From positions 62,001 to 126,000 of the forward strand of contig NZ_ARXU01000003.1 of NCBI RefSeq assembly GCF_000756655.1: a stretch of DNA of 64,000 bases, given 5' to 3'. Below the pieces are notes generated by a model, which was not told the DNA's origin, did no database searches, and saw only the letters and a list, made by a program, of their open reading frames with translations. Of the stretch, positions 1 through 64,000 are shown piece by piece; the first letter of the stretch is position 1; the number at the start of each line of letters is the position of its first letter. Source of the stretch: Alcanivorax jadensis T9 (GTDB lineage Bacteria; Pseudomonadota; Gammaproteobacteria; Pseudomonadales; Alcanivoracaceae). A program made the position numbers and the translations under genes.

Positions 1-1650
1 TTCCTGGGGCAAACCCCGGAATACCAGCAACGCCACCACGCACAGGGCCACGCAGCCCACCACCAGCGGCCAGGGTTTACCCAGGGCCGCCGCCAGACTG
101 CGGGCATAGCCGTTGTTGAGTTTTTGCAGGCCACGTTCGAAGGCATTGCCCTCGCCTTGCAGTTCCTTGACGCTGTGCCGGTGCAGCCAGCGGGAACAGA
201 GCATGGGCGCCAGACTCAGGGCGACGATGCTGGAGATGATCACCGCGGAGGCCAGGGTAAAGCCGAACTCGCCAAACAGCCGACCCACGTCACCGCCCAT
301 GAAGGAGATCGGCACGAACACCGCCACCAGGGTCAGGGTGGTGGCCACCACCGCAAAGGCCACCTGGCGGGCACCGCGATAGGCGGCCACCAACCGGGTT
401 TCCCCTTCGTCGATGCGCCGCTGGATGTTTTCCAGCATGACGATGGCATCGTCCACCACCAGGCCAATGGCCAGGATCAACGCCAGCAGGGTAAGCACGT
501 TGATGGAGAAATCCATGATGCCCAGGCCGATAAAGGCACCAATGATCGATACCGGAATGGTCACCGCCGGAATCAGGGTAGCGCGCAGATTACCCAGGAA
601 GGCGAAGATCACCGCGATCACCAGCGCCACGGAAATGCCCAGGGTGACCAGCACTTCCTTGATGGAGGCGCGAATAAACAGGGATTCGTCGTAGTTCACA
701 TCCAGGCTGATATCCGCCGGCAAGCTGCTCCTCACCGCCTCGATTTCTGCCTGCACGTTATCGGATACCGCCACGGTATTGGCCTTGGACTGGCGAATGA
801 TACCCAGGCCGATGGCGGTCTCGCCGTTGGCACGCAGCACGGTGTCATCGCTTTCCACGCCCAGCTCCACCCGGGCTACATCGCCCACCCGCAGCAGGTA
901 ATTGCCCTGGCGACGCACCACCAGATCCTCAAACTCATTCACCGAGGACAGACGATTGTCGGCACGCACGGTAAAGGCACGGGACTGGGATTCCAGACGC
1001 CCGGCGGGCAACTCCACATTATTGCTGCGCAGGGCCTGTTCGATATCAGTGACGGTGACCTGGTTGGCGGCCATGCTCTGGCGGTCCAGCCAGACGCGCA
1101 TGGCATAGCGGCGCTCGCCGCCGATGAAGACTTCCGACACCCCGTCCAGCACCGCGAAACGATCCACCAGGGAGCGCTCGGCAAAGTCGGTGAGTTCCTC
1201 GGGCGCCAGGGTGCTGCTGGTCAACGTTACCCAGATGATGGGCCGGGCATCGGCGTCGGATTTGGCGATTACCGGGGTGTCCGCTTCTTCCGGCAGACGG
1301 TTGAGCACCCGCGACACCGCGTCACGCAGGTCGTTGGCCGCCACGTCCACATCCCGGTCCAGATTGAATTCCACACTGGTACGGGCGGAGCCCAGCCGGC
1401 TGCGCGATTCGATCTTGCGCACCCCTTCCACCCCGGCCACGGCCCCTTCGATCACCTGGATAATCTGGGTATCAATGACTTCCGGCGCGGCGCCAGCATA
1501 GTCCACCGAAATGGACACTTCCGGCGGATCGATGTCCGGGTATTCGCGCACCGACAATTTCATCAAGGCGCTGATGCCGAAAACCACAATCAACAGACTG
1601 ATGACCGTGGCGAAGACCGGTCGCTTGATGGAGATATCGGAAAGAATCAT
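1..1650 (-). CDS. RND efflux permease, N-terminal part (3' end outside window)
   Basis: Inner-membrane proton-driven RND (AcrB/MexB-type) transporter subunit that would export drugs or other toxic compounds with the membrane fusion protein encoded just upstream. The visible 550 residues start MILSDISIKRPVFATVIS, a typical RND N-terminus with the first membrane helix, followed by a large periplasmic porter region and then a run of helices from about residue 335. The helix carrying GLVVDDAIVMLENIQ holds the Asp-Asp pair of the proton relay. The start codon overlaps the stop of the upstream gene (ATGA), so the two are translationally coupled. The C-terminal half and any outer-membrane partner lie beyond the window. 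Substrate cannot be judged. Confidence 0.93.
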   Translation of the reverse strand, partial: MILSDISIKRPVFATVISLLIVVFGISALMKLSVREYPDIDPPEVSISVDYAGAAPEVIDTQIIQVIEGAVAGVEGVRKIESRSRLGSARTSVEFNLDRDVDVAANDLRDAVSRVLNRLPEEADTPVIAKSDADARPIIWVTLTSSTLAPEELTDFAERSLVDRFAVLDGVSEVFIGGERRYAMRVWLDRQSMAANQVTVTDIEQALRSNNVELPAGRLESQSRAFTVRADNRLSSVNEFEDLVVRRQGNYLLRVGDVARVELGVESDDTVLRANGETAIGLGIIRQSKANTVAVSDNVQAEIEAVRSSLPADISLDVNYDESLFIRASIKEVLVTLGISVALVIAVIFAFLGNLRATLIPAVTIPVSIIGAFIGLGIMDFSINVLTLLALILAIGLVVDDAIVMLENIQRRIDEGETRLVAAYRGARQVAFAVVATTLTLVAVFVPISFMGGDVGRLFGEFGFTLASAVIISSIVALSLAPMLCSRWLHRHSVKELQGEGNAFERGLQKLNNGYARSLAAALGKPWPLVVGCVALCVVALLVFRGLPQE

Positions 1651-2768
1651 GCAGCGGCCTCGCTGTCCGCCTTATCGGCGTCCGGCGAAGCAGGCTTCAG
1701 CAGGGCCCGCTGCCCCGGCAGCAAGGCCTCCGGGTTATCCAGCACATGCACCGCCTGGCCACTGCCCAGACGGGAATGGCCGTTGACCACCACGTCCGGC
1801 TTGCCGGTCAGGCCACTGGTGATTTCTACCCAGCCGTCACGACGGCCACCCAGGGTGACCGGGTGGCGCTCGGCAGTGTTGTCCGCGGTGACGGTGAACA
1901 CATAGCTCTGCGCCCCCTGAGTAATGATCGATTGCTCAGGCACCAGCAGGGCATCGCGCTCGGCCAGCTGCACGGACACGCGCAGGAATTGCCCGGGACG
2001 AATCCGGTCCTGGGGGTTTTCCAGCCGCGCCCGCGCAGTGAGGCTGCGGCTGGCCGTGCTGACCCGGGAATCCAGATCGGTGATGTTGCCTTCGAACACC
2101 TGATCCGGAAAGGCTTCGTTGCGAGCCTGCACCGGCAGGCCGGAAACCAGCCGGGCCAGGTAGCGTTCCGGCACCTGAAAATCCACTTCGATATAACCCA
2201 GATTATCCAGGGTGGTGATGGCATCACCGGTTTGCAGGTAGCCACCCGCATCCACCTGACGCAACCCCACCACGCCGGCAAAGGGAGCGCGGATGGTGTG
2301 ATCGTTGAAATTGGCCCGGGCGGCATCGCGGCTGGCCTTGGCACCATCCAGGGTGGTGCGGAAGGTATCCACTTCGGACTGGGAAATAGCGCGGCTCTTG
2401 ACCAGTTTTTGGCCGCGCTGGAAATCATTCAGCGCGCGCTGGTATTCCGCTTCGCTGCGCGCCAGCTCGGCGCTGGCATTGCGGTCATCCAGAGTGACCA
2501 GCACCTTACCCTGTTCCACCTTCTGCCCCTGGCGGAAATGGATCTTCGCCACCCGGCCGGGGACTTCGGTAAGGATGGTCACTGCCTGGGCGGCCCGCGC
2601 CGTACCCACCGCTTCCACCCGATCAAACAGGGAACGTTCGATACTCGGCGCCAGGTTGACCACCGTGGGCGGACGCTGCCCCATGGGTGCTGGCGCGGGC
2701 GCCAGGGCCCACCAGAGGCCAGCACCTACCAGCACCACCAGTATCAGGGCGGCGATAATCCGCTTCAT
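1647..2768 (-). CDS. RND efflux periplasmic adaptor (membrane fusion protein)
   Basis: HlyD/AcrA-family periplasmic adaptor, 373 aa, that links the RND permease to an outer-membrane channel. It begins MKRIIAALILVVLVGAGLWW, a single N-terminal membrane anchor with no lipobox Cys. A biotinyl-lipoyl-like half (around PGRVAKIHFRQGQKVEQGKV), an alpha-helical hairpin, the second lipoyl half (IRAPFAGVVGLRQVDAG) and a beta-barrel follow in the usual order. I chose the ATG at 2768 because GGAGA lies five bases upstream; a longer frame to 2822 lacks a ribosome site. It is first in an operon with the permease. No regulator gene is adjacent. Confidence 0.93.
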   Translation of the reverse strand: MKRIIAALILVVLVGAGLWWALAPAPAPMGQRPPTVVNLAPSIERSLFDRVEAVGTARAAQAVTILTEVPGRVAKIHFRQGQKVEQGKVLVTLDDRNASAELARSEAEYQRALNDFQRGQKLVKSRAISQSEVDTFRTTLDGAKASRDAARANFNDHTIRAPFAGVVGLRQVDAGGYLQTGDAITTLDNLGYIEVDFQVPERYLARLVSGLPVQARNEAFPDQVFEGNITDLDSRVSTASRSLTARARLENPQDRIRPGQFLRVSVQLAERDALLVPEQSIITQGAQSYVFTVTADNTAERHPVTLGGRRDGWVEITSGLTGKPDVVVNGHSRLGSGQAVHVLDNPEALLPGQRALLKPASPDADKADSEAAA

Positions 2769-2926
2769 GAACGTCTCCAAAGTGTTATTCGCAACAAGCC
2801 GTAAGGAAAGTCTAACGCCCAATTATGCAAGCAATTTGTAGAGGGAGCGTTAAAGTAACCGGAAATTATGAAGTAAATTCAGTTTACGCGCAGATTCTTG
2901 CCGTAGGAGCGGAAAAGCAACGGATA

Positions 2927-3181
2927 TTTCACCACAGAGGACACAGAGCTCACCGAGAAAACCCCAGTTCTTTTGGTTATCGCAAATTTGCTCGCCTGGC
3001 GGATGACAGCACCTGCAATCTGAATCCATGCCCACCGCCACAGATTGCGTAGGTGCACTGAGCTCAAGGCGAACTGCACCACAACCACCATCTCCAGCAA
3101 GTTGGTACAGCAGCCATTTTTCACTCTACTCCACGATAAATCTTCTTTGCCTCTGTGTGCTCAGTGCCCTCTGTGGTGAAA
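2927..3181. repeat. Inverted pair of CACAGAGG-type palindromic repeats in a gene-free gap
   Basis: The 498-base gap between the efflux operon and the acyl-CoA ligase holds no gene. It holds two oppositely oriented arms: TTTCACCACAGAGGACACAG at 2927 and its near mirror ending CCTCTGTGGTGAAA at 3168-3181. Related arms recur after dnaN (20591-20695). The arrangement looks like a dispersed REP-like element; a role is not evident. Confidence 0.6.
3053..3080 (+). repeat. 28-bp dispersed repeat, copy 1
   Basis: A 28-base unit starting GTGCACTGAGCTCAAGGC and ending ACTGCACC. It matches the reverse complement of 5121-5148, beside fumC, at 26 of 28 positions. It lies inside the gap that also carries the CACAGAGG arms. 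Confidence 0.55.
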
Positions 3182-3212
3182 AGGCTTTTGATCATGACCT
3201 GCTTTGTTCGCC

Positions 3213-3240
3213 AATAAAAAGCCCGCCGGGAGGCGGGCTT
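3213..3240 (-). terminator. Rho-independent terminator of the acyl-CoA ligase gene
   Basis: Perfect 9-bp stem AAGCCCGCC / GGCGGGCTT with a four-base loop. On the minus strand it is followed by TTTTTATT, 27 bases after the stop codon of the ligase gene. Confidence 0.9.
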
Positions 3241-3266
3241 CTAAGTAGTGTGACGCCGTGGAGACA

Positions 3267-4898
3267 TTACACCATTTCGGCGCGCATCTTCTTCTTGTCC
3301 AGCTTGCCCACAGACGTGCGCGGCAGCTCATCCACGAAAATGACGCGGTCGGGGATGCCATAACGGCTGATGATGCCCTTGTCGGCGTAATCGGCCATCA
3401 GGGCCTTGATGCCCTCTTCATCCGCGTCGCCATTCTTGACCACCAGGGCCACGGGGCGCTCGCCCCATTTCTCGTCAGGCACACCGACCACGGCACATTC
3501 GCCGACGCCGGCGTGCTGCAGGATCATGCCTTCCAGGTCGATGGAGGACACCCACTCGCCGCCGGTCTTGATCACGTCCTTGATGCGGTCGACGATCTTC
3601 AGCCAGCCACCCTCGCTCATCACCGCCACATCACCGGTGTGCAGCCAGCCGCCGGCCCACAGCTCCTCGGATTTTTCCTTGTCGTGGAGATAACCCTGAG
3701 TCAGCCACGGGGCACGCACTACCACTTCGCCCTGGCTCTTGCCGTCGTGGGGCACGTCGTTCATTTCCGCATCGACGATACGCAGCTGCACCATGGCCAC
3801 CGGGCGACCAGTGCGAGTGCGGTAGTCCGCCTGGGTTTCCAGGTCAGCCTTTTCCAGTTCCGGGGTCAGTTGCGCCAGGGTCAGCAGCGGGCAGGTTTCG
3901 CTCATGCCGTAGCCGGTGTAGATATCGATGCCGCGCTCCAGCGCGCCCATGGCCAGAGCCTTGGGCAAGGCGGAGCCACCGATGATCACTTTCCAGCCGC
4001 TTAGATCGATGCTCTTGGCCGCTTCCGCCTGCAACAACATCTGGATGATGGTGGGCACGCAGTGGGAGAAGGTGACCTTCTTGGTAACCAGCAATTTGAG
4101 CAGCGAGGCCGGCTCGTAACGACCCGGGTACACTTGCTGCACGCCCATCAGGGTGGCCATGTAGGGAATACCCCAGGCATGCACGTGGAACATGGGGGTA
4201 ATCGGCATGTAGACGTCGTCTTCGTTGAAACGTCCCTGACCCACACCGGCCATGGAGGAGCGGCCGGCGAAGGTGTGCAGCACCAGCTGACGATGGGAGA
4301 AGTACACGCCCTTGGGCAGGCCGGTGGTGCCGGTGGTGTAGAAGGTGGTGGCGCGGGTGTTTTCGTCCAGCTCCGGGAACTCGAAGCGGGCCGGTGCCTT
4401 GGCCAGCAGCTCTTCGTATTCGCCGGCCAGGGGCAGCGCATCGCTGCTTTTTACACCATCGTCGTCGAGCAGGATGTAGGTCTTCACCGGCTCGATGCGA
4501 TCCTTGATGGCTTCCAGGATCGGCAGGAATTCGCTGTTCACCAGGATGGCATCATCCTCGGCGTGGTTGATGGTGTAGAGCACCTGCTCCGGGCTCAGGC
4601 GCACGTTCACGGTGTGCAGTACCGCGCCCATCATGGGGATGGCAAAGAACGCTTCCAGGTAACGGTTGGTGTCCCAGTCCATCACTGCCACGGTATCGCC
4701 GGGCTTGATGCCCTGGGCGGCCAGCGCGCCAGCCAGACGATGCACCCGCTCTTCAAATTCCCGGTAGGTAAAATCCCGGTCGCCGTAGGTGATGGTCTGT
4801 TCCGGCGCCTTTTGCACGCCCGCTTCGAGAATACGGTTGATCACCAGCGGCGGCTCCACGGCGGAAGGGGTGCGCTGGATGGTGAGGTTACTGCTCAT
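3267..4898 (-). CDS. Medium/long-chain fatty-acid--CoA ligase (AlkK-like AMP-forming)
   Basis: Adenylate-forming enzyme, 543 aa, that activates a carboxylic acid, most likely a fatty acid, to its acyl-CoA with ATP. The ANL-family motifs are present in order: the phosphate loop YTTGTTGLPKGVYFSHR near residue 195, YGMSETCPLL near 335, GWLHTGDVAVM near 425 and the C-terminal Lys region SVGKLDKKKMR. Overall pattern and length are closest to the AlkK/medium-chain branch rather than FadD, as far as can be judged by eye. GGAG lies five bases from the ATG. It is a single-gene unit with its own terminator. Feeding alkane- or lipid-derived acids into beta-oxidation would fit the suggested host, but that is inference. 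Confidence 0.88.
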   Translation of the reverse strand: MSSNLTIQRTPSAVEPPLVINRILEAGVQKAPEQTITYGDRDFTYREFEERVHRLAGALAAQGIKPGDTVAVMDWDTNRYLEAFFAIPMMGAVLHTVNVRLSPEQVLYTINHAEDDAILVNSEFLPILEAIKDRIEPVKTYILLDDDGVKSSDALPLAGEYEELLAKAPARFEFPELDENTRATTFYTTGTTGLPKGVYFSHRQLVLHTFAGRSSMAGVGQGRFNEDDVYMPITPMFHVHAWGIPYMATLMGVQQVYPGRYEPASLLKLLVTKKVTFSHCVPTIIQMLLQAEAAKSIDLSGWKVIIGGSALPKALAMGALERGIDIYTGYGMSETCPLLTLAQLTPELEKADLETQADYRTRTGRPVAMVQLRIVDAEMNDVPHDGKSQGEVVVRAPWLTQGYLHDKEKSEELWAGGWLHTGDVAVMSEGGWLKIVDRIKDVIKTGGEWVSSIDLEGMILQHAGVGECAVVGVPDEKWGERPVALVVKNGDADEEGIKALMADYADKGIISRYGIPDRVIFVDELPRTSVGKLDKKKMRAEMV

Positions 4899-5088
4899 AG
4901 TGGCTCCGTTACCTTGTTATTCTGGCGATATGGGCGGGGCGATGCGTCCATACCTGTGAGTATGTAAGGCGTTCCAGACTGACACAGTCCCCCGCACGGG
5001 TCATCCGTTCAGCTACGCCTGAGGTAACAAAATACTACTCGGTGTAGACGCTGTGTCTAGGGATAAAAGCACAAAGCAATGAGGGAGA

Positions 5089-5154
5089 CGCAGGGTGTAC
5101 TGCGCTGAAGGCGAGCCGATGGTGCAGTTCGCCTTGGGCTCAGTACACCCTGCG
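5089..5154. repeat. Long hairpin repeat directly behind fumC (28-bp repeat, copy 2)
   Basis: Perfect 14-bp arms CGCAGGGTGTACTG and CAGTACACCCTGCG enclose a second, imperfect inverted pair (AAGGCGA / TCGCCTT). The right half shares 26 of 28 bases with 3053-3080 in opposite orientation. It ends three bases from the fumC stop, so it may protect the mRNA 3' end or end transcription, although no T-run follows on the minus strand. Confidence 0.7.
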
Positions 5155-5157
5155 GAT

Positions 5158-6537
5158 TCAGGGACGGGTCAGGCGTTTCGGGTCCAGCAGTTTTTCCAGC
5201 TCCTGCCGTGACAGGTCGGACTGTTCCTCGGCCACGTCGATCACCGGCCGGCCGCTGGCAAAGGCTTCCTTGGCGATCTTCGCGGCCTTCTCATAACCGA
5301 TCACCGGATTCAGGGCGGTGACCAGAATCGGGTTCTTGCCCACGCCCTCGGCCAGACGGTCTTCATTGAAGGTCATGCCGGTGATCGCCCGGTCGGCCAG
5401 GTTACGGCAGCTGTTGGCCAGCCACGCGGTCATGTCCAGCAGGTTGCTGGCCACCAGCGGCAGCATCACATTGAGCTGGAAGTTGCCGCTCTGGGCCGCC
5501 ACCGCATTGGCCTGATCCAGCCCCATCACCTGGGCCGCCACCATGGTCACCGATTCGCAGATCACCGGGTTCACCTTGCCGGGCATGATCGAGGAACCAG
5601 GCTGGGTGGCCGGCAGCTGCAGCTCGCCCAGGCCATGAATGGGGCCTGAGTTCATCCAGCGCAGGTCGTTGCTGATCTTCATCATCACCACTGCCAGCCC
5701 GCGCAAGGCCGCGGACAGATTCAGCGGCGCATCCAGAGCGCTCTGGGCCACAAAGGGATGCGGCAAGGGCTTAAAGCCCAGGCCGGTTTCGTCCGCCAGT
5801 TGCTCCGCAAAGGTGGTCGCAAAATCCGGGTGGGCATTGATACCGCTGCCTACCGCCGTACCGCCCTGGGGGATGGCCAGCAGCTCATCCCGGGCGCGGG
5901 CCAGCCGGCTGCTGGCATCCTGTAACTGCAGCACCCAGGTCTGCAGCTCCTGCTCCACCGTCACCGGCATGGCATCCATCAGATGGGTGCGGCCGGTCTT
6001 GACCAACTCGCGACCTTCGCGGGCACGCAGCCCCAGAGTCGCGATCAGGTGTTCCAGACCGGGGAGCAATTGCTCGGTGACAGCCAGTACGGACGACACA
6101 TGAATCGCAGTGGGAACAGTGTCGTTGCTGCTCTGCCCCAGATTCACATCATCATTGGGATGAATCTCGGCGCCGGCATCCGCGCACAGGTGGGCAATCA
6201 CCTCGTTCACGTTCATGTTGGTGCTGGTACCGGAACCGGTCTGGAAAATATCCACCGGGAACTGATCCAGATGGTGGCCGTCGAGCAGATCATTACAGGC
6301 GCCGACGATGGCAGCCTGCTTGTCCGCCGGCAATTGTTCCAGCTTGAGATTGGCTTCCGCTGAGCAGCGCTTGATGCGAACCACCGCAAGAATGAAACGC
6401 TCCGGCAACGGGCGACCGCTGATGGGGAAATTATCCACTGCTCGCTGGGTCTGGGCGCCCCAGCGAGCGGCTTTGGGTACCTGCACCTGGCCCAGGGAAT
6501 CGGTTTCGATACGGGTGTCGGTGTCGTGGCCGCTCAT
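5158..6537 (-). CDS. fumC: Fumarate hydratase, class II
   Basis: Iron-independent fumarase, converting fumarate and L-malate in the TCA cycle in the cytosol. At 459 aa it is the normal length for the family. The fumarase/aspartase signature GSSIMPGKVNPVICES is intact, as are the substrate-site segments GSGTSTNMNVNEV and GRTHLMDAMP. The ATG at 6537 has AGGAGG six bases upstream and gives MSGHDTDTRIETDSLG; an in-frame ATG further upstream has no comparable site. The gene stands alone, facing away from the cho-like gene. A REP-like hairpin abuts its stop codon. Confidence 0.96.
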   Translation of the reverse strand: MSGHDTDTRIETDSLGQVQVPKAARWGAQTQRAVDNFPISGRPLPERFILAVVRIKRCSAEANLKLEQLPADKQAAIVGACNDLLDGHHLDQFPVDIFQTGSGTSTNMNVNEVIAHLCADAGAEIHPNDDVNLGQSSNDTVPTAIHVSSVLAVTEQLLPGLEHLIATLGLRAREGRELVKTGRTHLMDAMPVTVEQELQTWVLQLQDASSRLARARDELLAIPQGGTAVGSGINAHPDFATTFAEQLADETGLGFKPLPHPFVAQSALDAPLNLSAALRGLAVVMMKISNDLRWMNSGPIHGLGELQLPATQPGSSIMPGKVNPVICESVTMVAAQVMGLDQANAVAAQSGNFQLNVMLPLVASNLLDMTAWLANSCRNLADRAITGMTFNEDRLAEGVGKNPILVTALNPVIGYEKAAKIAKEAFASGRPVIDVAEEQSDLSRQELEKLLDPKRLTRP

Positions 6538-6628
6538 GGTTGCCTCCTGGCAATGCATTTTCTCCATCATGGCACGGTAAAAATATCAGATCATCCATCT
6601 CGCCTTCACCACATCATGGCGTTTCCCC

Positions 6629-7498
6629 ATGGACACTACCGGCATGTACCCAGATTCAGATGCCTCCCCGGTCGACCCGGGCCTGTTTGCTGACCTGCCC
6701 ACCCTCCCCGGCATTTACCGGTTTTTTGGCGAGCAGGACGAACTACTCTATGTGGGTAAAAGCATCAATTTGCGGCAACGGGTAAAAAGCCATTTTTCTG
6801 CCCGGCATCGGGATAAGAAGGAAGGGCGGCTGTGCTACCTCACTCGCCGCATCGAGCATCAGGTCACCGCCGGCGAACTGGGCGCGCTGCTGCTGGAGAA
6901 TCGGGAAATCAAACAACGCCAGCCGATTTTCAACCGTCGCCAGCGCCGGTATCGGCAGCTGCACACCTGGCGACTGGAAATCGATGCCCGCGGTTTTCTG
7001 GTTCCGGTTTTATACCGACCGCTGGTGGATGACGATGGCTGGCAACAGGACAGCTTCGGCCTGTTTCGCAGCCCTCGCCAGGCAAAGACCATGCTGGACA
7101 GCAAAGTGCGCGACGCAGCTCTTTGCCCGCGTATCTGCGGGATGGAAACGGGACGCCACGGTGCCTGCTTTGCGCACCAGCTGGGCCGCTGTCAGGGTGC
7201 CTGTTGTGGCAAGGAAACCAGGAATAGCCATAACCAGCGGTTGCGGAAAACGCTTGAAGACCAGCATATCCACGCCTGGCCTTACTCTGGAATGCTGGTG
7301 ATTCGTGAAGAGAGCCCCCGGCAAACCGACTACCATCTGATTGATCAGTGGTGTCATCTCACTACCTTGCAGCGTCAGCCTGAATCCGCTGTGATTACGC
7401 CGGATGCGGATGCCAGCTTTGATCTGGACAGCTACCGCATGTTGATCCGGTTTCTGGATCAGGGTGTCGAGCATTTTGTGTTGCCGCCGGAAACCTAG
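6629..7498 (+). CDS. cho: Cho-like GIY-YIG excinuclease
   Basis: Homolog of E. coli Cho (UvrC-homologue), 289 aa, which makes the 3' incision in UvrAB-dependent nucleotide excision repair. The GIY-YIG domain is at the N-terminus: LPGIYRFFGEQDELLYVGKS with the second Arg in LRQRVKSHF and the metal-binding Glu in LLENREIKQRQPIFN. A Cys-containing stretch (CPRICGMETGRHGACFAHQLGRC split over about 20 residues) follows, as in UvrC/Cho. UvrB-binding and helix-hairpin-helix regions of UvrC are absent, as expected. Start is either 6629 or the ATG at 6644. Its stop TAG shares the palindrome CTAG with the stop of the convergent gene. Confidence 0.85.
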   Translation: MDTTGMYPDSDASPVDPGLFADLPTLPGIYRFFGEQDELLYVGKSINLRQRVKSHFSARHRDKKEGRLCYLTRRIEHQVTAGELGALLLENREIKQRQPIFNRRQRRYRQLHTWRLEIDARGFLVPVLYRPLVDDDGWQQDSFGLFRSPRQAKTMLDSKVRDAALCPRICGMETGRHGACFAHQLGRCQGACCGKETRNSHNQRLRKTLEDQHIHAWPYSGMLVIREESPRQTDYHLIDQWCHLTTLQRQPESAVITPDADASFDLDSYRMLIRFLDQGVEHFVLPPET

Positions 7499-9612
7499 GG
7501 CGGAGGCACCTTGGCAATGATTTCACTGTGCCAGGTGCCACCGGGCATGGCGATGCGACCATACTGCTGATCGCCGAATCCCACCTGCCCGACCAGCGGG
7601 TTGCCACCGCCGCTCTGACCAAAGTCGGCACTCTGCCCCAGCAACAGTTCGTTTTCGATGGTCAGGCTGGGCAAGCCGTCACTGTTCTGATCGCCGGATT
7701 TCAGCACCACGTTGCCGTTTCGCCAGCCGATACTACCGCTGACATTGGATAGCCGGAACGCTGACTGGGGGCTGGATACTTCTGCCAGTGACAGGTACGC
7801 ATTGCCATCCAGATTCATATAGCCCTCAAAGCCCAGAGTTGCCAGACCATCGGCAGTGGCCGGGTAGAGCACGAAACGAAACTGGTCCGCGGACAGATTG
7901 AAATCCCACAGTGCCACATTGGCGGTGGTTCCCCCCAGGTCACTGAGACTGCCCGCCCCGAGCAGGCCCCGTACCTGGTAGTGAGACAGGGTATCGGTGC
8001 GCAGCATGATCCCTGACGCCAGATCCGGAAAGGCCGGGTCGGTGTCCCCCAACGTAAGGTACAGGTCCCGGGCTTCCCAGAGCAGGTCATTATTGAGCAG
8101 GCCTACCGCCACATCGCTGGCGGTGTTGGCGAACAGGAAATGGGAATGGGTCTGCCAGTTATCCGCCGCCGCCGCGCGCACCAACGGATCTGCGCTATTC
8201 GCCGCGTCCCAGAATCCTGGCGACTGCACCATAACGGTAGCGTCTGCCCGCAGACCCACATTGCCGGCGGGCCCTTGCGGATAAGCCAGGATATCGGCAT
8301 CGAGCTTGCCCAGAGTGAGAACAACGCCCCAGTCATAACTGTCCGACCAGCCGCTGGTGGGGTTGGCAACGGTCAACTGTTCACTGTAGGCATGCAGATG
8401 GCCATTGCGCAGCAGGACGGCAAACGCCGATTCCCCGGCGGCGACCCGGGTCGGATGAAACACGCCCCCCGCACTGGTACACAAACCACTATCCGGCTGC
8501 CCGCCGCTAAAGCCGCCACCAAAGCACAATCCAGCCGGGCCGGTGTTGTTCTGCACCACATCCAGAACGGCATCCAGTGCGAACATGGGACCGGAACCAT
8601 TTCCCAGTCGGCGCCAGTTCACCAGTTCCATGCGGGTACGGTCACCGTCCGCATGGCCCAGGCGAAGCTGGAAATCCGTGTCGTAATCCCACTGGGTCTG
8701 TATCGTCAGTCCTTCTGAGCGGGGGGTATTGATTCCGGCATAATCCCAGTTGGCATTTGGCGCTGTACCATCATAGCCATAGCCGAGCCCACCAGCAGAC
8801 ACCCGCACACGAGCGTCCTTCAGCCCACCGAGCCAGGCGCCGTAGAGCAGAGGCTGACGATCCGTTCGATCAAAATTTGTCGGCGCTGCCTTGTACATCA
8901 GGTCGAATTCCAGCGCGGTATAAGTGTGATCCGCTTCCAGCAACAAGCCATTGCTGTCGATACCGATGACGCCAGTGGCTGGTGCATGTCCCCCGGCGGG
9001 GCCGTTGGTAAACCGGTTCTGTATGATCAGATTACCAATGCTCATCTCCGCACTGCCGGCTCCGCCCTGGCGGTATATCCAGTCACCAGTCATGGAAAAG
9101 TCCAGATTGGCATGCTGGCCATTCGTGCTAAATAGCCCTTGGTTCACCAACGTCAGGTTGCCTTGCGAATACAACCCAACCTGGCCCAGAGAGTGGCCCG
9201 CATAAGCCGGATTGGTCCCGGTTTGCAGGGTCATCCCGTCCAGGGTGAACAAGGAAGGCTGCCAGTCATACTGCAATGCCAGTAACGGAACGCCGCCATC
9301 GCTGCCCACATCCAGCTGTAGTTGTGCACTCAGAGGATTGCCGTCACCTTGCAGGGTGAGGCCATTCAGTTGTGTGCAGGCATGCTGGTCAGTCACACCG
9401 CCACTGCAGGTTCCGGCTGGTGCGTTACCCCTATCGGTTATCCAGTTCAGCTGTTGGGCTTGAATGGCGCCATTGCTTTCCAGATTGACGGTGAGACCGT
9501 CCTGACCGCGGATATCAGCCAGACCACTGTCATCAATAGGCGTCATGGCAGTGACTGCAGCGGACAGTGGCAATAGAGTCAGGATCCACAGACGTCGGTG
9601 ATCAGAAACCAT
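7495..9612 (-). CDS. Exported protein with L-D-x-L-x-x-V-x-G motif, member 4 of the surface-protein operon
   Basis: I do not recognise a defined function. The 705-aa product has a signal peptide (MVSDHRRLWILTLLPLSAAV) followed at once by MTPIDDSGLADIRGQDGLTV, the motif shared by all four proteins of this operon. The rest is rich in Gly, Asn, Asp, Leu and Thr with short beta-like segments and few charged stretches, as in beta-rich secreted or outer-membrane proteins. Similar N-termini occur in FilA/DUF6160-type proteins of Acinetobacter and Alcanivorax; that likeness is from memory. The ATG at 9612 has GGGAGGG nine bases upstream and overlaps the preceding stop by 11 bases, which indicates coupling. 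It is last in the operon. Confidence 0.7.
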   Translation of the reverse strand: MVSDHRRLWILTLLPLSAAVTAMTPIDDSGLADIRGQDGLTVNLESNGAIQAQQLNWITDRGNAPAGTCSGGVTDQHACTQLNGLTLQGDGNPLSAQLQLDVGSDGGVPLLALQYDWQPSLFTLDGMTLQTGTNPAYAGHSLGQVGLYSQGNLTLVNQGLFSTNGQHANLDFSMTGDWIYRQGGAGSAEMSIGNLIIQNRFTNGPAGGHAPATGVIGIDSNGLLLEADHTYTALEFDLMYKAAPTNFDRTDRQPLLYGAWLGGLKDARVRVSAGGLGYGYDGTAPNANWDYAGINTPRSEGLTIQTQWDYDTDFQLRLGHADGDRTRMELVNWRRLGNGSGPMFALDAVLDVVQNNTGPAGLCFGGGFSGGQPDSGLCTSAGGVFHPTRVAAGESAFAVLLRNGHLHAYSEQLTVANPTSGWSDSYDWGVVLTLGKLDADILAYPQGPAGNVGLRADATVMVQSPGFWDAANSADPLVRAAAADNWQTHSHFLFANTASDVAVGLLNNDLLWEARDLYLTLGDTDPAFPDLASGIMLRTDTLSHYQVRGLLGAGSLSDLGGTTANVALWDFNLSADQFRFVLYPATADGLATLGFEGYMNLDGNAYLSLAEVSSPQSAFRLSNVSGSIGWRNGNVVLKSGDQNSDGLPSLTIENELLLGQSADFGQSGGGNPLVGQVGFGDQQYGRIAMPGGTWHSEIIAKVPPP

Positions 9613-10267
9613 ACAGAAACGCCCTCCCGTCAAAACGCATCTGCATGTCGCCGTTGGCGCTCGCCGAATCACTCATTCGAAACGCCAGTGCACTACCAGG
9701 ATTGTTATCCAGCATGAAACCGGGCGTAGCGCCATCGTCCACTTCCACAGCCATGCGTCCGATATTCAGAAAGGTATGCATATCCTGATACTCGCCCGGC
9801 CCTTTCGCAAAGGGGTAATCCAGCTGAATTGCCGGCAGACCATCAGGGTTACAGGGGGAAAGCAGGCAGTTACCGTCAGCATCTTCAAAACGACTCAGGT
9901 CACGGTAGCTGGATCCGCTATTACTCAGATATGCCCCTTCCAACCGGACATCTTCAATGGCCAGGCTGCCGTAGAATTCTTTCAATACCAGCCAGTTTCC
10001 TTCCCTGGCGACAAACTCCAACCCAAGACGACAGGGGTCCGGGGTGCCGCCACATGCAGTATCCGGTGCATTGTCCTCACCAACATTATTTCGCAGCCGC
10101 AGGGTTAGCTGAATGGCATCACCGCCAGTGACTGACTGAAGCTCACTGTCGTTAAGAGGAACCATGGAATCGGTTTTCCCCGTCTGCGGATAAATAATGC
10201 TTAGCAGCAACCATAGCGCCACAAACATAAAAGGGATGTATTTCGATGGCATACCATATCCAGACAT
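9602..10267 (-). CDS. Exported protein with L-N/D-x-L-x-x-V-T-G motif, member 3 of the surface-protein operon
   Basis: Unknown function, 221 aa, the smallest member. An N-terminal hydrophobic segment (KYIPFMFVALWLLLSIIY) is followed by MVPLNDSELQSVTGGDAIQL, equivalent to the motif in its neighbours. The remaining 165 residues are polar and beta-like, with two Cys pairs (CGGTPDPC and CLLSPC) that could form disulfides outside the cytoplasm. GAGAGGG lies just ahead of the ATG at 10267; an in-frame ATG at 10252 is an alternative. Eleven bases separate it from the gene upstream, and it overlaps the gene downstream. Export is inferred from the signal sequence only. Confidence 0.68.
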   Translation of the reverse strand: MSGYGMPSKYIPFMFVALWLLLSIIYPQTGKTDSMVPLNDSELQSVTGGDAIQLTLRLRNNVGEDNAPDTACGGTPDPCRLGLEFVAREGNWLVLKEFYGSLAIEDVRLEGAYLSNSGSSYRDLSRFEDADGNCLLSPCNPDGLPAIQLDYPFAKGPGEYQDMHTFLNIGRMAVEVDDGATPGFMLDNNPGSALAFRMSDSASANGDMQMRFDGRAFLYGF

Positions 10268-10278
10268 ATTTCCCTCTC

Positions 10279-11595
10279 TCAGCAGAACATGGTGCTGCCG
10301 TAGCAGTTTTGTTTCGGCGCCAGATCAAACTCGGGGTGCTCCAGCAGCAACCCCGGCGCCCCCAGCAATGCAATGGCTTCATCAATGCCGCGGTTACCAA
10401 GATCCGCATTGGGGTTGTAAACATCCAGCAGCTTCACGGAAGGGGCGTTGAGCCACCATCCGGTATTCGCCGGAACCGCATAACTGCTTGAGCAACGGGG
10501 GGTAGCATTACTGGTGGCACAGATATCAAAAGCGCCAGGAGGCAACTCTTCCGTCGGCGTCAATTTGCTGTAACGGGGGTATGCAATGGGCTCTCTCTGG
10601 AAGGAAAGAAAGAAATCCGAGGTATCTTCAAATGTCAGTTTATGAACGTTACGAAGATCGGTATTGAGGCTGGCGAAAACCGTATCCATTACTGCTTCAG
10701 CGGCACAGGCAAGGGGGTTAAAAAAAACACAACTTCCCCCCAGGAACTCAAGGTTGTTGGTTTTCAGTTCTGCAGCTTGCAGGCCAAGCGTCTGCATTCT
10801 TGTGCCGGCAATATCAACAAAGAGTGCATCAGAAAGATTATTGCCACAGTCATCATGTCCTATGCTGGTCCTTCCCGTACATCCTGTTGCTCTTATTGTA
10901 AAAATACTCAGCAACCGAGCCTCAATATCCATGGTCAGTGATAACTCAGAACCCAGAAATCCGCTGACACTGTTTATCCCGGAATGGCACCCCACAACGC
11001 CAGAACCTGTTACGGCACTGGGGTTACAGGTAGTGGCAAACGCTGTATTTTCCTGATTCACCGCATTGTTCGTGTAGTACCGCCGCCCTGCACTGATGGC
11101 TCCATCTGCGGATTGCGCGCCAATCTTTATGCCGGCAATCTCCCGCAAAGTTGTGGAATTGTCATTCTTTACCGCAAATTCAATATAGGGCCTGTCCAGT
11201 GTAAATGGGCTTCCTGGATCGCCGATATCCGTGCCGTTTCTTCCCATCAGGCTCAGGTAATCAATATCGATATCACAACCTGCATGGCCGGAAAGGTGGT
11301 CGTTAATTCCACCGCAACCAAGTTGCAACTTTGAAACATTAAGATTCAACTGAAGCTCACCGTCCAGGCCAATTCGATAAAACTCAAAGGGTGTGGAGTA
11401 GGCATTAGGATTCGACAATGCGCTGCCTGATATTTTGTCGGAAACGATCAGTCCCTGACCCGTAACAGCTCTCATCTGATCCTCATCAAGAGGACTCATA
11501 CCTCCAGCATTGAACGCGTAGGAAGATGAAAACCAGAACAATATGAGCGCAGCTGATATTTTTACTGACGGAATTTTTTTTGTTTTATTTTCCAT
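10279..11595 (-). CDS. Exported protein with L-D-E-x-x-x-x-V-T-G-Q motif, member 2 of the surface-protein operon
   Basis: Unknown function, 438 aa. The N-terminus MENKTKKIPSVKISAALILF plus FWFSSSYAF is a signal peptide, and MSPLDEDQMRAVTGQGLIVS follows it. The body contains several Cys in short loops (CGGINDHLSGHAGC, CTGRTSIGHDDC) and ends in CYGSTMFC. Base composition here is visibly more AT-rich than in the flanking genes, which hints at separate ancestry or relaxed selection. TAGAGAA precedes the ATG. It sits nine bases behind the first gene of the operon. A surface or fibre component is possible; nothing proves it. Confidence 0.68.
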   Translation of the reverse strand: MENKTKKIPSVKISAALILFWFSSSYAFNAGGMSPLDEDQMRAVTGQGLIVSDKISGSALSNPNAYSTPFEFYRIGLDGELQLNLNVSKLQLGCGGINDHLSGHAGCDIDIDYLSLMGRNGTDIGDPGSPFTLDRPYIEFAVKNDNSTTLREIAGIKIGAQSADGAISAGRRYYTNNAVNQENTAFATTCNPSAVTGSGVVGCHSGINSVSGFLGSELSLTMDIEARLLSIFTIRATGCTGRTSIGHDDCGNNLSDALFVDIAGTRMQTLGLQAAELKTNNLEFLGGSCVFFNPLACAAEAVMDTVFASLNTDLRNVHKLTFEDTSDFFLSFQREPIAYPRYSKLTPTEELPPGAFDICATSNATPRCSSSYAVPANTGWWLNAPSVKLLDVYNPNADLGNRGIDEAIALLGAPGLLLEHPEFDLAPKQNCYGSTMFC

Positions 11596-11604
11596 AAAAA
11601 TTCT

Positions 11605-13212
11605 CTAATTCCCTGCACCATAGCTGGTAAATTTCATGTAATTCACCTGTAAACCTTCTGCTCTGGCATCTCCAAGGTTTGCAACACCAGTACGAATAAC
11701 GGGAAGGGTGTTGGTACCGGGAACCCCCAACAACGTTGATGGGTTCATCTTGTTCACCGTGGTGTAATCAGACCCGGCACTGATGTTGTAGCTGCCTCCA
11801 TAGCCACATTGGTAATCACTCCCGCTATTAGCGGTACAATTAACTGCCTGACGATAATAGCGATCCGCAACACCTCCGGAGCCTCCACGCGGGGCATAAT
11901 CACCACAGTTGCTTCCCCCCGGGCAGGAGTACTGATCCTGTCCTGGCCGAACATCCACCGCCGTGATCATGTAAGCGAACGCATCAAAGTCATCGCAGCT
12001 TTCACACTTGCGAAAGAAGATGCCGTCATCGGTATCGTTGTAGGTATTGCGATTTGGAGAAACCGTTGTCGATACCGCTGGACAACCAACCCCACGACAG
12101 GGATACCAGTCCCCCCAACGTGAGTAGCCATGGGTAACAAAGTAGGAATCATCCACCGCATGAGAAGGCGTTGCGCCAGGGGTGTTGCTCAATAACGCTG
12201 CCCGGGCAGTGATATAGCCGGCATCCGCACTGTCCGGTACGGCCAGCGAGTAGAAATGATCATGAACCGCTGTATGGGTAGGGACATCGGGTAGACGCGG
12301 AATTTCCAGAATGAAATTACCGTCCTGAGACGGCACCGTATCCAGGGTCAGCGCCTGATAGTAAAGCTGTCCCAGCGGAACATAGGCATCCACATTTTTG
12401 AAATGCAGACCTTCGAGGGCATCAAACCTCACCGGTTGCCCCACCACATCGCTGGCGCCCGGACCATCATGCTGTGCTGCAGAAAACCGGAAGTCGCCCT
12501 GCAGGCGACTGTGGTAAAGGATGGCAAAGGTTTCGTTACCCGGTTGGGTAAACTGGAAAAGGCGGAAGGCTGAATTGGCCGCATTACCGCGAATGATGGT
12601 CTGGGTTTTCAGCAAATCCCCGGTACCGACGGCCAGGTTGTCATTATTACCGGAGCGACCTACTTCCAGTTCTCCCCAAAAGGAAAAGGTGTATTCCGGC
12701 TGGGCACTGGGCGCCAGATATTCATAGATGGTGCTGTCCGGGTTATTGGGATCACTGTTGACGACGGTGCCATCGTAGCTGACCCCGCGGGGCGAAAATG
12801 CGCGCAACAGGTACGGGTTATCATGGGGCGCAAAGTCACTGATCAGTCCACCACGAGGGCAGCCGAGGCTTGAGGCATCACAGGGCGTGCCGAAATTGCC
12901 GCCGCTTTCATCCCAGTGAAATCCCCCGGTACCCGCACCGGAAATGTTCACGCCATACCAGCGCAGGTCCCCCCGTTGCAACGTGGTGCTGCCTACCGGA
13001 TCCGAGCCTACCTGCTCGAAATAACTGGTGGGCTTGATCAGCCAGCGAAAATCCTCGAAGCCGATAGCCAGGCCCGTGCCGGTCACCTGAGACAGGCTTT
13101 CTTCATCCAGGGATTCCAGTGCAGCCTTACCCACCATGGGGCCAGCCGCGAGGACAACCAGCAAAACACGGAATAACCTGATGCAGTGTCTGTATTTGGG
13201 TCTGGTGAGCAT
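11605..13212 (-). CDS. Exported protein with L-D-E-x-x-L-x-x-V-T-G motif, first gene of the surface-protein operon
   Basis: Unknown function, 535 aa. A signal peptide (CIRLFRVLLVVLAAGPMVGK) precedes ALESLDEESLSQVTGTGLAI, the motif found in the three downstream proteins. The mature part is Gly/Asn/Asp/Ser/Tyr-rich and has clustered Cys (CDASSLGC, CRGVGC, CESC, CPGGSNC, CTANSGSDYQC), compatible with an oxidised extracytoplasmic protein. I prefer the ATG at 13212, with GAGG at normal spacing; a GTG at 13218 is possible. It leads a four-gene operon preceded by a palindrome at 13258-13279. No secretion machinery is adjacent. Confidence 0.7.
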   Translation of the reverse strand: MLTRPKYRHCIRLFRVLLVVLAAGPMVGKAALESLDEESLSQVTGTGLAIGFEDFRWLIKPTSYFEQVGSDPVGSTTLQRGDLRWYGVNISGAGTGGFHWDESGGNFGTPCDASSLGCPRGGLISDFAPHDNPYLLRAFSPRGVSYDGTVVNSDPNNPDSTIYEYLAPSAQPEYTFSFWGELEVGRSGNNDNLAVGTGDLLKTQTIIRGNAANSAFRLFQFTQPGNETFAILYHSRLQGDFRFSAAQHDGPGASDVVGQPVRFDALEGLHFKNVDAYVPLGQLYYQALTLDTVPSQDGNFILEIPRLPDVPTHTAVHDHFYSLAVPDSADAGYITARAALLSNTPGATPSHAVDDSYFVTHGYSRWGDWYPCRGVGCPAVSTTVSPNRNTYNDTDDGIFFRKCESCDDFDAFAYMITAVDVRPGQDQYSCPGGSNCGDYAPRGGSGGVADRYYRQAVNCTANSGSDYQCGYGGSYNISAGSDYTTVNKMNPSTLLGVPGTNTLPVIRTGVANLGDARAEGLQVNYMKFTSYGAGN

Positions 13213-13257
13213 GCTCACCTCATTGCGTTGTTATTGTTTTATGTACAGCCGTTCACT

Positions 13258-13279
13258 TTTGTGACCGGCTAGTCACAAA
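13258..13279. promoter_or_regulatory. Perfect 8-bp inverted repeat upstream of the surface-protein operon
   Basis: Arms TTTGTGAC and GTCACAAA separated by six bases, 46-67 bases before the ATG of the first operon gene. The position suits a promoter-proximal operator. It resembles a CRP half-site pair, but the TGTGA/TCACA spacing is 8 rather than 6, so a different regulator is more likely. The rest of the 13213-13496 gap is AT-rich without a gene. Confidence 0.4.
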
Positions 13280-13496
13280 CAAACCTAGCGCAATAACTAT
13301 GCAACTCAATGCTTAAAACAAAACAATATGTTTACCAGACAGATAGGCTTTTGATTTGAAAGGGCTTCGCCACTTATTTCTGTGATGAGCGGTTTGGTCA
13401 GGAATGGGGGATATTTGGCCAACCGGGAAGGTTGTGGGTAACTATTGCGGACGGGAGAGTGCTCCGCCCTGAATCCACGGCGGCTATGGCTCTTTC

Positions 13497-14879
13497 TTAT
13501 TTACCAATACAGAAGGAGGAAAAGATACGCCCCAGCAGATCATCGGCAGTAAAGGCACCGGTAATTTCTTCCAGGGCTTTTTGAGCGGCGCGCAGGTCTT
13601 CGGCCAGCAGTTCGCCGGCGGCATGGCCGTGCAGTTGCTGCTCCCCTGTGTCCAGGGCGGCCAGGGCTTGCTCCAGAGCAGTGATGTGGCGGCGGCGGGC
13701 GGAGAACCGGCTCTGCCCTTCGCCCTGGCCCGCACCTTTAAACCCCGCAGCGGCTTTCAGGTGATCGCGCAGATCAGGGAGTCCATCACCGGTGGTGGCA
13801 GAGATCACGAAACAGTCGCTATCAAGGGGGCCAGTGGCCATACCGGACAAATCTGCCTTGTTGAGCACCACGGTGACCGGCAGATCCAGGTTTTCCAGTT
13901 GTTGCTGACTCTGCGGCAACAAGCTGTGGATATCTTGTGGATTAACCTCACCCTCACGGGAATCCACCATCACCAGCAAACGGTCCGCTTTTCTCATTTC
14001 TGCGTAGGCGCGGCGAATCCCCTCCTGCTCCACAACGTCAGCGCTGTCACGCAGGCCGGCGGTGTCGATCAGGTTAAGCGGCATACCATCGAGCTGGATG
14101 GATTCGCGCAACACATCCCGGGTAGTGCCAGCGATATCTGTGACGATGGCGGCATCGAAACCCGCCAGGGCATTCATCAGCGAAGACTTGCCCGCATTGG
14201 GTTTACCGGCGATTACCAGAGTCATGCCCTCGCGGACCAGGCGGCCCTGGTTGGCTTCATCCAGTACCCGCAGGCACTGCGCTCGCAGTTCGCGCAGATC
14301 GCCGGCCACCTTGCCGTCGGAAAGAAAGTCGATCTCCTCTTCCGGGAAATCGATCGCTGCTTCCACATAGATACGCAGGCCGATCAGGTCTTCCACCAGG
14401 CGATTCACTTCGTCGGAGAACACCCCCTGCAGGGAATGTAGAGCGGCACGGGCCGAGGCGCTGGTACCTGCGTCAATCAGATCGGCAATGGCCTCGGCCT
14501 GGGTCAGATCCATCTTGTCATTGAGGAACGCCCGCTGGGAAAACTCCCCGGCACGGGCCTGGCGGGCGCCGGCGGCAATGCAGGCCGCCACCAGCATATC
14601 CAGGATCACCGGACCGCCGTGGCCTTGTAGCTCCACCACATCTTCGCCGGTAAAGGAATGGGGGGCGGGAAAGGCAATCACCAGCCCCTCATCGATAACC
14701 TCGCCACCCGCACCCCGGAATCTGGCGAAATGCGCCATTCTCGGGGTCAGTGAGCGATCACAAACAATCTTGCCCGCGATACCTTCAGCGTCAGGCCCTG
14801 ACAGACGCACCACGCCAACACCACCTCGCCCGGGCGCAGTGGCAATCGCAACAATGGTGTCCTGGGCTGTATTCGACAT
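13497..14879 (-). CDS. mnmE: tRNA uridine-5-carboxymethylaminomethyl modification GTPase
   Basis: MnmE (TrmE), 460 aa, works with MnmG to modify U34 of certain tRNAs. The N-terminal folate-binding domain begins [20 protein letters not shown]. The GTPase insert has G1 [10 protein letters not shown]2/G3 DIAGTTRD and DTAGLRD, and G4 NKAD. The C-terminal CIGK with the conserved Cys is present. The start at 14879 gives [11 protein letters not shown], aligning with family N-termini, although no strong ribosome site is visible; a longer frame reaches 14924. It follows yidC in the same direction, but a terminator lies between them. Confidence 0.96.
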
Positions 14880-14922
14880 GAAGTGATTCTGAAAGGCCGG
14901 AAAAGGAGCATCAGCATAAAAC

Positions 14923-14950
14923 AAAACCGGCCGGGAAATCCCGGCCGGCT
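14923..14950 (-). terminator. Terminator between yidC and mnmE
   Basis: Stem CCGGCCGGG / CCCGGCCGG with loop AAAT. On the minus strand it is followed by TTTTGTTTT, 24 bases after the yidC stop. It would limit read-through into mnmE. Confidence 0.8.
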
Positions 14951-14975
14951 TGTAAAGAATAGCGGGTTGAGCCCG

Positions 14976-16712
14976 TTATCCCTCGTTTTCGATCTTGCGG
15001 GTGATTACCCACTGCTGGGCAATGGAGAGAATGTTGTTGGTCAGCCAGTACAGCACCAGACCGGCAGGGAACCACAACATGAACACGGAGAACACCACCG
15101 GCATCCACTTCATCACCTGGGCCTGCATGGGGTCGGCCGGGGTCGGATTGAGGCGGGTCTGCAGGAACATGGAGGCGCCCATCAGGATCGGCAGGACGAA
15201 GTACGGATCCATTACTGACAGATCGTTGATCCACAGGAAGAAAGGTGCCTGACGCAGCTCCACGGATTCCAGCAACACATAGTAAAGAGCGATAAACACC
15301 GGCATCTGAACCAACATCGGCAGACAACCACCAAGCGGGTTGATCTTTTCGCGCTGGAACAACTTCATGGTTTCCATTTGCGCTTTCTGCTTGTCGTTCT
15401 TGTTCTGCTCCTTGATGCGCTGCATTTCCGGCGCCACCTTGCGCATTTTCGCCATGGAGCGATAACTGGTGGCGCTGAGCTTGAAGAAGATCGCCTTGAT
15501 AATGAGCGTGAGCAGGATAATGGCAACACCCCAGTTACCGACGCCCATACCAATATCGATATCCATGCCGAACACGGACACTTCACCACTTTGCAGGAAT
15601 ACCAGCAGGGCGAAGATGGGCTGGGAGATAAACCACAACCAGCCGTAATCCACAGTCATATTCAGACCGGGGCTAATTGCCTCCAGCTTGTCCTGCTGCT
15701 TGGGCCCGGCATAGAACTCGGCGTAAAGCACCTTCTCTTCGCCTGGTGCCACCTTGAGGGTAGGAGACACAAACCGCAGCAGGTACTGACCGCGTTTTTC
15801 CAGGTGCACGCTGGAGTAATGGTTCTTCTGCTGGGCATCAGGCACCCAGGCAGTCACAAAATAGTGCTGCGCCATGGCCAGCCAGCCGCCCTGGACCGTC
15901 AGGTCCAGCGGGTTTTCTGACATGTCTTCAAAATCGAGTTTGTTGTAAGGCTTTTCACTGTCCCAGTAGGCACCCCCCAGATAGGTGGGCATGGGGATAA
16001 AGCCACTGTTGGACAGACCAGGATCTTCGCTGCCATCACGCTTGATCTGGCCATACAAGGCACCGGACCACTCGCTGTTGCCCTGGTTACGGACAATATG
16101 GCTAACGCGCACCAGGTAGCTGCCGCGTTCAAAGGTGAAACGCTTGACCAGCTCGGCGCCATTATCCTGACGCAAGGTCAGGTCCACGTTCAGTTCCTGG
16201 GTGCCTTCATCCAGCTGGTAGCTCTGTTTGGCTGCACTCCATAGTGGACGGCCGGCGCTGGAATCGGTGCCGTTCTTGCCAATCAGGCCACTCTGAGCCA
16301 CATAGGTGCGGCTGGCATCCTGCTCAAGCAACACGAAGGGTTGGTCCGGGGTATCCACATGATGGGGGAACTCAGGCAGCGCCAGGCGAACGATATCACC
16401 GCCTTGGGGATCGATTTCCACTCTCAACACATCGGTGTTAACTCGAATGCGTTGCTGGCTAGCTGTGGTTTCCGTGGATTCGGAAGAAGGGGCTTCAACC
16501 CGCTCTGACGGTGCAGAGGGAATACCGTTATCCACCTCATCTGCCTGAGGGGAAGGCAGGTCGAGTCCGTCGCCATTGCCTTGCGCGCTCTGCGCAACCT
16601 CCTCAACGGGGGCTGGCTGGGTCGGGTTGGCATAATCCTGTTGCCAGGCCTGAATCATCAGGTAGGAAACGATGGCAATGCCGGTAATTACAAGGGCGCG
16701 CTGGATTTCCAT
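14976..16712 (-). CDS. yidC: Membrane protein insertase YidC
   Basis: Inner-membrane insertase, 578 aa, that places proteins in the membrane alone or with SecYEG. The first helix (RALVITGIAIVSYLMIQAW) is followed by an acidic linker, the large periplasmic P1 domain and the conserved five-helix core. That core includes INPLGGCLPMLVQMPVFIAL and LNPTPADPMQAQVMKWMPV. It is a little longer than the E. coli protein because of the Pro/Glu-rich linker after the first helix. The gene starts 40 bases after rnpA, leaving no room for yidD, which usually lies here. Its stop is followed by a terminator. Confidence 0.97.
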   Translation of the reverse strand: MEIQRALVITGIAIVSYLMIQAWQQDYANPTQPAPVEEVAQSAQGNGDGLDLPSPQADEVDNGIPSAPSERVEAPSSESTETTASQQRIRVNTDVLRVEIDPQGGDIVRLALPEFPHHVDTPDQPFVLLEQDASRTYVAQSGLIGKNGTDSSAGRPLWSAAKQSYQLDEGTQELNVDLTLRQDNGAELVKRFTFERGSYLVRVSHIVRNQGNSEWSGALYGQIKRDGSEDPGLSNSGFIPMPTYLGGAYWDSEKPYNKLDFEDMSENPLDLTVQGGWLAMAQHYFVTAWVPDAQQKNHYSSVHLEKRGQYLLRFVSPTLKVAPGEEKVLYAEFYAGPKQQDKLEAISPGLNMTVDYGWLWFISQPIFALLVFLQSGEVSVFGMDIDIGMGVGNWGVAIILLTLIIKAIFFKLSATSYRSMAKMRKVAPEMQRIKEQNKNDKQKAQMETMKLFQREKINPLGGCLPMLVQMPVFIALYYVLLESVELRQAPFFLWINDLSVMDPYFVLPILMGASMFLQTRLNPTPADPMQAQVMKWMPVVFSVFMLWFPAGLVLYWLTNNILSIAQQWVITRKIENEG

Positions 16713-16752
16713 AACAGACTATTCTGTGGCGAGAAAAACGGGCCGCAGTTTC

Positions 16753-17118
16753 TCAAGCTTGCCCGCACTTAGCAAGCAGCTTGTCGAATAGCTTGCCAAG
16801 CTGGTCGGTGACTTCTGCCGGGTCCGGATGATCCACTCGTCCGCGAACCAGCAAAATAATGTCCAGACCTGCCAGTTTATCCTGCCTCAATCGGAACTGT
16901 TCCCGGGCTCTGCGTTTGACGCAACCACGGTCAACGGCACGTTTGGCACGCTTGCGACCAATCACCAGTCCCAACCGGGGCAGAGCCTGCTGGTTGGGAC
17001 AGGCCAATAGCAAAAACGCCGCATTCCCCACCTTCCATTTGGAGTGGTCGAATACGGTCTGATATTGGGGTCCGGTGAGAAGTCTGTGCTGGCGGGTAAA
17101 AGCCCGGGTTATTGGCAC
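16753..17118 (-). CDS. rnpA: Ribonuclease P protein component
   Basis: Protein subunit of RNase P, 121 aa, which helps the catalytic RNA remove tRNA 5' leaders. The family signature KRAKRAVDRGCVKRRAREQF, with the basic RNR-like helix, is present near residue 60. It starts with GTG at 17118, preceded by GAGGTAAC at good spacing. The gene lies between rpmH and yidC in the standard order, 38 bases behind rpmH. The next gene, normally yidD, is missing. Confidence 0.95.
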   Translation of the reverse strand: MPITRAFTRQHRLLTGPQYQTVFDHSKWKVGNAAFLLLACPNQQALPRLGLVIGRKRAKRAVDRGCVKRRAREQFRLRQDKLAGLDIILLVRGRVDHPDPAEVTDQLGKLFDKLLAKCGQA

Positions 17119-17156
17119 TGTTACCTCAGCCAGGAGGGCAGAGTAAAACGGTTGGC

Positions 17157-17291
17157 TCAGGCAGCCAACCGCTTACGACCCTTGGCACGACGAGCGGCCA
17201 GGATTTTGCGACCGTTTTTGGTCGCCATGCGAGCACGGAAACCGTGGGCACGTTTGCGCTTGAGTACGCTGGGCTGAAATGTGCGTTTCAT
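17157..17291 (-). CDS. rpmH: 50S ribosomal protein L34
   Basis: L34, 44 aa, with the invariant sequence [18 protein letters not shown] and a very basic C-terminus. The frame extends upstream to 17363, but the universal L34 start MKRTFQPS fixes the ATG at 17291, with a GGGGAAGA ribosome site. It is the first gene of the rpmH-rnpA-yidC unit that runs away from the origin. Confidence 0.98.
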
Positions 17292-17400
17292 GGTGTCTTC
17301 CCCATGGAATGAGACAGCAATTGGAAGGCCGGCAAGTCTAGGGAAAGCGAAATCCTCTGTCAATCAGCTTTTCAGGCAAGTTCAAGACGCGCTGGAGAGA

Positions 17401-17700
17401 ACTGTTAATAGAACTTAAATATTTAAATGTTTTTTGTAGTAGTAGTTATTATAGGGGAAAGCACTTTTTGTGGATAAGCGTGAAATCCCTATTTATATCA
17501 TTAGGTTGCGCCGTTAATAACTTGCGTACCATTGTGTGTAAGTACTGGGGATGAACGGGGGACGACCTGTCATTAAATGTGGGTATAAGTTGTACCTCCA
17601 GTTGTCCACCGGGTTGTACCTGCATTCCCGCACAGGGTTATGGTCCTAGTTATCCACAGAAATAAAGCCGGAAAAATCCCGGCTGCCCTGTGGATAGTTA
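17401..17700. other. oriC: Chromosomal replication origin (oriC)
   Basis: The 607-base gap between rpmH and dnaA contains an AT-rich stretch (about 17401-17456) and perfect DnaA boxes TGTGGATAA at 17469-17477 and TTATCCACA at 17650-17658. A one-mismatch box TGTGGATAG lies at 17689-17697, and a weaker box TTGTCCACC at 17602-17610. Three TAG triplets followed by TTA, TTA and TAG run from 17437 to 17454, then GGG and a spacer, then the first DnaA box; this is the layout described for DnaA-trio unwinding elements. Position between rpmH and dnaA matches pseudomonad-type origins. Promoters for both genes must also lie here. Confidence 0.88.
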
Positions 17701-17898
17701 TCGCTCTGAGGGGGTAGAATGACGGGCTCGATTCCGGTTCTTTGACCGAATTTTCATTCAGTTCATAAAAGACGATTCAGGGCCCAAGAGTGCCGCTGGA
17801 CTGTGATTTCTGTCGCGGTCGGGTCCCTTGTTCTTCCTCTTTTTGCCTTCGTGTAGAGAGAGGGGCGCAGTATCGTTCCAGGATAATAAGGCGTGTGC

Positions 17899-19308
17899 GT
17901 GTCTGAAGAGCTCTGGCAACGCTGCCTGACTCGACTCGAGGATGAGTTGCCGTCACAGCAGTACAATATGTGGATTCGGCCATTACAGGTGGCTGCATCT
18001 GCGGATGGCGCCGAGCTGACGCTGTTTGCACCCAATCGGTTTGTGGTTGACTGGGTTCGTGACAAGTACATGGATCGCATCGGCGAGGTACTGGGCGAGC
18101 TGCAAAGTGGCGCGCTGCCCCAGTTGCGGCTGGAGGTGGGATCCAGCCGGATGCCCGCTCCGTCTGCCCAGTCGTCCTCTCCTGCCCCTGCCAGCCCCGC
18201 TACGCCATCTTCCGGTCATATGCGCACACCGGAGCTGGCGGAGAGCAAACCGCAGCCTACGGAGCTGGGAGGCGCCCGCAAGCATCGCAGTAATCTCAAC
18301 ACCGGGTTCACCTTTGCCACCTTTGTGGAGGGCAAGTCCAACCGCATGGCGGCGGCGGCGGCCCAGCAGGTGGCTGAGAACCCGGCCAGCCACGGCTACA
18401 ACCCCCTGCTGTTGTACGGGGGCGTGGGCCTGGGTAAGACCCACTTGATGCATGCGGTGGGCAACGAGTTGCTGCGACGCAACCCCAACGCCAAGGTGGT
18501 CTATCTACACAGTGAGCGTTTTGTCGCGGATATGATCTCGGCCCTGCGCAACAAGACCATCAATGAGTTCAAGCGCTTCTACCGGTCAGTGGATGCGCTG
18601 CTGATTGATGATATTCAATTCTTTGCAGGTAAAGAGCAGTCCCAGGAAGAGTTCTTCCACACCTTCAATGCGCTGCTGGAAAATGGCCAGCAGATCATTC
18701 TCACCTGTGACAAGTTTCCCAAGGAAGTGGATGGTCTCGAGGAGCGGCTCAAGAGTCGGTTCGGCTGGGGGTTGTCCCAGCCCATGGAGCCACCGGAGCT
18801 GGAAACCCGGGTAGCGATCCTGAAAAAGAAGGCGGAAGAAGCCAAGGTGGATCTGCCCAATGACGCGGCCTTCTTTATCGCGCAACGAATCCGTTCTAAT
18901 GTACGGGAACTGGAAGGGGCGTTGCGCCGGGTGATCGCCCATGTGCGTTTCACTGGTGCTCAGATAGATATCGGCCTGATCAAAGAAGCGCTAAAGGATC
19001 TGATTGCCCTGCAGGCGCGACAGATCAGCATCGACAATATTCAGCGTGTGGTGGCCGAGTACTACAAGATCAAGATCAATGATCTACTCTCTCCACGACG
19101 GACCCGCTCGGTGGCGAGACCGCGGCAGGTGGCCATGGCGTTGTCCAAGGAACTGACCAGCCATAGTCTGCCGGAGATCGGTGAAAATTTTGGTGGCCGT
19201 GATCACACCACCGTGTTGCATGCCTGTCGTAAGGTGTTGCAGCTGCGGGAATCCAATCCGGAAATCGAGGAAGATTACCAGAGCCTGTTACGGACGCTGA
19301 CGTCCTGA
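17899..19308 (+). CDS. dnaA: Chromosomal replication initiator DnaA
   Basis: AAA+ ATPase, 469 aa, that binds DnaA boxes in the adjacent oriC and opens the duplex. Domain I begins [20 protein letters not shown] and is followed by a Pro/Ser-rich linker. Walker [13 protein letters not shown] is near residue 174 and Walker [12 protein letters not shown] near 234. The C-terminal DNA-binding signature [13 protein letters not shown] is near 433. GTG at 17899 is preferred: AAGG lies seven bases ahead and the protein then begins like other DnaA proteins; an in-frame GTG at 17893 sits too close to that site. It leads the dnaA-dnaN-recF-gyrB series. Confidence 0.98.
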
Positions 19309-19402
19309 CGGGGAACCCCGGCCCGGTGGCCGGCTCTGTGCATCATATGTAAAGGAAGGGCCTGGGAGCCTCTGGCCCAAATAACCAGAACGGGAAAGCG
19401 CG

Positions 19403-20503
19403 ATGAAATTCTCAATCAATAGAGAACAACTGCTCAAGCCCCTGCAACAGGTGGCTGCAGTGGTGGAAAAACGGCAAACCCTGCCGGTGCTGTCCAATGT
19501 CCTGCTGGAGGTGGGTGACGGGCAGCTTTCCATGACAGGCACCGATCTGGAACTGGAGCTGGTGGCTCGCCTGCCACTGGAAGGGGAGCATCAGGCCGGG
19601 GAAACCACGGTACCGGCACGCAAGCTGGTGGACATTGCCAAGAGTCTGCCGGCGGAAGCCGACATCCGTTTCGAGGTGGATGGCGAGCGCATGCTGGTTC
19701 GTTCAGGTCGCAGCCGTTTCACTCTCTCCACCCTGCCCGCGTCCGAGTTTCCCAATCTGGAAGAAGATGCTGCCGGTTCCAGCCTGGATATCCAGCCCGG
19801 CGTATTGCGCAGCCTGATCGACCGTACTGCCTTTTCCATGGCCCAGCAGGACGTGCGCTATTACCTCAATGGCATGCTGTTCGAGCTCAAGCCGGGCCGT
19901 CTGCGTGCCGTGGCCACCGATGGCCACCGCCTTGCCCTGTGCGATGCGGAGCTGGATGTGCCGGTAGAAGAAGCCTCGGTGATCCTGCCACGCAAAGGGG
20001 TGATGGAGCTGTCCCGTATTCTGGGTGATGCCGGCGAAAATGCCCGCCTGACCGTGGGTCGCAACCATGTCCGTATTGTGGTGGGCGCGATTACGTTTAC
20101 CTCCAAACTGGTTGATGGCAAGTTCCCCGAGTACGACCGGGTGATTCCCAAGGAAGGCTCGCGCACCATCATTGCCGACCGGGAAACCCTGCGCCAGGCC
20201 CTGGCCCGGGTAGCGATTCTGTCCAATGAGAAATACCGGGGTGTGCGGGTTCAGTTGTCCGAAGGCAGCCTGCGTATCGTGGCCAACAACCCGGAGCAGG
20301 AAGAAGCGGAAGAAGAAGTGTCCGTAGACTTCAATGGGCAGCCCCTGGAGATTGGTTTCAATGTGAGCTACCTGCTGGACGTGCTCAACACCATGGCAGG
20401 GACCCAGGCAGAGCTGGAGATGGGCGACAGCAACAGCAGCGCCCTGGTGCTGGATCCTGAGAGCAAGGCAGCCCTGTATGTGGTCATGCCCATGCGGCTC
20501 TGA
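19403..20503 (+). CDS. dnaN: DNA polymerase III beta subunit (sliding clamp)
   Basis: Ring-shaped processivity clamp, 366 aa, exactly the usual length. It begins MKFSINREQLLKPLQQVAAV and ends in the family C-terminus YVVMPMRL. Three repeats of the clamp fold can be followed, and the middle one contains YYLNGMLFELKPGRLRAVAT. The gene is 94 bases behind dnaA and is followed by a strong terminator, so recF and gyrB probably also have a promoter of their own. The ribosome site (GGGAAAG) is moderate. Confidence 0.98.
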   Translation: MKFSINREQLLKPLQQVAAVVEKRQTLPVLSNVLLEVGDGQLSMTGTDLELELVARLPLEGEHQAGETTVPARKLVDIAKSLPAEADIRFEVDGERMLVRSGRSRFTLSTLPASEFPNLEEDAAGSSLDIQPGVLRSLIDRTAFSMAQQDVRYYLNGMLFELKPGRLRAVATDGHRLALCDAELDVPVEEASVILPRKGVMELSRILGDAGENARLTVGRNHVRIVVGAITFTSKLVDGKFPEYDRVIPKEGSRTIIADRETLRQALARVAILSNEKYRGVRVQLSEGSLRIVANNPEQEEAEEEVSVDFNGQPLEIGFNVSYLLDVLNTMAGTQAELEMGDSNSSALVLDPESKAALYVVMPMRL

Positions 20504-20526
20504 TCAGCAGCCCCTGCTCCTCCCCA

Positions 20527-20556
20527 ATACCCGGCCACCGCGCCGGGTATTTTTTT
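20527..20556 (+). terminator. Rho-independent terminator after dnaN
   Basis: Nine-bp stem ATACCCGGC / GCCGGGTAT, six-base loop, then a run of seven T. It lies 24 bases after the dnaN stop. Confidence 0.92.
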
Positions 20557-20590
20557 GCCCGGCATCAGCCGGCTGCGGTAAAGGTATCGT

Positions 20591-20695
20591 TACCACAGAG
20601 CGCTCAGGGGTGAGATCCTTTGCGAAGCAGCACGGCGCCCTTTTGGTCGGAAATGGGGTTTCCTGAGTGAGCTCGGTGTCCTCTGTGGTGGAAAC
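20591..20695. repeat. CACAGAGG-type repeat between dnaN and recF
   Basis: The left arm has ACCACAGAG and the right arm has GTCCTCTGTGGTGGAAAC. About 40 bases of the right half align, with few changes, to the reverse complement of the region starting at 2927. It is a third arm set of the same dispersed element. Confidence 0.55.
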
Positions 20696-20800
20696 AGGTG
20701 TTAGCATCATCGCCCCTGCCCTCTCCCTGAGCTACAATCGGTGCAGTCATTTCTTGCTGCTGCGGCGGCTTCCCTGGTTGTTGTGGGTGGATTCCTTTCT

Positions 20801-21910
20801 ATGTTGAGCCGTCTCCAGCTTGGAGATTTTCGCAATTACCGCCAGTTGGATATTGCCCTCTCCCCTTCCCTCAATGTGATTCTTGGTGATAACGGCAGCG
20901 GCAAGACCAGCCTGCTGGAAGCCATCTATTTCATTGGTAGCGGGGGGCGGTCATTCCGTGGCGGCAGGTTGTCCCGGCTGGTCCGCGACGGTGCGCCCGC
21001 GGCCACCCTTTATGCGGAAGTATCCGCAGGCGAGAAGATCCACCGTTTGGGCGTGCGCCGGACTCCGGGTGGGATCGATGCCATCAAGCTCAACGGGGAA
21101 ACCCCCAGGGCCCTTAGTGAGGTGGCGGGTCTTCTGCCTGTTCTGGCTTTGCATCCCACGTCGGTAGAGCTGGTGTTTGGGGCTTCAGCCCTGCGCCGGC
21201 GGTTTATGGACTGGGGAATGTTCCACGTGGAACATGAATTTATGCCGGTATGGCGCACGGCTTCTGCGGCCCTGAAGCAGAGAAACGCCCTACTCCGTAC
21301 CGGGCGTCCGAACCCCCGTGAACTGGGGTTTTGGGACCAGCAACTGGCGCAGACTTCTGATAGAATCGAAGGGTTGCGTCGTAGCTATCTACAAGCCTTG
21401 CAGTCAGGCCTGGATGCGGTGTTGTCTCATCTTGCGCCGGAGTTGAAAATTCGGGTGCATCTACAGACGGGACTACAAAAAGACGAGAGCTATGCGGATG
21501 CCCTGGCTCGCCTCCGTCCTGACGATATCCGACGTGGGTTCAGTCAGGCAGGGTATCACCGCAGCGATATTCGTATCGAAACCCGGGGAGTGGTGGCGCG
21601 AGATCGCCTTTCCCGGGGCCAGGCCAAGCTGGTTGCCTATGGTCTGGTGCTGGCTCAGTTGCCGTTGATCAGCCAGGTAGGGAAAGTTTGTACCCTGCTG
21701 GTGGATGATCTGGCTGCTGAGCTGGACGAAGAACACCGTAATCAGATGCTGGGGTATCTGGCTTCCACTGGCCACCAGACCCTGATTACCGCACTGGATC
21801 AGCCCCAATGGGAGGCTGTGGTGCAGCAGAATAAAGCGTTACGGGCGATCGAGAGCAAAATGTTCCACGTGGAACATGGCCAACTTCGGCCCCTCACCGG
21901 GAGTGAATAA
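20801..21910 (+). CDS. recF: DNA replication and repair protein RecF
   Basis: SMC-like ATPase, 369 aa, that loads RecA at single-strand gaps with RecO and RecR. Walker A GDNGSGKTS is at residues 29-37. The ABC signature region LSRGQAKLVAYGLVLAQL and Walker B TLLVDDLAAELDEEH are near the C-terminus. ATG 20801 gives MLSRLQLGDFRNYRQL, the normal start; the frame also runs upstream to 20741 without family similarity. Unusually, the gene contains two identical 18-bp parS palindromes, both in the same frame, encoding MFHVEH at residues 140-145 and 354-359. It ends nine bases before gyrB. Confidence 0.97.
   Translation: MLSRLQLGDFRNYRQLDIALSPSLNVILGDNGSGKTSLLEAIYFIGSGGRSFRGGRLSRLVRDGAPAATLYAEVSAGEKIHRLGVRRTPGGIDAIKLNGETPRALSEVAGLLPVLALHPTSVELVFGASALRRRFMDWGMFHVEHEFMPVWRTASAALKQRNALLRTGRPNPRELGFWDQQLAQTSDRIEGLRRSYLQALQSGLDAVLSHLAPELKIRVHLQTGLQKDESYADALARLRPDDIRRGFSQAGYHRSDIRIETRGVVARDRLSRGQAKLVAYGLVLAQLPLISQVGKVCTLLVDDLAAELDEEHRNQMLGYLASTGHQTLITALDQPQWEAVVQQNKALRAIESKMFHVEHGQLRPLTGSE
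21219..21234. promoter_or_regulatory. parS: parS centromere-like site 1 (ParB binding), inside recF
   Basis: Perfect palindrome TGTTCCACGTGGAACA, flanked by A and T so that 18 bases are symmetrical. It matches the chromosomal parS consensus known from Pseudomonas (TGTTCCACGTGGAAC-type). It is about 3.5 kb from oriC, where parS sites normally cluster. The parA and parB genes are not in the window. Confidence 0.9.
21861..21876. promoter_or_regulatory. parS: parS centromere-like site 2 (ParB binding), near the end of recF
   Basis: Second perfect copy of TGTTCCACGTGGAACA, again with the outer A/T pair, 642 bases from the first and 34 bases before the end of recF. Two identical perfect copies so close to oriC argue strongly against chance. 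Confidence 0.9.
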
Positions 21911-24337
<2,427 letters not shown>

Positions 24338-24355
24338 TAACGAGTCGTTTTGATC

Positions 24356-24391
24356 GCAACAAAAAGGGGCCGTTTGGCCCTTTTTTGTTGC
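24356..24391 (+). terminator. Rho-independent terminator after gyrB
   Basis: Long stem GCAACAAAAAGGGGCC / GGCCCTTTTTTGTTGC with loop GTTT, 18 bases after the gyrB stop. The symmetric A and T tracts would let it work in both directions. Confidence 0.93.
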
Positions 24392-24681
24392 TGCCCTCCT
24401 CTCTTCCCCTTCTGCCCGTTGCTGTTCCGTTATTCCTGGCGTTGCCAGCAATCGTAAAAGCTGCTCTGAACATTATTCAATTTGTAACTATGTACGTTTA
24501 GTTTGTAAGTGTGGCTGGCGCAGTACCAGCTGAAAGGGCGTTCATGAGGGTCAGTGCCCTGGTAGCCGTACAAGGATGTTGTGAATTATCCGGACTCTTT
24601 TGCCCGGACTATCCGCTGCTATGTGGCGGCAATGCGAGGACCCGTAAAACCTCTCTGGTGATTAGGGATTCAAGGAGTCGC
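24392..24681. other. Gap without recognised feature before the small unknown gene
   Basis: About 290 bases after the gyrB terminator. An AT-rich stretch near 24470-24510 could hold the promoter of the small gene at 24682. An open frame from 24511 runs into that gene, but its first 57 codons have no ribosome site and no recognisable features. I see no RNA gene. Confidence 0.4.
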
Positions 24682-24903
24682 ATGGTGAAAAAGGAAAGGG
24701 ATTGCCGCGGCCGGCAGCGCCGCAGGGAAAAGCGGAGTGTCGGGATACAGCTGTTACGGCAGTTACCTTTGACGGGTATCGCTGGCTTGCTGCTATTGGC
24801 AATGGTGACGGTATTGATTCCGGCTTGTCAGGGGCTCAAGCCATCGGTTGGGCAGGAAGGCACATTGCCGCATAACTGGTTACCAGCGGCGCTAAGGGGG
24901 TAA
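24682..24903 (+). CDS. Small hypothetical membrane-anchored protein
   Basis: Unrecognised, 73 aa. A very basic N-terminus (KKERDCRGRQRRREKRS) is followed by one hydrophobic segment around GIAGLLLLAMVTVLI and then PACQGLKPS. The I-P-A-C junction faintly resembles a lipobox, but Pro at that place is unusual. AAGGAG lies six bases before the ATG, the best argument that it is translated. It has its own downstream terminator and sits between gyrB and the H-NS-family gene. It could be a spurious frame; no function can be assigned. Confidence 0.45.
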   Translation: MVKKERDCRGRQRRREKRSVGIQLLRQLPLTGIAGLLLLAMVTVLIPACQGLKPSVGQEGTLPHNWLPAALRG

Positions 24904-24912
24904 TAAGCGCAT

Positions 24913-24944
24913 AAAAAAAGCGAACCCTGACGGTTCGCTTTTTT
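24913..24944. terminator. Bidirectional terminator
   Basis: Stem AAAAAAAGCGAACC / GGTTCGCTTTTTT with a five-base loop. It lies between the small plus-strand gene and the stop of the minus-strand H-NS-family gene, and A and T tracts on the two sides suit both. Confidence 0.9.
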
Positions 24945-24970
24945 GTCGCGTGGTGCATAAACGTTGTCGC

Positions 24971-25330
24971 TTACTCGACCGCGAAATCTTCCAGCTTGGC
25001 GCCCTTCTCCAGTGCGCCTTGCAGCCACAACGGACGTTTGCCGCGGCCGGTCCAGGTGTTGCTACTATCGTTCGGATCGCGGTATTTCACCTTGGCCGGA
25101 CGACGCACACCGGTTTTCTTCTTGGCGGCTTTCTTGCGGGTGGCTTTCTTATTGCCGGCGGTATCCTTCAGCAATGCTTCCGGAGAGACGCCCAGATCCT
25201 TGGCCATTTTCTCAAGTACCGCCTGAGCATTCTTCAGCTCTGCCTTGCGCTTCTTGTCCAGTGCGGTTTCCGCTTGCTTGATCAGTTTTTCCAGTTCATC
25301 AACGGAAAGTTCATCAAGATTAATGCTCAT
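24971..25330 (-). CDS. H-NS family nucleoid-associated protein
   Basis: Small DNA-binding protein, 119 aa, expected to coat AT-rich DNA and silence transcription. The N-terminal half is a charged coiled coil (LDELSVDELEKLIKQAETAL onward) for oligomerisation. A Lys-rich linker (KKATRKKAAKKKTG) follows, then the H-NS C-terminal domain with YRDPNDSSNTWTGRGKRPLW, whose T-W-T-G-R-G-K-R-P loop enters the minor groove. ATG 25330 is chosen for the AAGGG upstream. It is a single gene ending at a bidirectional terminator. It belongs to the H-NS/BpH3 type, not MvaT. Confidence 0.9.
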   Translation of the reverse strand: MSINLDELSVDELEKLIKQAETALDKKRKAELKNAQAVLEKMAKDLGVSPEALLKDTAGNKKATRKKAAKKKTGVRRPAKVKYRDPNDSSNTWTGRGKRPLWLQGALEKGAKLEDFAVE

Positions 25331-25438
25331 TGAGTAGCCCTTGTTATCGATGATTAACAGCGGCACAAACTCTAGTTATTTTACCGGGGAAAGGCAATTA
25401 AACTCGTGGCAGGTGGACAATAAAAAACGATTTTAAAA

Positions 25439-26167
25439 TTATTGAGGGTAATGCTGGCGAATCCAGTTATTGGCTTCTTCGGTAATTTGTTTTGCCTTTT
25501 TGCCGTCACTGTCAATTGGTGGACTGATGCGCAGGGTAATCGTACCGGGTAAACGCATCCAGGAACGCGCTGGCCAGCAATTGCCACTGTTATGGCTGAT
25601 GGCCACAACCGGGACGCCAGCCTGACAGGCCAGCATGGAGCCACCATGATTGAACTTTCCCAAGGTGCCTGGTGCCTGGCGAGTGCCCTCCGGATAAATC
25701 ACCACGGGGATACCATCGTGCAGCCGTTGCTTGCCTTGCTGCAGTACGGATTTTAGTGCGGCACTGCCATTGCTACGATTGATGGTAATCGGTTTGAGCA
25801 GGGCCAGACCCCAGCCGAAGAACGGGAGCCACAGCAACTCGCGTTTGAGCACGGTGGCCTGTGGTCTGATCAGCAGTTGCATATAAAAGGTTTCGAAACT
25901 GCTCTGGTGATTGGCGAGAACCACGAAAGCCCCGGCAGGCAGGTTCTCACGTCCTTCCACTTGAATGCGTACGCCGTTAAGCCGTTGCAGCAACCACATG
26001 GCAAAGCCGGTCCACAGATTGACGAAATTATAGCGGCGGCGGTAGGGAAGGAAGGGGCCAATCAGTACGCAGAAAACACTGTGGATAATGCCGGCCAGGT
26101 TATACAGCACAAAAAACAGAACGCTGCGGATTTTGATGGGCAGCGAATAATGCGTGTGCTGGGTCAT
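25439..26167 (-). CDS. plsC: 1-acyl-sn-glycerol-3-phosphate acyltransferase
   Basis: Membrane enzyme, 242 aa, that adds the second acyl chain to lysophosphatidic acid to make phosphatidic acid. The N-terminal hydrophobic segment is followed by the catalytic motif NHQSSFE at residues 86-92 (His-x4-Glu, a common variant of HX4D) and the phosphate-binding motif YPEGTRQAPG near 156. ATG 26167 has AAGGA seven bases upstream and starts two bases after the gmhB stop, so gmhB and plsC form an operon, a frequent pairing. Extension of the frame upstream overlaps gmhB and is not supported. Confidence 0.92.
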   Translation of the reverse strand: MTQHTHYSLPIKIRSVLFFVLYNLAGIIHSVFCVLIGPFLPYRRRYNFVNLWTGFAMWLLQRLNGVRIQVEGRENLPAGAFVVLANHQSSFETFYMQLLIRPQATVLKRELLWLPFFGWGLALLKPITINRSNGSAALKSVLQQGKQRLHDGIPVVIYPEGTRQAPGTLGKFNHGGSMLACQAGVPVVAISHNSGNCWPARSWMRLPGTITLRISPPIDSDGKKAKQITEEANNWIRQHYPQ

Positions 26168-26169
26168 GC

Positions 26170-26712
26170 CTAATCCTTCAAAATATGATCCGTAAAATCC
26201 GCCAGGGAGTCGTATACATCGACATGGCCCAGCGCAGTCGGCAAGCCCTTGTCCTGTGTCTTTGCTCCCTTTCCGGTTAATACCAGTACAGGTTGGCAAC
26301 CACGGGCTACCCCGGCTTCCAGGTCTCGTAGGCTATCACCAATCAGGGGTGCGCCGGTGACATCGCCATACTCGGTAACAATCTGGTCGATCAGGCCGGG
26401 AGCGGGCTTGCGGCAGTCGCAACCATCGTCCGGCCCGTGGGGGCAATAAAACACCTTGCCCATCTCGCCGCCCGCTGCACGGACCAGTTCGCCCATCCGT
26501 TCATGCATGGCATCCAGTGTTGCCACATCAAAGTAGCCCCGGGCAATACCGGACTGGTTGGTAGCCACCACCACGGTATAGCCTGCCCGGCTGAGACGGG
26601 CGATGGCGTCAATGCTGCCCGGTAATGGAATCCACTCGTCCAGGGTCTTGATATAGGCGTCGGAGTCTTCGTTGATGACACCGTCACGGTCGAGGATGAT
26701 GAGTTTGTTCAT
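26170..26712 (-). CDS. gmhB: D-glycero-beta-D-manno-heptose-1,7-bisphosphate 7-phosphatase
   Basis: HAD-superfamily phosphatase, 180 aa, for ADP-heptose synthesis used in the lipopolysaccharide inner core. The nucleophile motif is LDRDGVINED at the N-terminus, with motif II VVVATNQSGIARGYF and the acidic motif IGDSLRDLEAG. The zinc-binding loop CPHGPDDGCDCRKP is specific to GmhB and related histidinol-phosphatase phosphatases. ATG 26712 gives MNKLIILDRDG. It is first in the gmhB-plsC operon. Between it and the glyS end lies a REP-like repeat. Confidence 0.93.
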   Translation of the reverse strand: MNKLIILDRDGVINEDSDAYIKTLDEWIPLPGSIDAIARLSRAGYTVVVATNQSGIARGYFDVATLDAMHERMGELVRAAGGEMGKVFYCPHGPDDGCDCRKPAPGLIDQIVTEYGDVTGAPLIGDSLRDLEAGVARGCQPVLVLTGKGAKTQDKGLPTALGHVDVYDSLADFTDHILKD

Positions 26713-26740
26713 GGATTCTTGCCCAATACCAATCATGTCC

Positions 26741-26834
26741 GTAGGAGCCATGCTCGCATGGCGAAAGGGTTACAGGTTACCAGCACGCTAGCGGAAAACG
26801 GGAAAGCCTTTCGCCATGCAAGCATAGCTCCTAC
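26741..26834. repeat. REP-like palindrome, class A (GTAGGAGC-ATGC type)
   Basis: The left arm starts GTAGGAGCCATGCTCGCATG and the right arm ends GCCATGCAAGCATAGCTCCT followed by AC. The arms are near-perfect inverted copies separated by about 40 bases. Close relatives are at 43337-43402, 62300-62345 and 62922-62985. Confidence 0.8.
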
Positions 26835-26859
26835 AGCGGGTTTCGCTTCGCGTTCAAAT

Positions 26860-26888
26860 CACAAAGGCCGCTGGAAAGCGGCCCTGTG
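26860..26888 (-). terminator. Hairpin after glyS
   Basis: Stem CACAAAGGCCGCT / AGCGGCCCTGTG with one bulge, 30 bases after the glyS stop, followed on the minus strand by a short ATTT. It is probably the glyQS terminator, though the T-run is weak on that strand. Confidence 0.55.
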
Positions 26889-26917
26889 TTTTTGCGTGCT
26901 TGCGTGCAAGCGCCAAT

Positions 26918-28990
26918 TTATTCCTGCAGCAGACTGATATCCGCCACATTCAGGAACAGGTCGCGCAGGAACGCCAACAGTGCCAGACGGTTGTTGCGCA
27001 CGGCTTCGTCTTCCGCCATCACCATGACGGTGTCGAAGAAGGCGTCCACCGGCTCACGAAGTTCGGCGAGCATTTCCAGTACGCCCTGATAGTCGCCTTT
27101 TTCCAGCAACGGTTCGGACTGCTCGTAGCTGGCCACCACCAGATTGGTGAGGGTCTGCTCGGCCTCGTCTTCCAGCAGGGCGCCGTCGATTTCCTCCGGC
27201 GGTGCCTGGTCCAGCTTGGCGAGGATATTGGACACCCGCTTGTTGGCAGCGGCCAGGGCCTGGGCTTCTTCCCGTGGCTGGAAGGCGGCGACTGCTTTCA
27301 CCCGGCGATCGAAATCCAGCGGTTTGCGGCAGGCATCGTCGATAGCCAGCACCGACAGGATCACCGGGGTGGCAATGCCCTGCTCCTGGTAGATAGCCCG
27401 GTAGCGACCCTTGATAAACTCGAACGCCTCGGCAGCCTCGGCGCGGTTGATGCGCAGCTCAAGCTGGTCACCGGCTTTCTCCAGCAGATGCTGCAGGTCC
27501 AGATCCAGCTGGTTTTCGATGATGATACGCAACACACCCAGGGTAGCCCGACGCAGGGCGTAGGGGTCCTTGGTACCGCTGGGCTTCTGGCCGATGCCGA
27601 AGATGCCCACCAGGGTGTCGATCTTGTCGGCCAGAGACACGGCCATACCGGTCTTGCTCTGCGGCAGCTTGTCGCCGGCGAAGCGTGGCAGGTACTGCTC
27701 GTAGAGGGCCTGGGCCACCTCTTCCGGCTGACCTTCCTGACGCGCCAGATAGAAACCCATGATGCCCTGCATGGTGTCGAACTCACCGACCATCTCGCTG
27801 TTCAGGTCAGCTTTGCTCAGCTCGCCGGCCAGCGTTGCCTGCTCGGCATCGCCACCGATCTGTTCGGCGATAATGGCTGCCAGTGCGCCAATCCGTGCGC
27901 ACTTGTCGGCCACGGTGCCCAGCTGTTGCTGGAACACCACATTGGCCAGACCCTTGCCATGCTGGGCCAGGGTTTTCTTGCAGTCGTTGTCGTAAAAGAA
28001 GGCCGCATCCGCCAGACGGGGACGAATTACCTTCTCGTTGCCATGGATCACCTGTTGAGGATCCTTGGACTGGATATTGCTGATGGTGATGAAGCGCGGC
28101 ATCAGCTTGCCGTTGGCATCGAGAACCGAAAAATATTTCTGGTGCTCTTCCATCGCGCTGATCAGGGCTTCCTGGGGCACGCGCAGGAAGTCGTCGTCGA
28201 AGCTACCCATCAGCGCCAGTGGCCATTCCACCAGGGCGGTGACTTCATTGAGCAGATCCGGGTCGATCTGCGCGGTACCACCGGCTTCCTTGCCGGCGGC
28301 GATGGCCTGTTCTTCAATCATCGCCTTGCGGCGAGCGAAGTCGGCGATCACATGACCGTCTTTTTCCATGCGCTCGGCGTAGTCGCTGGCGGTAGCCAGC
28401 TCGATGGCGCCGGGGGCATGGAAACGGTGGCCGTAACTGGTGCGCCCGGCGTGCAGATCCAGCAGCTCGAAGGGCACCACCTCATCACCGAACAGGGCCA
28501 CCAGCCAGTGGGCCGGACGAACGAACTGTACCTTGCGTTTTCCCCAGCGCATGCGCTTGGGGATCGGCAGCTTCTGTACCGCCTGGGCAAAGAAGTCGGG
28601 AATCAATTCAGCGGCGGGTTTGCCCTTCTCGGTGATCTGCGCCACCAGGCGCTCCCCTTTGCCGGTGTCCTGACGACCCAGCTGGTCCACGGTTAATCCC
28701 AGAGAGGACGCAAACCCTTGCGCGGCCTTGGTGGGGTTACCGTCCTTGTCGAAGGCGGCCTGCACGGCCGGGCCCTGGCGTTCGATATCCCGATCGGCCT
28801 GCTTGTCATCCAGACCTCGCACCAGCACAGCCAGACGGCGCGGGGCGGCAAAGCTTTCTACCTCACCGTGGTTGAGGCCGGCTTCATCCAGTTGGCGAAC
28901 AAATTCTTCCGTCAGCGCCGCACTCAGAGTGGGCAGCGCCTTGGGGGGCAGTTCTTCGGTGCCCAGTTCAATCAGCAAATCCCGGGACAT
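26918..28990 (-). CDS. glyS: Glycine--tRNA ligase beta subunit
   Basis: Beta subunit of the heterotetrameric (alpha2beta2) glycyl-tRNA synthetase, 690 aa; it carries tRNA recognition and the C-terminal anticodon-binding domain. The N-terminus [20 protein letters not shown] is the family hallmark, and KRMRWGKRKVQFVRPAHWLV is also conserved. It starts one base inside the glyQ stop (TAATG), so the subunits are translated together in a fixed ratio. Length equals that of E. coli GlyS. Confidence 0.97.
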   Translation of the reverse strand: MSRDLLIELGTEELPPKALPTLSAALTEEFVRQLDEAGLNHGEVESFAAPRRLAVLVRGLDDKQADRDIERQGPAVQAAFDKDGNPTKAAQGFASSLGLTVDQLGRQDTGKGERLVAQITEKGKPAAELIPDFFAQAVQKLPIPKRMRWGKRKVQFVRPAHWLVALFGDEVVPFELLDLHAGRTSYGHRFHAPGAIELATASDYAERMEKDGHVIADFARRKAMIEEQAIAAGKEAGGTAQIDPDLLNEVTALVEWPLALMGSFDDDFLRVPQEALISAMEEHQKYFSVLDANGKLMPRFITISNIQSKDPQQVIHGNEKVIRPRLADAAFFYDNDCKKTLAQHGKGLANVVFQQQLGTVADKCARIGALAAIIAEQIGGDAEQATLAGELSKADLNSEMVGEFDTMQGIMGFYLARQEGQPEEVAQALYEQYLPRFAGDKLPQSKTGMAVSLADKIDTLVGIFGIGQKPSGTKDPYALRRATLGVLRIIIENQLDLDLQHLLEKAGDQLELRINRAEAAEAFEFIKGRYRAIYQEQGIATPVILSVLAIDDACRKPLDFDRRVKAVAAFQPREEAQALAAANKRVSNILAKLDQAPPEEIDGALLEDEAEQTLTNLVVASYEQSEPLLEKGDYQGVLEMLAELREPVDAFFDTVMVMAEDEAVRNNRLALLAFLRDLFLNVADISLLQE

Positions 28991-29982
28991 TATTGCTTCC
29001 CCTTCTTTTTGGCGGCCTGCTTTGCGGCCTTTTCATCCTGCTTTTTCAATTCCGTTTCTACTTCCTCGCGGATGCTGGCATCCGCCATGGGGAAGCCAAG
29101 CGAACGCCGCTTGTCGAAGTAGGCCTGGGCGACGGCCCGGGCCAGGGTGCGCACACGCAGAATAAAGCGCTGACGTTCGGTGACGGAGATGGCCTTGCGG
29201 GCATCCAGCAGGTTGAAGGTATGGGAGGCTTTCAGCACATACTCATAGGCGGGCAACGGCAGGCCGGCCTCGATCAGTTTGGTGGATTCGCCCTCGAACA
29301 GGTCGAACTGCTTGAACAGTTCATCCACGTTGGCGTGTTCGAAGTTGAACGTGGACATCTCGATTTCGTTCTGCAGGAACACGTCACCGTAGGTGACCTT
29401 GCCGAACGGGCCGTCGGACCAGACCAGGTCGTAGACCGAATCCACGCCCTGGATATACATGGCCAGACGTTCCAGACCATAGGTGATCTCGCCGGTGACC
29501 GGGTAGCAGTCGATGCCGCCCACCTGCTGGAAGTAGGTGAACTGGGTGACTTCCATACCGTTGAGCCACACTTCCCAACCCAGACCCCAGGCACCCAGAG
29601 TGGGTGATTCCCAGTTGTCTTCCACGAAGCGGATATCGTGGACCAGCGGATCAAACCCCAGCATCCGCAGGGAACCCAGATACAGCTCCTGAATATTGTC
29701 CGGGGACGGTTTCAGTACCACCTGGAACTGGTAATAGTGCTGCAGCCGGTTGGGGTTTTCCCCGTAGCGGCCGTCGGTGGGCCGGCGGGAAGGCTGCACG
29801 TAGGCACTGTTCCAGTTTTCCGGGCCGATGGCGCGCAGGAAGGTGGAGGGGTGAAAGGTACCCGCGCCCACTTCCATATCCAGGGGCTGTACGACCACGC
29901 ACCCCTGTTCGGCCCAGTACTGTTGCAGGGCCAGAATCAGGCCCTGGAAGGTCAAAATATCCGTCTGCGGTTGTTCCGCCAT
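28990..29982 (-). CDS. glyQ: Glycine--tRNA ligase alpha subunit
   Basis: Catalytic alpha subunit, 330 aa. [20 protein letters not shown] near the N-terminus and [20 protein letters not shown] are family-typical class II synthetase segments. The C-terminus has a Lys/Glu/Ala-rich tail (from [18 protein letters not shown]) that makes it about 27 residues longer than the E. coli subunit. AGGA lies six bases before the ATG. It overlaps glyS by one base downstream. A divergent WYL regulator gene starts 196 bases away. Confidence 0.97.
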
Positions 29983-30178
29983 GCTGAATCCTGTTGTTCG
30001 AGTTCGATTGCCGCGAAAGGCGCCAAGTATACCGGGCCGACCGGGCCGGTGATACCGCTGGCCGGACGACTACTGACAGCAGGGTGTCAGGAGTGAACCG
30101 GTAGAATGACGCACCAGGCCGGCTCGGGTAATGTCGATGGCCAGAGTGGCATAACCAGTGCGATAACAGGGAAAGAGC

Positions 30179-30901
30179 ATGCGACGCGCGGAACGCTTGT
30201 TTCAGATCGTGCAGATTATCGGTGCCAGCCAGTGGACTACCGCCCAGACATTGGCGCAGCGATTGGCGGTATCGGAACGGACTATCTATCGGGATATTGA
30301 TCACCTTTCTGCCAGTAGCGTGCCCATCTATTCCCAGGCGGGTAAAGGCTATGCGTTGCTGGAGGGCTATCAGCTGCCGCCGTTAATGTTCAGCGTGGAA
30401 GAATGGCAGGCCTTGCTTACCGGCCTGGCCATGGCGCAGGGCTGGGCGGGCCGGCGCCAGGCGCAAGCCCTGCGGGCGGTACAGGAAAAGCTGGCCATGG
30501 CGGTGCCGGCCCAGTTACGCGCCATGACGCCACCGGTGAGCGCCCCGCCGCTACCGGAGCGGCGCATGCTGGGCGCCATGCTCGATCCGTTGCAGCAGGC
30601 CATCGCCGAACGGGCCAAGGTACGCCTGCATTACCGGGATCTGCAGGATCAACATAGCCGGCGAGTGATCTGGCCTCTGGGACTATACTTCTGGGGCCAC
30701 TGCTGGACCCTGGCGGGCTGGTGTGAACTGCGCGGCGCCTTCCGCCATTTTCGGGTGGATCGCATCGTTATCCTGCAGACCCTGGAAGACAGCTACCCGG
30801 TACGTGCGGGCCAGACCCTGGCCGATTACCAAGCGTCTTTTGACTGTGCAACAACGGAAGAGAAAAGTGATGAACGACCGCTGTCCCTGGTGCGGGGATG
30901 A
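30179..30901 (+). CDS. WYL-domain transcriptional regulator (YafY family)
   Basis: DNA-binding regulator, 240 aa. The N-terminal HTH_11 helix-turn-helix (TTAQTLAQRLAVSERTIYRD) is near residues 20-40. The WYL ligand-sensing domain is around residues 140-210 (VRLHYRDLQDQHSRRVIWPL, then YFWGHCWTLAGW), with the W-Y-L-like core altered to W-T-L. Such proteins sense nucleic acid fragments or small molecules. The stop lies inside the following tag gene (32-base overlap), so it may regulate or be coupled to that repair gene; this is inference. Confidence 0.88.
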   Translation: MRRAERLFQIVQIIGASQWTTAQTLAQRLAVSERTIYRDIDHLSASSVPIYSQAGKGYALLEGYQLPPLMFSVEEWQALLTGLAMAQGWAGRRQAQALRAVQEKLAMAVPAQLRAMTPPVSAPPLPERRMLGAMLDPLQQAIAERAKVRLHYRDLQDQHSRRVIWPLGLYFWGHCWTLAGWCELRGAFRHFRVDRIVILQTLEDSYPVRAGQTLADYQASFDCATTEEKSDERPLSLVRG

Positions 30902-31433
30902 CCCGCTCTACCAGCACTACCACGACCATGAATGGGGGGTTCCCGAATACGATGATCGGGCCCTGTTCGAATGCCTGAACCTGGAAGGTGCCCAGGCCGG
31001 CCTGAGCTGGATTACCGTGCTGCGCAAGCGTGAGCACTATCGTAAGGTATTCGACGGTTTCGACGCGGAAAAGATCGTTCGCTATGACGACCGCAAGGTA
31101 GCCGCCCTGCTCCAGGATGCGGGGATTATTCGCAACCGTCTGAAAGTGGCTGCCACCATCGGCAACGCCCGGTCCTATCTGGCCCTGCGTGATGAAGGCC
31201 TGACGCTGAGTGATTTTCTCTGGGACTTTGTCGATGGTAGCCCGCAGATCAATCACTTCCGCACCTTGAAGGAGGTGCCCGCCTCTACCCCGGTGGCCGA
31301 GGCCATGAGCAAGGCCCTGAAAAAACGCGGCTTCAAATTTGTCGGCCCCACCATCGTCTATGCCTTTATGCAGGCCACCGGCATGGTCAACGATCACCTC
31401 ACCACCTGCCCGCGGCATCGGGACCTCCGATAG
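30870..31433 (+). CDS. tag: DNA-3-methyladenine glycosylase I
   Basis: Base-excision enzyme, 187 aa, removing 3-methyladenine from alkylated DNA. The Zn-binding residues of Tag are present: Cys in MNDRCPWCG, His in YHDHEWG, and His and Cys in NDHLTTCPRH at the C-terminus. The catalytic and recognition region FECLNLEGAQAGLSWITVL is also conserved. ATG 30870 starts inside the WYL regulator gene in another frame; the longer frame from 30723 is not needed. The length equals E. coli Tag. Confidence 0.95.
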   Translation: MNDRCPWCGDDPLYQHYHDHEWGVPEYDDRALFECLNLEGAQAGLSWITVLRKREHYRKVFDGFDAEKIVRYDDRKVAALLQDAGIIRNRLKVAATIGNARSYLALRDEGLTLSDFLWDFVDGSPQINHFRTLKEVPASTPVAEAMSKALKKRGFKFVGPTIVYAFMQATGMVNDHLTTCPRHRDLR

Positions 31434-31479
31434 CGCCCTCCAGCCGTGACGCGTCGCGATAGACTGTTTCGAAGCCGCT

Positions 31480-31692
31480 GTAGGAACGTAGCGTAGCGGA
31501 GTAACGCACGTAGTTTCGTGCGGCCCGGAGGGTGAGCGAAGTGAATACTCCTCTTGGGGGGCGAACCGAGCGTAGCGAGGCAATATGGCAAGGCGGGTCG
31601 GCAATGGAGCCTGCCTTGCTCTGATATTCCTGATCGCCCTGCGGGCGATTTCCACGCTGACGCGTGGTTCGCCCCTCAAGAGGAGCTCCTAC
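31480..31692. repeat. Large composite REP-like element in a 376-base gap
   Basis: The gap between tag and the amidotransferase gene holds no gene but a nested set of repeats. A GTAGGAAC start at 31480 pairs loosely with GAGCTCCTAC ending at 31692. Inside, CTCCTCTTGGGGGGCGAACC (31547-31566) mirrors the sequence just before the right end with one mismatch in 20. Short phrases such as GAGCGTAGCGAG repeat within. An open frame from 31585 across it is probably accidental. Confidence 0.6.
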
Positions 31693-31809
31693 AGGGGCGT
31701 CGTAGAAAGTGTGGCGGTGTTCAAGACGCTGGTTATCGCGCCTGAAAAGTTGGTACAGCCCTTGCTCTATATAAGGAAAACCAGACAAGGACAGTACGGT
31801 GGACAGGCC

Positions 31810-32541
31810 ATGAATCACAGCAAACCCATTGCCATCATCAAGACCGGCAGCACCTTCCCGCAGATCAGCGCCCACTACGGTGACTTCGAGGCCTGGATAC
31901 ACCAGGGACTGGGGGCGGCCACCGGTGTCATGGTGATTGATGCGGAACAGGGAGGGCCGTTTCCTGCTCTGAGCGAGCTGGCGGGTGTGGTCATTGCTGG
32001 TTCCCACGCCATGGTCACCGATCAGGCGCCATGGATGCGGACATTGATGCGCTGGTTATACACCCTGGTCCACGAGGCGGTGCAGATGCCGGTTTTGGGG
32101 CTGTGTTTTGGCCACCAGCTGTTGGCTCGCACCCTGGGTGGCGAAGTAGCGGATAACCCCATGGGTCTGGAAGTAGGCACGGTTGCCCTGCGATTGACTG
32201 GCGCCGGTCGACAGGATGCCCTGTTAGGCGCCATTACCGGACACCCGTGGGCACAAGTGGTGCACCGTCAGTCAGTACTGACTCCGCCGCCCGGCGCCAT
32301 GGTCCTGGCCAGCAACGGCCACGACGCCTGCCAGGCCTTCCGCTACGGAGACCGGGTCTGGGGGGTGCAGTTTCATCCGGAATTCAGCGCCGATGTGATG
32401 CGCGCCTACCTGCAGGCCTTGCGTGGTGAGGGACTCACCCAGCAACAAGTGGATAGTCATCTGCCGGAAGTGCGCGAATGCGATGATGCCCGCACCATCC
32501 TGAATCGCTTTGCCCTGCTCACGGCAGCGCAGGTGGCGTAA
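31810..32541 (+). CDS. Class I glutamine amidotransferase-like protein (GMP synthase-like)
   Basis: Stand-alone type 1 glutamine amidotransferase domain, 243 aa. The nucleophile elbow is LGLCFGHQLLARTLGG (Cys near residue 99), and the His-Glu pair lies in VQFHPEFS near residue 200, so the Cys-His-Glu triad is complete. Similar proteins are annotated as GMP-synthase-like or as gamma-glutamyl hydrolases for polyamine derivatives; the substrate cannot be told from sequence. ATG 31810 is chosen because homology begins there; the frame extends upstream through repeat DNA. Downstream is a short GTAGGA palindrome. Confidence 0.85.
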   Translation: MNHSKPIAIIKTGSTFPQISAHYGDFEAWIHQGLGAATGVMVIDAEQGGPFPALSELAGVVIAGSHAMVTDQAPWMRTLMRWLYTLVHEAVQMPVLGLCFGHQLLARTLGGEVADNPMGLEVGTVALRLTGAGRQDALLGAITGHPWAQVVHRQSVLTPPPGAMVLASNGHDACQAFRYGDRVWGVQFHPEFSADVMRAYLQALRGEGLTQQQVDSHLPEVRECDDARTILNRFALLTAAQVA

Positions 32542-32553
32542 CCAACCTATGGC

Positions 32554-32577
32554 GTAGGAGCGTAGCGACGTTCCTAC
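32554..32577. repeat. Short GTAGGA palindrome between convergent genes
   Basis: GTAGGAGCGTAGCGACGTTC followed by CTAC, a 24-base imperfect palindrome with the GTAGGA/TCCTAC ends of the REP-like family. It lies between the stops of the amidotransferase and DUF4197 genes and could serve both as a 3' hairpin. Confidence 0.6.
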
Positions 32578-32594
32578 GGCCGCCCCCCGCTTTT

Positions 32595-33305
32595 TTACCC
32601 GCCCTTGCCTGAACCAAACACCGCACCGATCAGCGCACTGCCCTGTTGCATGGGGTTCTGGCGGATCAGGGATTCCTGTTCGCCAATGCGGGTGTAGAGC
32701 TCGTCCATGCTGTTGTCGATGACGTAGCTTTCCAGGTTCATATTGGGCTTGTTAGTGAGTGGTAACTTATCGTACACCGCAAGCAGGCTCTTGTACTGGT
32801 CATAGAAACCGGTCTTTTTCAGGTTGTCTTCCACAATCGGCTGATAGCGCTGGCGCAGGCTGCTTTCGGTCTCTCCCCGAAAATAGGCGGTGGCCGCGGT
32901 ATCGCCGCCACGGATAATTCCCAGGGCATCATTGACGCTCATGCTGGTGATGGCCTGCTTGAACACCGGTGCCGCTTCCGCCACCGCCTGCTCCGCGCCA
33001 CGGTTCATGGCCGTTTCCACCTTGTCCACATAGCTGCCGAAACCGAACTGGCGCAGAGTATCGGCAACCGGCTGGGCGGCCGCGGGCAGCTTCAAATTGA
33101 ATGCCCCGGTCTGGGAGAGCTGGGTGCTGGCCCGGTCGGTGCCGGTGATCAGGGCTTCCTTGATGCCGGCGGCCAGTTTCGAGTCGGTGTCGTAGCCGGC
33201 GTTCTTGGCCACCTGGTTGCCCATGTCCACCCAGGGCATCATGCCTTCCATATTCTGACAACCGCCCAACGCCAACAGTCCCACCACTACCCAAAGCTGT
33301 TTCAT
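32595..33305 (-). CDS. DUF4197 lipoprotein
   Basis: Predicted lipoprotein of the DUF4197 family, 236 aa, function unknown. The signal peptide MKQLWVVVGLLALGGC ends in a lipobox (L-G-G-C), so the mature protein starts at Cys16 and should be membrane-attached. The rest is mostly helical, with repeated segments such as GAEQAVAEAAPVFKQAITSM and the family feature LEKTGFYDQYK-like KKTGFYDQYKSLLAVYDKL. AAGGAG precedes the ATG at 33305. It is a single gene convergent with the amidotransferase. Confidence 0.85.
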   Translation of the reverse strand: MKQLWVVVGLLALGGCQNMEGMMPWVDMGNQVAKNAGYDTDSKLAAGIKEALITGTDRASTQLSQTGAFNLKLPAAAQPVADTLRQFGFGSYVDKVETAMNRGAEQAVAEAAPVFKQAITSMSVNDALGIIRGGDTAATAYFRGETESSLRQRYQPIVEDNLKKTGFYDQYKSLLAVYDKLPLTNKPNMNLESYVIDNSMDELYTRIGEQESLIRQNPMQQGSALIGAVFGSGKGG

Positions 33306-33378
33306 GCAACACACTCCTTATGATTTGCGGACAATGCTACTGCATTCCGGGCTGGCTGCTAAACTCGTATTGTTAATT

Positions 33379-33456
33379 GTAGGAGCGGCGCTTGAGCCGC
33401 GAATCTACCTGCGAAGACCAGGCAAGTATGGTTCGCGGCTCAAGCGCCGCTCCTAC
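33379..33456. repeat. REP-like palindrome, class B (GTAGGAGCGGCGCTTGAG type)
   Basis: The left arm GTAGGAGCGGCGCTTGAGCC and right arm GGCTCAAGCGCCGCTCCTAC are perfect mirror images, with GCGAA/TTCGC extending the pairing and about 28 bases between. It lies 18 bases ahead of the acetyltransferase start. A relative is at 55997-56091. Confidence 0.88.
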
Positions 33457-33474
33457 GGATATATCGAGAGTGCC

Positions 33475-34089
33475 ATGACTCACCCCGACTACCGCGAACA
33501 ACACAAGAAACGCCTGGCCTATATGCCCTGGCTGTACGGTCGCCTGAAAGCGAAGCACCGTGCCTGGGCAGAGCCCTGGCAGCGGGATATCCAGCAAAGC
33601 CTGATGGCGCTGGAAACCGTTCGTTTCGGGCAGGACTGTTTTGTGGCGCCCCAGGCGGTACTGTTGGCTGAGCCTGGTCGCGACATTATCGTGGCTGATG
33701 GCTGCCAGATCGCTGCAGATTGCGTCATTCATGGTCCGATCCGCCTGGGCGAACGGGTCAGCCTCAACCATCATGTGACCCTGGATGGCGGTGCCGCGGG
33801 CATCCAGATCGGCGACGACAGCCGCATTGCCGCTTACTGCACCCTCTATGCGTTTAACCACGGACTGGACGCGAACCGACTGGTCCGCGAGCAGCCGGTG
33901 ACCTCGAAGGGGATCCGCATCGGTCGGGATGTGTGGATCGGGGCCAGGGCCGGCATCGTCGATGGGGTCACCATTGGCGATCATGCGGTGGTCGGCATGG
34001 GGGCCGTGGTGACCCGGGACGTGGAACCCTGGACCATTGTCGCCGGCAACCCGGCTCGCCCGGTAGGCCGCCGCCCGGGTGGTACCTGA
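33475..34089 (+). CDS. Hexapeptide-repeat acyltransferase
   Basis: Left-handed beta-helix acyltransferase, 204 aa, of the LacA/WbbJ type that transfers acetyl or another acyl group to a sugar or small acceptor. Hexapeptide repeats ([LIV]-G-x4) run from about residue 50 to the end: VADGCQIAADCVIHGPIRLG, IQIGDDSRIAAYCTLYAFNH, IRIGRDVWIGARAGIVDGVT, with the C-terminal AGNPARPVG of this family. The His in AFNHGLD is the likely catalytic base. The ATG at 33475 follows a class B REP-like palindrome; no operon partner is evident. The acceptor is unknown. Confidence 0.88.
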   Translation: MTHPDYREQHKKRLAYMPWLYGRLKAKHRAWAEPWQRDIQQSLMALETVRFGQDCFVAPQAVLLAEPGRDIIVADGCQIAADCVIHGPIRLGERVSLNHHVTLDGGAAGIQIGDDSRIAAYCTLYAFNHGLDANRLVREQPVTSKGIRIGRDVWIGARAGIVDGVTIGDHAVVGMGAVVTRDVEPWTIVAGNPARPVGRRPGGT

Positions 34090-34142
34090 TTTATCGCGCT
34101 TCCCCCTATTGAACACCCCGCCACATAATCGGTAACACCCTC

Positions 34143-34192
34143 TTTGTTGAACGATGTTTAGCAATGTTGTTTATTAAACATCGTTAAACAAA
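34143..34192. promoter_or_regulatory. Long inverted repeat upstream of yiaAB-pspA
   Basis: Arms TTTGTTGAACGATGTTTA and TAAACATCGTTAAACAAA are mirror images at 17 of 18 positions, with a 14-base AT-rich centre. The element ends 28 bases before the yiaAB ATG. It has no T-run placement of a terminator and is AT-rich, unlike the REP-like elements, so an operator or a 5'-leader hairpin is likelier. Confidence 0.55.
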
Positions 34193-34220
34193 CAACAACA
34201 CAAACCGAGAGGGAAACCCC

Positions 34221-34493
34221 ATGGACGAGAGCGCGATTCAACGTCATTCCGGCGGCTGGCTGTTCTACGTGAAAGCGGCCTTCGGCATCAGCCTGGGCCT
34301 GATGATTCTGGGTATCGTCTGGTTGCCCACGGACCTGTGGATCAAGGGCTACCTGGTGATGGGCATCATGTTCGTGGTGGGCTCCACCATTACCCTGGCC
34401 AAGACCCTGCGCGACGACCACGAAGCCCGGCGACTGATCAACCGCATCAGCGAGGCGAAGACCGAGCGCCTGCTCAAGGAATACACGGAGTGA
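34221..34493 (+). CDS. YiaAB two-helix membrane protein
   Basis: Small inner-membrane protein, 90 aa, of the YiaA/YiaB two-helix domain family. Two hydrophobic helices (about residues 14-36 and 43-63) contain the family features GWLFYVKAAFGISLGL, WLPTDLWIKGYLVMGIMF and TLAKTLRDDHEARR. GAGAGGGAAA precedes the ATG. It is followed 80 bases later by a pspA-like gene in the same direction, and this pairing is seen in other proteobacteria, suggesting an envelope-stress role. The biochemical function is unknown. Confidence 0.85.
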   Translation: MDESAIQRHSGGWLFYVKAAFGISLGLMILGIVWLPTDLWIKGYLVMGIMFVVGSTITLAKTLRDDHEARRLINRISEAKTERLLKEYTE

Positions 34494-34573
34494 ACAACGC
34501 CTGACGCCGGCCTGGTGAAACCCTCGTGGTGCCGTCAGGCCTCTGACTAACGACCAAGCTCTGGAGAATCATC

Positions 34574-35272
34574 ATGGCCACCGCCTGGAACAAACTGAAA
34601 ACCCTGATGCGCGGCCAGGCCCGTGTCAGCATGGAACAGATCGTCAATGCCAACGATATGCTGTTGCTCGATCAGCAGCTCTATGAAACCGAACAGTCCC
34701 TGCGTGATGCCCGCCGACAGCTGGCGCGTTTGATGGCGGAGCAAAAACTTAACCGCCGTCGCAGCGACGAGCTGCTCGGTCAGATAGGCTACTACGAAAA
34801 GGGTGCCCGCCAGGCCCTGGCCGCCAGCGAGGATGCGCTGGCGCTTGATATCGGCAAACGGCTGGCGGATCTTGAACAGCAACAGGCTCGCCTGGAACAA
34901 CAGGGCATTGCCCTCAACCAGCAGGAAGCGGAATACCAGCGCTTCATCCAGCAAGCGGCAGACCAGTTGAAAACCCTGCGCCATGACCAGTCCCTGGCCA
35001 GAACCCAGGAGGCTCTGTTCGGGCAGAGTCAGAATCGGGACGCTCAGGGGCGCGGTCTTGCCGAACGACTCAGCGACAGCAAACAGACGCTGCAGCAAAT
35101 CCAACAACGGCAGGAAGAATGCCGTCTGTTGTGGCACAGTGAGATCCACTGTGACTGGCAGACCGGCGAGAGTCAGAGCGACAGTCTGGACAGGCGCATG
35201 GCCGATGCCGGCATCGGTGACAGTCAGACCGAGCGGGCGCGGGTGATTCTGGCAAGACTGCAACCGTCCTGA
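34574..35272 (+). CDS. PspA/IM30 family phage-shock-like protein
   Basis: Cytoplasmic coiled-coil protein, 232 aa, of the PspA/IM30 (ESCRT-III-like) family that binds stressed inner membrane. Almost the whole length is helical heptad sequence rich in Gln, Glu, Leu and Arg (for example LRDARRQLARLMAEQKLNRR and RLADLEQQQARLEQQGIALN). The N-terminus WNKLKTLMRGQARVSMEQIV fits the family. It lacks neighbours pspB, pspC and pspF, so it belongs to the psp-minimal type paired with YiaAB. GGAG precedes the ATG. A perfect hairpin follows its stop. Confidence 0.85.
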   Translation: MATAWNKLKTLMRGQARVSMEQIVNANDMLLLDQQLYETEQSLRDARRQLARLMAEQKLNRRRSDELLGQIGYYEKGARQALAASEDALALDIGKRLADLEQQQARLEQQGIALNQQEAEYQRFIQQAADQLKTLRHDQSLARTQEALFGQSQNRDAQGRGLAERLSDSKQTLQQIQQRQEECRLLWHSEIHCDWQTGESQSDSLDRRMADAGIGDSQTERARVILARLQPS

Positions 35273-35286
35273 ACCAGATCATCCGG

Positions 35287-35310
35287 GGGAGCGGTCGAAC
35301 GACCGCTCCC
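35287..35310. repeat. Perfect GGGAGCGGTCG hairpin after pspA
   Basis: Eleven-bp arms GGGAGCGGTCG / CGACCGCTCCC with a two-base loop. The reverse strand reads GTGGGAGCGGTCGTTCG, which resembles GTAGGAGCGGTCGTTTG inside the RAYT gene at 55813-55829 (15 of 17). It lacks a T-run and may end transcription weakly. Confidence 0.75.
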
Positions 35311-35352
35311 ACAAGGACTATGTGGAAATGGCATCAGCGATAAGGAAGACCG

Positions 35353-35949
35353 GTGGCACGTCGTAACCAACACAGCCGCGAGGAACTGCAGGCGCTGGCC
35401 GTTCATGCGGTGCGCGAACTGGTGGCGGAACAGGGGCTGGCGAAACTCAGCGTGCGCAAGGTGGCGGAACGTATCCGTTATACCCCGGGCATGCTCTATC
35501 ACGTTTTCGCCAACCTGGATGACCTGATCCTGCATGCCAACGCGGCCACATTGGATGCCCTGCTGGCGCAGATGGAGACCGGGAAAACCGCCTCCCCGCA
35601 GCAGGCCCTGCATCACATGGCCAGCGCTTACCTGGACCTGGCCCGGGATCAGACCGCCCTGTGGCAGATGGTCTTTATGCATCGCATGCAAAAGGCGGCG
35701 CCGGTACCGGACTGGTATCTGCAGCGCACCGCCCGGTTGTTTGCCCAGGTGGAACAACAAGTGGCCCGACTGGCCGATGGTCAATCCGGCCCGATGATTC
35801 ACCTGGCTGCGCGGACCCTGTGGAGCAGCGTCCACGGCATTGCCGTACTGGCGGCGGAAAACAAACTGGATGTGGCCGGGGATGTGGATGAGCAGGCCAT
35901 GCTGAATTCGTTGCTGGAGCATTACCTGAATAGCTGGCCGGGAAAGTAA
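35353..35949 (+). CDS. TetR-family transcriptional regulator
   Basis: Repressor-type regulator, 198 aa. The N-terminal helix-turn-helix (GLAKLSVRKVAERIRYTPGM, then LYHVFANLDDLI) is at residues 28-60. The C-terminal all-helical ligand-binding domain matches the TetR_C_33/WHG-like pattern with WSSVHGIAVL near residue 157. It starts with GTG at 35353, AGGA seven bases upstream. It is alone between the pspA hairpin and the LplT/acyltransferase gene, either of which might be its target. The ligand is unknown. Confidence 0.88.
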   Translation: MARRNQHSREELQALAVHAVRELVAEQGLAKLSVRKVAERIRYTPGMLYHVFANLDDLILHANAATLDALLAQMETGKTASPQQALHHMASAYLDLARDQTALWQMVFMHRMQKAAPVPDWYLQRTARLFAQVEQQVARLADGQSGPMIHLAARTLWSSVHGIAVLAAENKLDVAGDVDEQAMLNSLLEHYLNSWPGK

Positions 35950-36095
35950 CAAGCTACAAGCTTTATGTTCCAACACGGGCCCAGGCTTTGAGAGTCTGGT
36001 TGCCATGGATTCCGCGCCGAAAATCGGGGGCGTGGGCAAGGCGTTTTTAACAAACAAGAATCGTGGTTCGTGTTGCAGCTTGAAGCTTGTCGCTT
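35949..36095. repeat. Imperfect AAGCTTCAAGCT-type inverted repeat
   Basis: ACAAGCTACAAGCTT near 35950 and CAGCTTGAAGCTTGTCGC near 36076 face each other, and CAACACG / CGTGTTG extends the arms. The roughly 100-base centre has no gene. It occupies the gap before the LplT/acyltransferase gene. Confidence 0.45.
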
Positions 36096-36133
36096 GCTCA
36101 TGCCTCACGGGACAGGAATAAAAAGGCGAGAAA

Positions 36134-38005
36134 ATGAAAAAAGGGTTGTTCTCTCTGCTGGCGTCACGCCGCTTCGGGCCTTTCTTCTTTACCCAGTTTC
36201 TCGGGGCTTTCAACGACAATGTGTTCCGTCAGGCACTGATCCTGCTGATTGCCTCCGGGGCGGTCACGGCGGTTAGCGTCAACACCCTTAACAACGTGGC
36301 TTTGGCCCTGTTTATTCTGCCCTTCTTCCTGTTCTCGGCCCTGGCGGGTCAGGTGGCGGACAAGTACGACAAAGCGTCGCTGGTCCGCAAGATCAAGTTT
36401 GTGGAAGTCTGCATCATGTCCGCTGCCGCCGTGGGCTTCTTTTTCGATGCGGTGTATTTCCTGCTTGGCGTACTGTTTTGCATGGGTCTGCAGTCCACCT
36501 TCTTCGGGCCCATCAAATACTCCATCATTCCCCAGCAGCTGGATGACAAGGAGCTGGTATCCGGTAATGCGCTGGTAGAAATGGGCACCTTCCTGGCCAT
36601 TCTGCTGGGTTCCATTTCCGGCGTGCTGTTGAAGATGGACGGTGTCGGCGATGGTGTGGTGGCGATCACGGTGGTGGGGCTGGCCCTGCTTGGCTACCTG
36701 GCCGCACGTGGCATTCCTTCGGCACCGGCGGCGGACGATGGTCTGAAAATCAACTGGAATCTGTGGAAGGAAACCTGGCATATCGTCGGCTATGCCCGGG
36801 AGGTGAAATCAGTCTGGATGTGCGTGCTGGGCATCTCCTGGTTCTGGTTTCTCGGCGCCGCCTATACCACTCAGCTCAAGGTCTATGTGGATGAATACCT
36901 GCTGGGCACAGATGGTCTCTACGCGGTGCTGCTTGGCACCTTCTCCATCGGCATCGGGTTGGGCTCCTTCCTCTGTGAAAAACTCTCCGGCAAGCGAGTG
37001 GAGCTGGGGCTGGTGCCGCTGGGCTCCATCGGCCTGAGCGTATTCGGAGTGGATCTGTTCTTTTCCTATGCCGGTCTGCAAGGCAATGGTCAGGTAGATA
37101 TCGCCGGCTTTCTGCAACAGGCTGGTGGCTACCGGGTACTGATGGATTTGCTCGGTATCGGTGTGTTTGGTGGTTTTTATATCGTGCCGCTATTCGCTTT
37201 TATCCAGCACCGCAGCAACCCCAAACACCTGTCGCGAATCATCGCTGCCAACAACATTCTCAATGCCCTGTTGATGGTAGGGTCGGCAGTGGCCGGCATC
37301 GTGCTGGTGGGCGTGCTGGAACTGACCGTACCCCAGTTCTTCCTGGCGCTGGCGCTGGCCAACGTGCTGGTGGCCAGCTACATCTATACGGTAGTGCCGG
37401 AATTTCTTATCCGGCTGCTGGTGTGGATGCTGACCCACACCATGTACCGGGTGAAACACCATGGCATGGAGCATATTCCCGACGAAGGGCCCTGCATGCT
37501 GGTGTGCAACCACGTGAGCTATGTGGATGCCCTGTTATTGGCTGGCGCGATCCGCCGGCCGGTGCGCTTTGTCATGTTCAAACCGATCTATGACATGCCG
37601 CTGCTCAATTATATTTTCCGTACCGGCAAGACCATTCCCATTGATTCCAAAACCCGCAACCCTGTGATTTATGAGCGGGCTTTCGTGCGCATTCGCGAGG
37701 AGCTGGAGGCCGGCGAAGTGGTGTGCATCTTCCCGGAAGGCAAGCTCACCGAGGACGGTGAGGTGGCTGAATTTCGCGCCGGCATTGAAAAGATTGTCGC
37801 CGATTATCCGGTGCCGGTGATCCCCATGGCCCTGTCCGGTCTGTGGGGCAGTTTCTTCAGCCACAAGGGCGGCAAGGCCCTGACCCGGTTGCCGAGCCGC
37901 TTCTGGTCTCGCATTAAACTGGCAGTGGGGGACGCAGTGGCACCGGAACAGGTACGCGCGGATGATCTGCGCGAACGGGTCATGACATTACGCGAGCGGC
38001 CCTGA
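36134..38005 (+). CDS. LplT-like MFS transporter fused to phospholipid acyltransferase
   Basis: Two-domain membrane protein, 623 aa. Residues 1 to about 420 form a 12-helix MFS unit starting RRFGPFFFTQFLGAFNDNVF, the signature of the lysophospholipid flippase LplT. Residues about 435-623 form a PlsC-type acyltransferase with NHVSYVDALL near 458 (His-x4-Asp) and FPEGKLTEDG near 533. This suggests import of lysophospholipid and its re-acylation in one polypeptide. The acyl-ACP synthetase domain that completes E. coli Aas is absent, so an external acyl donor is needed. The start has no strong ribosome site in view beyond AGGCGAGAAA. Confidence 0.9.
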   Translation: MKKGLFSLLASRRFGPFFFTQFLGAFNDNVFRQALILLIASGAVTAVSVNTLNNVALALFILPFFLFSALAGQVADKYDKASLVRKIKFVEVCIMSAAAVGFFFDAVYFLLGVLFCMGLQSTFFGPIKYSIIPQQLDDKELVSGNALVEMGTFLAILLGSISGVLLKMDGVGDGVVAITVVGLALLGYLAARGIPSAPAADDGLKINWNLWKETWHIVGYAREVKSVWMCVLGISWFWFLGAAYTTQLKVYVDEYLLGTDGLYAVLLGTFSIGIGLGSFLCEKLSGKRVELGLVPLGSIGLSVFGVDLFFSYAGLQGNGQVDIAGFLQQAGGYRVLMDLLGIGVFGGFYIVPLFAFIQHRSNPKHLSRIIAANNILNALLMVGSAVAGIVLVGVLELTVPQFFLALALANVLVASYIYTVVPEFLIRLLVWMLTHTMYRVKHHGMEHIPDEGPCMLVCNHVSYVDALLLAGAIRRPVRFVMFKPIYDMPLLNYIFRTGKTIPIDSKTRNPVIYERAFVRIREELEAGEVVCIFPEGKLTEDGEVAEFRAGIEKIVADYPVPVIPMALSGLWGSFFSHKGGKALTRLPSRFWSRIKLAVGDAVAPEQVRADDLRERVMTLRERP

Positions 38006-38163
38006 ATTCATGGCGTTGCGTAAAACATACGGACAGTAACTTGCACTAAAATGAAAACCGAGCACACTCAATAATAAAGCGGTCTTTGTTTATCTCCGGC
38101 GATACCGGGAAAACATCGGTAAGCCACCAAGGCCCGAAACCACAATAAAAACAGGAAACAACC

Positions 38164-38823
38164 GTGTCTGATTCCCCTCTCTCGCCCGCCGCCCTGCGGG
38201 CGCGAATACAGCATTTGTTGTATCAGTTGCCGCCCGTGCAGCGTGCCGATGAACGCCTGCATCAAGTGGAACAGGATGTCCTGCAGGGGCTAAAACATCG
38301 CCTGGAAGGGTTGGAGCCGCCCGGTAGTCTGGGCGGTGCGGTAGACAGTTTTCAGCAGTTGCTGGAAGTGTCCATGGAGCAGAGCCAGGAGCAGGCTCGC
38401 GCCATGCTGATCAGCCAGGTTCTGGCCGGCACCACGGCCGATGAAGCCCGCTTGCTGGCCGCCCTGTCCGATGGCAGTGGTTTTCCCATGCTGACGCTGT
38501 TCACCGGCGGTCGTCTGTCACGCGGGGAAGTGTTGCACCGACATTCCAACATCGGTCGGGCTGCCGGTATCCAATGCACGGATTTCATCGCCTTTTATCT
38601 TAGTCGTCTTTTTGCCCGCGGCCTGGTGGTGGCATCCGGGTTCAGCGAGGAGCGGCGCACCGATTACGAACTGCTGGAAGGCGACAGCGATTATCGCAAC
38701 GCGGAAGCGGCGCTGAAGGCGCACTCCCCGAAATTGAAAGTGCGCCGTGAAACTCTCCACATCAGCCCGGTGGGCAGCAAGGTGTGGGCGTTGTTGAGCG
38801 AAGCCGCAGTGAGTGAGGAGTAG
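38164..38823 (+). CDS. Hypothetical protein, possibly DUF4393/Abi-alpha-like
   Basis: Cytosolic protein of 219 aa without signal peptide or membrane helix. The central helix LLEVSMEQSQEQARAMLISQ followed by DEARLLAALSDGSGFPMLTL, and the C-terminal TLHISPVGSKVWALL, resemble DUF4393 (Abi-alpha) proteins as I remember them; the match is uncertain. The C-terminal half looks like a winged-helix. It starts with GTG or ATG near 38164 and ends three bases before the DUF445 gene, with which it clearly forms an operon. The function is not known; phage defence is not implied by the context. Confidence 0.6.
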   Translation: MSDSPLSPAALRARIQHLLYQLPPVQRADERLHQVEQDVLQGLKHRLEGLEPPGSLGGAVDSFQQLLEVSMEQSQEQARAMLISQVLAGTTADEARLLAALSDGSGFPMLTLFTGGRLSRGEVLHRHSNIGRAAGIQCTDFIAFYLSRLFARGLVVASGFSEERRTDYELLEGDSDYRNAEAALKAHSPKLKVRRETLHISPVGSKVWALLSEAAVSEE

Positions 38824-38826
38824 CCT

Positions 38827-40083
38827 GTGATTACCGATCCCAATCTGATTCTGGCGGACCTTCAGGCCAACTGGCTGCTCTATCTGGCGATGCCGTTTGT
38901 GGCCGCTGCCATTGGTTATTACACCAAGGTGGTGGCCATCAAAATGATGTTCAAACCACTGAAGTTTGTGGGCTGGCGACCCTTTCTGGGCTGGCAGGGT
39001 ATCGTACCGCGCAAGGCCGCCACCATGGCGAGCGTGGCCTGCGATCTGATGATGGAGCGCTTACTCAAACCTGAAGATGTGTTCGATAAGTTGGACCCCC
39101 AGCGGGTGGCTGCCGAGATTCGCGATCCGCTGATTCGCGCGGTGGAAGACATTACCCGCGAGGTCGCTGCCGAGTACCAGCCAGGGCTATGGGAGTCCGC
39201 CCCGGAATCCGTGAAGAACCTGCTGATCCAGCGTATCCAGAATGAAGCGCCGCACATGGTCGAGCAGATCATGACGGATATCAAAAGCAACATTACCCGG
39301 GTGTTCGATCTCAAGGATCTGGTCACCAGCGCGCTGGTGCGCGACAAGGAACTGCTTAACCGGGTGTTTCTGGAAGCCGGTCATGTGGAATTCAAGTTCA
39401 TTCGTAACTCCGGCATCTATTTCGGTTTTGCCATCGGTATTGTTCAGGCCATCGTCTGGGCCTTTACCCATAACATCTGGGTGATTCCGTTGTTTGGTCT
39501 GTTCACCGGCTGGTTTACCGACTGGCTGGCGCTGAAGATGATCTTCAACCCGAAACAGCCGGTGCGTTATCTGGGACTGTTCGAATGGCAGGGCCTGTTT
39601 CTGCGCCGCCGCAAACAGGTGGCGGCTCGTTATGGGGAATTGGTGGCCACGGAGATCGTTACTCCGGCGGCGGTGATCGGCGCCATCCTGACTGGCCCCA
39701 TGTCCGACCGGTTGTTCGGCCTGGTCCAGAAACAGGTGCAGCGCACCATGGATGAACAGGCCGGTCTGGCCAAGCCGCTGGTGGTGTTCGCCGTGGGCAG
39801 CACCCGGTACCAGGAAATGAAGCGCTCCGTGTCCGAGAAGGTGATGCAGCACCTGCCGGAAACGCTCACCCACATGGAAGCCTATGCCGAAGAAGCCATG
39901 GACCTGAAGAACCTAATGGTAGAAAAAATGCAGGAGCTTACCGAAGAGGAATTCGAGGGATTACTCAGGCCGGCCTTCCAGCAGGATGAATGGATTCTGA
40001 TTACCGTGGGGGCGTTACTCGGCTTCCTTGTTGGTGAGCTGCAGGTGCATGCGATGATTCACTTTGCGGTGCCGGTGGGGTGA
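38827..40083 (+). CDS. DUF445 family membrane protein
   Basis: Inner-membrane protein, 418 aa, of the DUF445 family, function unknown. It has an N-terminal helix (LLYLAMPFVAAAIGYYTKVV), a central pair of helices around FGFAIGIVQAIVWAFTHNIW and IPLFGLFTGWFTDWLALKMI, and a C-terminal one. The related phrases YYTKVVAIKMMFKPLKFVGW and DWLALKMIFNPKQPVRYLGL show the family's internal duplication. It starts with GTG, with GAGGAG upstream, three bases after the preceding gene. Confidence 0.88.
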   Translation: MITDPNLILADLQANWLLYLAMPFVAAAIGYYTKVVAIKMMFKPLKFVGWRPFLGWQGIVPRKAATMASVACDLMMERLLKPEDVFDKLDPQRVAAEIRDPLIRAVEDITREVAAEYQPGLWESAPESVKNLLIQRIQNEAPHMVEQIMTDIKSNITRVFDLKDLVTSALVRDKELLNRVFLEAGHVEFKFIRNSGIYFGFAIGIVQAIVWAFTHNIWVIPLFGLFTGWFTDWLALKMIFNPKQPVRYLGLFEWQGLFLRRRKQVAARYGELVATEIVTPAAVIGAILTGPMSDRLFGLVQKQVQRTMDEQAGLAKPLVVFAVGSTRYQEMKRSVSEKVMQHLPETLTHMEAYAEEAMDLKNLMVEKMQELTEEEFEGLLRPAFQQDEWILITVGALLGFLVGELQVHAMIHFAVPVG

Positions 40084-40290
40084 ATCGCGAGTAACGAGGT
40101 ACCAGTTGCGACAAGCCGGCACGTCAGGGTTTTCGCAACTGATCCCTCGCTCATCAGACTCTTGTTCCCCGCCCTGTCACGCTTTCCCCTTCTATCCGCA
40201 AGATCGCAAATGTAAGACATTGCCCACTATTCTTTCCCGGAATGCTCACTAAAATATTCCCCTTTCACATTGACTCTCTGGGGGAAAATC

Positions 40291-41643
40291 ATGCTCAAGG
40301 ACAAGCTCAAGGGTGTATTACCCTTGCCGGGATTGGTTGGCACGGTCATCGCTGTGCTGGTACTGGTGTTTGTGGCGAACAAATCCATCTTCTATGCCGA
40401 GCCTGGCTATGTATATCACGTGCGCACCATCACCGGTCAGGAACAGGTGGTGTCCGATGTGGGTTACCAGTTCTTTTTCTTCGGTCGCTGGAATTCCTGG
40501 AAGCGCGCGCTGACCGTTCAGGCGGTAAAGGGCGGCACGGAAGATCTTGCCTATGTGGAAGTAGAAAGTTCTGAAACGTCAGCCGCACTGCCACCCCAGA
40601 ACATCATGTTCCTTGATCAGGTTGACGCTGATGCACAGGCTACCGTGCGTTTTACCATCCCCACCGACAAGGACAGCTTCCTGCAACTGGCTCATGAATA
40701 CCGCAACCCGGAAAACTTGCTGCGTACGGCACTGATTCCGGCTTTCAAGGAAACCTTGCAGGCCAATGCGTCGTTGATGAGCGCTGAAGAGTATTACTCC
40801 GGTGGTCGTACCGAGTTCAACACCGAGTTCGAAAACCAGATGATCAATGGCATCTATATTGTTCGTCGCGAAGAGATCAGCGAAAAACGGGTCAACGAAG
40901 TCAAAGGCAGCGCCAATGTCGCCTTGGGCACCCAACAGAAAGATTACGGCGACGACTCCAAAGTGGTGTTTGTGGTGCGAAAGATGCTCGATGATACCGG
41001 TATTCCGCGGCGCAAATCCCAGAGGTTTATCGATTACGGGGTTTCAGTAGTGGAAGCCCGTATCACCCAGATGGACCCGAACCAGCGTTTTGTAGAGCGT
41101 ATGCAACTCAAGCAGAAAGCCTCAGCCGACCGTGCTATTGCCCGCGAGCAACGGGTGCAGGAAGAAGAGCAGCGGTTGCTGGCCATCGCCCGGGGTGAGC
41201 GGGAAGTGGCGGAGCGTCAGGCCAAGGCCAAGGTGGACCAGATCCAGCGCACCACGGAAGCGGAGACCGAGAAACAGCTGGCCATTACCGAAGCGCAGAA
41301 AAAACAGGAACAGGCGGAAATCGACAAACAGACCGCCCAGGTCAACCTGGAAAAAGCGCGCATCGAAGCGGAAACCCGTCGTACCCTGGCCGATGCAGAA
41401 GCCTACCAGAAGAAAGCGGTGCTGCAGGCGGATAACGCCCTGGCGCAGAAGCTGGATGCGGAAATCGAAATCCAGAAAATCTGGGCTGAAGCCTTCGCCC
41501 AGCGCAAGGTGCCGCAGTATGTCTTTGGCGGTGGTGACGGTAATACGCCTACCGGCTCGGATTCCGAAACCAAGGCCTTCATGCAGTTGCTGACCCTGGA
41601 TGCGGCCAAGCGGCTCAACTATGACCGTGATGTGAAGAATTAA
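40291..41643 (+). CDS. SPFH/band-7 domain membrane protein
   Basis: Membrane-anchored protein, 450 aa, of the stomatin/prohibitin/flotillin group, probably organising membrane microdomains or partnering proteases. One N-terminal helix (LVGTVIAVLVLVFVANKSIF) is followed by the SPFH domain (about residues 45-270). A long coiled coil rich in Glu, Gln, Ala, Lys and Arg follows (about 270-400, for example EEEQRLLAIARGEREVAERQ). The ATG at 40291 has GGGGGA upstream; a TTG at 40270 is possible but unlikely. It is a single gene followed by a perfect hairpin. Confidence 0.87.
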   Translation: MLKDKLKGVLPLPGLVGTVIAVLVLVFVANKSIFYAEPGYVYHVRTITGQEQVVSDVGYQFFFFGRWNSWKRALTVQAVKGGTEDLAYVEVESSETSAALPPQNIMFLDQVDADAQATVRFTIPTDKDSFLQLAHEYRNPENLLRTALIPAFKETLQANASLMSAEEYYSGGRTEFNTEFENQMINGIYIVRREEISEKRVNEVKGSANVALGTQQKDYGDDSKVVFVVRKMLDDTGIPRRKSQRFIDYGVSVVEARITQMDPNQRFVERMQLKQKASADRAIAREQRVQEEEQRLLAIARGEREVAERQAKAKVDQIQRTTEAETEKQLAITEAQKKQEQAEIDKQTAQVNLEKARIEAETRRTLADAEAYQKKAVLQADNALAQKLDAEIEIQKIWAEAFAQRKVPQYVFGGGDGNTPTGSDSETKAFMQLLTLDAAKRLNYDRDVKN

Positions 41644-41647
41644 AGCA

Positions 41648-41683
41648 AACGCCTGCAGCAGTATCGAATACGCTGCAGGCGTT
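41648..41683 (+). terminator. Hairpin after the SPFH gene
   Basis: Perfect 12-bp stem AACGCCTGCAGC / GCTGCAGGCGTT with a 12-base loop, five bases after the stop codon. No T-run follows, so it may act as an mRNA stabiliser rather than a classical terminator. Confidence 0.6.
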
Positions 41684-41774
41684 CCTCATCGGCACTCGGG
41701 TTCACACCTTGAGAGGTCGTTCATGCAGCGGCGTCACTTGCTCCTCTTTCCCCGAAGCCGCTACAGTACCCCTC

Positions 41775-42191
41775 ATGCTGCAAATCACTCCCAACCTGTC
41801 CCTGGCGGAACAGGAAATCGACCTTCAGGCAATCCGCGCCCAGGGCAGCGGCGGCCAGAATGTGAACAAGGTCGCCTCCGCAATTCATCTGCGCTTCGAT
41901 ATTCGCGCCTCCTCCCTGCCGGAACGCTACAAGGAACGCCTGCTAGCCCTCAGTGATCAGCGCATCACCAGCGATGGCGTGGTGGTGATAAAAGCACAGC
42001 AGTTTCGCACTCAGGAAATGAACAAGGAAAATGCCCTGGCCCGGTTGGCCCAGTTGATCAAGAGCGTGACGGTGGAACAGAAAAGCCGTAAGGCCACCCG
42101 CCCCACCCTGGGCAGCAAGCGACGGCGCATGGACAGCAAAACCAAACGCGGCAGAACCAAATCCCTGCGCGGCAAGGTGGATCCGGGCTGA
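41775..42191 (+). CDS. arfB: Alternative ribosome-rescue factor ArfB (YaeJ)
   Basis: Peptidyl-tRNA hydrolase, 138 aa, that frees ribosomes stalled without a stop codon. The class I release-factor GGQ motif is in AQGSGGQNVNKVASAIHLRF near residue 29. The basic C-terminal tail (KATRPTLGSKRRRMDSKTKR onward) that enters the empty mRNA channel is present, which distinguishes ArfB from true release factors. ATG 41775 gives MLQITPNLSL as expected. No clear ribosome site precedes it. Single gene. Confidence 0.93.
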   Translation: MLQITPNLSLAEQEIDLQAIRAQGSGGQNVNKVASAIHLRFDIRASSLPERYKERLLALSDQRITSDGVVVIKAQQFRTQEMNKENALARLAQLIKSVTVEQKSRKATRPTLGSKRRRMDSKTKRGRTKSLRGKVDPG

Positions 42192-42369
42192 AAGCTGCGT
42201 CGCGGCTCAGCCCATTCTCATACCTGAAGTAGTTACCGGCATTGCAGCGTATGCTTGGCTTGCCGTTGTATTGACACAAACCGCCGCTTCCTTGGCGCTA
42301 TCTGACCGCTCCCTTCACGCCCTCCTTTGTTAAGCTTGAATTCGCTGATTTCACCACGGAGCCGTATCC

Positions 42370-43323
42370 ATGAAAGCGATCACCACATCAGGCTGGGGCC
42401 TGTCTGCCGAATTGGTCCTGAACACCATCTCTGCGCCCACCCGCCTGGGAGCCAATGATGTGCTGGTGCAGGTGCATGGGGCGTCCGTGAACCCCAAGGA
42501 CTGGAAGTTGAACTACCATGCGGCCGTGGCGTTTACCCCCCTGCTGGTTAACAAGCTGCCGCCCTTCTTCGGTGACGATCTGGCCGGCGTGATTATCGAC
42601 AAGGGCAGCAAGGTGCGGGACTTCGAGATCGGCGATGCGGTTTACGGCATGGATATGCGCCCGCGCACCGCGTCTCTGGCGGAACTGACGCGCATCGACC
42701 AGAAGCGCATTGCCAAAAAGCCGCCGTCGCTAACGTTCCAGCAGGCAGCTTCCATGCCGTTGGCGGCACAGACGGCGTTACAGGGACTGCGTAAGGGCAA
42801 GGCGGAAGCCGGCAAAAGCGTATTGATCATCGGCGCTTCCGGGGGGGTCGGTACCTTTGCCGTGCAGATTGCCAAGGCAATGGGTTTGCACGTTACCGGG
42901 GTCTGTAGTGGCCGCAATGCTGACTTCGCTCGCGAACTGGGTGCCGACGAGATCATCGATTACACCCAGGGTGACTACCGGAACACCGCCGGTTCCTTCG
43001 ATCTGGTCTTCGACGTGACCTCCTACGAATCCCCGCGCACCTGTGATGCCCTGATCGCTGAAGATGGCTGGTTCATCTCCACCGGCGGTGACACCCGCTC
43101 CATGCTGATCACACCGTTCTACCGGGTGTTCGGAAAGCACTGCGGCACCGTGGTGGTGGAATCCTGGACACGGGATCTGGACACCCTCTCGGAGCTGGTG
43201 GAAAGCGGCAAACTGCGCCCCATCATCGACAGCGTTTTTCCTCTGGCGCAGAGCCAGCAAGCCTATGATCGCAGCCGCACGGGTCGCTGTCGGGGCAAGG
43301 TGGTGATTGAGGTGATGGCCTGA
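42370..43323 (+). CDS. MDR-family NAD(P)-dependent oxidoreductase (quinone-reductase-like)
   Basis: Zinc-independent medium-chain dehydrogenase/reductase, 317 aa. The N-terminal GroES-like domain has VHGASVNPKDWKLNYHAAVA, and the Rossmann fold has IIGASGGVGTFAVQIAKAMG near residue 155, a pattern typical of NADPH quinone reductases. The catalytic Zn-binding Cys/His of alcohol dehydrogenases is absent. It would reduce quinones or activated double bonds; the substrate is unknown. A good distance separates it from arfB. It is convergent with the OsmC-YcaO gene, with a REP-like palindrome between. Confidence 0.88.
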   Translation: MKAITTSGWGLSAELVLNTISAPTRLGANDVLVQVHGASVNPKDWKLNYHAAVAFTPLLVNKLPPFFGDDLAGVIIDKGSKVRDFEIGDAVYGMDMRPRTASLAELTRIDQKRIAKKPPSLTFQQAASMPLAAQTALQGLRKGKAEAGKSVLIIGASGGVGTFAVQIAKAMGLHVTGVCSGRNADFARELGADEIIDYTQGDYRNTAGSFDLVFDVTSYESPRTCDALIAEDGWFISTGGDTRSMLITPFYRVFGKHCGTVVVESWTRDLDTLSELVESGKLRPIIDSVFPLAQSQQAYDRSRTGRCRGKVVIEVMA

Positions 43324-43336
43324 GAGTGAATCATCC

Positions 43337-43402
43337 GTAGGGGCTATGCTTGCATGGCGAACCCTTCCGCAAGCTTGTTCGCCATGCAAGCATAGCTCCT
43401 AC
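43337..43402. repeat. REP-like palindrome, class A
   Basis: GTAGGGGCTATGCTTGCATG at the left and GCCATGCAAGCATAGCTCCT plus AC at the right, mirror images over about 26 bases with an 18-base centre. It sits between two convergent genes and may end both transcripts. Confidence 0.8.
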
Positions 43403-43425
43403 AGTAATAGGTATTGGGGGGCTGG

Positions 43426-45615
43426 TTACGCTAGCCCCGCCTTGGCCGCCCTCGCAGCGTGCAGTTTCTTGTAGCTTTCAATAAGACGCTGGTGCTTCTC
43501 CAGTCCTTCAAGCTGCATGTTGGTGGGGGTAAGGCCGTGGAAACGCACCGTGCCATTCACTGAGCCCACCACCGCTTCCATGGTCTCCTTACCAAACATA
43601 CGCTGGAAGTTAACCAGATAATCATCCAGCTCAAGCTCGTCATCCAGAGTGATCTCCAGCACCGCGCGCAGGGCCTGGTAGAACAGCCCGCGCACTACCG
43701 TGTTGTCGTTGAACTGCAGGAACATATCCACCAGTTCCAGGGCTTCTTCATGGCGCTGTAGCGCCAGGTTGATCAGCAGCTTCAGCTCCAGCACGGTGAG
43801 CTGGCCCCACACGGTGTTCTCGTCGAACTCGATACCGATCAGGGTAATGATGTCGGTGTAGTTGTCGATCTGGCTATCTTCCAGGCGCTCAGTCAGCTGG
43901 CTGAGCTGGTCGTCGCTGAGGCGGTGCAGGTTGAGAATGTCTTCCCGGTAATCCAGCGCCATATTGGTGTTGTCCCAGATCAGGTCTTCCACCGGGTAGA
44001 CCTCGGAAAAGTCCGGCACCAGAATCCGGCAGGCCGATGCACCCAGCTGGTCGTACACCGCCACGTAGGCTTCTTTTTCCAGATCGTCGAGAATGGCGAA
44101 AAGTCGCGCAGCTTCTTCCTCATTGCTGCCGGAAAAATCCCATTCGCAGAAATCTTCATCCGCCGTGGCGCTGAAGAAGCGCCAGCTCACCACCCCGGTG
44201 GAATCAATAAAGTGCTCCACGAAATTGTTGGGTTCGGTGACTTCCTGGCTGTTGAAGGTGGGCGGTGGCACGTCGTTGAGACCTTCGAAACTGCGGCCCT
44301 GCAGCAGCTCGGTGAGGCTGCGCTCCAGCGCCACTTCAAAACTCGGGTGGGCGCCGAAGGAGGCAAACACCCCACCAGTGCGCGGGTTCATCAGGGTCAC
44401 GCACATCACCGGGAACTGGCCGCCCAGGGAGGCATCCTTCACCAGCACCGGGAAGCCCTGTTCTTCCAGTGCCTGGATGCCTTCCACAATCGCCGGGTAC
44501 TTGGCGAGCACGGCATCAGGAACATCCGGCAGGGTGATTTCTTCCTCGATGATGTGCTTCTTCACCGCCCGCTCGAAGATTTCCGACAGGCACTGCACCT
44601 GGGCTTCGGCCAGGGTGTTGCCCGCGCTCATGCCGTTACTGAGGAACAGGTTTTCGATCAGGTTGGAGGGGAAGTACACCGTCTCACCATCGGAGTGGCG
44701 TGTGAAGGGCAGCGAGCAGATGCCACGGTCCACCCGACCGGAGTTGGTATCAATCAGGTTGGAGCCACCCAGCTCCCCCTCCGGGTTGTAGATACCCAGG
44801 CAGTAGTCATCCAGGATCTCTGTCGGTAGCGCATCGTTGGGGCCGGGCTTGAACCACTTCTCGTCGGGATAGTGGACGAAGTCGCTGTTGGCGATCTCCT
44901 CACCGAAGAACTGGTCGTTGTAGAAGAAGTTGCAGTTGAGCCGCTCGATAAACTCGCCCAGCGCCGAGCACAGCGCCGCTTCCTTGGTGGCGCCCTTGCC
45001 GTTGGTAAAGCACATGGGCGAGGCCGCATCGCGGATATGCAAGGACCACACATGGGGGACGATATTGCGCCAGGAGGCGATCTCGATCTTCATCCCCAGT
45101 TCTTCGAGGATGGCGCTCATGTTGGCGATGGTCTGCTCCAGCGGCAGGTCCTTGCCCTCGATAAAGGTGCGGTGCGCTTCATCCGGCGTCACCATCAGCA
45201 GCGCCTGGGCGTCCTCGTCCAGGTTGTCCACTTCCGCGATCTGGAATTCCGGCCCGGTCTGGATCACCTTCTTCACCGTGCAGCGGTCAATGGAGCGCAG
45301 AATGCCCTGCCGGTCCTTGTCGGAAATATCCTCCGGCAGTTCCACCTGAATGCGGAAAATCTGGTTATAGCGGTTCTCCGGGTCGACGATGTTGTTCTGC
45401 GACAGGCGGATATTGTCCGTAGGGATATCCCGCGCCTTGCAGTACACCTTCACGAAATAGGCCGCGCACATGGCCGACGACGCCAGGAAATAGTCAAACG
45501 GGCTGGGCGCCGAGCCATCACCCTTGTAGCGGATGGGCTGGTCGGTGATGACGGTGAAGTCGTCGAACTTGGCTTCCAGTCGAAGGTTATCGAGGAAGTT
45601 GACGTTGATTTCCAT
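43426..45615 (-). CDS. ycaO: OsmC-YcaO fusion protein
   Basis: Two-domain protein, 729 aa. Residues 1 to about 140 are OsmC-like (peroxide-reductase fold, with the Cys in ASSAMCAAYFVKVYCKARD). Residues about 190-560 are a YcaO domain, an ATP-dependent cyclodehydratase fold: GATKEAALCSALGEFIERLN, NGMSAGNTLAEAQVQCLSEI and the following Glu-rich segment hold the ATP-binding residues. The C-terminal helical part is as in E. coli YcaO, which assists RimO in methylthiolation of ribosomal protein S12. No RiPP precursor or other biosynthetic genes are near, so a housekeeping role is favoured. The ribosome site is weak. Confidence 0.88.
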   Translation of the reverse strand: MEINVNFLDNLRLEAKFDDFTVITDQPIRYKGDGSAPSPFDYFLASSAMCAAYFVKVYCKARDIPTDNIRLSQNNIVDPENRYNQIFRIQVELPEDISDKDRQGILRSIDRCTVKKVIQTGPEFQIAEVDNLDEDAQALLMVTPDEAHRTFIEGKDLPLEQTIANMSAILEELGMKIEIASWRNIVPHVWSLHIRDAASPMCFTNGKGATKEAALCSALGEFIERLNCNFFYNDQFFGEEIANSDFVHYPDEKWFKPGPNDALPTEILDDYCLGIYNPEGELGGSNLIDTNSGRVDRGICSLPFTRHSDGETVYFPSNLIENLFLSNGMSAGNTLAEAQVQCLSEIFERAVKKHIIEEEITLPDVPDAVLAKYPAIVEGIQALEEQGFPVLVKDASLGGQFPVMCVTLMNPRTGGVFASFGAHPSFEVALERSLTELLQGRSFEGLNDVPPPTFNSQEVTEPNNFVEHFIDSTGVVSWRFFSATADEDFCEWDFSGSNEEEAARLFAILDDLEKEAYVAVYDQLGASACRILVPDFSEVYPVEDLIWDNTNMALDYREDILNLHRLSDDQLSQLTERLEDSQIDNYTDIITLIGIEFDENTVWGQLTVLELKLLINLALQRHEEALELVDMFLQFNDNTVVRGLFYQALRAVLEITLDDELELDDYLVNFQRMFGKETMEAVVGSVNGTVRFHGLTPTNMQLEGLEKHQRLIESYKKLHAARAAKAGLA

Positions 45616-45685
45616 GGCGGGGCTACCGGAGTTAAGAAATGGTGAGCTAGGGGCGCCATTATCCAGCTTTTACCCCCTACCGTCT

Positions 45686-45728
45686 GTAGGGGCGACCTTC
45701 CAGGGTTGGAATCCGGGCCTCCCCCTAC
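45686..45728. repeat. GTAGGGG/CCCCTAC inverted repeat
   Basis: GTAGGGGCGACCTTCCAG faces CCTCCCCCTAC across about 20 bases, with an extra CCCCCTAC copy just upstream at 45673. It is in the gap between the divergent ycaO and hemerythrin genes and looks like a degraded member of the GTAGGAGC family. Confidence 0.45.
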
Positions 45729-45811
45729 GGTGTTCAAACATTGATCTATGTCTACATCGCCTGATCTACCCCTTGCTAGCGTAACTATCCATCACAAACC
45801 GGAGACAGATC

Positions 45812-46276
45812 ATGCGCATCGTATGGAGCCCCGACTACGAACTGGGAATATTGCTGATCGACCAGCAGCACCGTCGTATCGTCGACTACATCAATGATCT
45901 GGACCGGCTGGCCGGCCAGCCCGACGCCCAGATGGGCGTGGCCCGGGTCCTCTATGATCTGGTGGACTACACCGAATCCCATTTCAGCTTCGAGGAAGCA
46001 CTCATGGAGCGGGCCGGTTATGAAGGCCTGGATGACCACCATCACCTGCATCGAAAGTTCACCTTCCACATCGAATCCCTGATGCGTCGCCATGAAGAAG
46101 GCGTCGACGTGGCAGAGCCGCTATTGCAGGTGCTGGAGAAGTGGCTGCTGCACCATATTCTTGAAGAGGATCGTGACTATACGGAACAGGTGCGGGACTT
46201 TATCGACAGTATTGGCCGTGAGCGATTGGGTGGCTGGGTGAATGATAATTTGCGCAAGCATTTCCGGGTGTCATAG
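45812..46276 (+). CDS. Bacteriohemerythrin
   Basis: Four-helix di-iron oxygen-binding protein, 154 aa. All seven iron ligands of hemerythrins are found: His20 (DQQH), His57 and Glu61 (HFSFEE), His76 and His80 (DHHHLH), and His115 with Asp120 (HILEED). It would store, carry or sense O2 in the cytosol. GGAGACAG precedes the ATG. It is a single gene of normal family length, with no attached signalling domain. Confidence 0.95.
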   Translation: MRIVWSPDYELGILLIDQQHRRIVDYINDLDRLAGQPDAQMGVARVLYDLVDYTESHFSFEEALMERAGYEGLDDHHHLHRKFTFHIESLMRRHEEGVDVAEPLLQVLEKWLLHHILEEDRDYTEQVRDFIDSIGRERLGGWVNDNLRKHFRVS

Positions 46277-46402
46277 TCGTCATGGCGCCTAGCGCGCTAT
46301 TGGCGTGCTGATATCAGCGGCCATGGAGGCTGTGTTGTTGCGTTAAGCGGGGGGTTGCGCGGAGAATCAACCGAGGACACACACCAAGTGAGGGAGTCAC
46401 GA

Positions 46403-47500
46403 GTGGCAGCGTCGCGCAGCGTAACCGTGTTTTATGACGAGGTAATGCTCGGCCATGATCCGCAAGTGGATTTGCCCTTTCTGCCCAGCCGGGTGGAAAA
46501 GCGGGTAAGGAATATTCTCGGTGGGCTGAATTTCAAATGGAACTACCCGGAACACCCCGGCCGGCTCTCCGCCATCATGGACCTGCTCAAGCAGGAGCCC
46601 ATCCCCGGTGTACAGTTCCAGTCCGGTCCGCGCGCCACCTACGAACAACTGGGCCGTGTCCACACCACCACCTATCTGGACCACATCTTCTCCCTGGAAG
46701 GGCAGCGCGCCTGGCTGGACAGCGATACCACCGCCGTCTCGCCGGAGAGCATTCCGGCAGCCACCTCTGCGGCGGGCAATGCCATTGCCGCCGTGGAGAG
46801 CGTGGTGAAGGGGGAAACGCAAAGCGCGTTTGCCCTGGTTCGGCCCCCCGGCCACCATGCCGAACCGGTGCGGGCGCGGGGCTTCTGCCTGTTCAATAAC
46901 GTGGCCGTGGCCGCCGCCCATGCCCAGGCAAAACTGGGTTGCCAGCGTATCCTGATCGTTGACTGGGACGTGCACCACGGTAACGGCACCCAGGACATCT
47001 TCTGGGCCGACCCGGATGTGCTGTTTTTCGACACCCACTGCGCCGCGCCGTTTTACCCGGGGTCCGGAAATTTGAATGAGGTGGGTGCCGGCCTGGGTGA
47101 AGGCTATACGGTCAACGTTCCTCTGCCGGAATCTGCTGGCGACATCGCCATGGAAAAGGCCTTCCGCGATATTCTGATCCCCGCCGCTGACCGCTTTGAG
47201 CCCGACCTGGTGCTGGTCTCCGCAGGCACCGATCCCCACCACAACGACATGGCCTTCAATCTGAGCTACGACGGCTTCGCAGTACTCACCAGCATCGTCC
47301 AGAGCATTGCCGACAAACACTGCGATGGCCGCCTGGTACTGGTTCTGGAAGGCGGCTACAACCTGACCTCTCTCGCCCGGGGGGTGCATACCATGTTGAC
47401 GGTGATGGCCGGCGGCGACGTGCCGGAACTGATGGAGTGCGGACTCCGTGAGGTGAGGGAAGCGGCGGAGTTTCATCGGGATGCGTTTGAGGAGGAATAG
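46403..47500 (+). CDS. Histone-deacetylase-family amidohydrolase
   Basis: Zn-dependent deacetylase-like enzyme, 365 aa, of the class II HDAC / acetylpolyamine amidohydrolase group. The active-site His pair is in LVRPPGHHAEPVRARGFCLF, and the metal ligands are in IVDWDVHHGNGTQDIFW (Asp-x-His) and SAGTDPHHND (Asp). LVLEGGYNLTSLARGV is the C-terminal signature. The substrate in bacteria is usually an acetylated polyamine or small amide; it is not predictable here. I prefer GTG 46403, with GGGAG at good spacing; the frame extends to a TTG at 46355. Confidence 0.87.
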   Translation: MAASRSVTVFYDEVMLGHDPQVDLPFLPSRVEKRVRNILGGLNFKWNYPEHPGRLSAIMDLLKQEPIPGVQFQSGPRATYEQLGRVHTTTYLDHIFSLEGQRAWLDSDTTAVSPESIPAATSAAGNAIAAVESVVKGETQSAFALVRPPGHHAEPVRARGFCLFNNVAVAAAHAQAKLGCQRILIVDWDVHHGNGTQDIFWADPDVLFFDTHCAAPFYPGSGNLNEVGAGLGEGYTVNVPLPESAGDIAMEKAFRDILIPAADRFEPDLVLVSAGTDPHHNDMAFNLSYDGFAVLTSIVQSIADKHCDGRLVLVLEGGYNLTSLARGVHTMLTVMAGGDVPELMECGLREVREAAEFHRDAFEEE

Positions 47501-47651
47501 GTGGTGTCTTCCATGCCCAAATAGAACCCGCCTCAAAGTGCGTTCAAGCAGCGACGCCACTTCAATACCCAATGGCTAAATATCATCAATGTTGACCGTA
47601 TTCGCTGCGTTCCAACAGTGACATTTGTTCAGTGGGAGCGGTGGCTGCGTA

Positions 47652-48350
47652 TCAGGCGACGGAGCCGAACACCTGAATGATATTGCCCAGTCGCGCGGTA
47701 AACTTGTCGCCGCTGTTGAGCGGACCGACGCCGGCGGGGGTGCCGGTGAAGACCAGGTCGCCGGGTTCCAGGGTGAAGGTCTGGCTGATTTCGCGGAGCA
47801 GCTCGAAGGTGGGAAACAGCATCTGGCCGGTGTGACCGTGCTGGCGTACCTCGTCGTTGATTTCCAGGGTAACGTTGAGCTTCTGCTTCACGGAGATGCC
47901 GCGGGCATCGATGAAGCCGGAGACCGGGGCGGCGCCGTCGAAGGCTTTTGCCCGTTCCCAGGGGTGGCCTTTTTCCTTCAGGGTGTTCTGTACCTCACGC
48001 AGGGTCAGGTCCAGGCCGACGGCGTAGCCGGCGATGCTGAAGCGGACGTTGTCCAGGTCCGCTTCTTTGTGAATGCGCTTGCCGATCAGTACCACCATTT
48101 CCACTTCGTGGTGTACCTCGCCCTGCCCTTTTGGCAGCTCGATAGGTTCATGCAGGCTCACCAACGAGGTGGCCGGCTTCATGAACAGGATGGGGGCGTC
48201 CGGCACGTCATTGCCCAGTTCCCTGGCATGGTCGGCGTAGTTGCGGCCCACACACACCACCTTGCCCACCGGGATGTCGATGGGAGCACCGTCGATCCAG
48301 CGATGTTGGTAGCCGTCCTGATCTACCGGGGTGTTCACTTCATCAAACAT
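47652..48350 (-). CDS. Fumarylacetoacetate hydrolase (FAH) family protein
   Basis: FAH-fold enzyme, 232 aa, acting on C-C bonds of oxo acids (hydrolysis, decarboxylation or isomerisation, as in YcgM or oxaloacetate decarboxylases). The metal-binding Glu residues are in QGEVHHEVEMVVLIGKRIHK, and CVGRNYADHARELG and GDLVFTGTPAGVGPLNSGDK are family signatures. It starts within the last eight bases of the D-2-hydroxyglutarate dehydrogenase-like gene, so the two are translated together. The pairing suggests handling of 2-oxo acids; the exact substrate is unknown. Confidence 0.85.
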   Translation of the reverse strand: MFDEVNTPVDQDGYQHRWIDGAPIDIPVGKVVCVGRNYADHARELGNDVPDAPILFMKPATSLVSLHEPIELPKGQGEVHHEVEMVVLIGKRIHKEADLDNVRFSIAGYAVGLDLTLREVQNTLKEKGHPWERAKAFDGAAPVSGFIDARGISVKQKLNVTLEINDEVRQHGHTGQMLFPTFELLREISQTFTLEPGDLVFTGTPAGVGPLNSGDKFTARLGNIIQVFGSVA

Positions 48351-49737
48351 CGAACAGTTTCCCCGGGTTCATGATGTTGTTGGGATCGAAGACGTGCTTC
48401 ACCGCTTTCATGCAGGCGATTTCTTCCGGGCTGCGGGAATATTCCAGGTAGGGTTTCTTGGTCATGCCCACGCCGTGTTCGGCAGAGATGGAGCCGTTGT
48501 ATTTCTCGACGATCTCGAACACCCATTTGGAGACGTTGTTGCACTGGGCGAAGAAGTCTTCCTTGGCCAGGTCGGCGGGCTTGAGGATGTTCAGGTGCAT
48601 GTTGCCGTCGCCGATGTGGCCGAACCAGACGATCTCGAAATCCGGGTAGGCCTCCTGCACCACGGTGTCGATGTCTTCCACGAAGTCCGGCACCTTGGAG
48701 ACAGTGACCGAGATGTCGTTCTTGTAAGGGGTGTGCGGGGCGATGGATTCGGAGATGCGCTCACGCAGCTGCCACAGCTGATCCAGCTGCTGCAGGGACT
48801 GGCTCATGACGCCGTCCAGTACCCAGCCTTCTTCTACACACTTTTCAAAGATGGCCATGGCCTGATCGCCGGTGGCCTCTGACAGCTGTTCGAATTCCAG
48901 CAGGCAGTAGAACGGGCACTCGGTGTCGAAGGGTTTGGCAACGCCGTGTTCGAGTACATGGGCCATGGCCTTGTCGGAGAAGAACTCGAAGGCGGTCAGG
49001 TCGATGTCCTGCTGGAAGGCGTGCAGGATCTTCATCACTTCCCGGAAGCCGGGGGCGCCCAGTACCAGGGCGGTCAGGTCTTTCGGTTCGCGGGCCAGTT
49101 TTACCGTGGCTTCTACCACAAAGCCCAGCGTGCCCTCGGCGCCGATGAACAGATGACGGAAGTCGTAGCCGGTGGCGTTCTTGATCAGGCCCTTGTTCAG
49201 GTCCAGCAGTTCGCCCTTGCCGGTGACCACTTTCAGGCCGGTGATCCAGTCGCGGGTCATGCCATAGCGGATCACCTTGATGCCACCGGCATTGGTGCCG
49301 ATGTTGCCGCCGATCTGGCTGGAGCCGGCAGAGGCGAAGTCCACCGGGTAGAACAACCCCTTCTGTTCGGCGAATTCCTGCAATTGCTGGGTGATGACTC
49401 CGGGCTGCACGGTGACAGCGCGGTCGAATTCGTTGAATTCCAGGATCTTGTTCATGCGATCGAAGGCCACCACCAGCTCGCCGTTGGCGGCCACCGCCCC
49501 GGCGGACAGGCCGGTGCGGCCCCCGGAGGGCACCAGGTGCAGGCCGTGGTCGTTGGCGATTTCCACGATCTGTTGCACCTCGTCGATGGTCTCCGGCAGC
49601 GCTACCGCGCTGGGGGCCGGGGCCCATACCTTGGTCCAGTCGACCCCGTAGCGCTGGGCGCTTTCCGGGTCGGTAAGGAGGCGATTGCCAAGCAAATCAG
49701 TCAGTTGCTCCAGCGCAGCATGGGCATGGGCGGTCAT
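48343..49737 (-). CDS. FAD-linked oxidase, probable D-2-hydroxyglutarate dehydrogenase
   Basis: Flavoprotein, 464 aa, of the VAO/GlcD family. The FAD-binding PCMH domain has LVPSGGRTGLSAGAVAANGE and GGNIGTNAGGIKVIRYGMTR, and the C-terminal domain holds the metal-binding HIGDGNMHLN and SAEHGVGMTKK. The divergent gene is serA; in pseudomonads the equivalent enzyme oxidises D-2-hydroxyglutarate made by SerA, pulling serine synthesis forward. That function is therefore the best guess, with D-lactate dehydrogenase the alternative. ATG 49737 has AGGAG nine bases upstream. It is in an operon with the FAH-family gene. Confidence 0.87.
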   Translation of the reverse strand: MTAHAHAALEQLTDLLGNRLLTDPESAQRYGVDWTKVWAPAPSAVALPETIDEVQQIVEIANDHGLHLVPSGGRTGLSAGAVAANGELVVAFDRMNKILEFNEFDRAVTVQPGVITQQLQEFAEQKGLFYPVDFASAGSSQIGGNIGTNAGGIKVIRYGMTRDWITGLKVVTGKGELLDLNKGLIKNATGYDFRHLFIGAEGTLGFVVEATVKLAREPKDLTALVLGAPGFREVMKILHAFQQDIDLTAFEFFSDKAMAHVLEHGVAKPFDTECPFYCLLEFEQLSEATGDQAMAIFEKCVEEGWVLDGVMSQSLQQLDQLWQLRERISESIAPHTPYKNDISVTVSKVPDFVEDIDTVVQEAYPDFEIVWFGHIGDGNMHLNILKPADLAKEDFFAQCNNVSKWVFEIVEKYNGSISAEHGVGMTKKPYLEYSRSPEEIACMKAVKHVFDPNNIMNPGKLFDV

Positions 49738-49834
49738 CAACAGGTCTCCTGCAGGGGTAAAACGCACGATGTTGAGGCGTTCTCACGGCAACTTGAGCAA
49801 TCCGACGGCGCGGCTGCTCTCAATTTGAGCGGGC

Positions 49835-49846
49835 TATGTTAACATA
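49835..49846. promoter_or_regulatory. 12-bp palindrome in the serA divergent promoter region
   Basis: TATGTTAACATA, a perfect palindrome 35 bases before the serA ATG and about 98 bases before the divergent flavoprotein start. Its place suggests an operator or a -10 region for serA. An AT-rich hexamer so close to a start could also be fortuitous. Confidence 0.3.
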
Positions 49847-49880
49847 CGCGCCCATTTCACAGGCTACCGAGACTTCAATC

Positions 49881-51110
49881 ATGGCCGATACTTCTCTTGA
49901 GAAGGACAAGATCCGCGTTCTCCTGCTCGAGGGCATCCACGAAAACGCCGTGGAGAACCTGAAAGCGCACGGCTATAGCAATGTGGAGCTGCTGCCCACC
50001 GCGCTGACCGGCAACGATCTGGCAGACAAGATCAAGGATGCCCATTTCGTCGGCATTCGCTCGCGCACCCAGCTCACCGAAGAGGTGTTCCAGGCGGCGG
50101 AGAAACTGATCGGTGTGGGTTGTTTCTGTATCGGTACCAACCAGGTGGATCTCAACGCCGCCCTGAAGCGTGGTATCCCGGTATTCAATGCCCCCTATTC
50201 CAACACCCGCTCGGTGGCCGAGCTGGTGATTGCCCACACCATCAACCTGATGCGTGGCATTCCCGAGAAGAACGCCTCTGCCCATCGCGGTGGCTGGCTG
50301 AAGTCTGCCAAGGACAGCTACGAGATCCGTGGCAAGACCCTGGGGATTGTGGGTTACGGCAACATTGGCGCCCAGGTGTCCGTGCTGGCCGAATCCATGG
50401 GCATGAAAGTGAAGTTCTACGACGTGATTCCCAAGTTGCCGCTGGGTAATGCCGAGCAGGTGAGCAGCCTCACCGAGCTGCTGGGGCAGTCCGACGTGGT
50501 CAGCCTGCACGTGCCGGATACCGCCGCCACTCGCTGGATGATCAAGGAAGAACAGATTCGCGCCATCAAGCCCAAGGGTTACCTGATCAACTATGCCCGT
50601 GGCAAAGTGGTGGACATTGATGCCCTGGCCGGTGCCCTGCGTGATGGCCACCTGCTGGGTGCTGCCATCGACGTGTTCCCGGAAGAGCCCAAGGGCAACG
50701 ACGACGAGTTCATCAGCCCGCTGCGTGAATTCGACAACGTGATCCTGACCCCGCATATCGGGGGCTCTACCCAGGAAGCCCAGGTGAACATTGGTACCGA
50801 AGTGTCCGAGAAGCTGATCCGCTACTCCGACAACGGCGCCACCCTGGGTGCGGTGAACTTCCCGGAAGTGGCCCTGCCGGCTCACCCGGACATGCACCGC
50901 CTGCTGCACATTCACAAGAACGTGCCCGGCGTGCTCACCCAGATCAACACCGTGTTCTCCGAGAACGGCATCAACATCTGCGGTCAGTACCTGCAGACAA
51001 ACGAAGAGATCGGTTACGTGGTCATCGATGTGGACAAGGGCTACAGCCAGCTGGCGCTGGAGAAGCTGCGCACCATCGACGGCACCATCCGTACCCGGGT
51101 GTTGTTCTAG
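49881..51110 (+). CDS. serA: D-3-phosphoglycerate dehydrogenase
   Basis: First enzyme of serine biosynthesis, oxidising 3-phosphoglycerate with NAD, and also able to reduce 2-oxoglutarate to D-2-hydroxyglutarate; 409 aa, as in E. coli. The Rossmann motif GIVGYGNIGAQVSVLAESMG is near residue 155. The catalytic Arg (NYARGKVVDIDAL), Glu and His (LTPHIGGSTQEAQ) are in place. A C-terminal ACT domain (NVPGVLTQINTVFSENGINI) is the serine-feedback site. ATG 49881 gives MADTSLEKDK; the frame extends upstream without support. A terminator follows. Confidence 0.96.
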   Translation: MADTSLEKDKIRVLLLEGIHENAVENLKAHGYSNVELLPTALTGNDLADKIKDAHFVGIRSRTQLTEEVFQAAEKLIGVGCFCIGTNQVDLNAALKRGIPVFNAPYSNTRSVAELVIAHTINLMRGIPEKNASAHRGGWLKSAKDSYEIRGKTLGIVGYGNIGAQVSVLAESMGMKVKFYDVIPKLPLGNAEQVSSLTELLGQSDVVSLHVPDTAATRWMIKEEQIRAIKPKGYLINYARGKVVDIDALAGALRDGHLLGAAIDVFPEEPKGNDDEFISPLREFDNVILTPHIGGSTQEAQVNIGTEVSEKLIRYSDNGATLGAVNFPEVALPAHPDMHRLLHIHKNVPGVLTQINTVFSENGINICGQYLQTNEEIGYVVIDVDKGYSQLALEKLRTIDGTIRTRVLF

Positions 51111-51122
51111 ACGACCCGGTGT

Positions 51123-51158
51123 TTCCGCAGGAGCGTTCGTTCGGGCGCTCCTGCGGAA
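51123..51158. repeat. GCAGGAGCG hairpin after serA
   Basis: Perfect 13-bp arms TTCCGCAGGAGCG / CGCTCCTGCGGAA with a 10-base loop, starting 12 bases after the serA stop. The arm resembles the GTAGGAGCG arms elsewhere in the window. A true terminator follows. Confidence 0.7.
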
Positions 51159-51174
51159 CTGTGAAACACTCGAC

Positions 51175-51216
51175 AAAAAGCCGGTGGCGGGCTACCTTGC
51201 CTGCTCCGGCTTTTTT
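51175..51216 (+). terminator. Rho-independent terminator after serA
   Basis: AAAAAGCCGG and CCGGCTTTTTT form the stem around a 21-base loop, ending in six T. It separates serA from the lipoprotein operon that starts 13 bases later. Confidence 0.75.
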
Positions 51217-51228
51217 CGTATCTAACGT

Positions 51229-52599
51229 ATGATAAGACGACTCAGGAAAGGATGCCTGTTGGTTGCAGGGCTGCTGGCATTGTCCGGCTGTGCCACAAAC
51301 TCCCTGTTTGTGCCCTACCCCAATCAGGCCCAGCAATGGAAGGCCTCGCTGGCCACCGCTCCGGTGACCCCGGCGGCCACCCAGAAGCTGGAAAAAGCGG
51401 CCAGTGGCGGCGATGGCGTGCTGTATCTGCAGGAACTGGGTCGAGTCAGCCAGCTTACCGGCCAGCGTGAACAGAGCCGCGAAGCCTTCGCCGGTGCCAT
51501 TCAGAAATATGACGAGGAAGACGCCAGTGCTCGTATCCAGGTGTCTTCGCTGACGGCTTCCGCCTCCTCATTGATTACCAACGACAATGCCCGCGGCTAT
51601 GTGGCGCCGGACTACGAGCGCATCTTCACCCATGCCTATCAGGCCCTAAATTACTGGGATGCCAACGATCCTACCGGCACCGCCGTGGAATTGCGTGGCG
51701 CGGCCCTGGAGCAGCGGGTCGCTGCCGACAAGCGCGACAAGGAAATTGCCAAGGCCGAGGAAGCGGCAGAAGAAAACAACGTGGACCTGAGCCAGTTCGA
51801 TGGCTATTTCCAGGGCATCAATGCGGTGGCCGGGGAGGTCAAAGCCAGCTTCCAGAATGCCTGGACCTTCTACCTGTCCGCCCTGTTCTGGGAAGCCCAC
51901 GGCGAATACAACGATGCCCTGGTGGACTACAAGAAGGCCCTGGAGATCCACCCGGAGCTGGACATGCTCAAGGAAGATGTTGAGCGAGTGTCCAATGCCA
52001 TGAAAGGCCGTCCTGCCGACGAGGGCATGGTGGCGGTGCTTTACGAGCAGGGCTTTGTGCAGGCCCGGGAAGAATTCAGCCTGCCCATTCCCACCGTCCA
52101 CGGCATCTTTTCGGTGGCCTTCCCCACCTATTCCCTGACCAGCAAGCCGCGCCCCAACAGCCTGCGGGTGCTGGACAGTGCCAGCCAGCCACTGGGGGAA
52201 ACCGTGGTGCTGGCGGATGTGGGGGCCTTGGCCGCCAAGGATCTGAAAGAGCGGTTGCCCGGCATGCTGGTTCGCCAGACCCTGCGCGCCACCGCCAAGT
52301 ACAATCTGCAGAAAAAGGCCAATGACGATTTTGGCCCGCTGGGGGCCTTCGCCACCCAGCTGTACAACCTGGTCAGTGAGCAGGCGGACCGGCGCAGCTG
52401 GTTGACCCTGCCTGCCTACGCCCAGGCAACACGATTTTCACTGCCCCAGGGGAAACATACCCTTGTATTGAGCACCCCCGGGGGCAATGCTACGTTGACG
52501 GTACCGGTGGTAAACCGTGGCCTCACCGTGATTCATGTGGCGGCCGTTCCCGGCCAGCTGATTACCCGCGTGTTACCCGTTCAGGAGGGACCCTTATGA
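51229..52599 (+). CDS. COG3014 family lipoprotein
   Basis: Lipoprotein, 456 aa, of the conserved family COG3014. The signal peptide ends in LLALSGC, giving a lipid-modified Cys at residue 21. The N-terminal half is TPR-like and helical (LQELGRVSQLTGQREQSREA, then DYKKALEIHPELDMLKEDVE). The C-terminal part (after about 290) is beta-rich, with PRPNSLRVLDSASQPLGETV. Its stop overlaps the start of the next lipoprotein gene (TTATGA). It heads an operon that includes LpoB, which points to cell-wall or outer-membrane assembly; the mechanism is unknown. Confidence 0.83.
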   Translation: MIRRLRKGCLLVAGLLALSGCATNSLFVPYPNQAQQWKASLATAPVTPAATQKLEKAASGGDGVLYLQELGRVSQLTGQREQSREAFAGAIQKYDEEDASARIQVSSLTASASSLITNDNARGYVAPDYERIFTHAYQALNYWDANDPTGTAVELRGAALEQRVAADKRDKEIAKAEEAAEENNVDLSQFDGYFQGINAVAGEVKASFQNAWTFYLSALFWEAHGEYNDALVDYKKALEIHPELDMLKEDVERVSNAMKGRPADEGMVAVLYEQGFVQAREEFSLPIPTVHGIFSVAFPTYSLTSKPRPNSLRVLDSASQPLGETVVLADVGALAAKDLKERLPGMLVRQTLRATAKYNLQKKANDDFGPLGAFATQLYNLVSEQADRRSWLTLPAYAQATRFSLPQGKHTLVLSTPGGNATLTVPVVNRGLTVIHVAAVPGQLITRVLPVQEGPL

Positions 52600-52994
52600 C
52601 ACTGTTACGCCCGATGCTGGCGCTGCTGCTGGCCGCGATGCTGGCGGCCTGTTCGGCCACCAATATGGGTCGCATGGAAGTGGATGAAGACGGCCAGACC
52701 ATCACCAAGGTCTATTCCAGCAACAGCCTGCTGGCCAGCCGTATTTCCGTGCAGGATCTGAAGCAAAAGACCGTGGGCGACCTGCTCTATATACAGGCCA
52801 CCCTGGAAAATGACTGGAAATTTGAACTGGATTTCCAATACAAGTTCAAATGGTTCGATAAGGATGGTTTCGAGCAGGCGCCGGAAGGCCAGCCCTGGCG
52901 GCAGGTGGTGATGGCGGGTCGTAGCCAGAACAGCGTCCAGGCCGTTGCCCCCAACCCGTCCGCGGTACGCTTTGAAATCTGGGTGCGCGAATAA
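52596..52994 (+). CDS. YcfL-like lipoprotein (DUF1425)
   Basis: Small lipoprotein, 132 aa. The signal peptide MTLLRPMLALLLAAMLAAC ends at the lipidated Cys19. The mature part is a single beta-sandwich-like domain with the family pattern LLYIQATLENDWKFELDFQY and KWFDKDGFEQ. In E. coli ycfL lies just before lpoB (ycfM), and the same order is kept here. It overlaps the COG3014 gene by four bases and is followed by lpoB. The function is unknown. Confidence 0.85.
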   Translation: MTLLRPMLALLLAAMLAACSATNMGRMEVDEDGQTITKVYSSNSLLASRISVQDLKQKTVGDLLYIQATLENDWKFELDFQYKFKWFDKDGFEQAPEGQPWRQVVMAGRSQNSVQAVAPNPSAVRFEIWVRE

Positions 52995-53032
52995 CGGTGC
53001 GCCTTTCTAAAGGGAACAAGGAGAAAATCATA

Positions 53033-53626
53033 ATGCTACGCGTACTTTCCATGCTGCTGCTGGGCAGCGCCCTGGCCCTGTCCGGCTGTGCCTCCAAGGT
53101 GGATTATGGTGATGCCCAGGCCCGCGAAACCGTCAACACGGATTTCGGCTCCACCGACCTGCAGATGATCGCCGCCAAGATGGTGGATGACATGATGGTG
53201 TTCCCGCCCATCGTGCAGATGACCCAGAACCGTCGTCCGGTGGTGTTTGTGGACCGCATCAAGAACAAGACCACCGAGCATGTGGACACCGAGTCCATTA
53301 CCGACACCATTCAGTCCAAGCTGATCAACTCCGGCAAGTTCCGTTTTGTGGACATGTCCGTGGTCGATCGTGTGCGTCAGCAGCTGGACTACCAGAGCGA
53401 TTCCGGCCTGGTGGATCCGTCCACTGCCGCCGCCATGGGCCGCCAGATCGGCGCCGAAATGATGATGTACGGTAACTTTTCCTCCATCGTCAAACGCGAT
53501 GGCAGCACCAAGGACGTCTACTACAAGTTCACCCTCAAGCTGCTCAACATCCAGACCGGCATCATCGAGTGGACCAACGAAAAAGAAATCCGCAAGACTC
53601 GCAGCAAGAGCCTGTTCGGGTTGTAA
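53033..53626 (+). CDS. lpoB: Penicillin-binding protein activator LpoB
   Basis: Outer-membrane lipoprotein, 197 aa, that in enterobacteria reaches through the periplasm to activate PBP1B. The signal peptide ends in LALSGC (Cys19). A short linker and the LpoB fold (TolB N-terminal-like) follow, with RRPVVFVDRIKNKTTEHVDT, INSGKFRFVDMSVVDRVRQQ and GRQIGAEMMMYGNFSSIVKR. AAGGAG lies about nine bases ahead of the ATG. The linker is short, so the protein may not span the periplasm as E. coli LpoB does. A perfect hairpin follows its stop. Confidence 0.88.
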   Translation: MLRVLSMLLLGSALALSGCASKVDYGDAQARETVNTDFGSTDLQMIAAKMVDDMMVFPPIVQMTQNRRPVVFVDRIKNKTTEHVDTESITDTIQSKLINSGKFRFVDMSVVDRVRQQLDYQSDSGLVDPSTAAAMGRQIGAEMMMYGNFSSIVKRDGSTKDVYYKFTLKLLNIQTGIIEWTNEKEIRKTRSKSLFGL

Positions 53627-53632
53627 GGACGC

Positions 53633-53663
53633 TGCACGCCACCGGTATTCCCGGTGGCGTGCA
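53633..53663 (+). terminator. Perfect hairpin between lpoB and the CsgG-like gene
   Basis: Thirteen-bp stem TGCACGCCACCGG / CCGGTGGCGTGCA with the loop TATTC, six bases after the lpoB stop. There is no T-run. It may lower expression of the downstream genes or stabilise the upstream mRNA. Confidence 0.6.
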
Positions 53664-53687
53664 TGCTAACCAGACATGGAGGCCGTT

Positions 53688-54983
53688 ATGACCAAGCACC
53701 TGTTCGCTCCGTTGTTTTTCATCCTGTTGCTGTGTGCGTCACTGGCCCAGGCAGCCACGGAAACCATTTCCGTGTCGGCCCGGGGTTACGGCGACAACCC
53801 GGAACAGGCCATGACCAATGCCCTGGTGGCGGCGGTGCGACAGGCTGGCGGGGTCAGCGTGGCGGTGGACCCGAACTTCCGCACCAATGTGCTGGAATGG
53901 GTGGTTCGCCAGCAGGGTGACGTGAGCACCTGGATCGGCAACAAAACCTCCGTGCCGGAGCCGCAGCTGCCTACCCTGGGCAATATCAAGAGTTACCAGG
54001 TGCAGTCGGTGAAGCAGGTAGAAGACGGCCTGTGGCAGGCCAACGTGCAGGCGGAGGTGCTTCGTCCCAAGACCCTGGGTGCGGACCGCTCGCACCTGCC
54101 CGGCATTGCCATCACCACCTTCGACAGCCGCAAGCCCCGCTATGATCTGGGCGACCTGCAGGTGCCGGCCAGCCAGGTGCAGCGTCAGTTGCGCGATGAT
54201 CTGGTTACCGCCTTTACCCAGTCCGGACGCTTCCGGGTGCTGGACCGGGCCAACCTGGATGCCATCGACCAGGAGCAGTCGGTGGTGCAGGAAGGCAGTG
54301 TGGCGCCGGAAGAGCTGGTCCGTCTGGGACAGCGCAAGGGGGCCGATCTACTGCTGGTAGGCACCATCGAGGACTTCAGCATTGGCGACAGCCAGCGGGA
54401 ATTCTACGGTGCCAAATTCTCCGGCTACGAACCGCGTATTCGTGTTCGTTATCGGCTGATCGACACCACCACCAGTGAAATTCTGTGGGCAGATCTGTTC
54501 GACTGGAACAAGTCGGAAGCCTCCATCCGTGAAGTGGCCCGTCAGCTCAATATCGACGACCGCAACCACCCGGAACGGCTGGCGGATGAGCTTTACCCGG
54601 CCATTGCCCGTGCCATGGCCGGTGCCGCCACGGACGTGCTCTACCCGGTGCAGATCATCAAGGTGCAGGGCGATACCGTCTTCCTCAGTCAGGGTCAGGG
54701 CCGGCTGGAGCAGGATGCCAGCATGCAGGTCTACCGCCCCGCCGGGGAAATGAAAGACCCGGACACCGGCCTGACCATCAAGCTGGAGGGCAACGCCCTG
54801 GCCACCCTGACGGTCACCGACGTGCGCCCGGATTATGGCGTAGCCCGTCTGGAAGGCCCGGCCAGTAGTGCTCTACAGGCGGGAGACCGGGTGCGAACCT
54901 CGCACCAGTCCAGCGCCTCGACGGCTCAACCTGCCGGGCAGCCGCCCAGCCCGGGCTCGTCGGAAGCACCGATTCAGTGGTAA
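53688..54983 (+). CDS. CsgG/HfaB-domain exported protein
   Basis: Periplasmic or outer-membrane-associated protein, 431 aa, with a cleavable signal peptide (LFAPLFFILLLCASLAQA) but no lipobox. The first part resembles the flagellar FlgT-like N-domain (GYGDNPEQAMTNALVAAVRQ). The CsgG fold follows at about residues 140-290: AITTFDSRKPRYDLGDLQVP, SGRFRVLDRANLDAIDQEQS, RKGADLLLVGTIEDFSIGDS. A C-terminal beta domain (FLSQGQGRLEQDASMQVYRP) also matches FlgT. Without a lipid anchor it is not a classical CsgG pore. GGAGG precedes the ATG at 53688. It is fourth in the envelope cluster. Confidence 0.83.
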   Translation: MTKHLFAPLFFILLLCASLAQAATETISVSARGYGDNPEQAMTNALVAAVRQAGGVSVAVDPNFRTNVLEWVVRQQGDVSTWIGNKTSVPEPQLPTLGNIKSYQVQSVKQVEDGLWQANVQAEVLRPKTLGADRSHLPGIAITTFDSRKPRYDLGDLQVPASQVQRQLRDDLVTAFTQSGRFRVLDRANLDAIDQEQSVVQEGSVAPEELVRLGQRKGADLLLVGTIEDFSIGDSQREFYGAKFSGYEPRIRVRYRLIDTTTSEILWADLFDWNKSEASIREVARQLNIDDRNHPERLADELYPAIARAMAGAATDVLYPVQIIKVQGDTVFLSQGQGRLEQDASMQVYRPAGEMKDPDTGLTIKLEGNALATLTVTDVRPDYGVARLEGPASSALQAGDRVRTSHQSSASTAQPAGQPPSPGSSEAPIQW

Positions 54984-55032
54984 CGACAAGCACCCTTCCC
55001 GGGGGCTTTTTATTGGCTCAGCCGGAGATAAC

Positions 55033-55440
55033 GTGTCCCGCCCCGACATCTTGCTGGTCTACGACAAGGAATGCCCGGCCTGCCATGCCTACTGCCAGGT
55101 GGTGCGGATTCGCGAAAGCGTGGGCGAGCTGCGCATCGTGGATGCCCGGGAAGACAGTGAGGTGATGCGCGAGATTACCGGTGCCGGCATGGATATCGAT
55201 CAGGGCATGGTGCTGAAGATGGGCGAGCAGCTTTACTACGGCGCCGACGCCATCCATGCCCTGGCCCTGATCGGCAGCCGCTCTGGCGTGTTTAACCGCT
55301 TCAACTACTGGATGTTCCGTTCCCGGCGCGTGTCGACAGTGCTCTACCCGCTACTGCGTTTCTTCCGCAACCTGCTGCTGAAACTGCTGGGCAAAACGCG
55401 CATCAACAACCTCAACCAGCCCGGCCGCGATCGCTTCTGA
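55033..55440 (+). CDS. DUF393 (DCC1-like) thiol-disulfide oxidoreductase family protein
   Basis: Thioredoxin-fold-like protein of 135 aa. The N-terminal ILLVYDKECPACHAYCQVVR has the D-x-x-C-x-x-C arrangement of the DUF393/DCC family, although Glu replaces the usual Asp before the first Cys. The C-terminal part is basic and hydrophobic (VLYPLLRFFRNLLLKLLGKT), suiting membrane association. GTG 55033 has GGAGATAA upstream. It starts 49 bases after the CsgG-like gene and may share its transcript. The redox partner is unknown. Confidence 0.8.
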   Translation: MSRPDILLVYDKECPACHAYCQVVRIRESVGELRIVDAREDSEVMREITGAGMDIDQGMVLKMGEQLYYGADAIHALALIGSRSGVFNRFNYWMFRSRRVSTVLYPLLRFFRNLLLKLLGKTRINNLNQPGRDRF

Positions 55441-55544
55441 TGCTTGCTGTTGAGTGCCTGCTCTCGTTCGCTTGATCGTGCCGCCTACAGAAAATTCAGC
55501 GATATCGACTTTGCTGCCTTGTGCTTGGGCGCAATCCTTTTTGC

Positions 55545-55988
55545 ATGGCGAAGCGATATCAGGGAAACCGTCTCAGGCAGGGGCGTTACTCCGAGGCGGG
55601 AAGGATTTATCACGTCACTGTGGTGACCAATGGGCGGCATCCTTGGTTTGAAGACGCACAGCATGCGCGAACCATGTGCCGGACATTGCTCTGGTCCGAT
55701 AAGCAAGGCATGACATCCTCATTCTGTTTTGTCGTGATGCCGGATCATATCCATTGGCTCTTTACGTTGGAGGGGAAGTACCCACTTTCCACAACCATGA
55801 ATCTCGTCAAAGGTAGGAGCGGTCGTTTGTCAGGGGGGCGCATCTGGCAAAGGGGCTACCACGACCATGCGATCCGCTACCAAGAATCGATCAAGGATAT
55901 TGCCCGTTATATCGTTGCCAATCCCTTGCGTGCCGGCCTGGTCAAATCCCTCAGATATTACCCTTACTGGAATGCGATGTGGCTTTGA
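55545..55988 (+). CDS. REP-associated tyrosine transposase (RAYT, IS200/Y1 type)
   Basis: HUH single-strand DNA transposase domain, 147 aa. The N-terminus EAGRIYHVTVVTNGRHPWF has the RAYT opening pattern. The metal-binding HUH pair is in VVMPDHIHWLFTLEG, and the likely nucleophile Tyr lies in IARYIVANPLRAGLV. RAYTs are domesticated relatives of IS200/IS605 transposases thought to copy REP elements. The stop is eight bases before a class B REP-like palindrome, and bases 55813-55825 inside the gene read GTAGGAGCGGTCG, like a REP arm. The start at 55545 lacks a strong ribosome site. No left/right IS ends are visible. Confidence 0.88.
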   Translation: MAKRYQGNRLRQGRYSEAGRIYHVTVVTNGRHPWFEDAQHARTMCRTLLWSDKQGMTSSFCFVVMPDHIHWLFTLEGKYPLSTTMNLVKGRSGRLSGGRIWQRGYHDHAIRYQESIKDIARYIVANPLRAGLVKSLRYYPYWNAMWL

Positions 55989-55996
55989 GGTTTGCT

Positions 55997-56091
55997 GTAG
56001 GAGCGCCACTTGAGGCGCGAAATATGCTTGCGACAAGACGATAGAACGGAGTGGTAAACCACACGGTTCGCGCCTCAAGTGGCGCTCCTAC
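55997..56091. repeat. REP-like palindrome, class B, next to the RAYT gene
   Basis: GTAGGAGCGCCACTTGAGGC and GCCTCAAGTGGCGCTCCTAC are perfect mirror images, extended by GCGAA / TTCGC, with about 45 bases between. It starts eight bases after the RAYT stop. Same design as 33379-33456. Confidence 0.88.
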
Positions 56092-56110
56092 AGGGCGGTT
56101 AGCAGGCCGT

Positions 56111-57370
56111 TCAGGTTGCTGATGTGGCGGCGGATGTGTTGATCCGCTTACGCTTTTTAATGGCCACCCGTGCCTTGCGCTTCTTCCACCAGATCACTAC
56201 GCCGGTAATCGACAGCATGGCCACGGCGATGCCCATGATCGATACGATGATGCGCCCTGGCATGCCGGCGATGCGCCCGGAGTGAAGCGGGAACTGAAGC
56301 TGGTTGAAGACGTCGGCGGCAGTGCCCTGCCAGGGGACTTCATCACCGATCAGATTGCCGTTCTCGCCGTCGTAATAGAGGCTTTTGACTTTCATGCCGC
56401 CGCTGTCATGGTCTTCGCCCGGGTAGTAGAAGCGCACCCCGAAGACGGCAAAATTGTCGCTGTAGAAGGTGTCGCCGATGGGCTCTTGCCAGTTGCGGTT
56501 ATCCGCTTCGGTGCGGGCCTTATCAAACAGGGCCGGCCAGCTTACCCGGGGTTCCACCGGGTCATGCAGGGCGGTGGGGGTGCGGGTCTCGAAAGGCCCG
56601 GGGGTGGTCTCTGAAACCATGGACATCACCGGGTAGAAAACTTCCCGATACAGGTTCAGGGAGAAAGAGGTAAAGGCCAGGATGAGTAGCAGGCCGAACA
56701 CCCACAGCCCTACTGCCGTATGCAGGTCAAAATTCAGTTTGTAGGCGCCGGCGCCGCGACGAATCATCCAGGCAGGCTTCCAGCGTTGCAGCCAGCTCTT
56801 GCCGCCCGCTTTGTGCGTACGACGCTTGCGCGGCAGGGTCAGCGCCATGGCGATAAAGGTATCGAACAGCCACACCATGGCTGCGGCGCCCATCAGCCAG
56901 ATGCCCCAGCGGTTGATGCCGTTCCACTCCGGCAGGTGCAGGGTGAAGTGCAGCTTGTAGAGGAAGGACATCAGGTGTTCCGGGTGCAGGGAAATCTTGC
57001 CCCACAGGCGTTTGCCGACGATCTCGCCGGTGACCGGATCCACGAAGGCGTGGTCGTAGTCCAGATCATAGCGCTGTCCGGTTTCCGGATTCTCCCGGGC
57101 ATCTACCCAGATCTCAGCGTTGTGGCCGGGTTCGGCGCCCAGGCTGAAGAAGCTGGCGCGCACCCGGGGGTCGGCCTCTTCCACCCGACGTACCAGTTCC
57201 AGCATGGGCAGGGGTTCCCCCTGGCTCTGGCTTTCAAACAGGTGCGGGTTGAGCCACTCGTCCAGTTCGTGGTCCCAGGAAATCAGTGCCCCGGTGAGGC
57301 CGGCAATAATCAGAAAGCCGGCGATAAAAAGGCCGAACCAGCGATGAAGAACCACCAGAATTGCGCGCAT
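56111..57370 (-). CDS. PepSY-associated TM helix membrane protein (PiuB-like)
   Basis: Inner-membrane protein, 419 aa, of the PepSY_TM family. The N-terminal helix VVLHRWFGLFIAGFLIIAGL with the conserved His-Arg-W and LTGALISWDHELDEWLNPHL is the hallmark. Further helices are near residues 155-180, 220-245 and 365-390, with PepSY-like loops between. The C-terminus is very basic (WWKKRKARVAIKKRKR). Such proteins often occur with siderophore receptors and may reduce ferric siderophore or process uptake in the periplasm. A Fur-box-like site lies about 42 bases upstream of the start, supporting iron control. Confidence 0.85.
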   Translation of the reverse strand: MRAILVVLHRWFGLFIAGFLIIAGLTGALISWDHELDEWLNPHLFESQSQGEPLPMLELVRRVEEADPRVRASFFSLGAEPGHNAEIWVDARENPETGQRYDLDYDHAFVDPVTGEIVGKRLWGKISLHPEHLMSFLYKLHFTLHLPEWNGINRWGIWLMGAAAMVWLFDTFIAMALTLPRKRRTHKAGGKSWLQRWKPAWMIRRGAGAYKLNFDLHTAVGLWVFGLLLILAFTSFSLNLYREVFYPVMSMVSETTPGPFETRTPTALHDPVEPRVSWPALFDKARTEADNRNWQEPIGDTFYSDNFAVFGVRFYYPGEDHDSGGMKVKSLYYDGENGNLIGDEVPWQGTAADVFNQLQFPLHSGRIAGMPGRIIVSIMGIAVAMLSITGVVIWWKKRKARVAIKKRKRINTSAATSAT

Positions 57371-57411
57371 GATGCACCTGTCACGATCAGACTGAGCGCA
57401 GCAGTCTAACA

Positions 57412-57435
57412 GTAATAAAAGTAATTCTCATTACG
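57412..57435 (-). promoter_or_regulatory. Fur-box-like site upstream of the PepSY gene
   Basis: On the minus strand it reads CGTAATGAGAATTACTTTTA then TTAC, resembling the Fur consensus of repeated ATAAT-type units with a central GAGAATTA core. It is 42 bases upstream of the PepSY start codon. Confidence 0.55.
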
Positions 57436-57443
57436 AAAGTGAC

Positions 57444-58046
57444 TCAGTCCTGTTGCTTGCGACTGCGCCACAGAGGATAGGGAATCCCGGCTACCCGGTT
57501 GATGATGAAGGCCTGGGCGACCAACAGGGCCACGGCGCTGATCAGTACCGGCAGTTGCTGCAGTTCGTGCATCAGGCCCAGGGAAACAATCAGTGATGTG
57601 GCTCCGGCCGGCGGATGGGCGACCCGGAACAGGATCATCAGCGCGCTGGTAAAGCCCAGTGACAGGCCGGCGGCCACCACCCGTGGCCATTCCACCCCGG
57701 TCAGGAAGGCGGCGGGGGCATCGTGCAGCCCGCATACCCACAGGGCGGCCCAACCACAGAGGGCGCCAATCACGTGGCCGCTGAGTACATTGCGCGGTGA
57801 GGCCGCTTCCGCCAGGGGCAGGTGGAATAACAAAAAAGCAGTGGCGCCCAGGGACGGAAAGATAAACGACTGCTGGGTTATCAGCGCGACGATGGCGATC
57901 AGGGCAATACTCAGCCCGCCGTTGACCAGATTGAACAGCGCCAGCACCAGGCGGGGGTTGAACCGCTGGCTCATCACATCCAGATGCAGTTGCCGCAGCA
58001 GGCCGCCGACCAGCTGCTGGCGCAGCCGGTCATTCTGTTCACTCAT
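57444..58046 (-). CDS. HPP family membrane protein
   Basis: Inner-membrane protein, 200 aa, of the HPP family, with four hydrophobic segments. The eponymous motif is in ILFRVAHPPAGATSLIVSLG near residue 155, and FIFPSLGATAFLLFHLPLAE with SPRNVLSGHVIGALCGW is also conserved. HPP proteins in cyanobacteria and plant plastids carry nitrite; the role in heterotrophs is unclear. ATG 58046 is chosen; the frame extends to 58121 with alternative starts at 58055 (GTG). It lies upstream of the PepSY gene in the same direction, with a Fur-box-like site between them. Confidence 0.82.
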   Translation of the reverse strand: MSEQNDRLRQQLVGGLLRQLHLDVMSQRFNPRLVLALFNLVNGGLSIALIAIVALITQQSFIFPSLGATAFLLFHLPLAEAASPRNVLSGHVIGALCGWAALWVCGLHDAPAAFLTGVEWPRVVAAGLSLGFTSALMILFRVAHPPAGATSLIVSLGLMHELQQLPVLISAVALLVAQAFIINRVAGIPYPLWRSRKQQD

Positions 58047-58199
58047 CTCGTGCACTAATCCGGGGCGAATAAAGAGCGCGCATGGTAAGGCTTTGGTAAT
58101 GGTTGAGCAATTTTGGTGCACGGCAGGCCGATAGCGCTTTTTAACAACGGCTAATGGGCAAATCCGCTAGCATGAGCGGATCAGAAAAAGGAGATCACC

Positions 58200-59972
58200 G
58201 TGGAAGGCTTTTTCTCTCAGGCGCTGGTTCTGCTGGCGGCTACGCTGTTGTTATTGCCGCTGTTCCAGCGATTGGGTCTGGGCAGCATTCTTGGCTATCT
58301 CGCCGCCGGGATTGTCGTGGGGCCTCTTGGGCTGGCGCTGGTCAGCGGCGGCACCGATGTGCTGCACTTCGCCGAGCTGGGGGTGGTGCTGATGCTGTTT
58401 CTGGTGGGGCTGGAACTGGCGCCGCAACAGCTGTGGGCGCAACGCCAACGGCTGGTGGGGCTGGGTGCCAGCCAGGTGATTCTCAGTGCCCTGCTGCTGG
58501 CCGGTGCCTTCCTGCTGCTGGGTTTCGAGACCAACGTTAGCCTGGCCATCGGCTTTACCCTGGCGCTGTCATCCACGGCTTTTGTGGTGCAGATGCTGGT
58601 GGAGAACAACCAGCTGGGCACGCCCCAGGGCCGCTCGGCGTTTTCCATTCTGTTGTTCCAGGACCTGGCGGTGATCCCGATCCTGCTGCTGTTGCCCCTG
58701 CTGGCCGGAGCGCAGGCGGGGGATGACAGCCCGCAGTTGCTGGCGGGGCTGGCGGCGCTGGCGGGCATGGTGCTGGCGGGTAAATACGCGCTGAATCCGT
58801 GGCTGGGCTGGCTGGCCAAACTGCGCAACCGGGAACTGATGATCGCCAGTGCGTTGATGCTGGTGCTGGGTGCCGCAGCACTGATGGAGCACCTGGGCCT
58901 GTCCATGGGCCTGGGGGCCTTTGTGGCCGGGGTGCTGCTGGCCAACTCGCCCTACCGGGAGCAACTGGAAACCGATATCCAGCCGTTCAAGAGCTTGCTG
59001 CTGGGCCTTTTCTTCCTGGCCATCGGCATGACCATGGATCTGCGTTTGCTGGTCGACAACCCTGGCGACATTGCGCTGTATCTACTGGTACTGCTGGGCG
59101 TGAAGGCGCTGGTGCTGGCGGTGATCAGCCGGGTACGCGGGGTGGAATGGCGCAATACCGCCCTGTTCGGCATCCTGCTCTGCCAGGGTGGTGAATTTGC
59201 CTTTGTGCTGTTTACCCAGGCTCAGGCGCTGAATCTGCTCGACAACACCCTGGTGGGTCAGCTCAATCTGGTGGTGGCCCTGTCCATGGCAGCCACCCCG
59301 CTGCTGTTAAAACTGGTGACCCTGCTGTGGCCGGAGCGCCGCACCAGCAGCTCCCGGCCGGATCTGGAAGCGGAAGATATGCCCGACCACCACCCGCGGG
59401 TGGTGATTGCCGGGCTGGGCCGTTTCGGCCAGATCACCGCGCGTATTCTGGTGGCACGCAAAATTCCCTTCACCGCGCTGGATTCCGACCCGGACGAAAT
59501 TGACATGCTGCGCCGCTACGGCAACGAAGTGTACTTCGGCGATGTGACTCGCCTGGACCTGTTGCGCAACGCTGGCCTGGAACACGCCAAAGTCATGGTG
59601 CTGGCTGTGGACGACGTGGATGCGTCGCTGAAAGCGGCGGAGCTGGTACGCCATCATTTCCCTGACGTGACTATCGTGGCGCGGGCCCGGGACCGGTTCC
59701 ACGCCTACAAACTTCATGCGCTGGGGGTGGAGCAGGTGATCCGCGAAACCTTCGAGTCCGCCCTGCTCAGTACCCGGCTGACGTTGATGCAACTGGGCGT
59801 GCCGGAATCCACTGCCATCGATCTGGTGCGCAGTTTCCGCGACCTGGACGAAAACCTGCTGCGTGAGCAGGTGGAACACCAGGACGATGGTGAAAAGTTG
59901 GTTGAGGCCAACCAGCGTGGGCGTGCGGAACTGCAGTCTCTGCTTTCCCAGGATGACGGCAATAGTCGATAA
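58200..59972 (+). CDS. KefC-type monovalent cation:proton antiporter (CPA2)
   Basis: Inner-membrane K+/H+ or Na+/H+ antiporter, 590 aa. Residues 1 to about 380 form the 12-13-helix CPA2 domain (FQRLGLGSILGYLAAGIVVG, LALSSTAFVVQMLVE, GAFVAGVLLANSPYREQLET). From about residue 400 a TrkA-N/RCK nucleotide-binding domain begins with RVVIAGLGRFGQITARILVA and ends near 510, as in glutathione-gated KefB/KefC. The ancillary protein KefF/KefG is not adjacent. GTG 58200 has AAGGAG seven bases upstream. It is divergent from the HPP gene. Confidence 0.92.
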   Translation: MEGFFSQALVLLAATLLLLPLFQRLGLGSILGYLAAGIVVGPLGLALVSGGTDVLHFAELGVVLMLFLVGLELAPQQLWAQRQRLVGLGASQVILSALLLAGAFLLLGFETNVSLAIGFTLALSSTAFVVQMLVENNQLGTPQGRSAFSILLFQDLAVIPILLLLPLLAGAQAGDDSPQLLAGLAALAGMVLAGKYALNPWLGWLAKLRNRELMIASALMLVLGAAALMEHLGLSMGLGAFVAGVLLANSPYREQLETDIQPFKSLLLGLFFLAIGMTMDLRLLVDNPGDIALYLLVLLGVKALVLAVISRVRGVEWRNTALFGILLCQGGEFAFVLFTQAQALNLLDNTLVGQLNLVVALSMAATPLLLKLVTLLWPERRTSSSRPDLEAEDMPDHHPRVVIAGLGRFGQITARILVARKIPFTALDSDPDEIDMLRRYGNEVYFGDVTRLDLLRNAGLEHAKVMVLAVDDVDASLKAAELVRHHFPDVTIVARARDRFHAYKLHALGVEQVIRETFESALLSTRLTLMQLGVPESTAIDLVRSFRDLDENLLREQVEHQDDGEKLVEANQRGRAELQSLLSQDDGNSR

Positions 59973-59978
59973 CGCTAT

Positions 59979-60006
59979 TGAGAACGGTTATCAAAATCAT
60001 TATGAT
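59979..60006 (+). promoter_or_regulatory. Fur-box-like site upstream of the TonB receptor
   Basis: TTGAGAACGGTTATCAAAAT followed by CATTATGATC: a GTTATC / ATCATTAT arrangement close to the Fur consensus, about 90 bases before the receptor ATG. No other candidate promoter is apparent in the 59973-60095 gap. Confidence 0.6.
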
Positions 60007-60095
60007 CCTTCGTCAGTTTCGGCTCACGGTGTTGTGGGGGCAGCGACCTTTCTGCCTGCGGGGCCGATATGTGTTTGAACTGACTGGGGTCTTCA

Positions 60096-62216
60096 ATGGG
60101 AAAGCGAATTCTGATCGGGGCTGTCAATGCTTCGCTGTTAATCCTCTCGCCCAGCCTTCTGGCTGATGAGGCGAATACGTCAGCCCATGAACTGGGTGAA
60201 ATTTCTGTTGGTGCCTCCGCACCGGGAACGGTGTCCGATGATACCGAGAGCTATGCTCCCAAAAGAGCCGTCTCCAGTGCGACAGGGCTGTCGATGAGCC
60301 TGCGGGAAACCCCGCAGTCCGTGTCGGTCACCACGCGTACGGAGATGGATGATTTTGGTCAAAACACCATTAATGATGTGTTGGCCAACACCACCGGTAT
60401 TACCGTGCAGAAATATGAAACCGACCGGGCTGAATACAATGCCCGCGGTTTTGATATTGATACGTTCAAATATGATGGTGTGGGTTCACCATCGGGCCGG
60501 CCCGGCGTGCGAGGTGAGCTGGATACCGCGCTGTTTGAACGCGTGGAAGTGATTCGTGGTGCCAATGGTCTGATGACCGGAGCGGGCGAGCCTTCCGCGG
60601 TGGTGAACTTTGTCCGCAAGCGTCCCACCCGTGATAGTCAGGCCTCTGTGGGTTTGACCGGAGGGTCCTGGGATACCTATCGCGCCGATGGCGATGTGTC
60701 CGGCAGCCTGACTGATAATGTCCGGGCTCGTGTGGTGACCGCGTACCGGGATGGCAATTCCTATCTGGACCGTTATGAAAAAGAGCGTGGCGTCCTCTAT
60801 GGTGTTGTCGAAGCGGATTTGACCGAGAACACCTTGTTCACCGTTGGCTATTCTCGTCAGGAAGACAAAGCGGACCAGAATATGTGGGGCTCCTTGCCGC
60901 TGTTCTACGCAGATGGCACCCCCACTGACTTTAGCACCTCTACCAGTACCGGGGCGGATTGGGCCTTCTGGGATACGGTCAAGGAAGATGCCTTTGTCGA
61001 GCTGGCCCAGCAATTTGATAATGGCTGGGAAGGGAAAGCGGTCTACCAATACCGTAAATGGGAAGGTGACTCGAAGTTGCTTTATCTCTTCGGTAATCCC
61101 ACCCGTGATCTGGATGGCATGTTTGCCTACCCCAGCAAGTTCCAGAGTTATGAACGCCAGGAAACCGTTGATCTGTCTGCCCGGGGCCCCTATGAGGTCG
61201 GTGGCCGTGTGCATGAAATGGTCATCGGCTTTAACCGTGGCAAAGTCCGGCCGAAAGAAATGTCCTTCTTTGCTGATTTCGGCGGTTCGCGCTTTACACC
61301 GATTGACTCGGAGCAAGTATTCACCGGGGACTTCCCTGAGCCAGCCTTTGACGGGGAGCAAGAAGGCAGTGACTGGGTCGATCGGTACCTGGGGGGTTAT
61401 CTGGCAACCCGCCTGAATCTGGCTGATCCGCTGACAGCGGTGCTTGGTGCCCGTTATCAGGACGTGGAAAGCGAGGGCGAAGCCTACGGCGCTTCACGCA
61501 CCAGCAGTGCATCCGAACTGGTTCCCTATGCCGGTGTGATCCTGGATCTTACTGAACAGCACTCTCTGTATACCAGCTATACCACTATCTTCAATCCGCA
61601 AACGGAACTGACGCCGAATGGTGACCGTCTGGATCCGGTTGAGGGTGTGAATATTGAATATGGGCTGAAGAGCGAATGGTTCCAGGGTCGACTGAACACC
61701 TCTTTGGTAGCATTTGAAACGGAACAAAAAAATGTGGCTGAGCAAATCCCCAGCAACCAACCACAAGCGGAATTCCGTGGAGAGGACTTCGACAGCGGCG
61801 GCTATGAAGCGGAAGTGTCCGGCGAAATTCTGAATGACTGGAATATCACTGCCGGCTATTCCTACCTGGATATCGAAGACGATGATAAAGGGAATGCGCT
61901 GAGAACCTACATTCCTGAAGAAACCTTTACCCTGGCGACCACGTATCGCCCGGTCGGACTGAAGAAGCTGAAAGTGGGAATGACCGTTAACTGGCAGAGC
62001 CGTGTGACCAACACTAGCGGTGGCAACGAAACGAAACAGGAGAGTTATGCACTGGTTAACCTGATGGCCGGGTATGACTTTACTGACCACTTCAATGCCA
62101 AATTGCGGGTTAACAATGTGACCGACGAAAAATATCTGAGCAGTCTGCGTTACTTTGGTCAGAGCTATTACGGCCCACCGACCAACGCAAATCTGAGCCT
62201 GAACTATACGTTCTAG
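60096..62216 (+). CDS. TonB-dependent siderophore receptor (FhuE-like)
   Basis: Outer-membrane ferric-siderophore receptor, 706 aa. A signal peptide (RILIGAVNASLLILSPSLLA) precedes a mature N-terminus without an extra signalling domain. The plug domain has LRETPQSVSVTTRTEMDDFG, DVLANTTGITVQKYETDRAE and RVEVIRGANGLMTGAGEPSA. The beta-barrel ends in LSLNYTF with the terminal Phe. The wording of the plug places it in the FhuE/FpvA-like class for hydroxamate-type siderophores; the ligand is unproven. A Fur-box-like site upstream and a strong terminator downstream make it a single-gene iron-regulated unit, probably working with the PepSY protein. Confidence 0.92.
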   Translation: MGKRILIGAVNASLLILSPSLLADEANTSAHELGEISVGASAPGTVSDDTESYAPKRAVSSATGLSMSLRETPQSVSVTTRTEMDDFGQNTINDVLANTTGITVQKYETDRAEYNARGFDIDTFKYDGVGSPSGRPGVRGELDTALFERVEVIRGANGLMTGAGEPSAVVNFVRKRPTRDSQASVGLTGGSWDTYRADGDVSGSLTDNVRARVVTAYRDGNSYLDRYEKERGVLYGVVEADLTENTLFTVGYSRQEDKADQNMWGSLPLFYADGTPTDFSTSTSTGADWAFWDTVKEDAFVELAQQFDNGWEGKAVYQYRKWEGDSKLLYLFGNPTRDLDGMFAYPSKFQSYERQETVDLSARGPYEVGGRVHEMVIGFNRGKVRPKEMSFFADFGGSRFTPIDSEQVFTGDFPEPAFDGEQEGSDWVDRYLGGYLATRLNLADPLTAVLGARYQDVESEGEAYGASRTSSASELVPYAGVILDLTEQHSLYTSYTTIFNPQTELTPNGDRLDPVEGVNIEYGLKSEWFQGRLNTSLVAFETEQKNVAEQIPSNQPQAEFRGEDFDSGGYEAEVSGEILNDWNITAGYSYLDIEDDDKGNALRTYIPEETFTLATTYRPVGLKKLKVGMTVNWQSRVTNTSGGNETKQESYALVNLMAGYDFTDHFNAKLRVNNVTDEKYLSSLRYFGQSYYGPPTNANLSLNYTF

Positions 62217-62242
62217 CTACTTAATCACTGTAGCAACCGTTT

Positions 62243-62283
62243 AACGCCGACATCTGTGCAAGCAAGGGTGTCGGCGTTTTTTT
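62243..62283 (+). terminator. Rho-independent terminator after the TonB receptor
   Basis: Ten-bp stem AACGCCGACA / TGTCGGCGTT, 16-base loop, then five T. It lies 26 bases after the receptor stop. Confidence 0.9.
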
Positions 62284-62299
62284 ATGTCTGAAAGCCCGT

Positions 62300-62345
62300 G
62301 TAGGAGCCATGCTAAGAGGGTTCGCCATGCGAGCATGGCTCCTAC
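62300..62345. repeat. REP-like palindrome, class A, shortened
   Basis: GTAGGAGCCATGCT at the left and AGCATGGCTCCTAC at the right are perfect mirror arms. The left arm lacks the GCATGGCGAA part kept on the right (TTCGCCATGC), so this copy looks internally deleted. Confidence 0.75.
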
Positions 62346-62356
62346 AGAGTGCTGCC

Positions 62357-62776
62357 TTACAGCTTCAGCTTGTTCAGGCCGCGGCTGATGGCCTGACCCA
62401 GACCGGCTTTTACCACCGGGCCAAGCAGTGGCAGTTTGCCTTCGAACTCAATCACGTAATGAAGCTGGCTGCCGCCATTGCCGTTTTCGGAAAAGCGCAT
62501 GGTGCCCTTGTGGTTCTTCAGCGGGCTGCCCTTGCTGATCTTGTATTCGATCAGCTCGTTGGGGACCACCTTGGTGACCGTTTCTTCGAACGGCGGCGCG
62601 ATCAGGATGCGCATACGGCGGGTGGAGCCCACGCCGTTGGGGCTGTCGATGCCGGGCTTCACCCGCTTGATCTTGGCCGGGGCGAAAATCACCTCCAGGT
62701 TCTCGTGGTCACTGAGAAAGTCGAACAGCTTGTCCACGGAAAACGGGAAGGTCTTGGTAATCTCGATACGCTGCAT
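62357..62776 (-). CDS. SRPBCC family protein
   Basis: Small START/Bet v 1-like ligand-binding protein, 139 aa. It begins MQRIEITKTFPFSVDKLFDF, the usual first strand and helix of the SRPBCC fold, and ends in a long amphipathic helix (LGPVVKAGLGQAISRGLNKL). Such proteins bind hydrophobic ligands, but no catalytic residues can be assigned. ATG 62776 has GGAGTG upstream; the longer frame to 62815 has no site. It lies between two class A REP-like palindromes, in the same direction as the nitronate monooxygenase. Confidence 0.85.
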   Translation of the reverse strand: MQRIEITKTFPFSVDKLFDFLSDHENLEVIFAPAKIKRVKPGIDSPNGVGSTRRMRILIAPPFEETVTKVVPNELIEYKISKGSPLKNHKGTMRFSENGNGGSQLHYVIEFEGKLPLLGPVVKAGLGQAISRGLNKLKL

Positions 62777-62921
62777 GAAAAGCACTCCGCTAGGGCCCGG
62801 CAACGGGCCGGGCAAATCTCACACCGGCCTGGCCGGTAAACAGGATGTCGATTCTGACCGCTGCCCCACAACCTGCAAGGTTAAATCGGGCCATAGGAGA
62901 AGCGGCCCTGCCAGGTTTTCT

Positions 62922-62985
62922 GTAGGAGCTATGCTTGCATGGCGAACAGGTTCTGAATTCTTCGCCATGCAAGCATAGCTCCTAC
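62922..62985. repeat. REP-like palindrome, class A
   Basis: GTAGGAGCTATGCTTGCATG plus GCGAA faces TTCGCCATGCAAGCATAGCT plus CCTAC; the 25-base arms are perfect mirror images with a 14-base centre. It ends eight bases before the nitronate monooxygenase stop codon. Confidence 0.88.
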
Positions 62986-62992
62986 GTAAAAA

Positions 62993-64000
62993 CTAACTCC
63001 AGCCTTCGGCCAGCCACCGGGTCACTTCTACTGCCGATACATCCCGGCAAGCACTGGCAAACTGCCCTGCCCACAACGGTGAGCAGTCACCGCTGCCCTG
63101 GGCTTCCGCAGCGGCGCGCAACGGGCCGATGGCATTGCCCGCTAACGGGAAGGCCGGTGCGGCTTCCGGCAGAGGGCCCAGCGTATCCATCAACCGGTTC
63201 ATCATTCCACGGGCGGGGCGCCCGGAAAATACCGTGGTCAAGGCGGTATGGCGGGCTCGGTCACTCTGCAGCCATTGCCGGTGCACGCTCTTGGTGGTGG
63301 CCTCCGGGCATAGCAGATAGGCCGTGCCTACCTGAACGGCGCTGGCGCCCAGCGCGCGGGCAGCCCGGACCCCTGCCGGGGTGGCAATGCCACCGGCGGC
63401 GATCACCGGTAGGGAAATGGCGTCGGCAATCTGTGGCAGCAAGCTTAAGGTGCCCTGCTGCAGGCTGAGGTCGTCACTGAGGAAGTGCCCCCGGTGTCCA
63501 CCGGCTTCCAGTCCCTGCGCAATCACCCCGTCGGTGCCGTTCTCTGCCAGCCAGATTGCCTCCTCCACCGTGGTGGCGCTGGACAGCACCCGGGCCCCTG
63601 TAGCTTTTACTCGCGCCAGCAAGGCCGGGTCCGGTAAGCCGTAATGGAAACTCACCACCGCCGGGCGAAACCGTTCCAGCACCGCCGCGCTGTCTTCGTC
63701 GAAGGGTTGCCGGGAGGGGCCGTTGGCAATGGCCGAGGTATCCGCTGCGAATTCGTCATAGAAAGGCTGCAGGGCGTCCACCCAGCGCTGCTCCCCTTCC
63801 GGGTCCGGTGCAGGAGAGGTGTGGCAGAAAAAATTCACATTCCAGGGTTTGCTGGTGGCCGCAGACAATTGCGTCAGCTGTTCTTCCAGCCCCTGGGCAT
63901 TGAGCATCCCCGCCGGCACCGAGCCCAGCCCCCCGGCCTCACAAACCGCCGCCGCCAGGCGCCAGTCCTGGACGCCGGCCATGGGTGCCTGGATCAGGGG
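62993..64000 (-). CDS. Nitronate monooxygenase / 2-nitropropane dioxygenase family (5' end outside window)
   Basis: FMN-dependent TIM-barrel enzyme that oxidises nitronates; the visible part has 335 residues and lacks the first few. The sequence running into the window edge reads PLIQAPMAGVQDWRLAAAVC, the standard start of the FMN site, so only about five to ten residues are missing. GVIAQGLEAGGHRGHFLSDD carries the family His region, and VIAAGGIATPAGVRAARALG with GASAVQVGTAYL binds the phosphate. The function is inferred from family; some members act on other substrates. A REP-like palindrome abuts its stop. Confidence 0.9.
   Translation of the reverse strand, partial: PLIQAPMAGVQDWRLAAAVCEAGGLGSVPAGMLNAQGLEEQLTQLSAATSKPWNVNFFCHTSPAPDPEGEQRWVDALQPFYDEFAADTSAIANGPSRQPFDEDSAAVLERFRPAVVSFHYGLPDPALLARVKATGARVLSSATTVEEAIWLAENGTDGVIAQGLEAGGHRGHFLSDDLSLQQGTLSLLPQIADAISLPVIAAGGIATPAGVRAARALGASAVQVGTAYLLCPEATTKSVHRQWLQSDRARHTALTTVFSGRPARGMMNRLMDTLGPLPEAAPAFPLAGNAIGPLRAAAEAQGSGDCSPLWAGQFASACRDVSAVEVTRWLAEGWS

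Follow-up and report, generated by a model that had tools for sequence, protein, structure and literature searches.

The recF locus and its two palindromes

The window analysed here is a 64,000-nucleotide stretch of an Alcanivorax jadensis T9 contig that carries the genes dnaA, dnaN, recF and gyrB in this order on one strand (Table 1). The recF product scores 317 bits against the TIGR00611 profile (cut-off 172), and its nearest relative in a RecF search, 98% identical, comes from an uncultured Alcanivorax. A scan of the whole window detected the 18-mer ATGTTCCACGTGGAACAT twice, at 21218-21235 and 21860-21877, and no third place with up to 3 mismatches across the 64 kb; in 100 shuffles of the window, the mean number of occurrences was 0.02 and no shuffle contained two. 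Both 18-mers share the recF reading frame, encode the same hexapeptide, MFHVEH, and match the 16-bp parS palindrome TGTTYCACGTGRAACA within the 0-1 mismatch allowed for such a site, with their starts 642 bp apart. The original prediction of two perfect, identical parS palindromes inside recF, in the same frame and encoding the same peptide, was thus confirmed, coordinates included. AlphaFold2 modelling of this RecF (36 rows; mean pLDDT 93.6) places the first MFHVEH where a helix ends and turns, whereas the second forms part of a strand, with its last residue just outside; the predicted occurrence of an identical hexapeptide in two folds fits a constraint acting on DNA.

Table 1. Coordinates of the features around recF in the window
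Feature	Position	Strand	Basis
Likely core of oriC, with perfect DnaA boxes at 17469-17477 (-) and 17650-17658 (+)	17469..17658		Pattern scan
dnaA	17893..19308	+	TIGR00362
dnaN	19403..20503	+	ORF and gene order
recF, 369 aa, host of both parS sites	20801..21910	+	ATG start; TIGR00611
parS site 1, TGTTCCACGTGGAACA, within codons for residues 140-145 (MFHVEH)	21219..21234		Pattern scan
parS site 2, TGTTCCACGTGGAACA, within codons for residues 354-359 (MFHVEH)	21861..21876		Pattern scan
gyrB, start 9 bases past recF	21920..24337	+	ORF and gene order

A pattern scan of positions 16001-22500 with the DnaA box consensus identified two perfect boxes upstream of dnaA that likely mark oriC; the parS sites lie approximately 3.6-4.4 kb from these boxes. 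Across the whole assembly (3.63 Mb in 29 contigs, 99.99% complete), the recF pair are the sole matches with up to 1 mismatch, and a reversed-pattern control gave none, in agreement with the expectation of a few sites clustered close to oriC. At up to 2 mismatches, 3 sites were found in the assembly compared with 4 for the control, so that the extra two-mismatch site on contig C6 was rejected as chance level. The genome also encodes the anticipated ParB (TIGR00180, E 1.9e-60; G000:C3:45058-45585), the gene being located on the recF contig, outside the window and approximately 38 kb from recF.

Occupancy of the two sites in Gammaproteobacteria

Both sites are present in recF, with 0-1 mismatch, in all 12 loci retrieved by the RecF search; 11 of these belong to Alcanivorax and its relatives, and the twelfth to a distant gammaproteobacterium with a 35% identical RecF. 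A class-wide sample was assembled from 140 gammaproteobacterial genomes, one per family, of which 115 encode a RecF above the family cut-off. Sites with up to 1 mismatch are present in 125 of the 140 genomes; 85 contain exactly two and 15 none. The recF sites were scored at aligned codons, with both A and C accepted at base 16 in line with the published P. aeruginosa consensus, and sites with at least 3 mismatches were considered lost. By this scoring, 99 of 115 recF genes retain site 1 and 91 of 113 retain site 2 with no more than 1 mismatch; 82 of the 115 families have both at homologous codons, and 6 have neither. The class recF genes read xTG-TTY-CAC-GTG-RAA-CAx at both places. Of 20 further gammaproteobacterial recF genes, both sites are present in 18 and absent from two, which belong to family f192 from the order of the window organism. 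In a few families parS-like sites occur in recF in a different frame (G113 and G101), in frame at a different place (G125) or additionally near the start of the open frame (G010).

One broken recF (L130, of G093) was excluded from all counts, and another, split in two frames and lacking site 2 (L128, of G076), from the tree counts. Loci L132-L144 (the order of G028; 13 genomes of one family) and L162-L191 were left out of the analysis, and only the match list for L334-L345 entered the results.

These alignments bear on two earlier statements about the protein. Site 2 had been assigned to a poorly conserved C-terminus, which has to be corrected: where parS is kept, the motif at this place is F-H-V-[EK] class-wide, in most cases with [HQ]-G after it. 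Site 1 had been placed in a conserved RecF segment; the comparison suggests that this motif, too, is mostly an imprint of parS.

Several genomes with no RecF above the cut-off deserve separate mention. In G071, G126 and G139, parS is kept as paired sites with starts 36-43 bp apart, and the centromere may have moved out upon recF loss. G100, for which no RecF was matched at E 1e-20, contains 12 parS sites (up to 1 mismatch).

Constraint on DNA and constraint on protein

In the class recF genes, the codons for FHV[EK] are parS-compatible in 185 of 190 cases, compared with approximately 21 expected from the codon use of the same genes. Within these tetrapeptides, histidine is encoded by CAC in 187 of 190 cases, valine by GTG in 188 and E or K by RAA in all 190; elsewhere in the same genes the corresponding fractions are about 51%, 40% and 57%. 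E and K are interchanged (36 K in 190) and the third base A stays constant. In a per-column test of synonymous conservation, 8 of the top 10 columns, of 353, fall in the two sites. A RecF tree was constructed with the site columns omitted; on it, 2-4 changes are required at the third codon positions of H142, V143, E144, H356 and V357, compared with 21-63 for the remaining 43 conserved columns, which include F141 and F355, corresponding to the free base 5 of the sites. Conservation of FHVE at the protein level only was rejected on the codon counts and the tree counts, and the prediction that the DNA is conserved more than the protein was upheld by all three analyses.

The bases of the 18-mer that vary freely in genes encoding FHV[EK] are the two outer ones, palindrome bases 5, 12 and 16 and, at site 2, base 1. 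Y5 and R12 represent the usual degeneracy of parS. Raw counts hint at palindromic covariation between the F codon and the E/K codon, the C-with-A combination being seen in 0 of 97 cases at site 1 and 7 of 93 at site 2, a hint that was set aside once relatedness had been taken into account with independent-pair tests. The variation at base 16 fits TGTTCCACGTGGAACM, the parS consensus reported for P. aeruginosa (PMC5098823).

Site losses and concerted variants

In the class sample, 14 families have lost site 1 and 17 have lost site 2. The RecF tree, in which many branches lack support, requires at least 13 and at least 16 state changes, respectively, so almost every loss looks separate. None of the families lacking a site retains FHV[EK] there. 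Upon loss of site 1, H is replaced by Y in 7 of 14 families and V by many residues; F persists in 13 of the 14 and is therefore selected in the protein.

In some lineages, the two sites have changed in concert. G084 has exactly two TGTTTCATATGAAACA sites genome-wide (relaxed pattern), both in recF and encoding FHMK twice, and G022 exactly two TGTTCCACATGGAACA sites (relaxed pattern, genome-wide), again both in recF and encoding FHME twice; V is thus changed to M at both sites, each lineage using one variant palindrome twice. G029 carries a pair of variants, both in recF, that share the ending CGTAGAACA and differ in having CTACGTAG or CCACGTAG (FYVE and FHVE). Control patterns gave no match in G084, G022 or G029. 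A shift in the parS sequence explains the paired V-to-M replacement, and a protein cause is hard to imagine because the two residues, approximately 200 positions apart, belong to a helix end and a strand, respectively. As a counterpoint, the peptides at the two G003 sites are unlike, FHMK and FHVK, although the DNA represents one variant with its centre in opposite orientation.

ParB loss, E. coli and other classes

The coupling of sites and ParB was examined in 120 genomes from the order that includes G233, taken as Enterobacterales; of the RecFs found, that of G233 is closest to E. coli RecF (56% identical). ParB was called present at E <= 1e-40, weaker ParBs being scored absent, which gave 93 genomes with and 27 without it. 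Of the 93 ParB-encoding genomes, 90 contain exact parS, as do none of the 27 others, so the two are co-present or co-absent in 117 of 120 genomes; the losses are grouped by family, and the independent events are fewer than the genomes. The recF DNA was compared for 89 of the 116 genes of this order together with E. coli, 90 rows in all. No exact recF site was found in the 24 ParB-less rows (E. coli included), and three of them have site 2 with 1 mismatch. In the 66 rows with ParB, 57 retain site 2 with no more than 1 mismatch and 9 have lost it, compared with 26 and 37, respectively, for site 1; family f169 kept ParB, yet all of its 8 rows have lost site 1 and all but one have lost site 2. For G446, the sole ParB-positive row of family f181, the match is located on a small second contig and may represent a plasmid protein. 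Because ParB-encoding rows without site 1 or site 2 exist, as do the f192 rows without both, the recF sites are not obligatory.

E. coli recF contains TGCTTTCACAACGAACCC and ATGTTTACCGTGGAAAAG, with 5 and 3 mismatches to parS, which, from the sequence, seem to be decayed copies. E. coli K-12 was counted as ParB-less following the accounts available in the literature (PMC7022226, PMC3909081); a ParB-family match found in the E. coli control genome may be plasmid- or phage-borne.

In a sample of 32 recF genes from 22 families of other classes of the same phylum, neither parS nor FHVE at site 1 was found in any gene, and FHVE at site 2 occurs in two. The site 2 strand was therefore probably friendly to the peptide beforehand. 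FHV[EK] is also encoded without parS in three genomes of the Enterobacterales-like order, as FHVK at site 2 in ParB-less G381 and FHVE at site 2 in ParB-encoding G382, both 4 mismatches from parS, and as FHVE at site 1 in ParB-encoding G428, 3 mismatches from parS. Together with the two RecFs from other classes, these cases suggest that the protein itself has some liking for FHV[EK].

MukB was considered as a marker of ParABS loss and dropped, since its matches in 10 of the 140 class genomes were weak and partial (3 over the cut-off). Deviating sites were also noted in the Enterobacterales-like order. G443 encodes ParB and has no standard parS, carrying three CACATG/CATGTG-type sites, one of them just past the recF match; in G395, G414 (f183), G437 and G453 (f171) the recF-end site is CATGTG and standard parS is found elsewhere.

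The recF-gyrB junction

The stop codon of recF lies within a TATAAT box in 35 of 114 families (for example L016, L060 and L017; the window does not have it); in 34 of them TGn precedes the box, making it an extended -10 box that probably serves gyrB. The box begins exactly 20 bp past parS in all 32 box-bearing families with a recF-end parS; the equivalent distance from parS to the stop codon is found in 8 of 60 families without the box (family counts, uncorrected for kinship). Because of this fixed spacing, ParB at the recF end may affect gyrB transcription in box-bearing families. None of the 90 rows of the Enterobacterales-like set has a TATAAT box at the recF stop.

Centromere function as the probable source of the RecF motifs

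From the sites, their uniqueness, the freezing of their codons, their losses and their concerted variants, all of which are observed, we consider it very probable that the two palindromes constitute the chromosomal centromere (parS) of A. jadensis and that selection on DNA fixed the corresponding RecF residues, the pair being probably ancestral. ParB binding and a segregation function in this organism would follow by analogy with characterized systems, in which ParB loads at parS, closes with CTP and spreads, and ParA moves the complex, as summarized in PMC7022226, where chromosomal parS is described generally as a ParB-bound 16-bp palindrome near oriC. By the same analogy, ParB would bind each recF site, close as a CTP-dependent clamp and slide to the adjoining DNA, ParA would move the ParB-coated origin region, and SMC would perhaps be loaded at parS. 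In the recF frame, a 16-bp site would give x-F-H-V-[E/K]-x, and parS could reside in recF because the helix end and the C-terminal strand both appear to tolerate this peptide; DNA-level selection would then fix these RecF residues, and upon relocation of parS or loss of ParB the peptide would mostly drift off. For most Gammaproteobacteria, two sites in recF were probably the original form of the centromere, and the RecF FHVE motif, as far as sequence comparison can tell, looks mainly like a centromere imprint. We likewise favour, with good though lesser confidence, the broader proposition that parS in recF was the ancestral gammaproteobacterial centromere and dictated two RecF tetrapeptides, that DWGxFHVE and FHVEHG are footprints of segregation that shift with parS, and that E. 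coli recF holds two decayed fossils predating the loss of ParABS.

It is unlikely, yet worth weighing, that ParB-binding sites were kept in recF by a second job, such as SMC loading near oriC or control of dnaA-dnaN-recF-gyrB, and not by segregation. In the published P. aeruginosa data, excess ParB lowers the expression of gyrB and its neighbours (PMC5521831), and in 32 of the 92 families with a recF-end parS the TATAAT box is at its exact 20-bp distance; the absence of this box from the recF stop in the window speaks against such a role here, as does the description, in the same paper, of P. aeruginosa parB and parS mutants in which genes near parS3/4 rose and the neighbours of parS1/2 did not (PMC5521831). 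Far less probable is that RecF needs the FHVE peptides and the likeness to parS reflects favoured codons only. The retention of F in families lacking site 1 and the FHV[EK] peptides encoded without parS, in two other-class RecFs and in G381, G382 and G428, would agree with it, but it does not account for 185 parS-compatible triplets where own-gene codon use predicts approximately 21, for the constant third base A under E/K interchange or for the drift of H, V and E once parS is lost, and no further conserved column tested in the gene is similarly frozen. The palindrome by itself names no protein, so that another CACGTG-binding protein might be invoked; this is more improbable still, given the concordance of exact parS with ParB in the Enterobacterales-like genomes and a consensus that equals the known ParB site as presented in PMC5098823 and PMC7022226. 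A recent 18-bp duplication within recF, suggested by the identity of the copies in the window, can be dismissed as next to impossible and is refuted as a recent event, since both positions are filled in most class families and the flanking codons differ.

With the palindromes interpreted as a centromere, the window represents a further case of an arrangement already known from P. aeruginosa, where parS1 and parS2 are reported inside recF, approximately 4 kb from oriC (PMC3909081, PMC5521831). Both organisms have two parS in recF; according to the same descriptions, P. aeruginosa has in addition parS3/parS4 and weaker sites, whereas the window genome has the two recF sites only. In P. aeruginosa, loss of all four oriC-proximal parS is reported to raise anucleate cells to approximately 25%, whereas a single site suffices for normal segregation (PMC5098823), and intragenic parS sites have been described as mutated with the protein unaltered (PMC4368675). 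In Caulobacter, insertion of parS copies is reported to have revealed a hot spot over recF and gyrB (PMC5815017). The positions of chromosomal parS elsewhere vary by lineage, and none of the 32 other-class recF genes carries one. The window RecF is an ordinary member of its family, but its FHVE motifs are apparently set mostly by DNA. Neither conservation of the recF sites beyond this species nor an effect on the RecF sequence is discussed in the available portions of the P. aeruginosa parS papers; likewise, the accessible parts of the literature searched gave no mention of conservation across the class, of a RecF footprint, of concerted variants or of remnants in E. coli, and the parS survey of Livny et al. 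(2007) may report part of them.

A protein motif conserved in alignments would thus be set by a DNA signal of another function, a caution that conservation alone does not reveal function. The centromere would be tied to the dnaA-dnaN-recF-gyrB operon across much of a large class, and recF could serve to predict the centromeres of uncultured Gammaproteobacteria and provide a natural record of ParABS loss or site relocation.

Other open reading frames in the window

Apart from the recF region, positions 7495-13218 of the window (- strand) contain four adjoining ORFs, three of which, judged by eye, have V-T-G-[GQT] shortly after a signal-like N-terminus; the ORFs with this motif perhaps form one family of secreted proteins.
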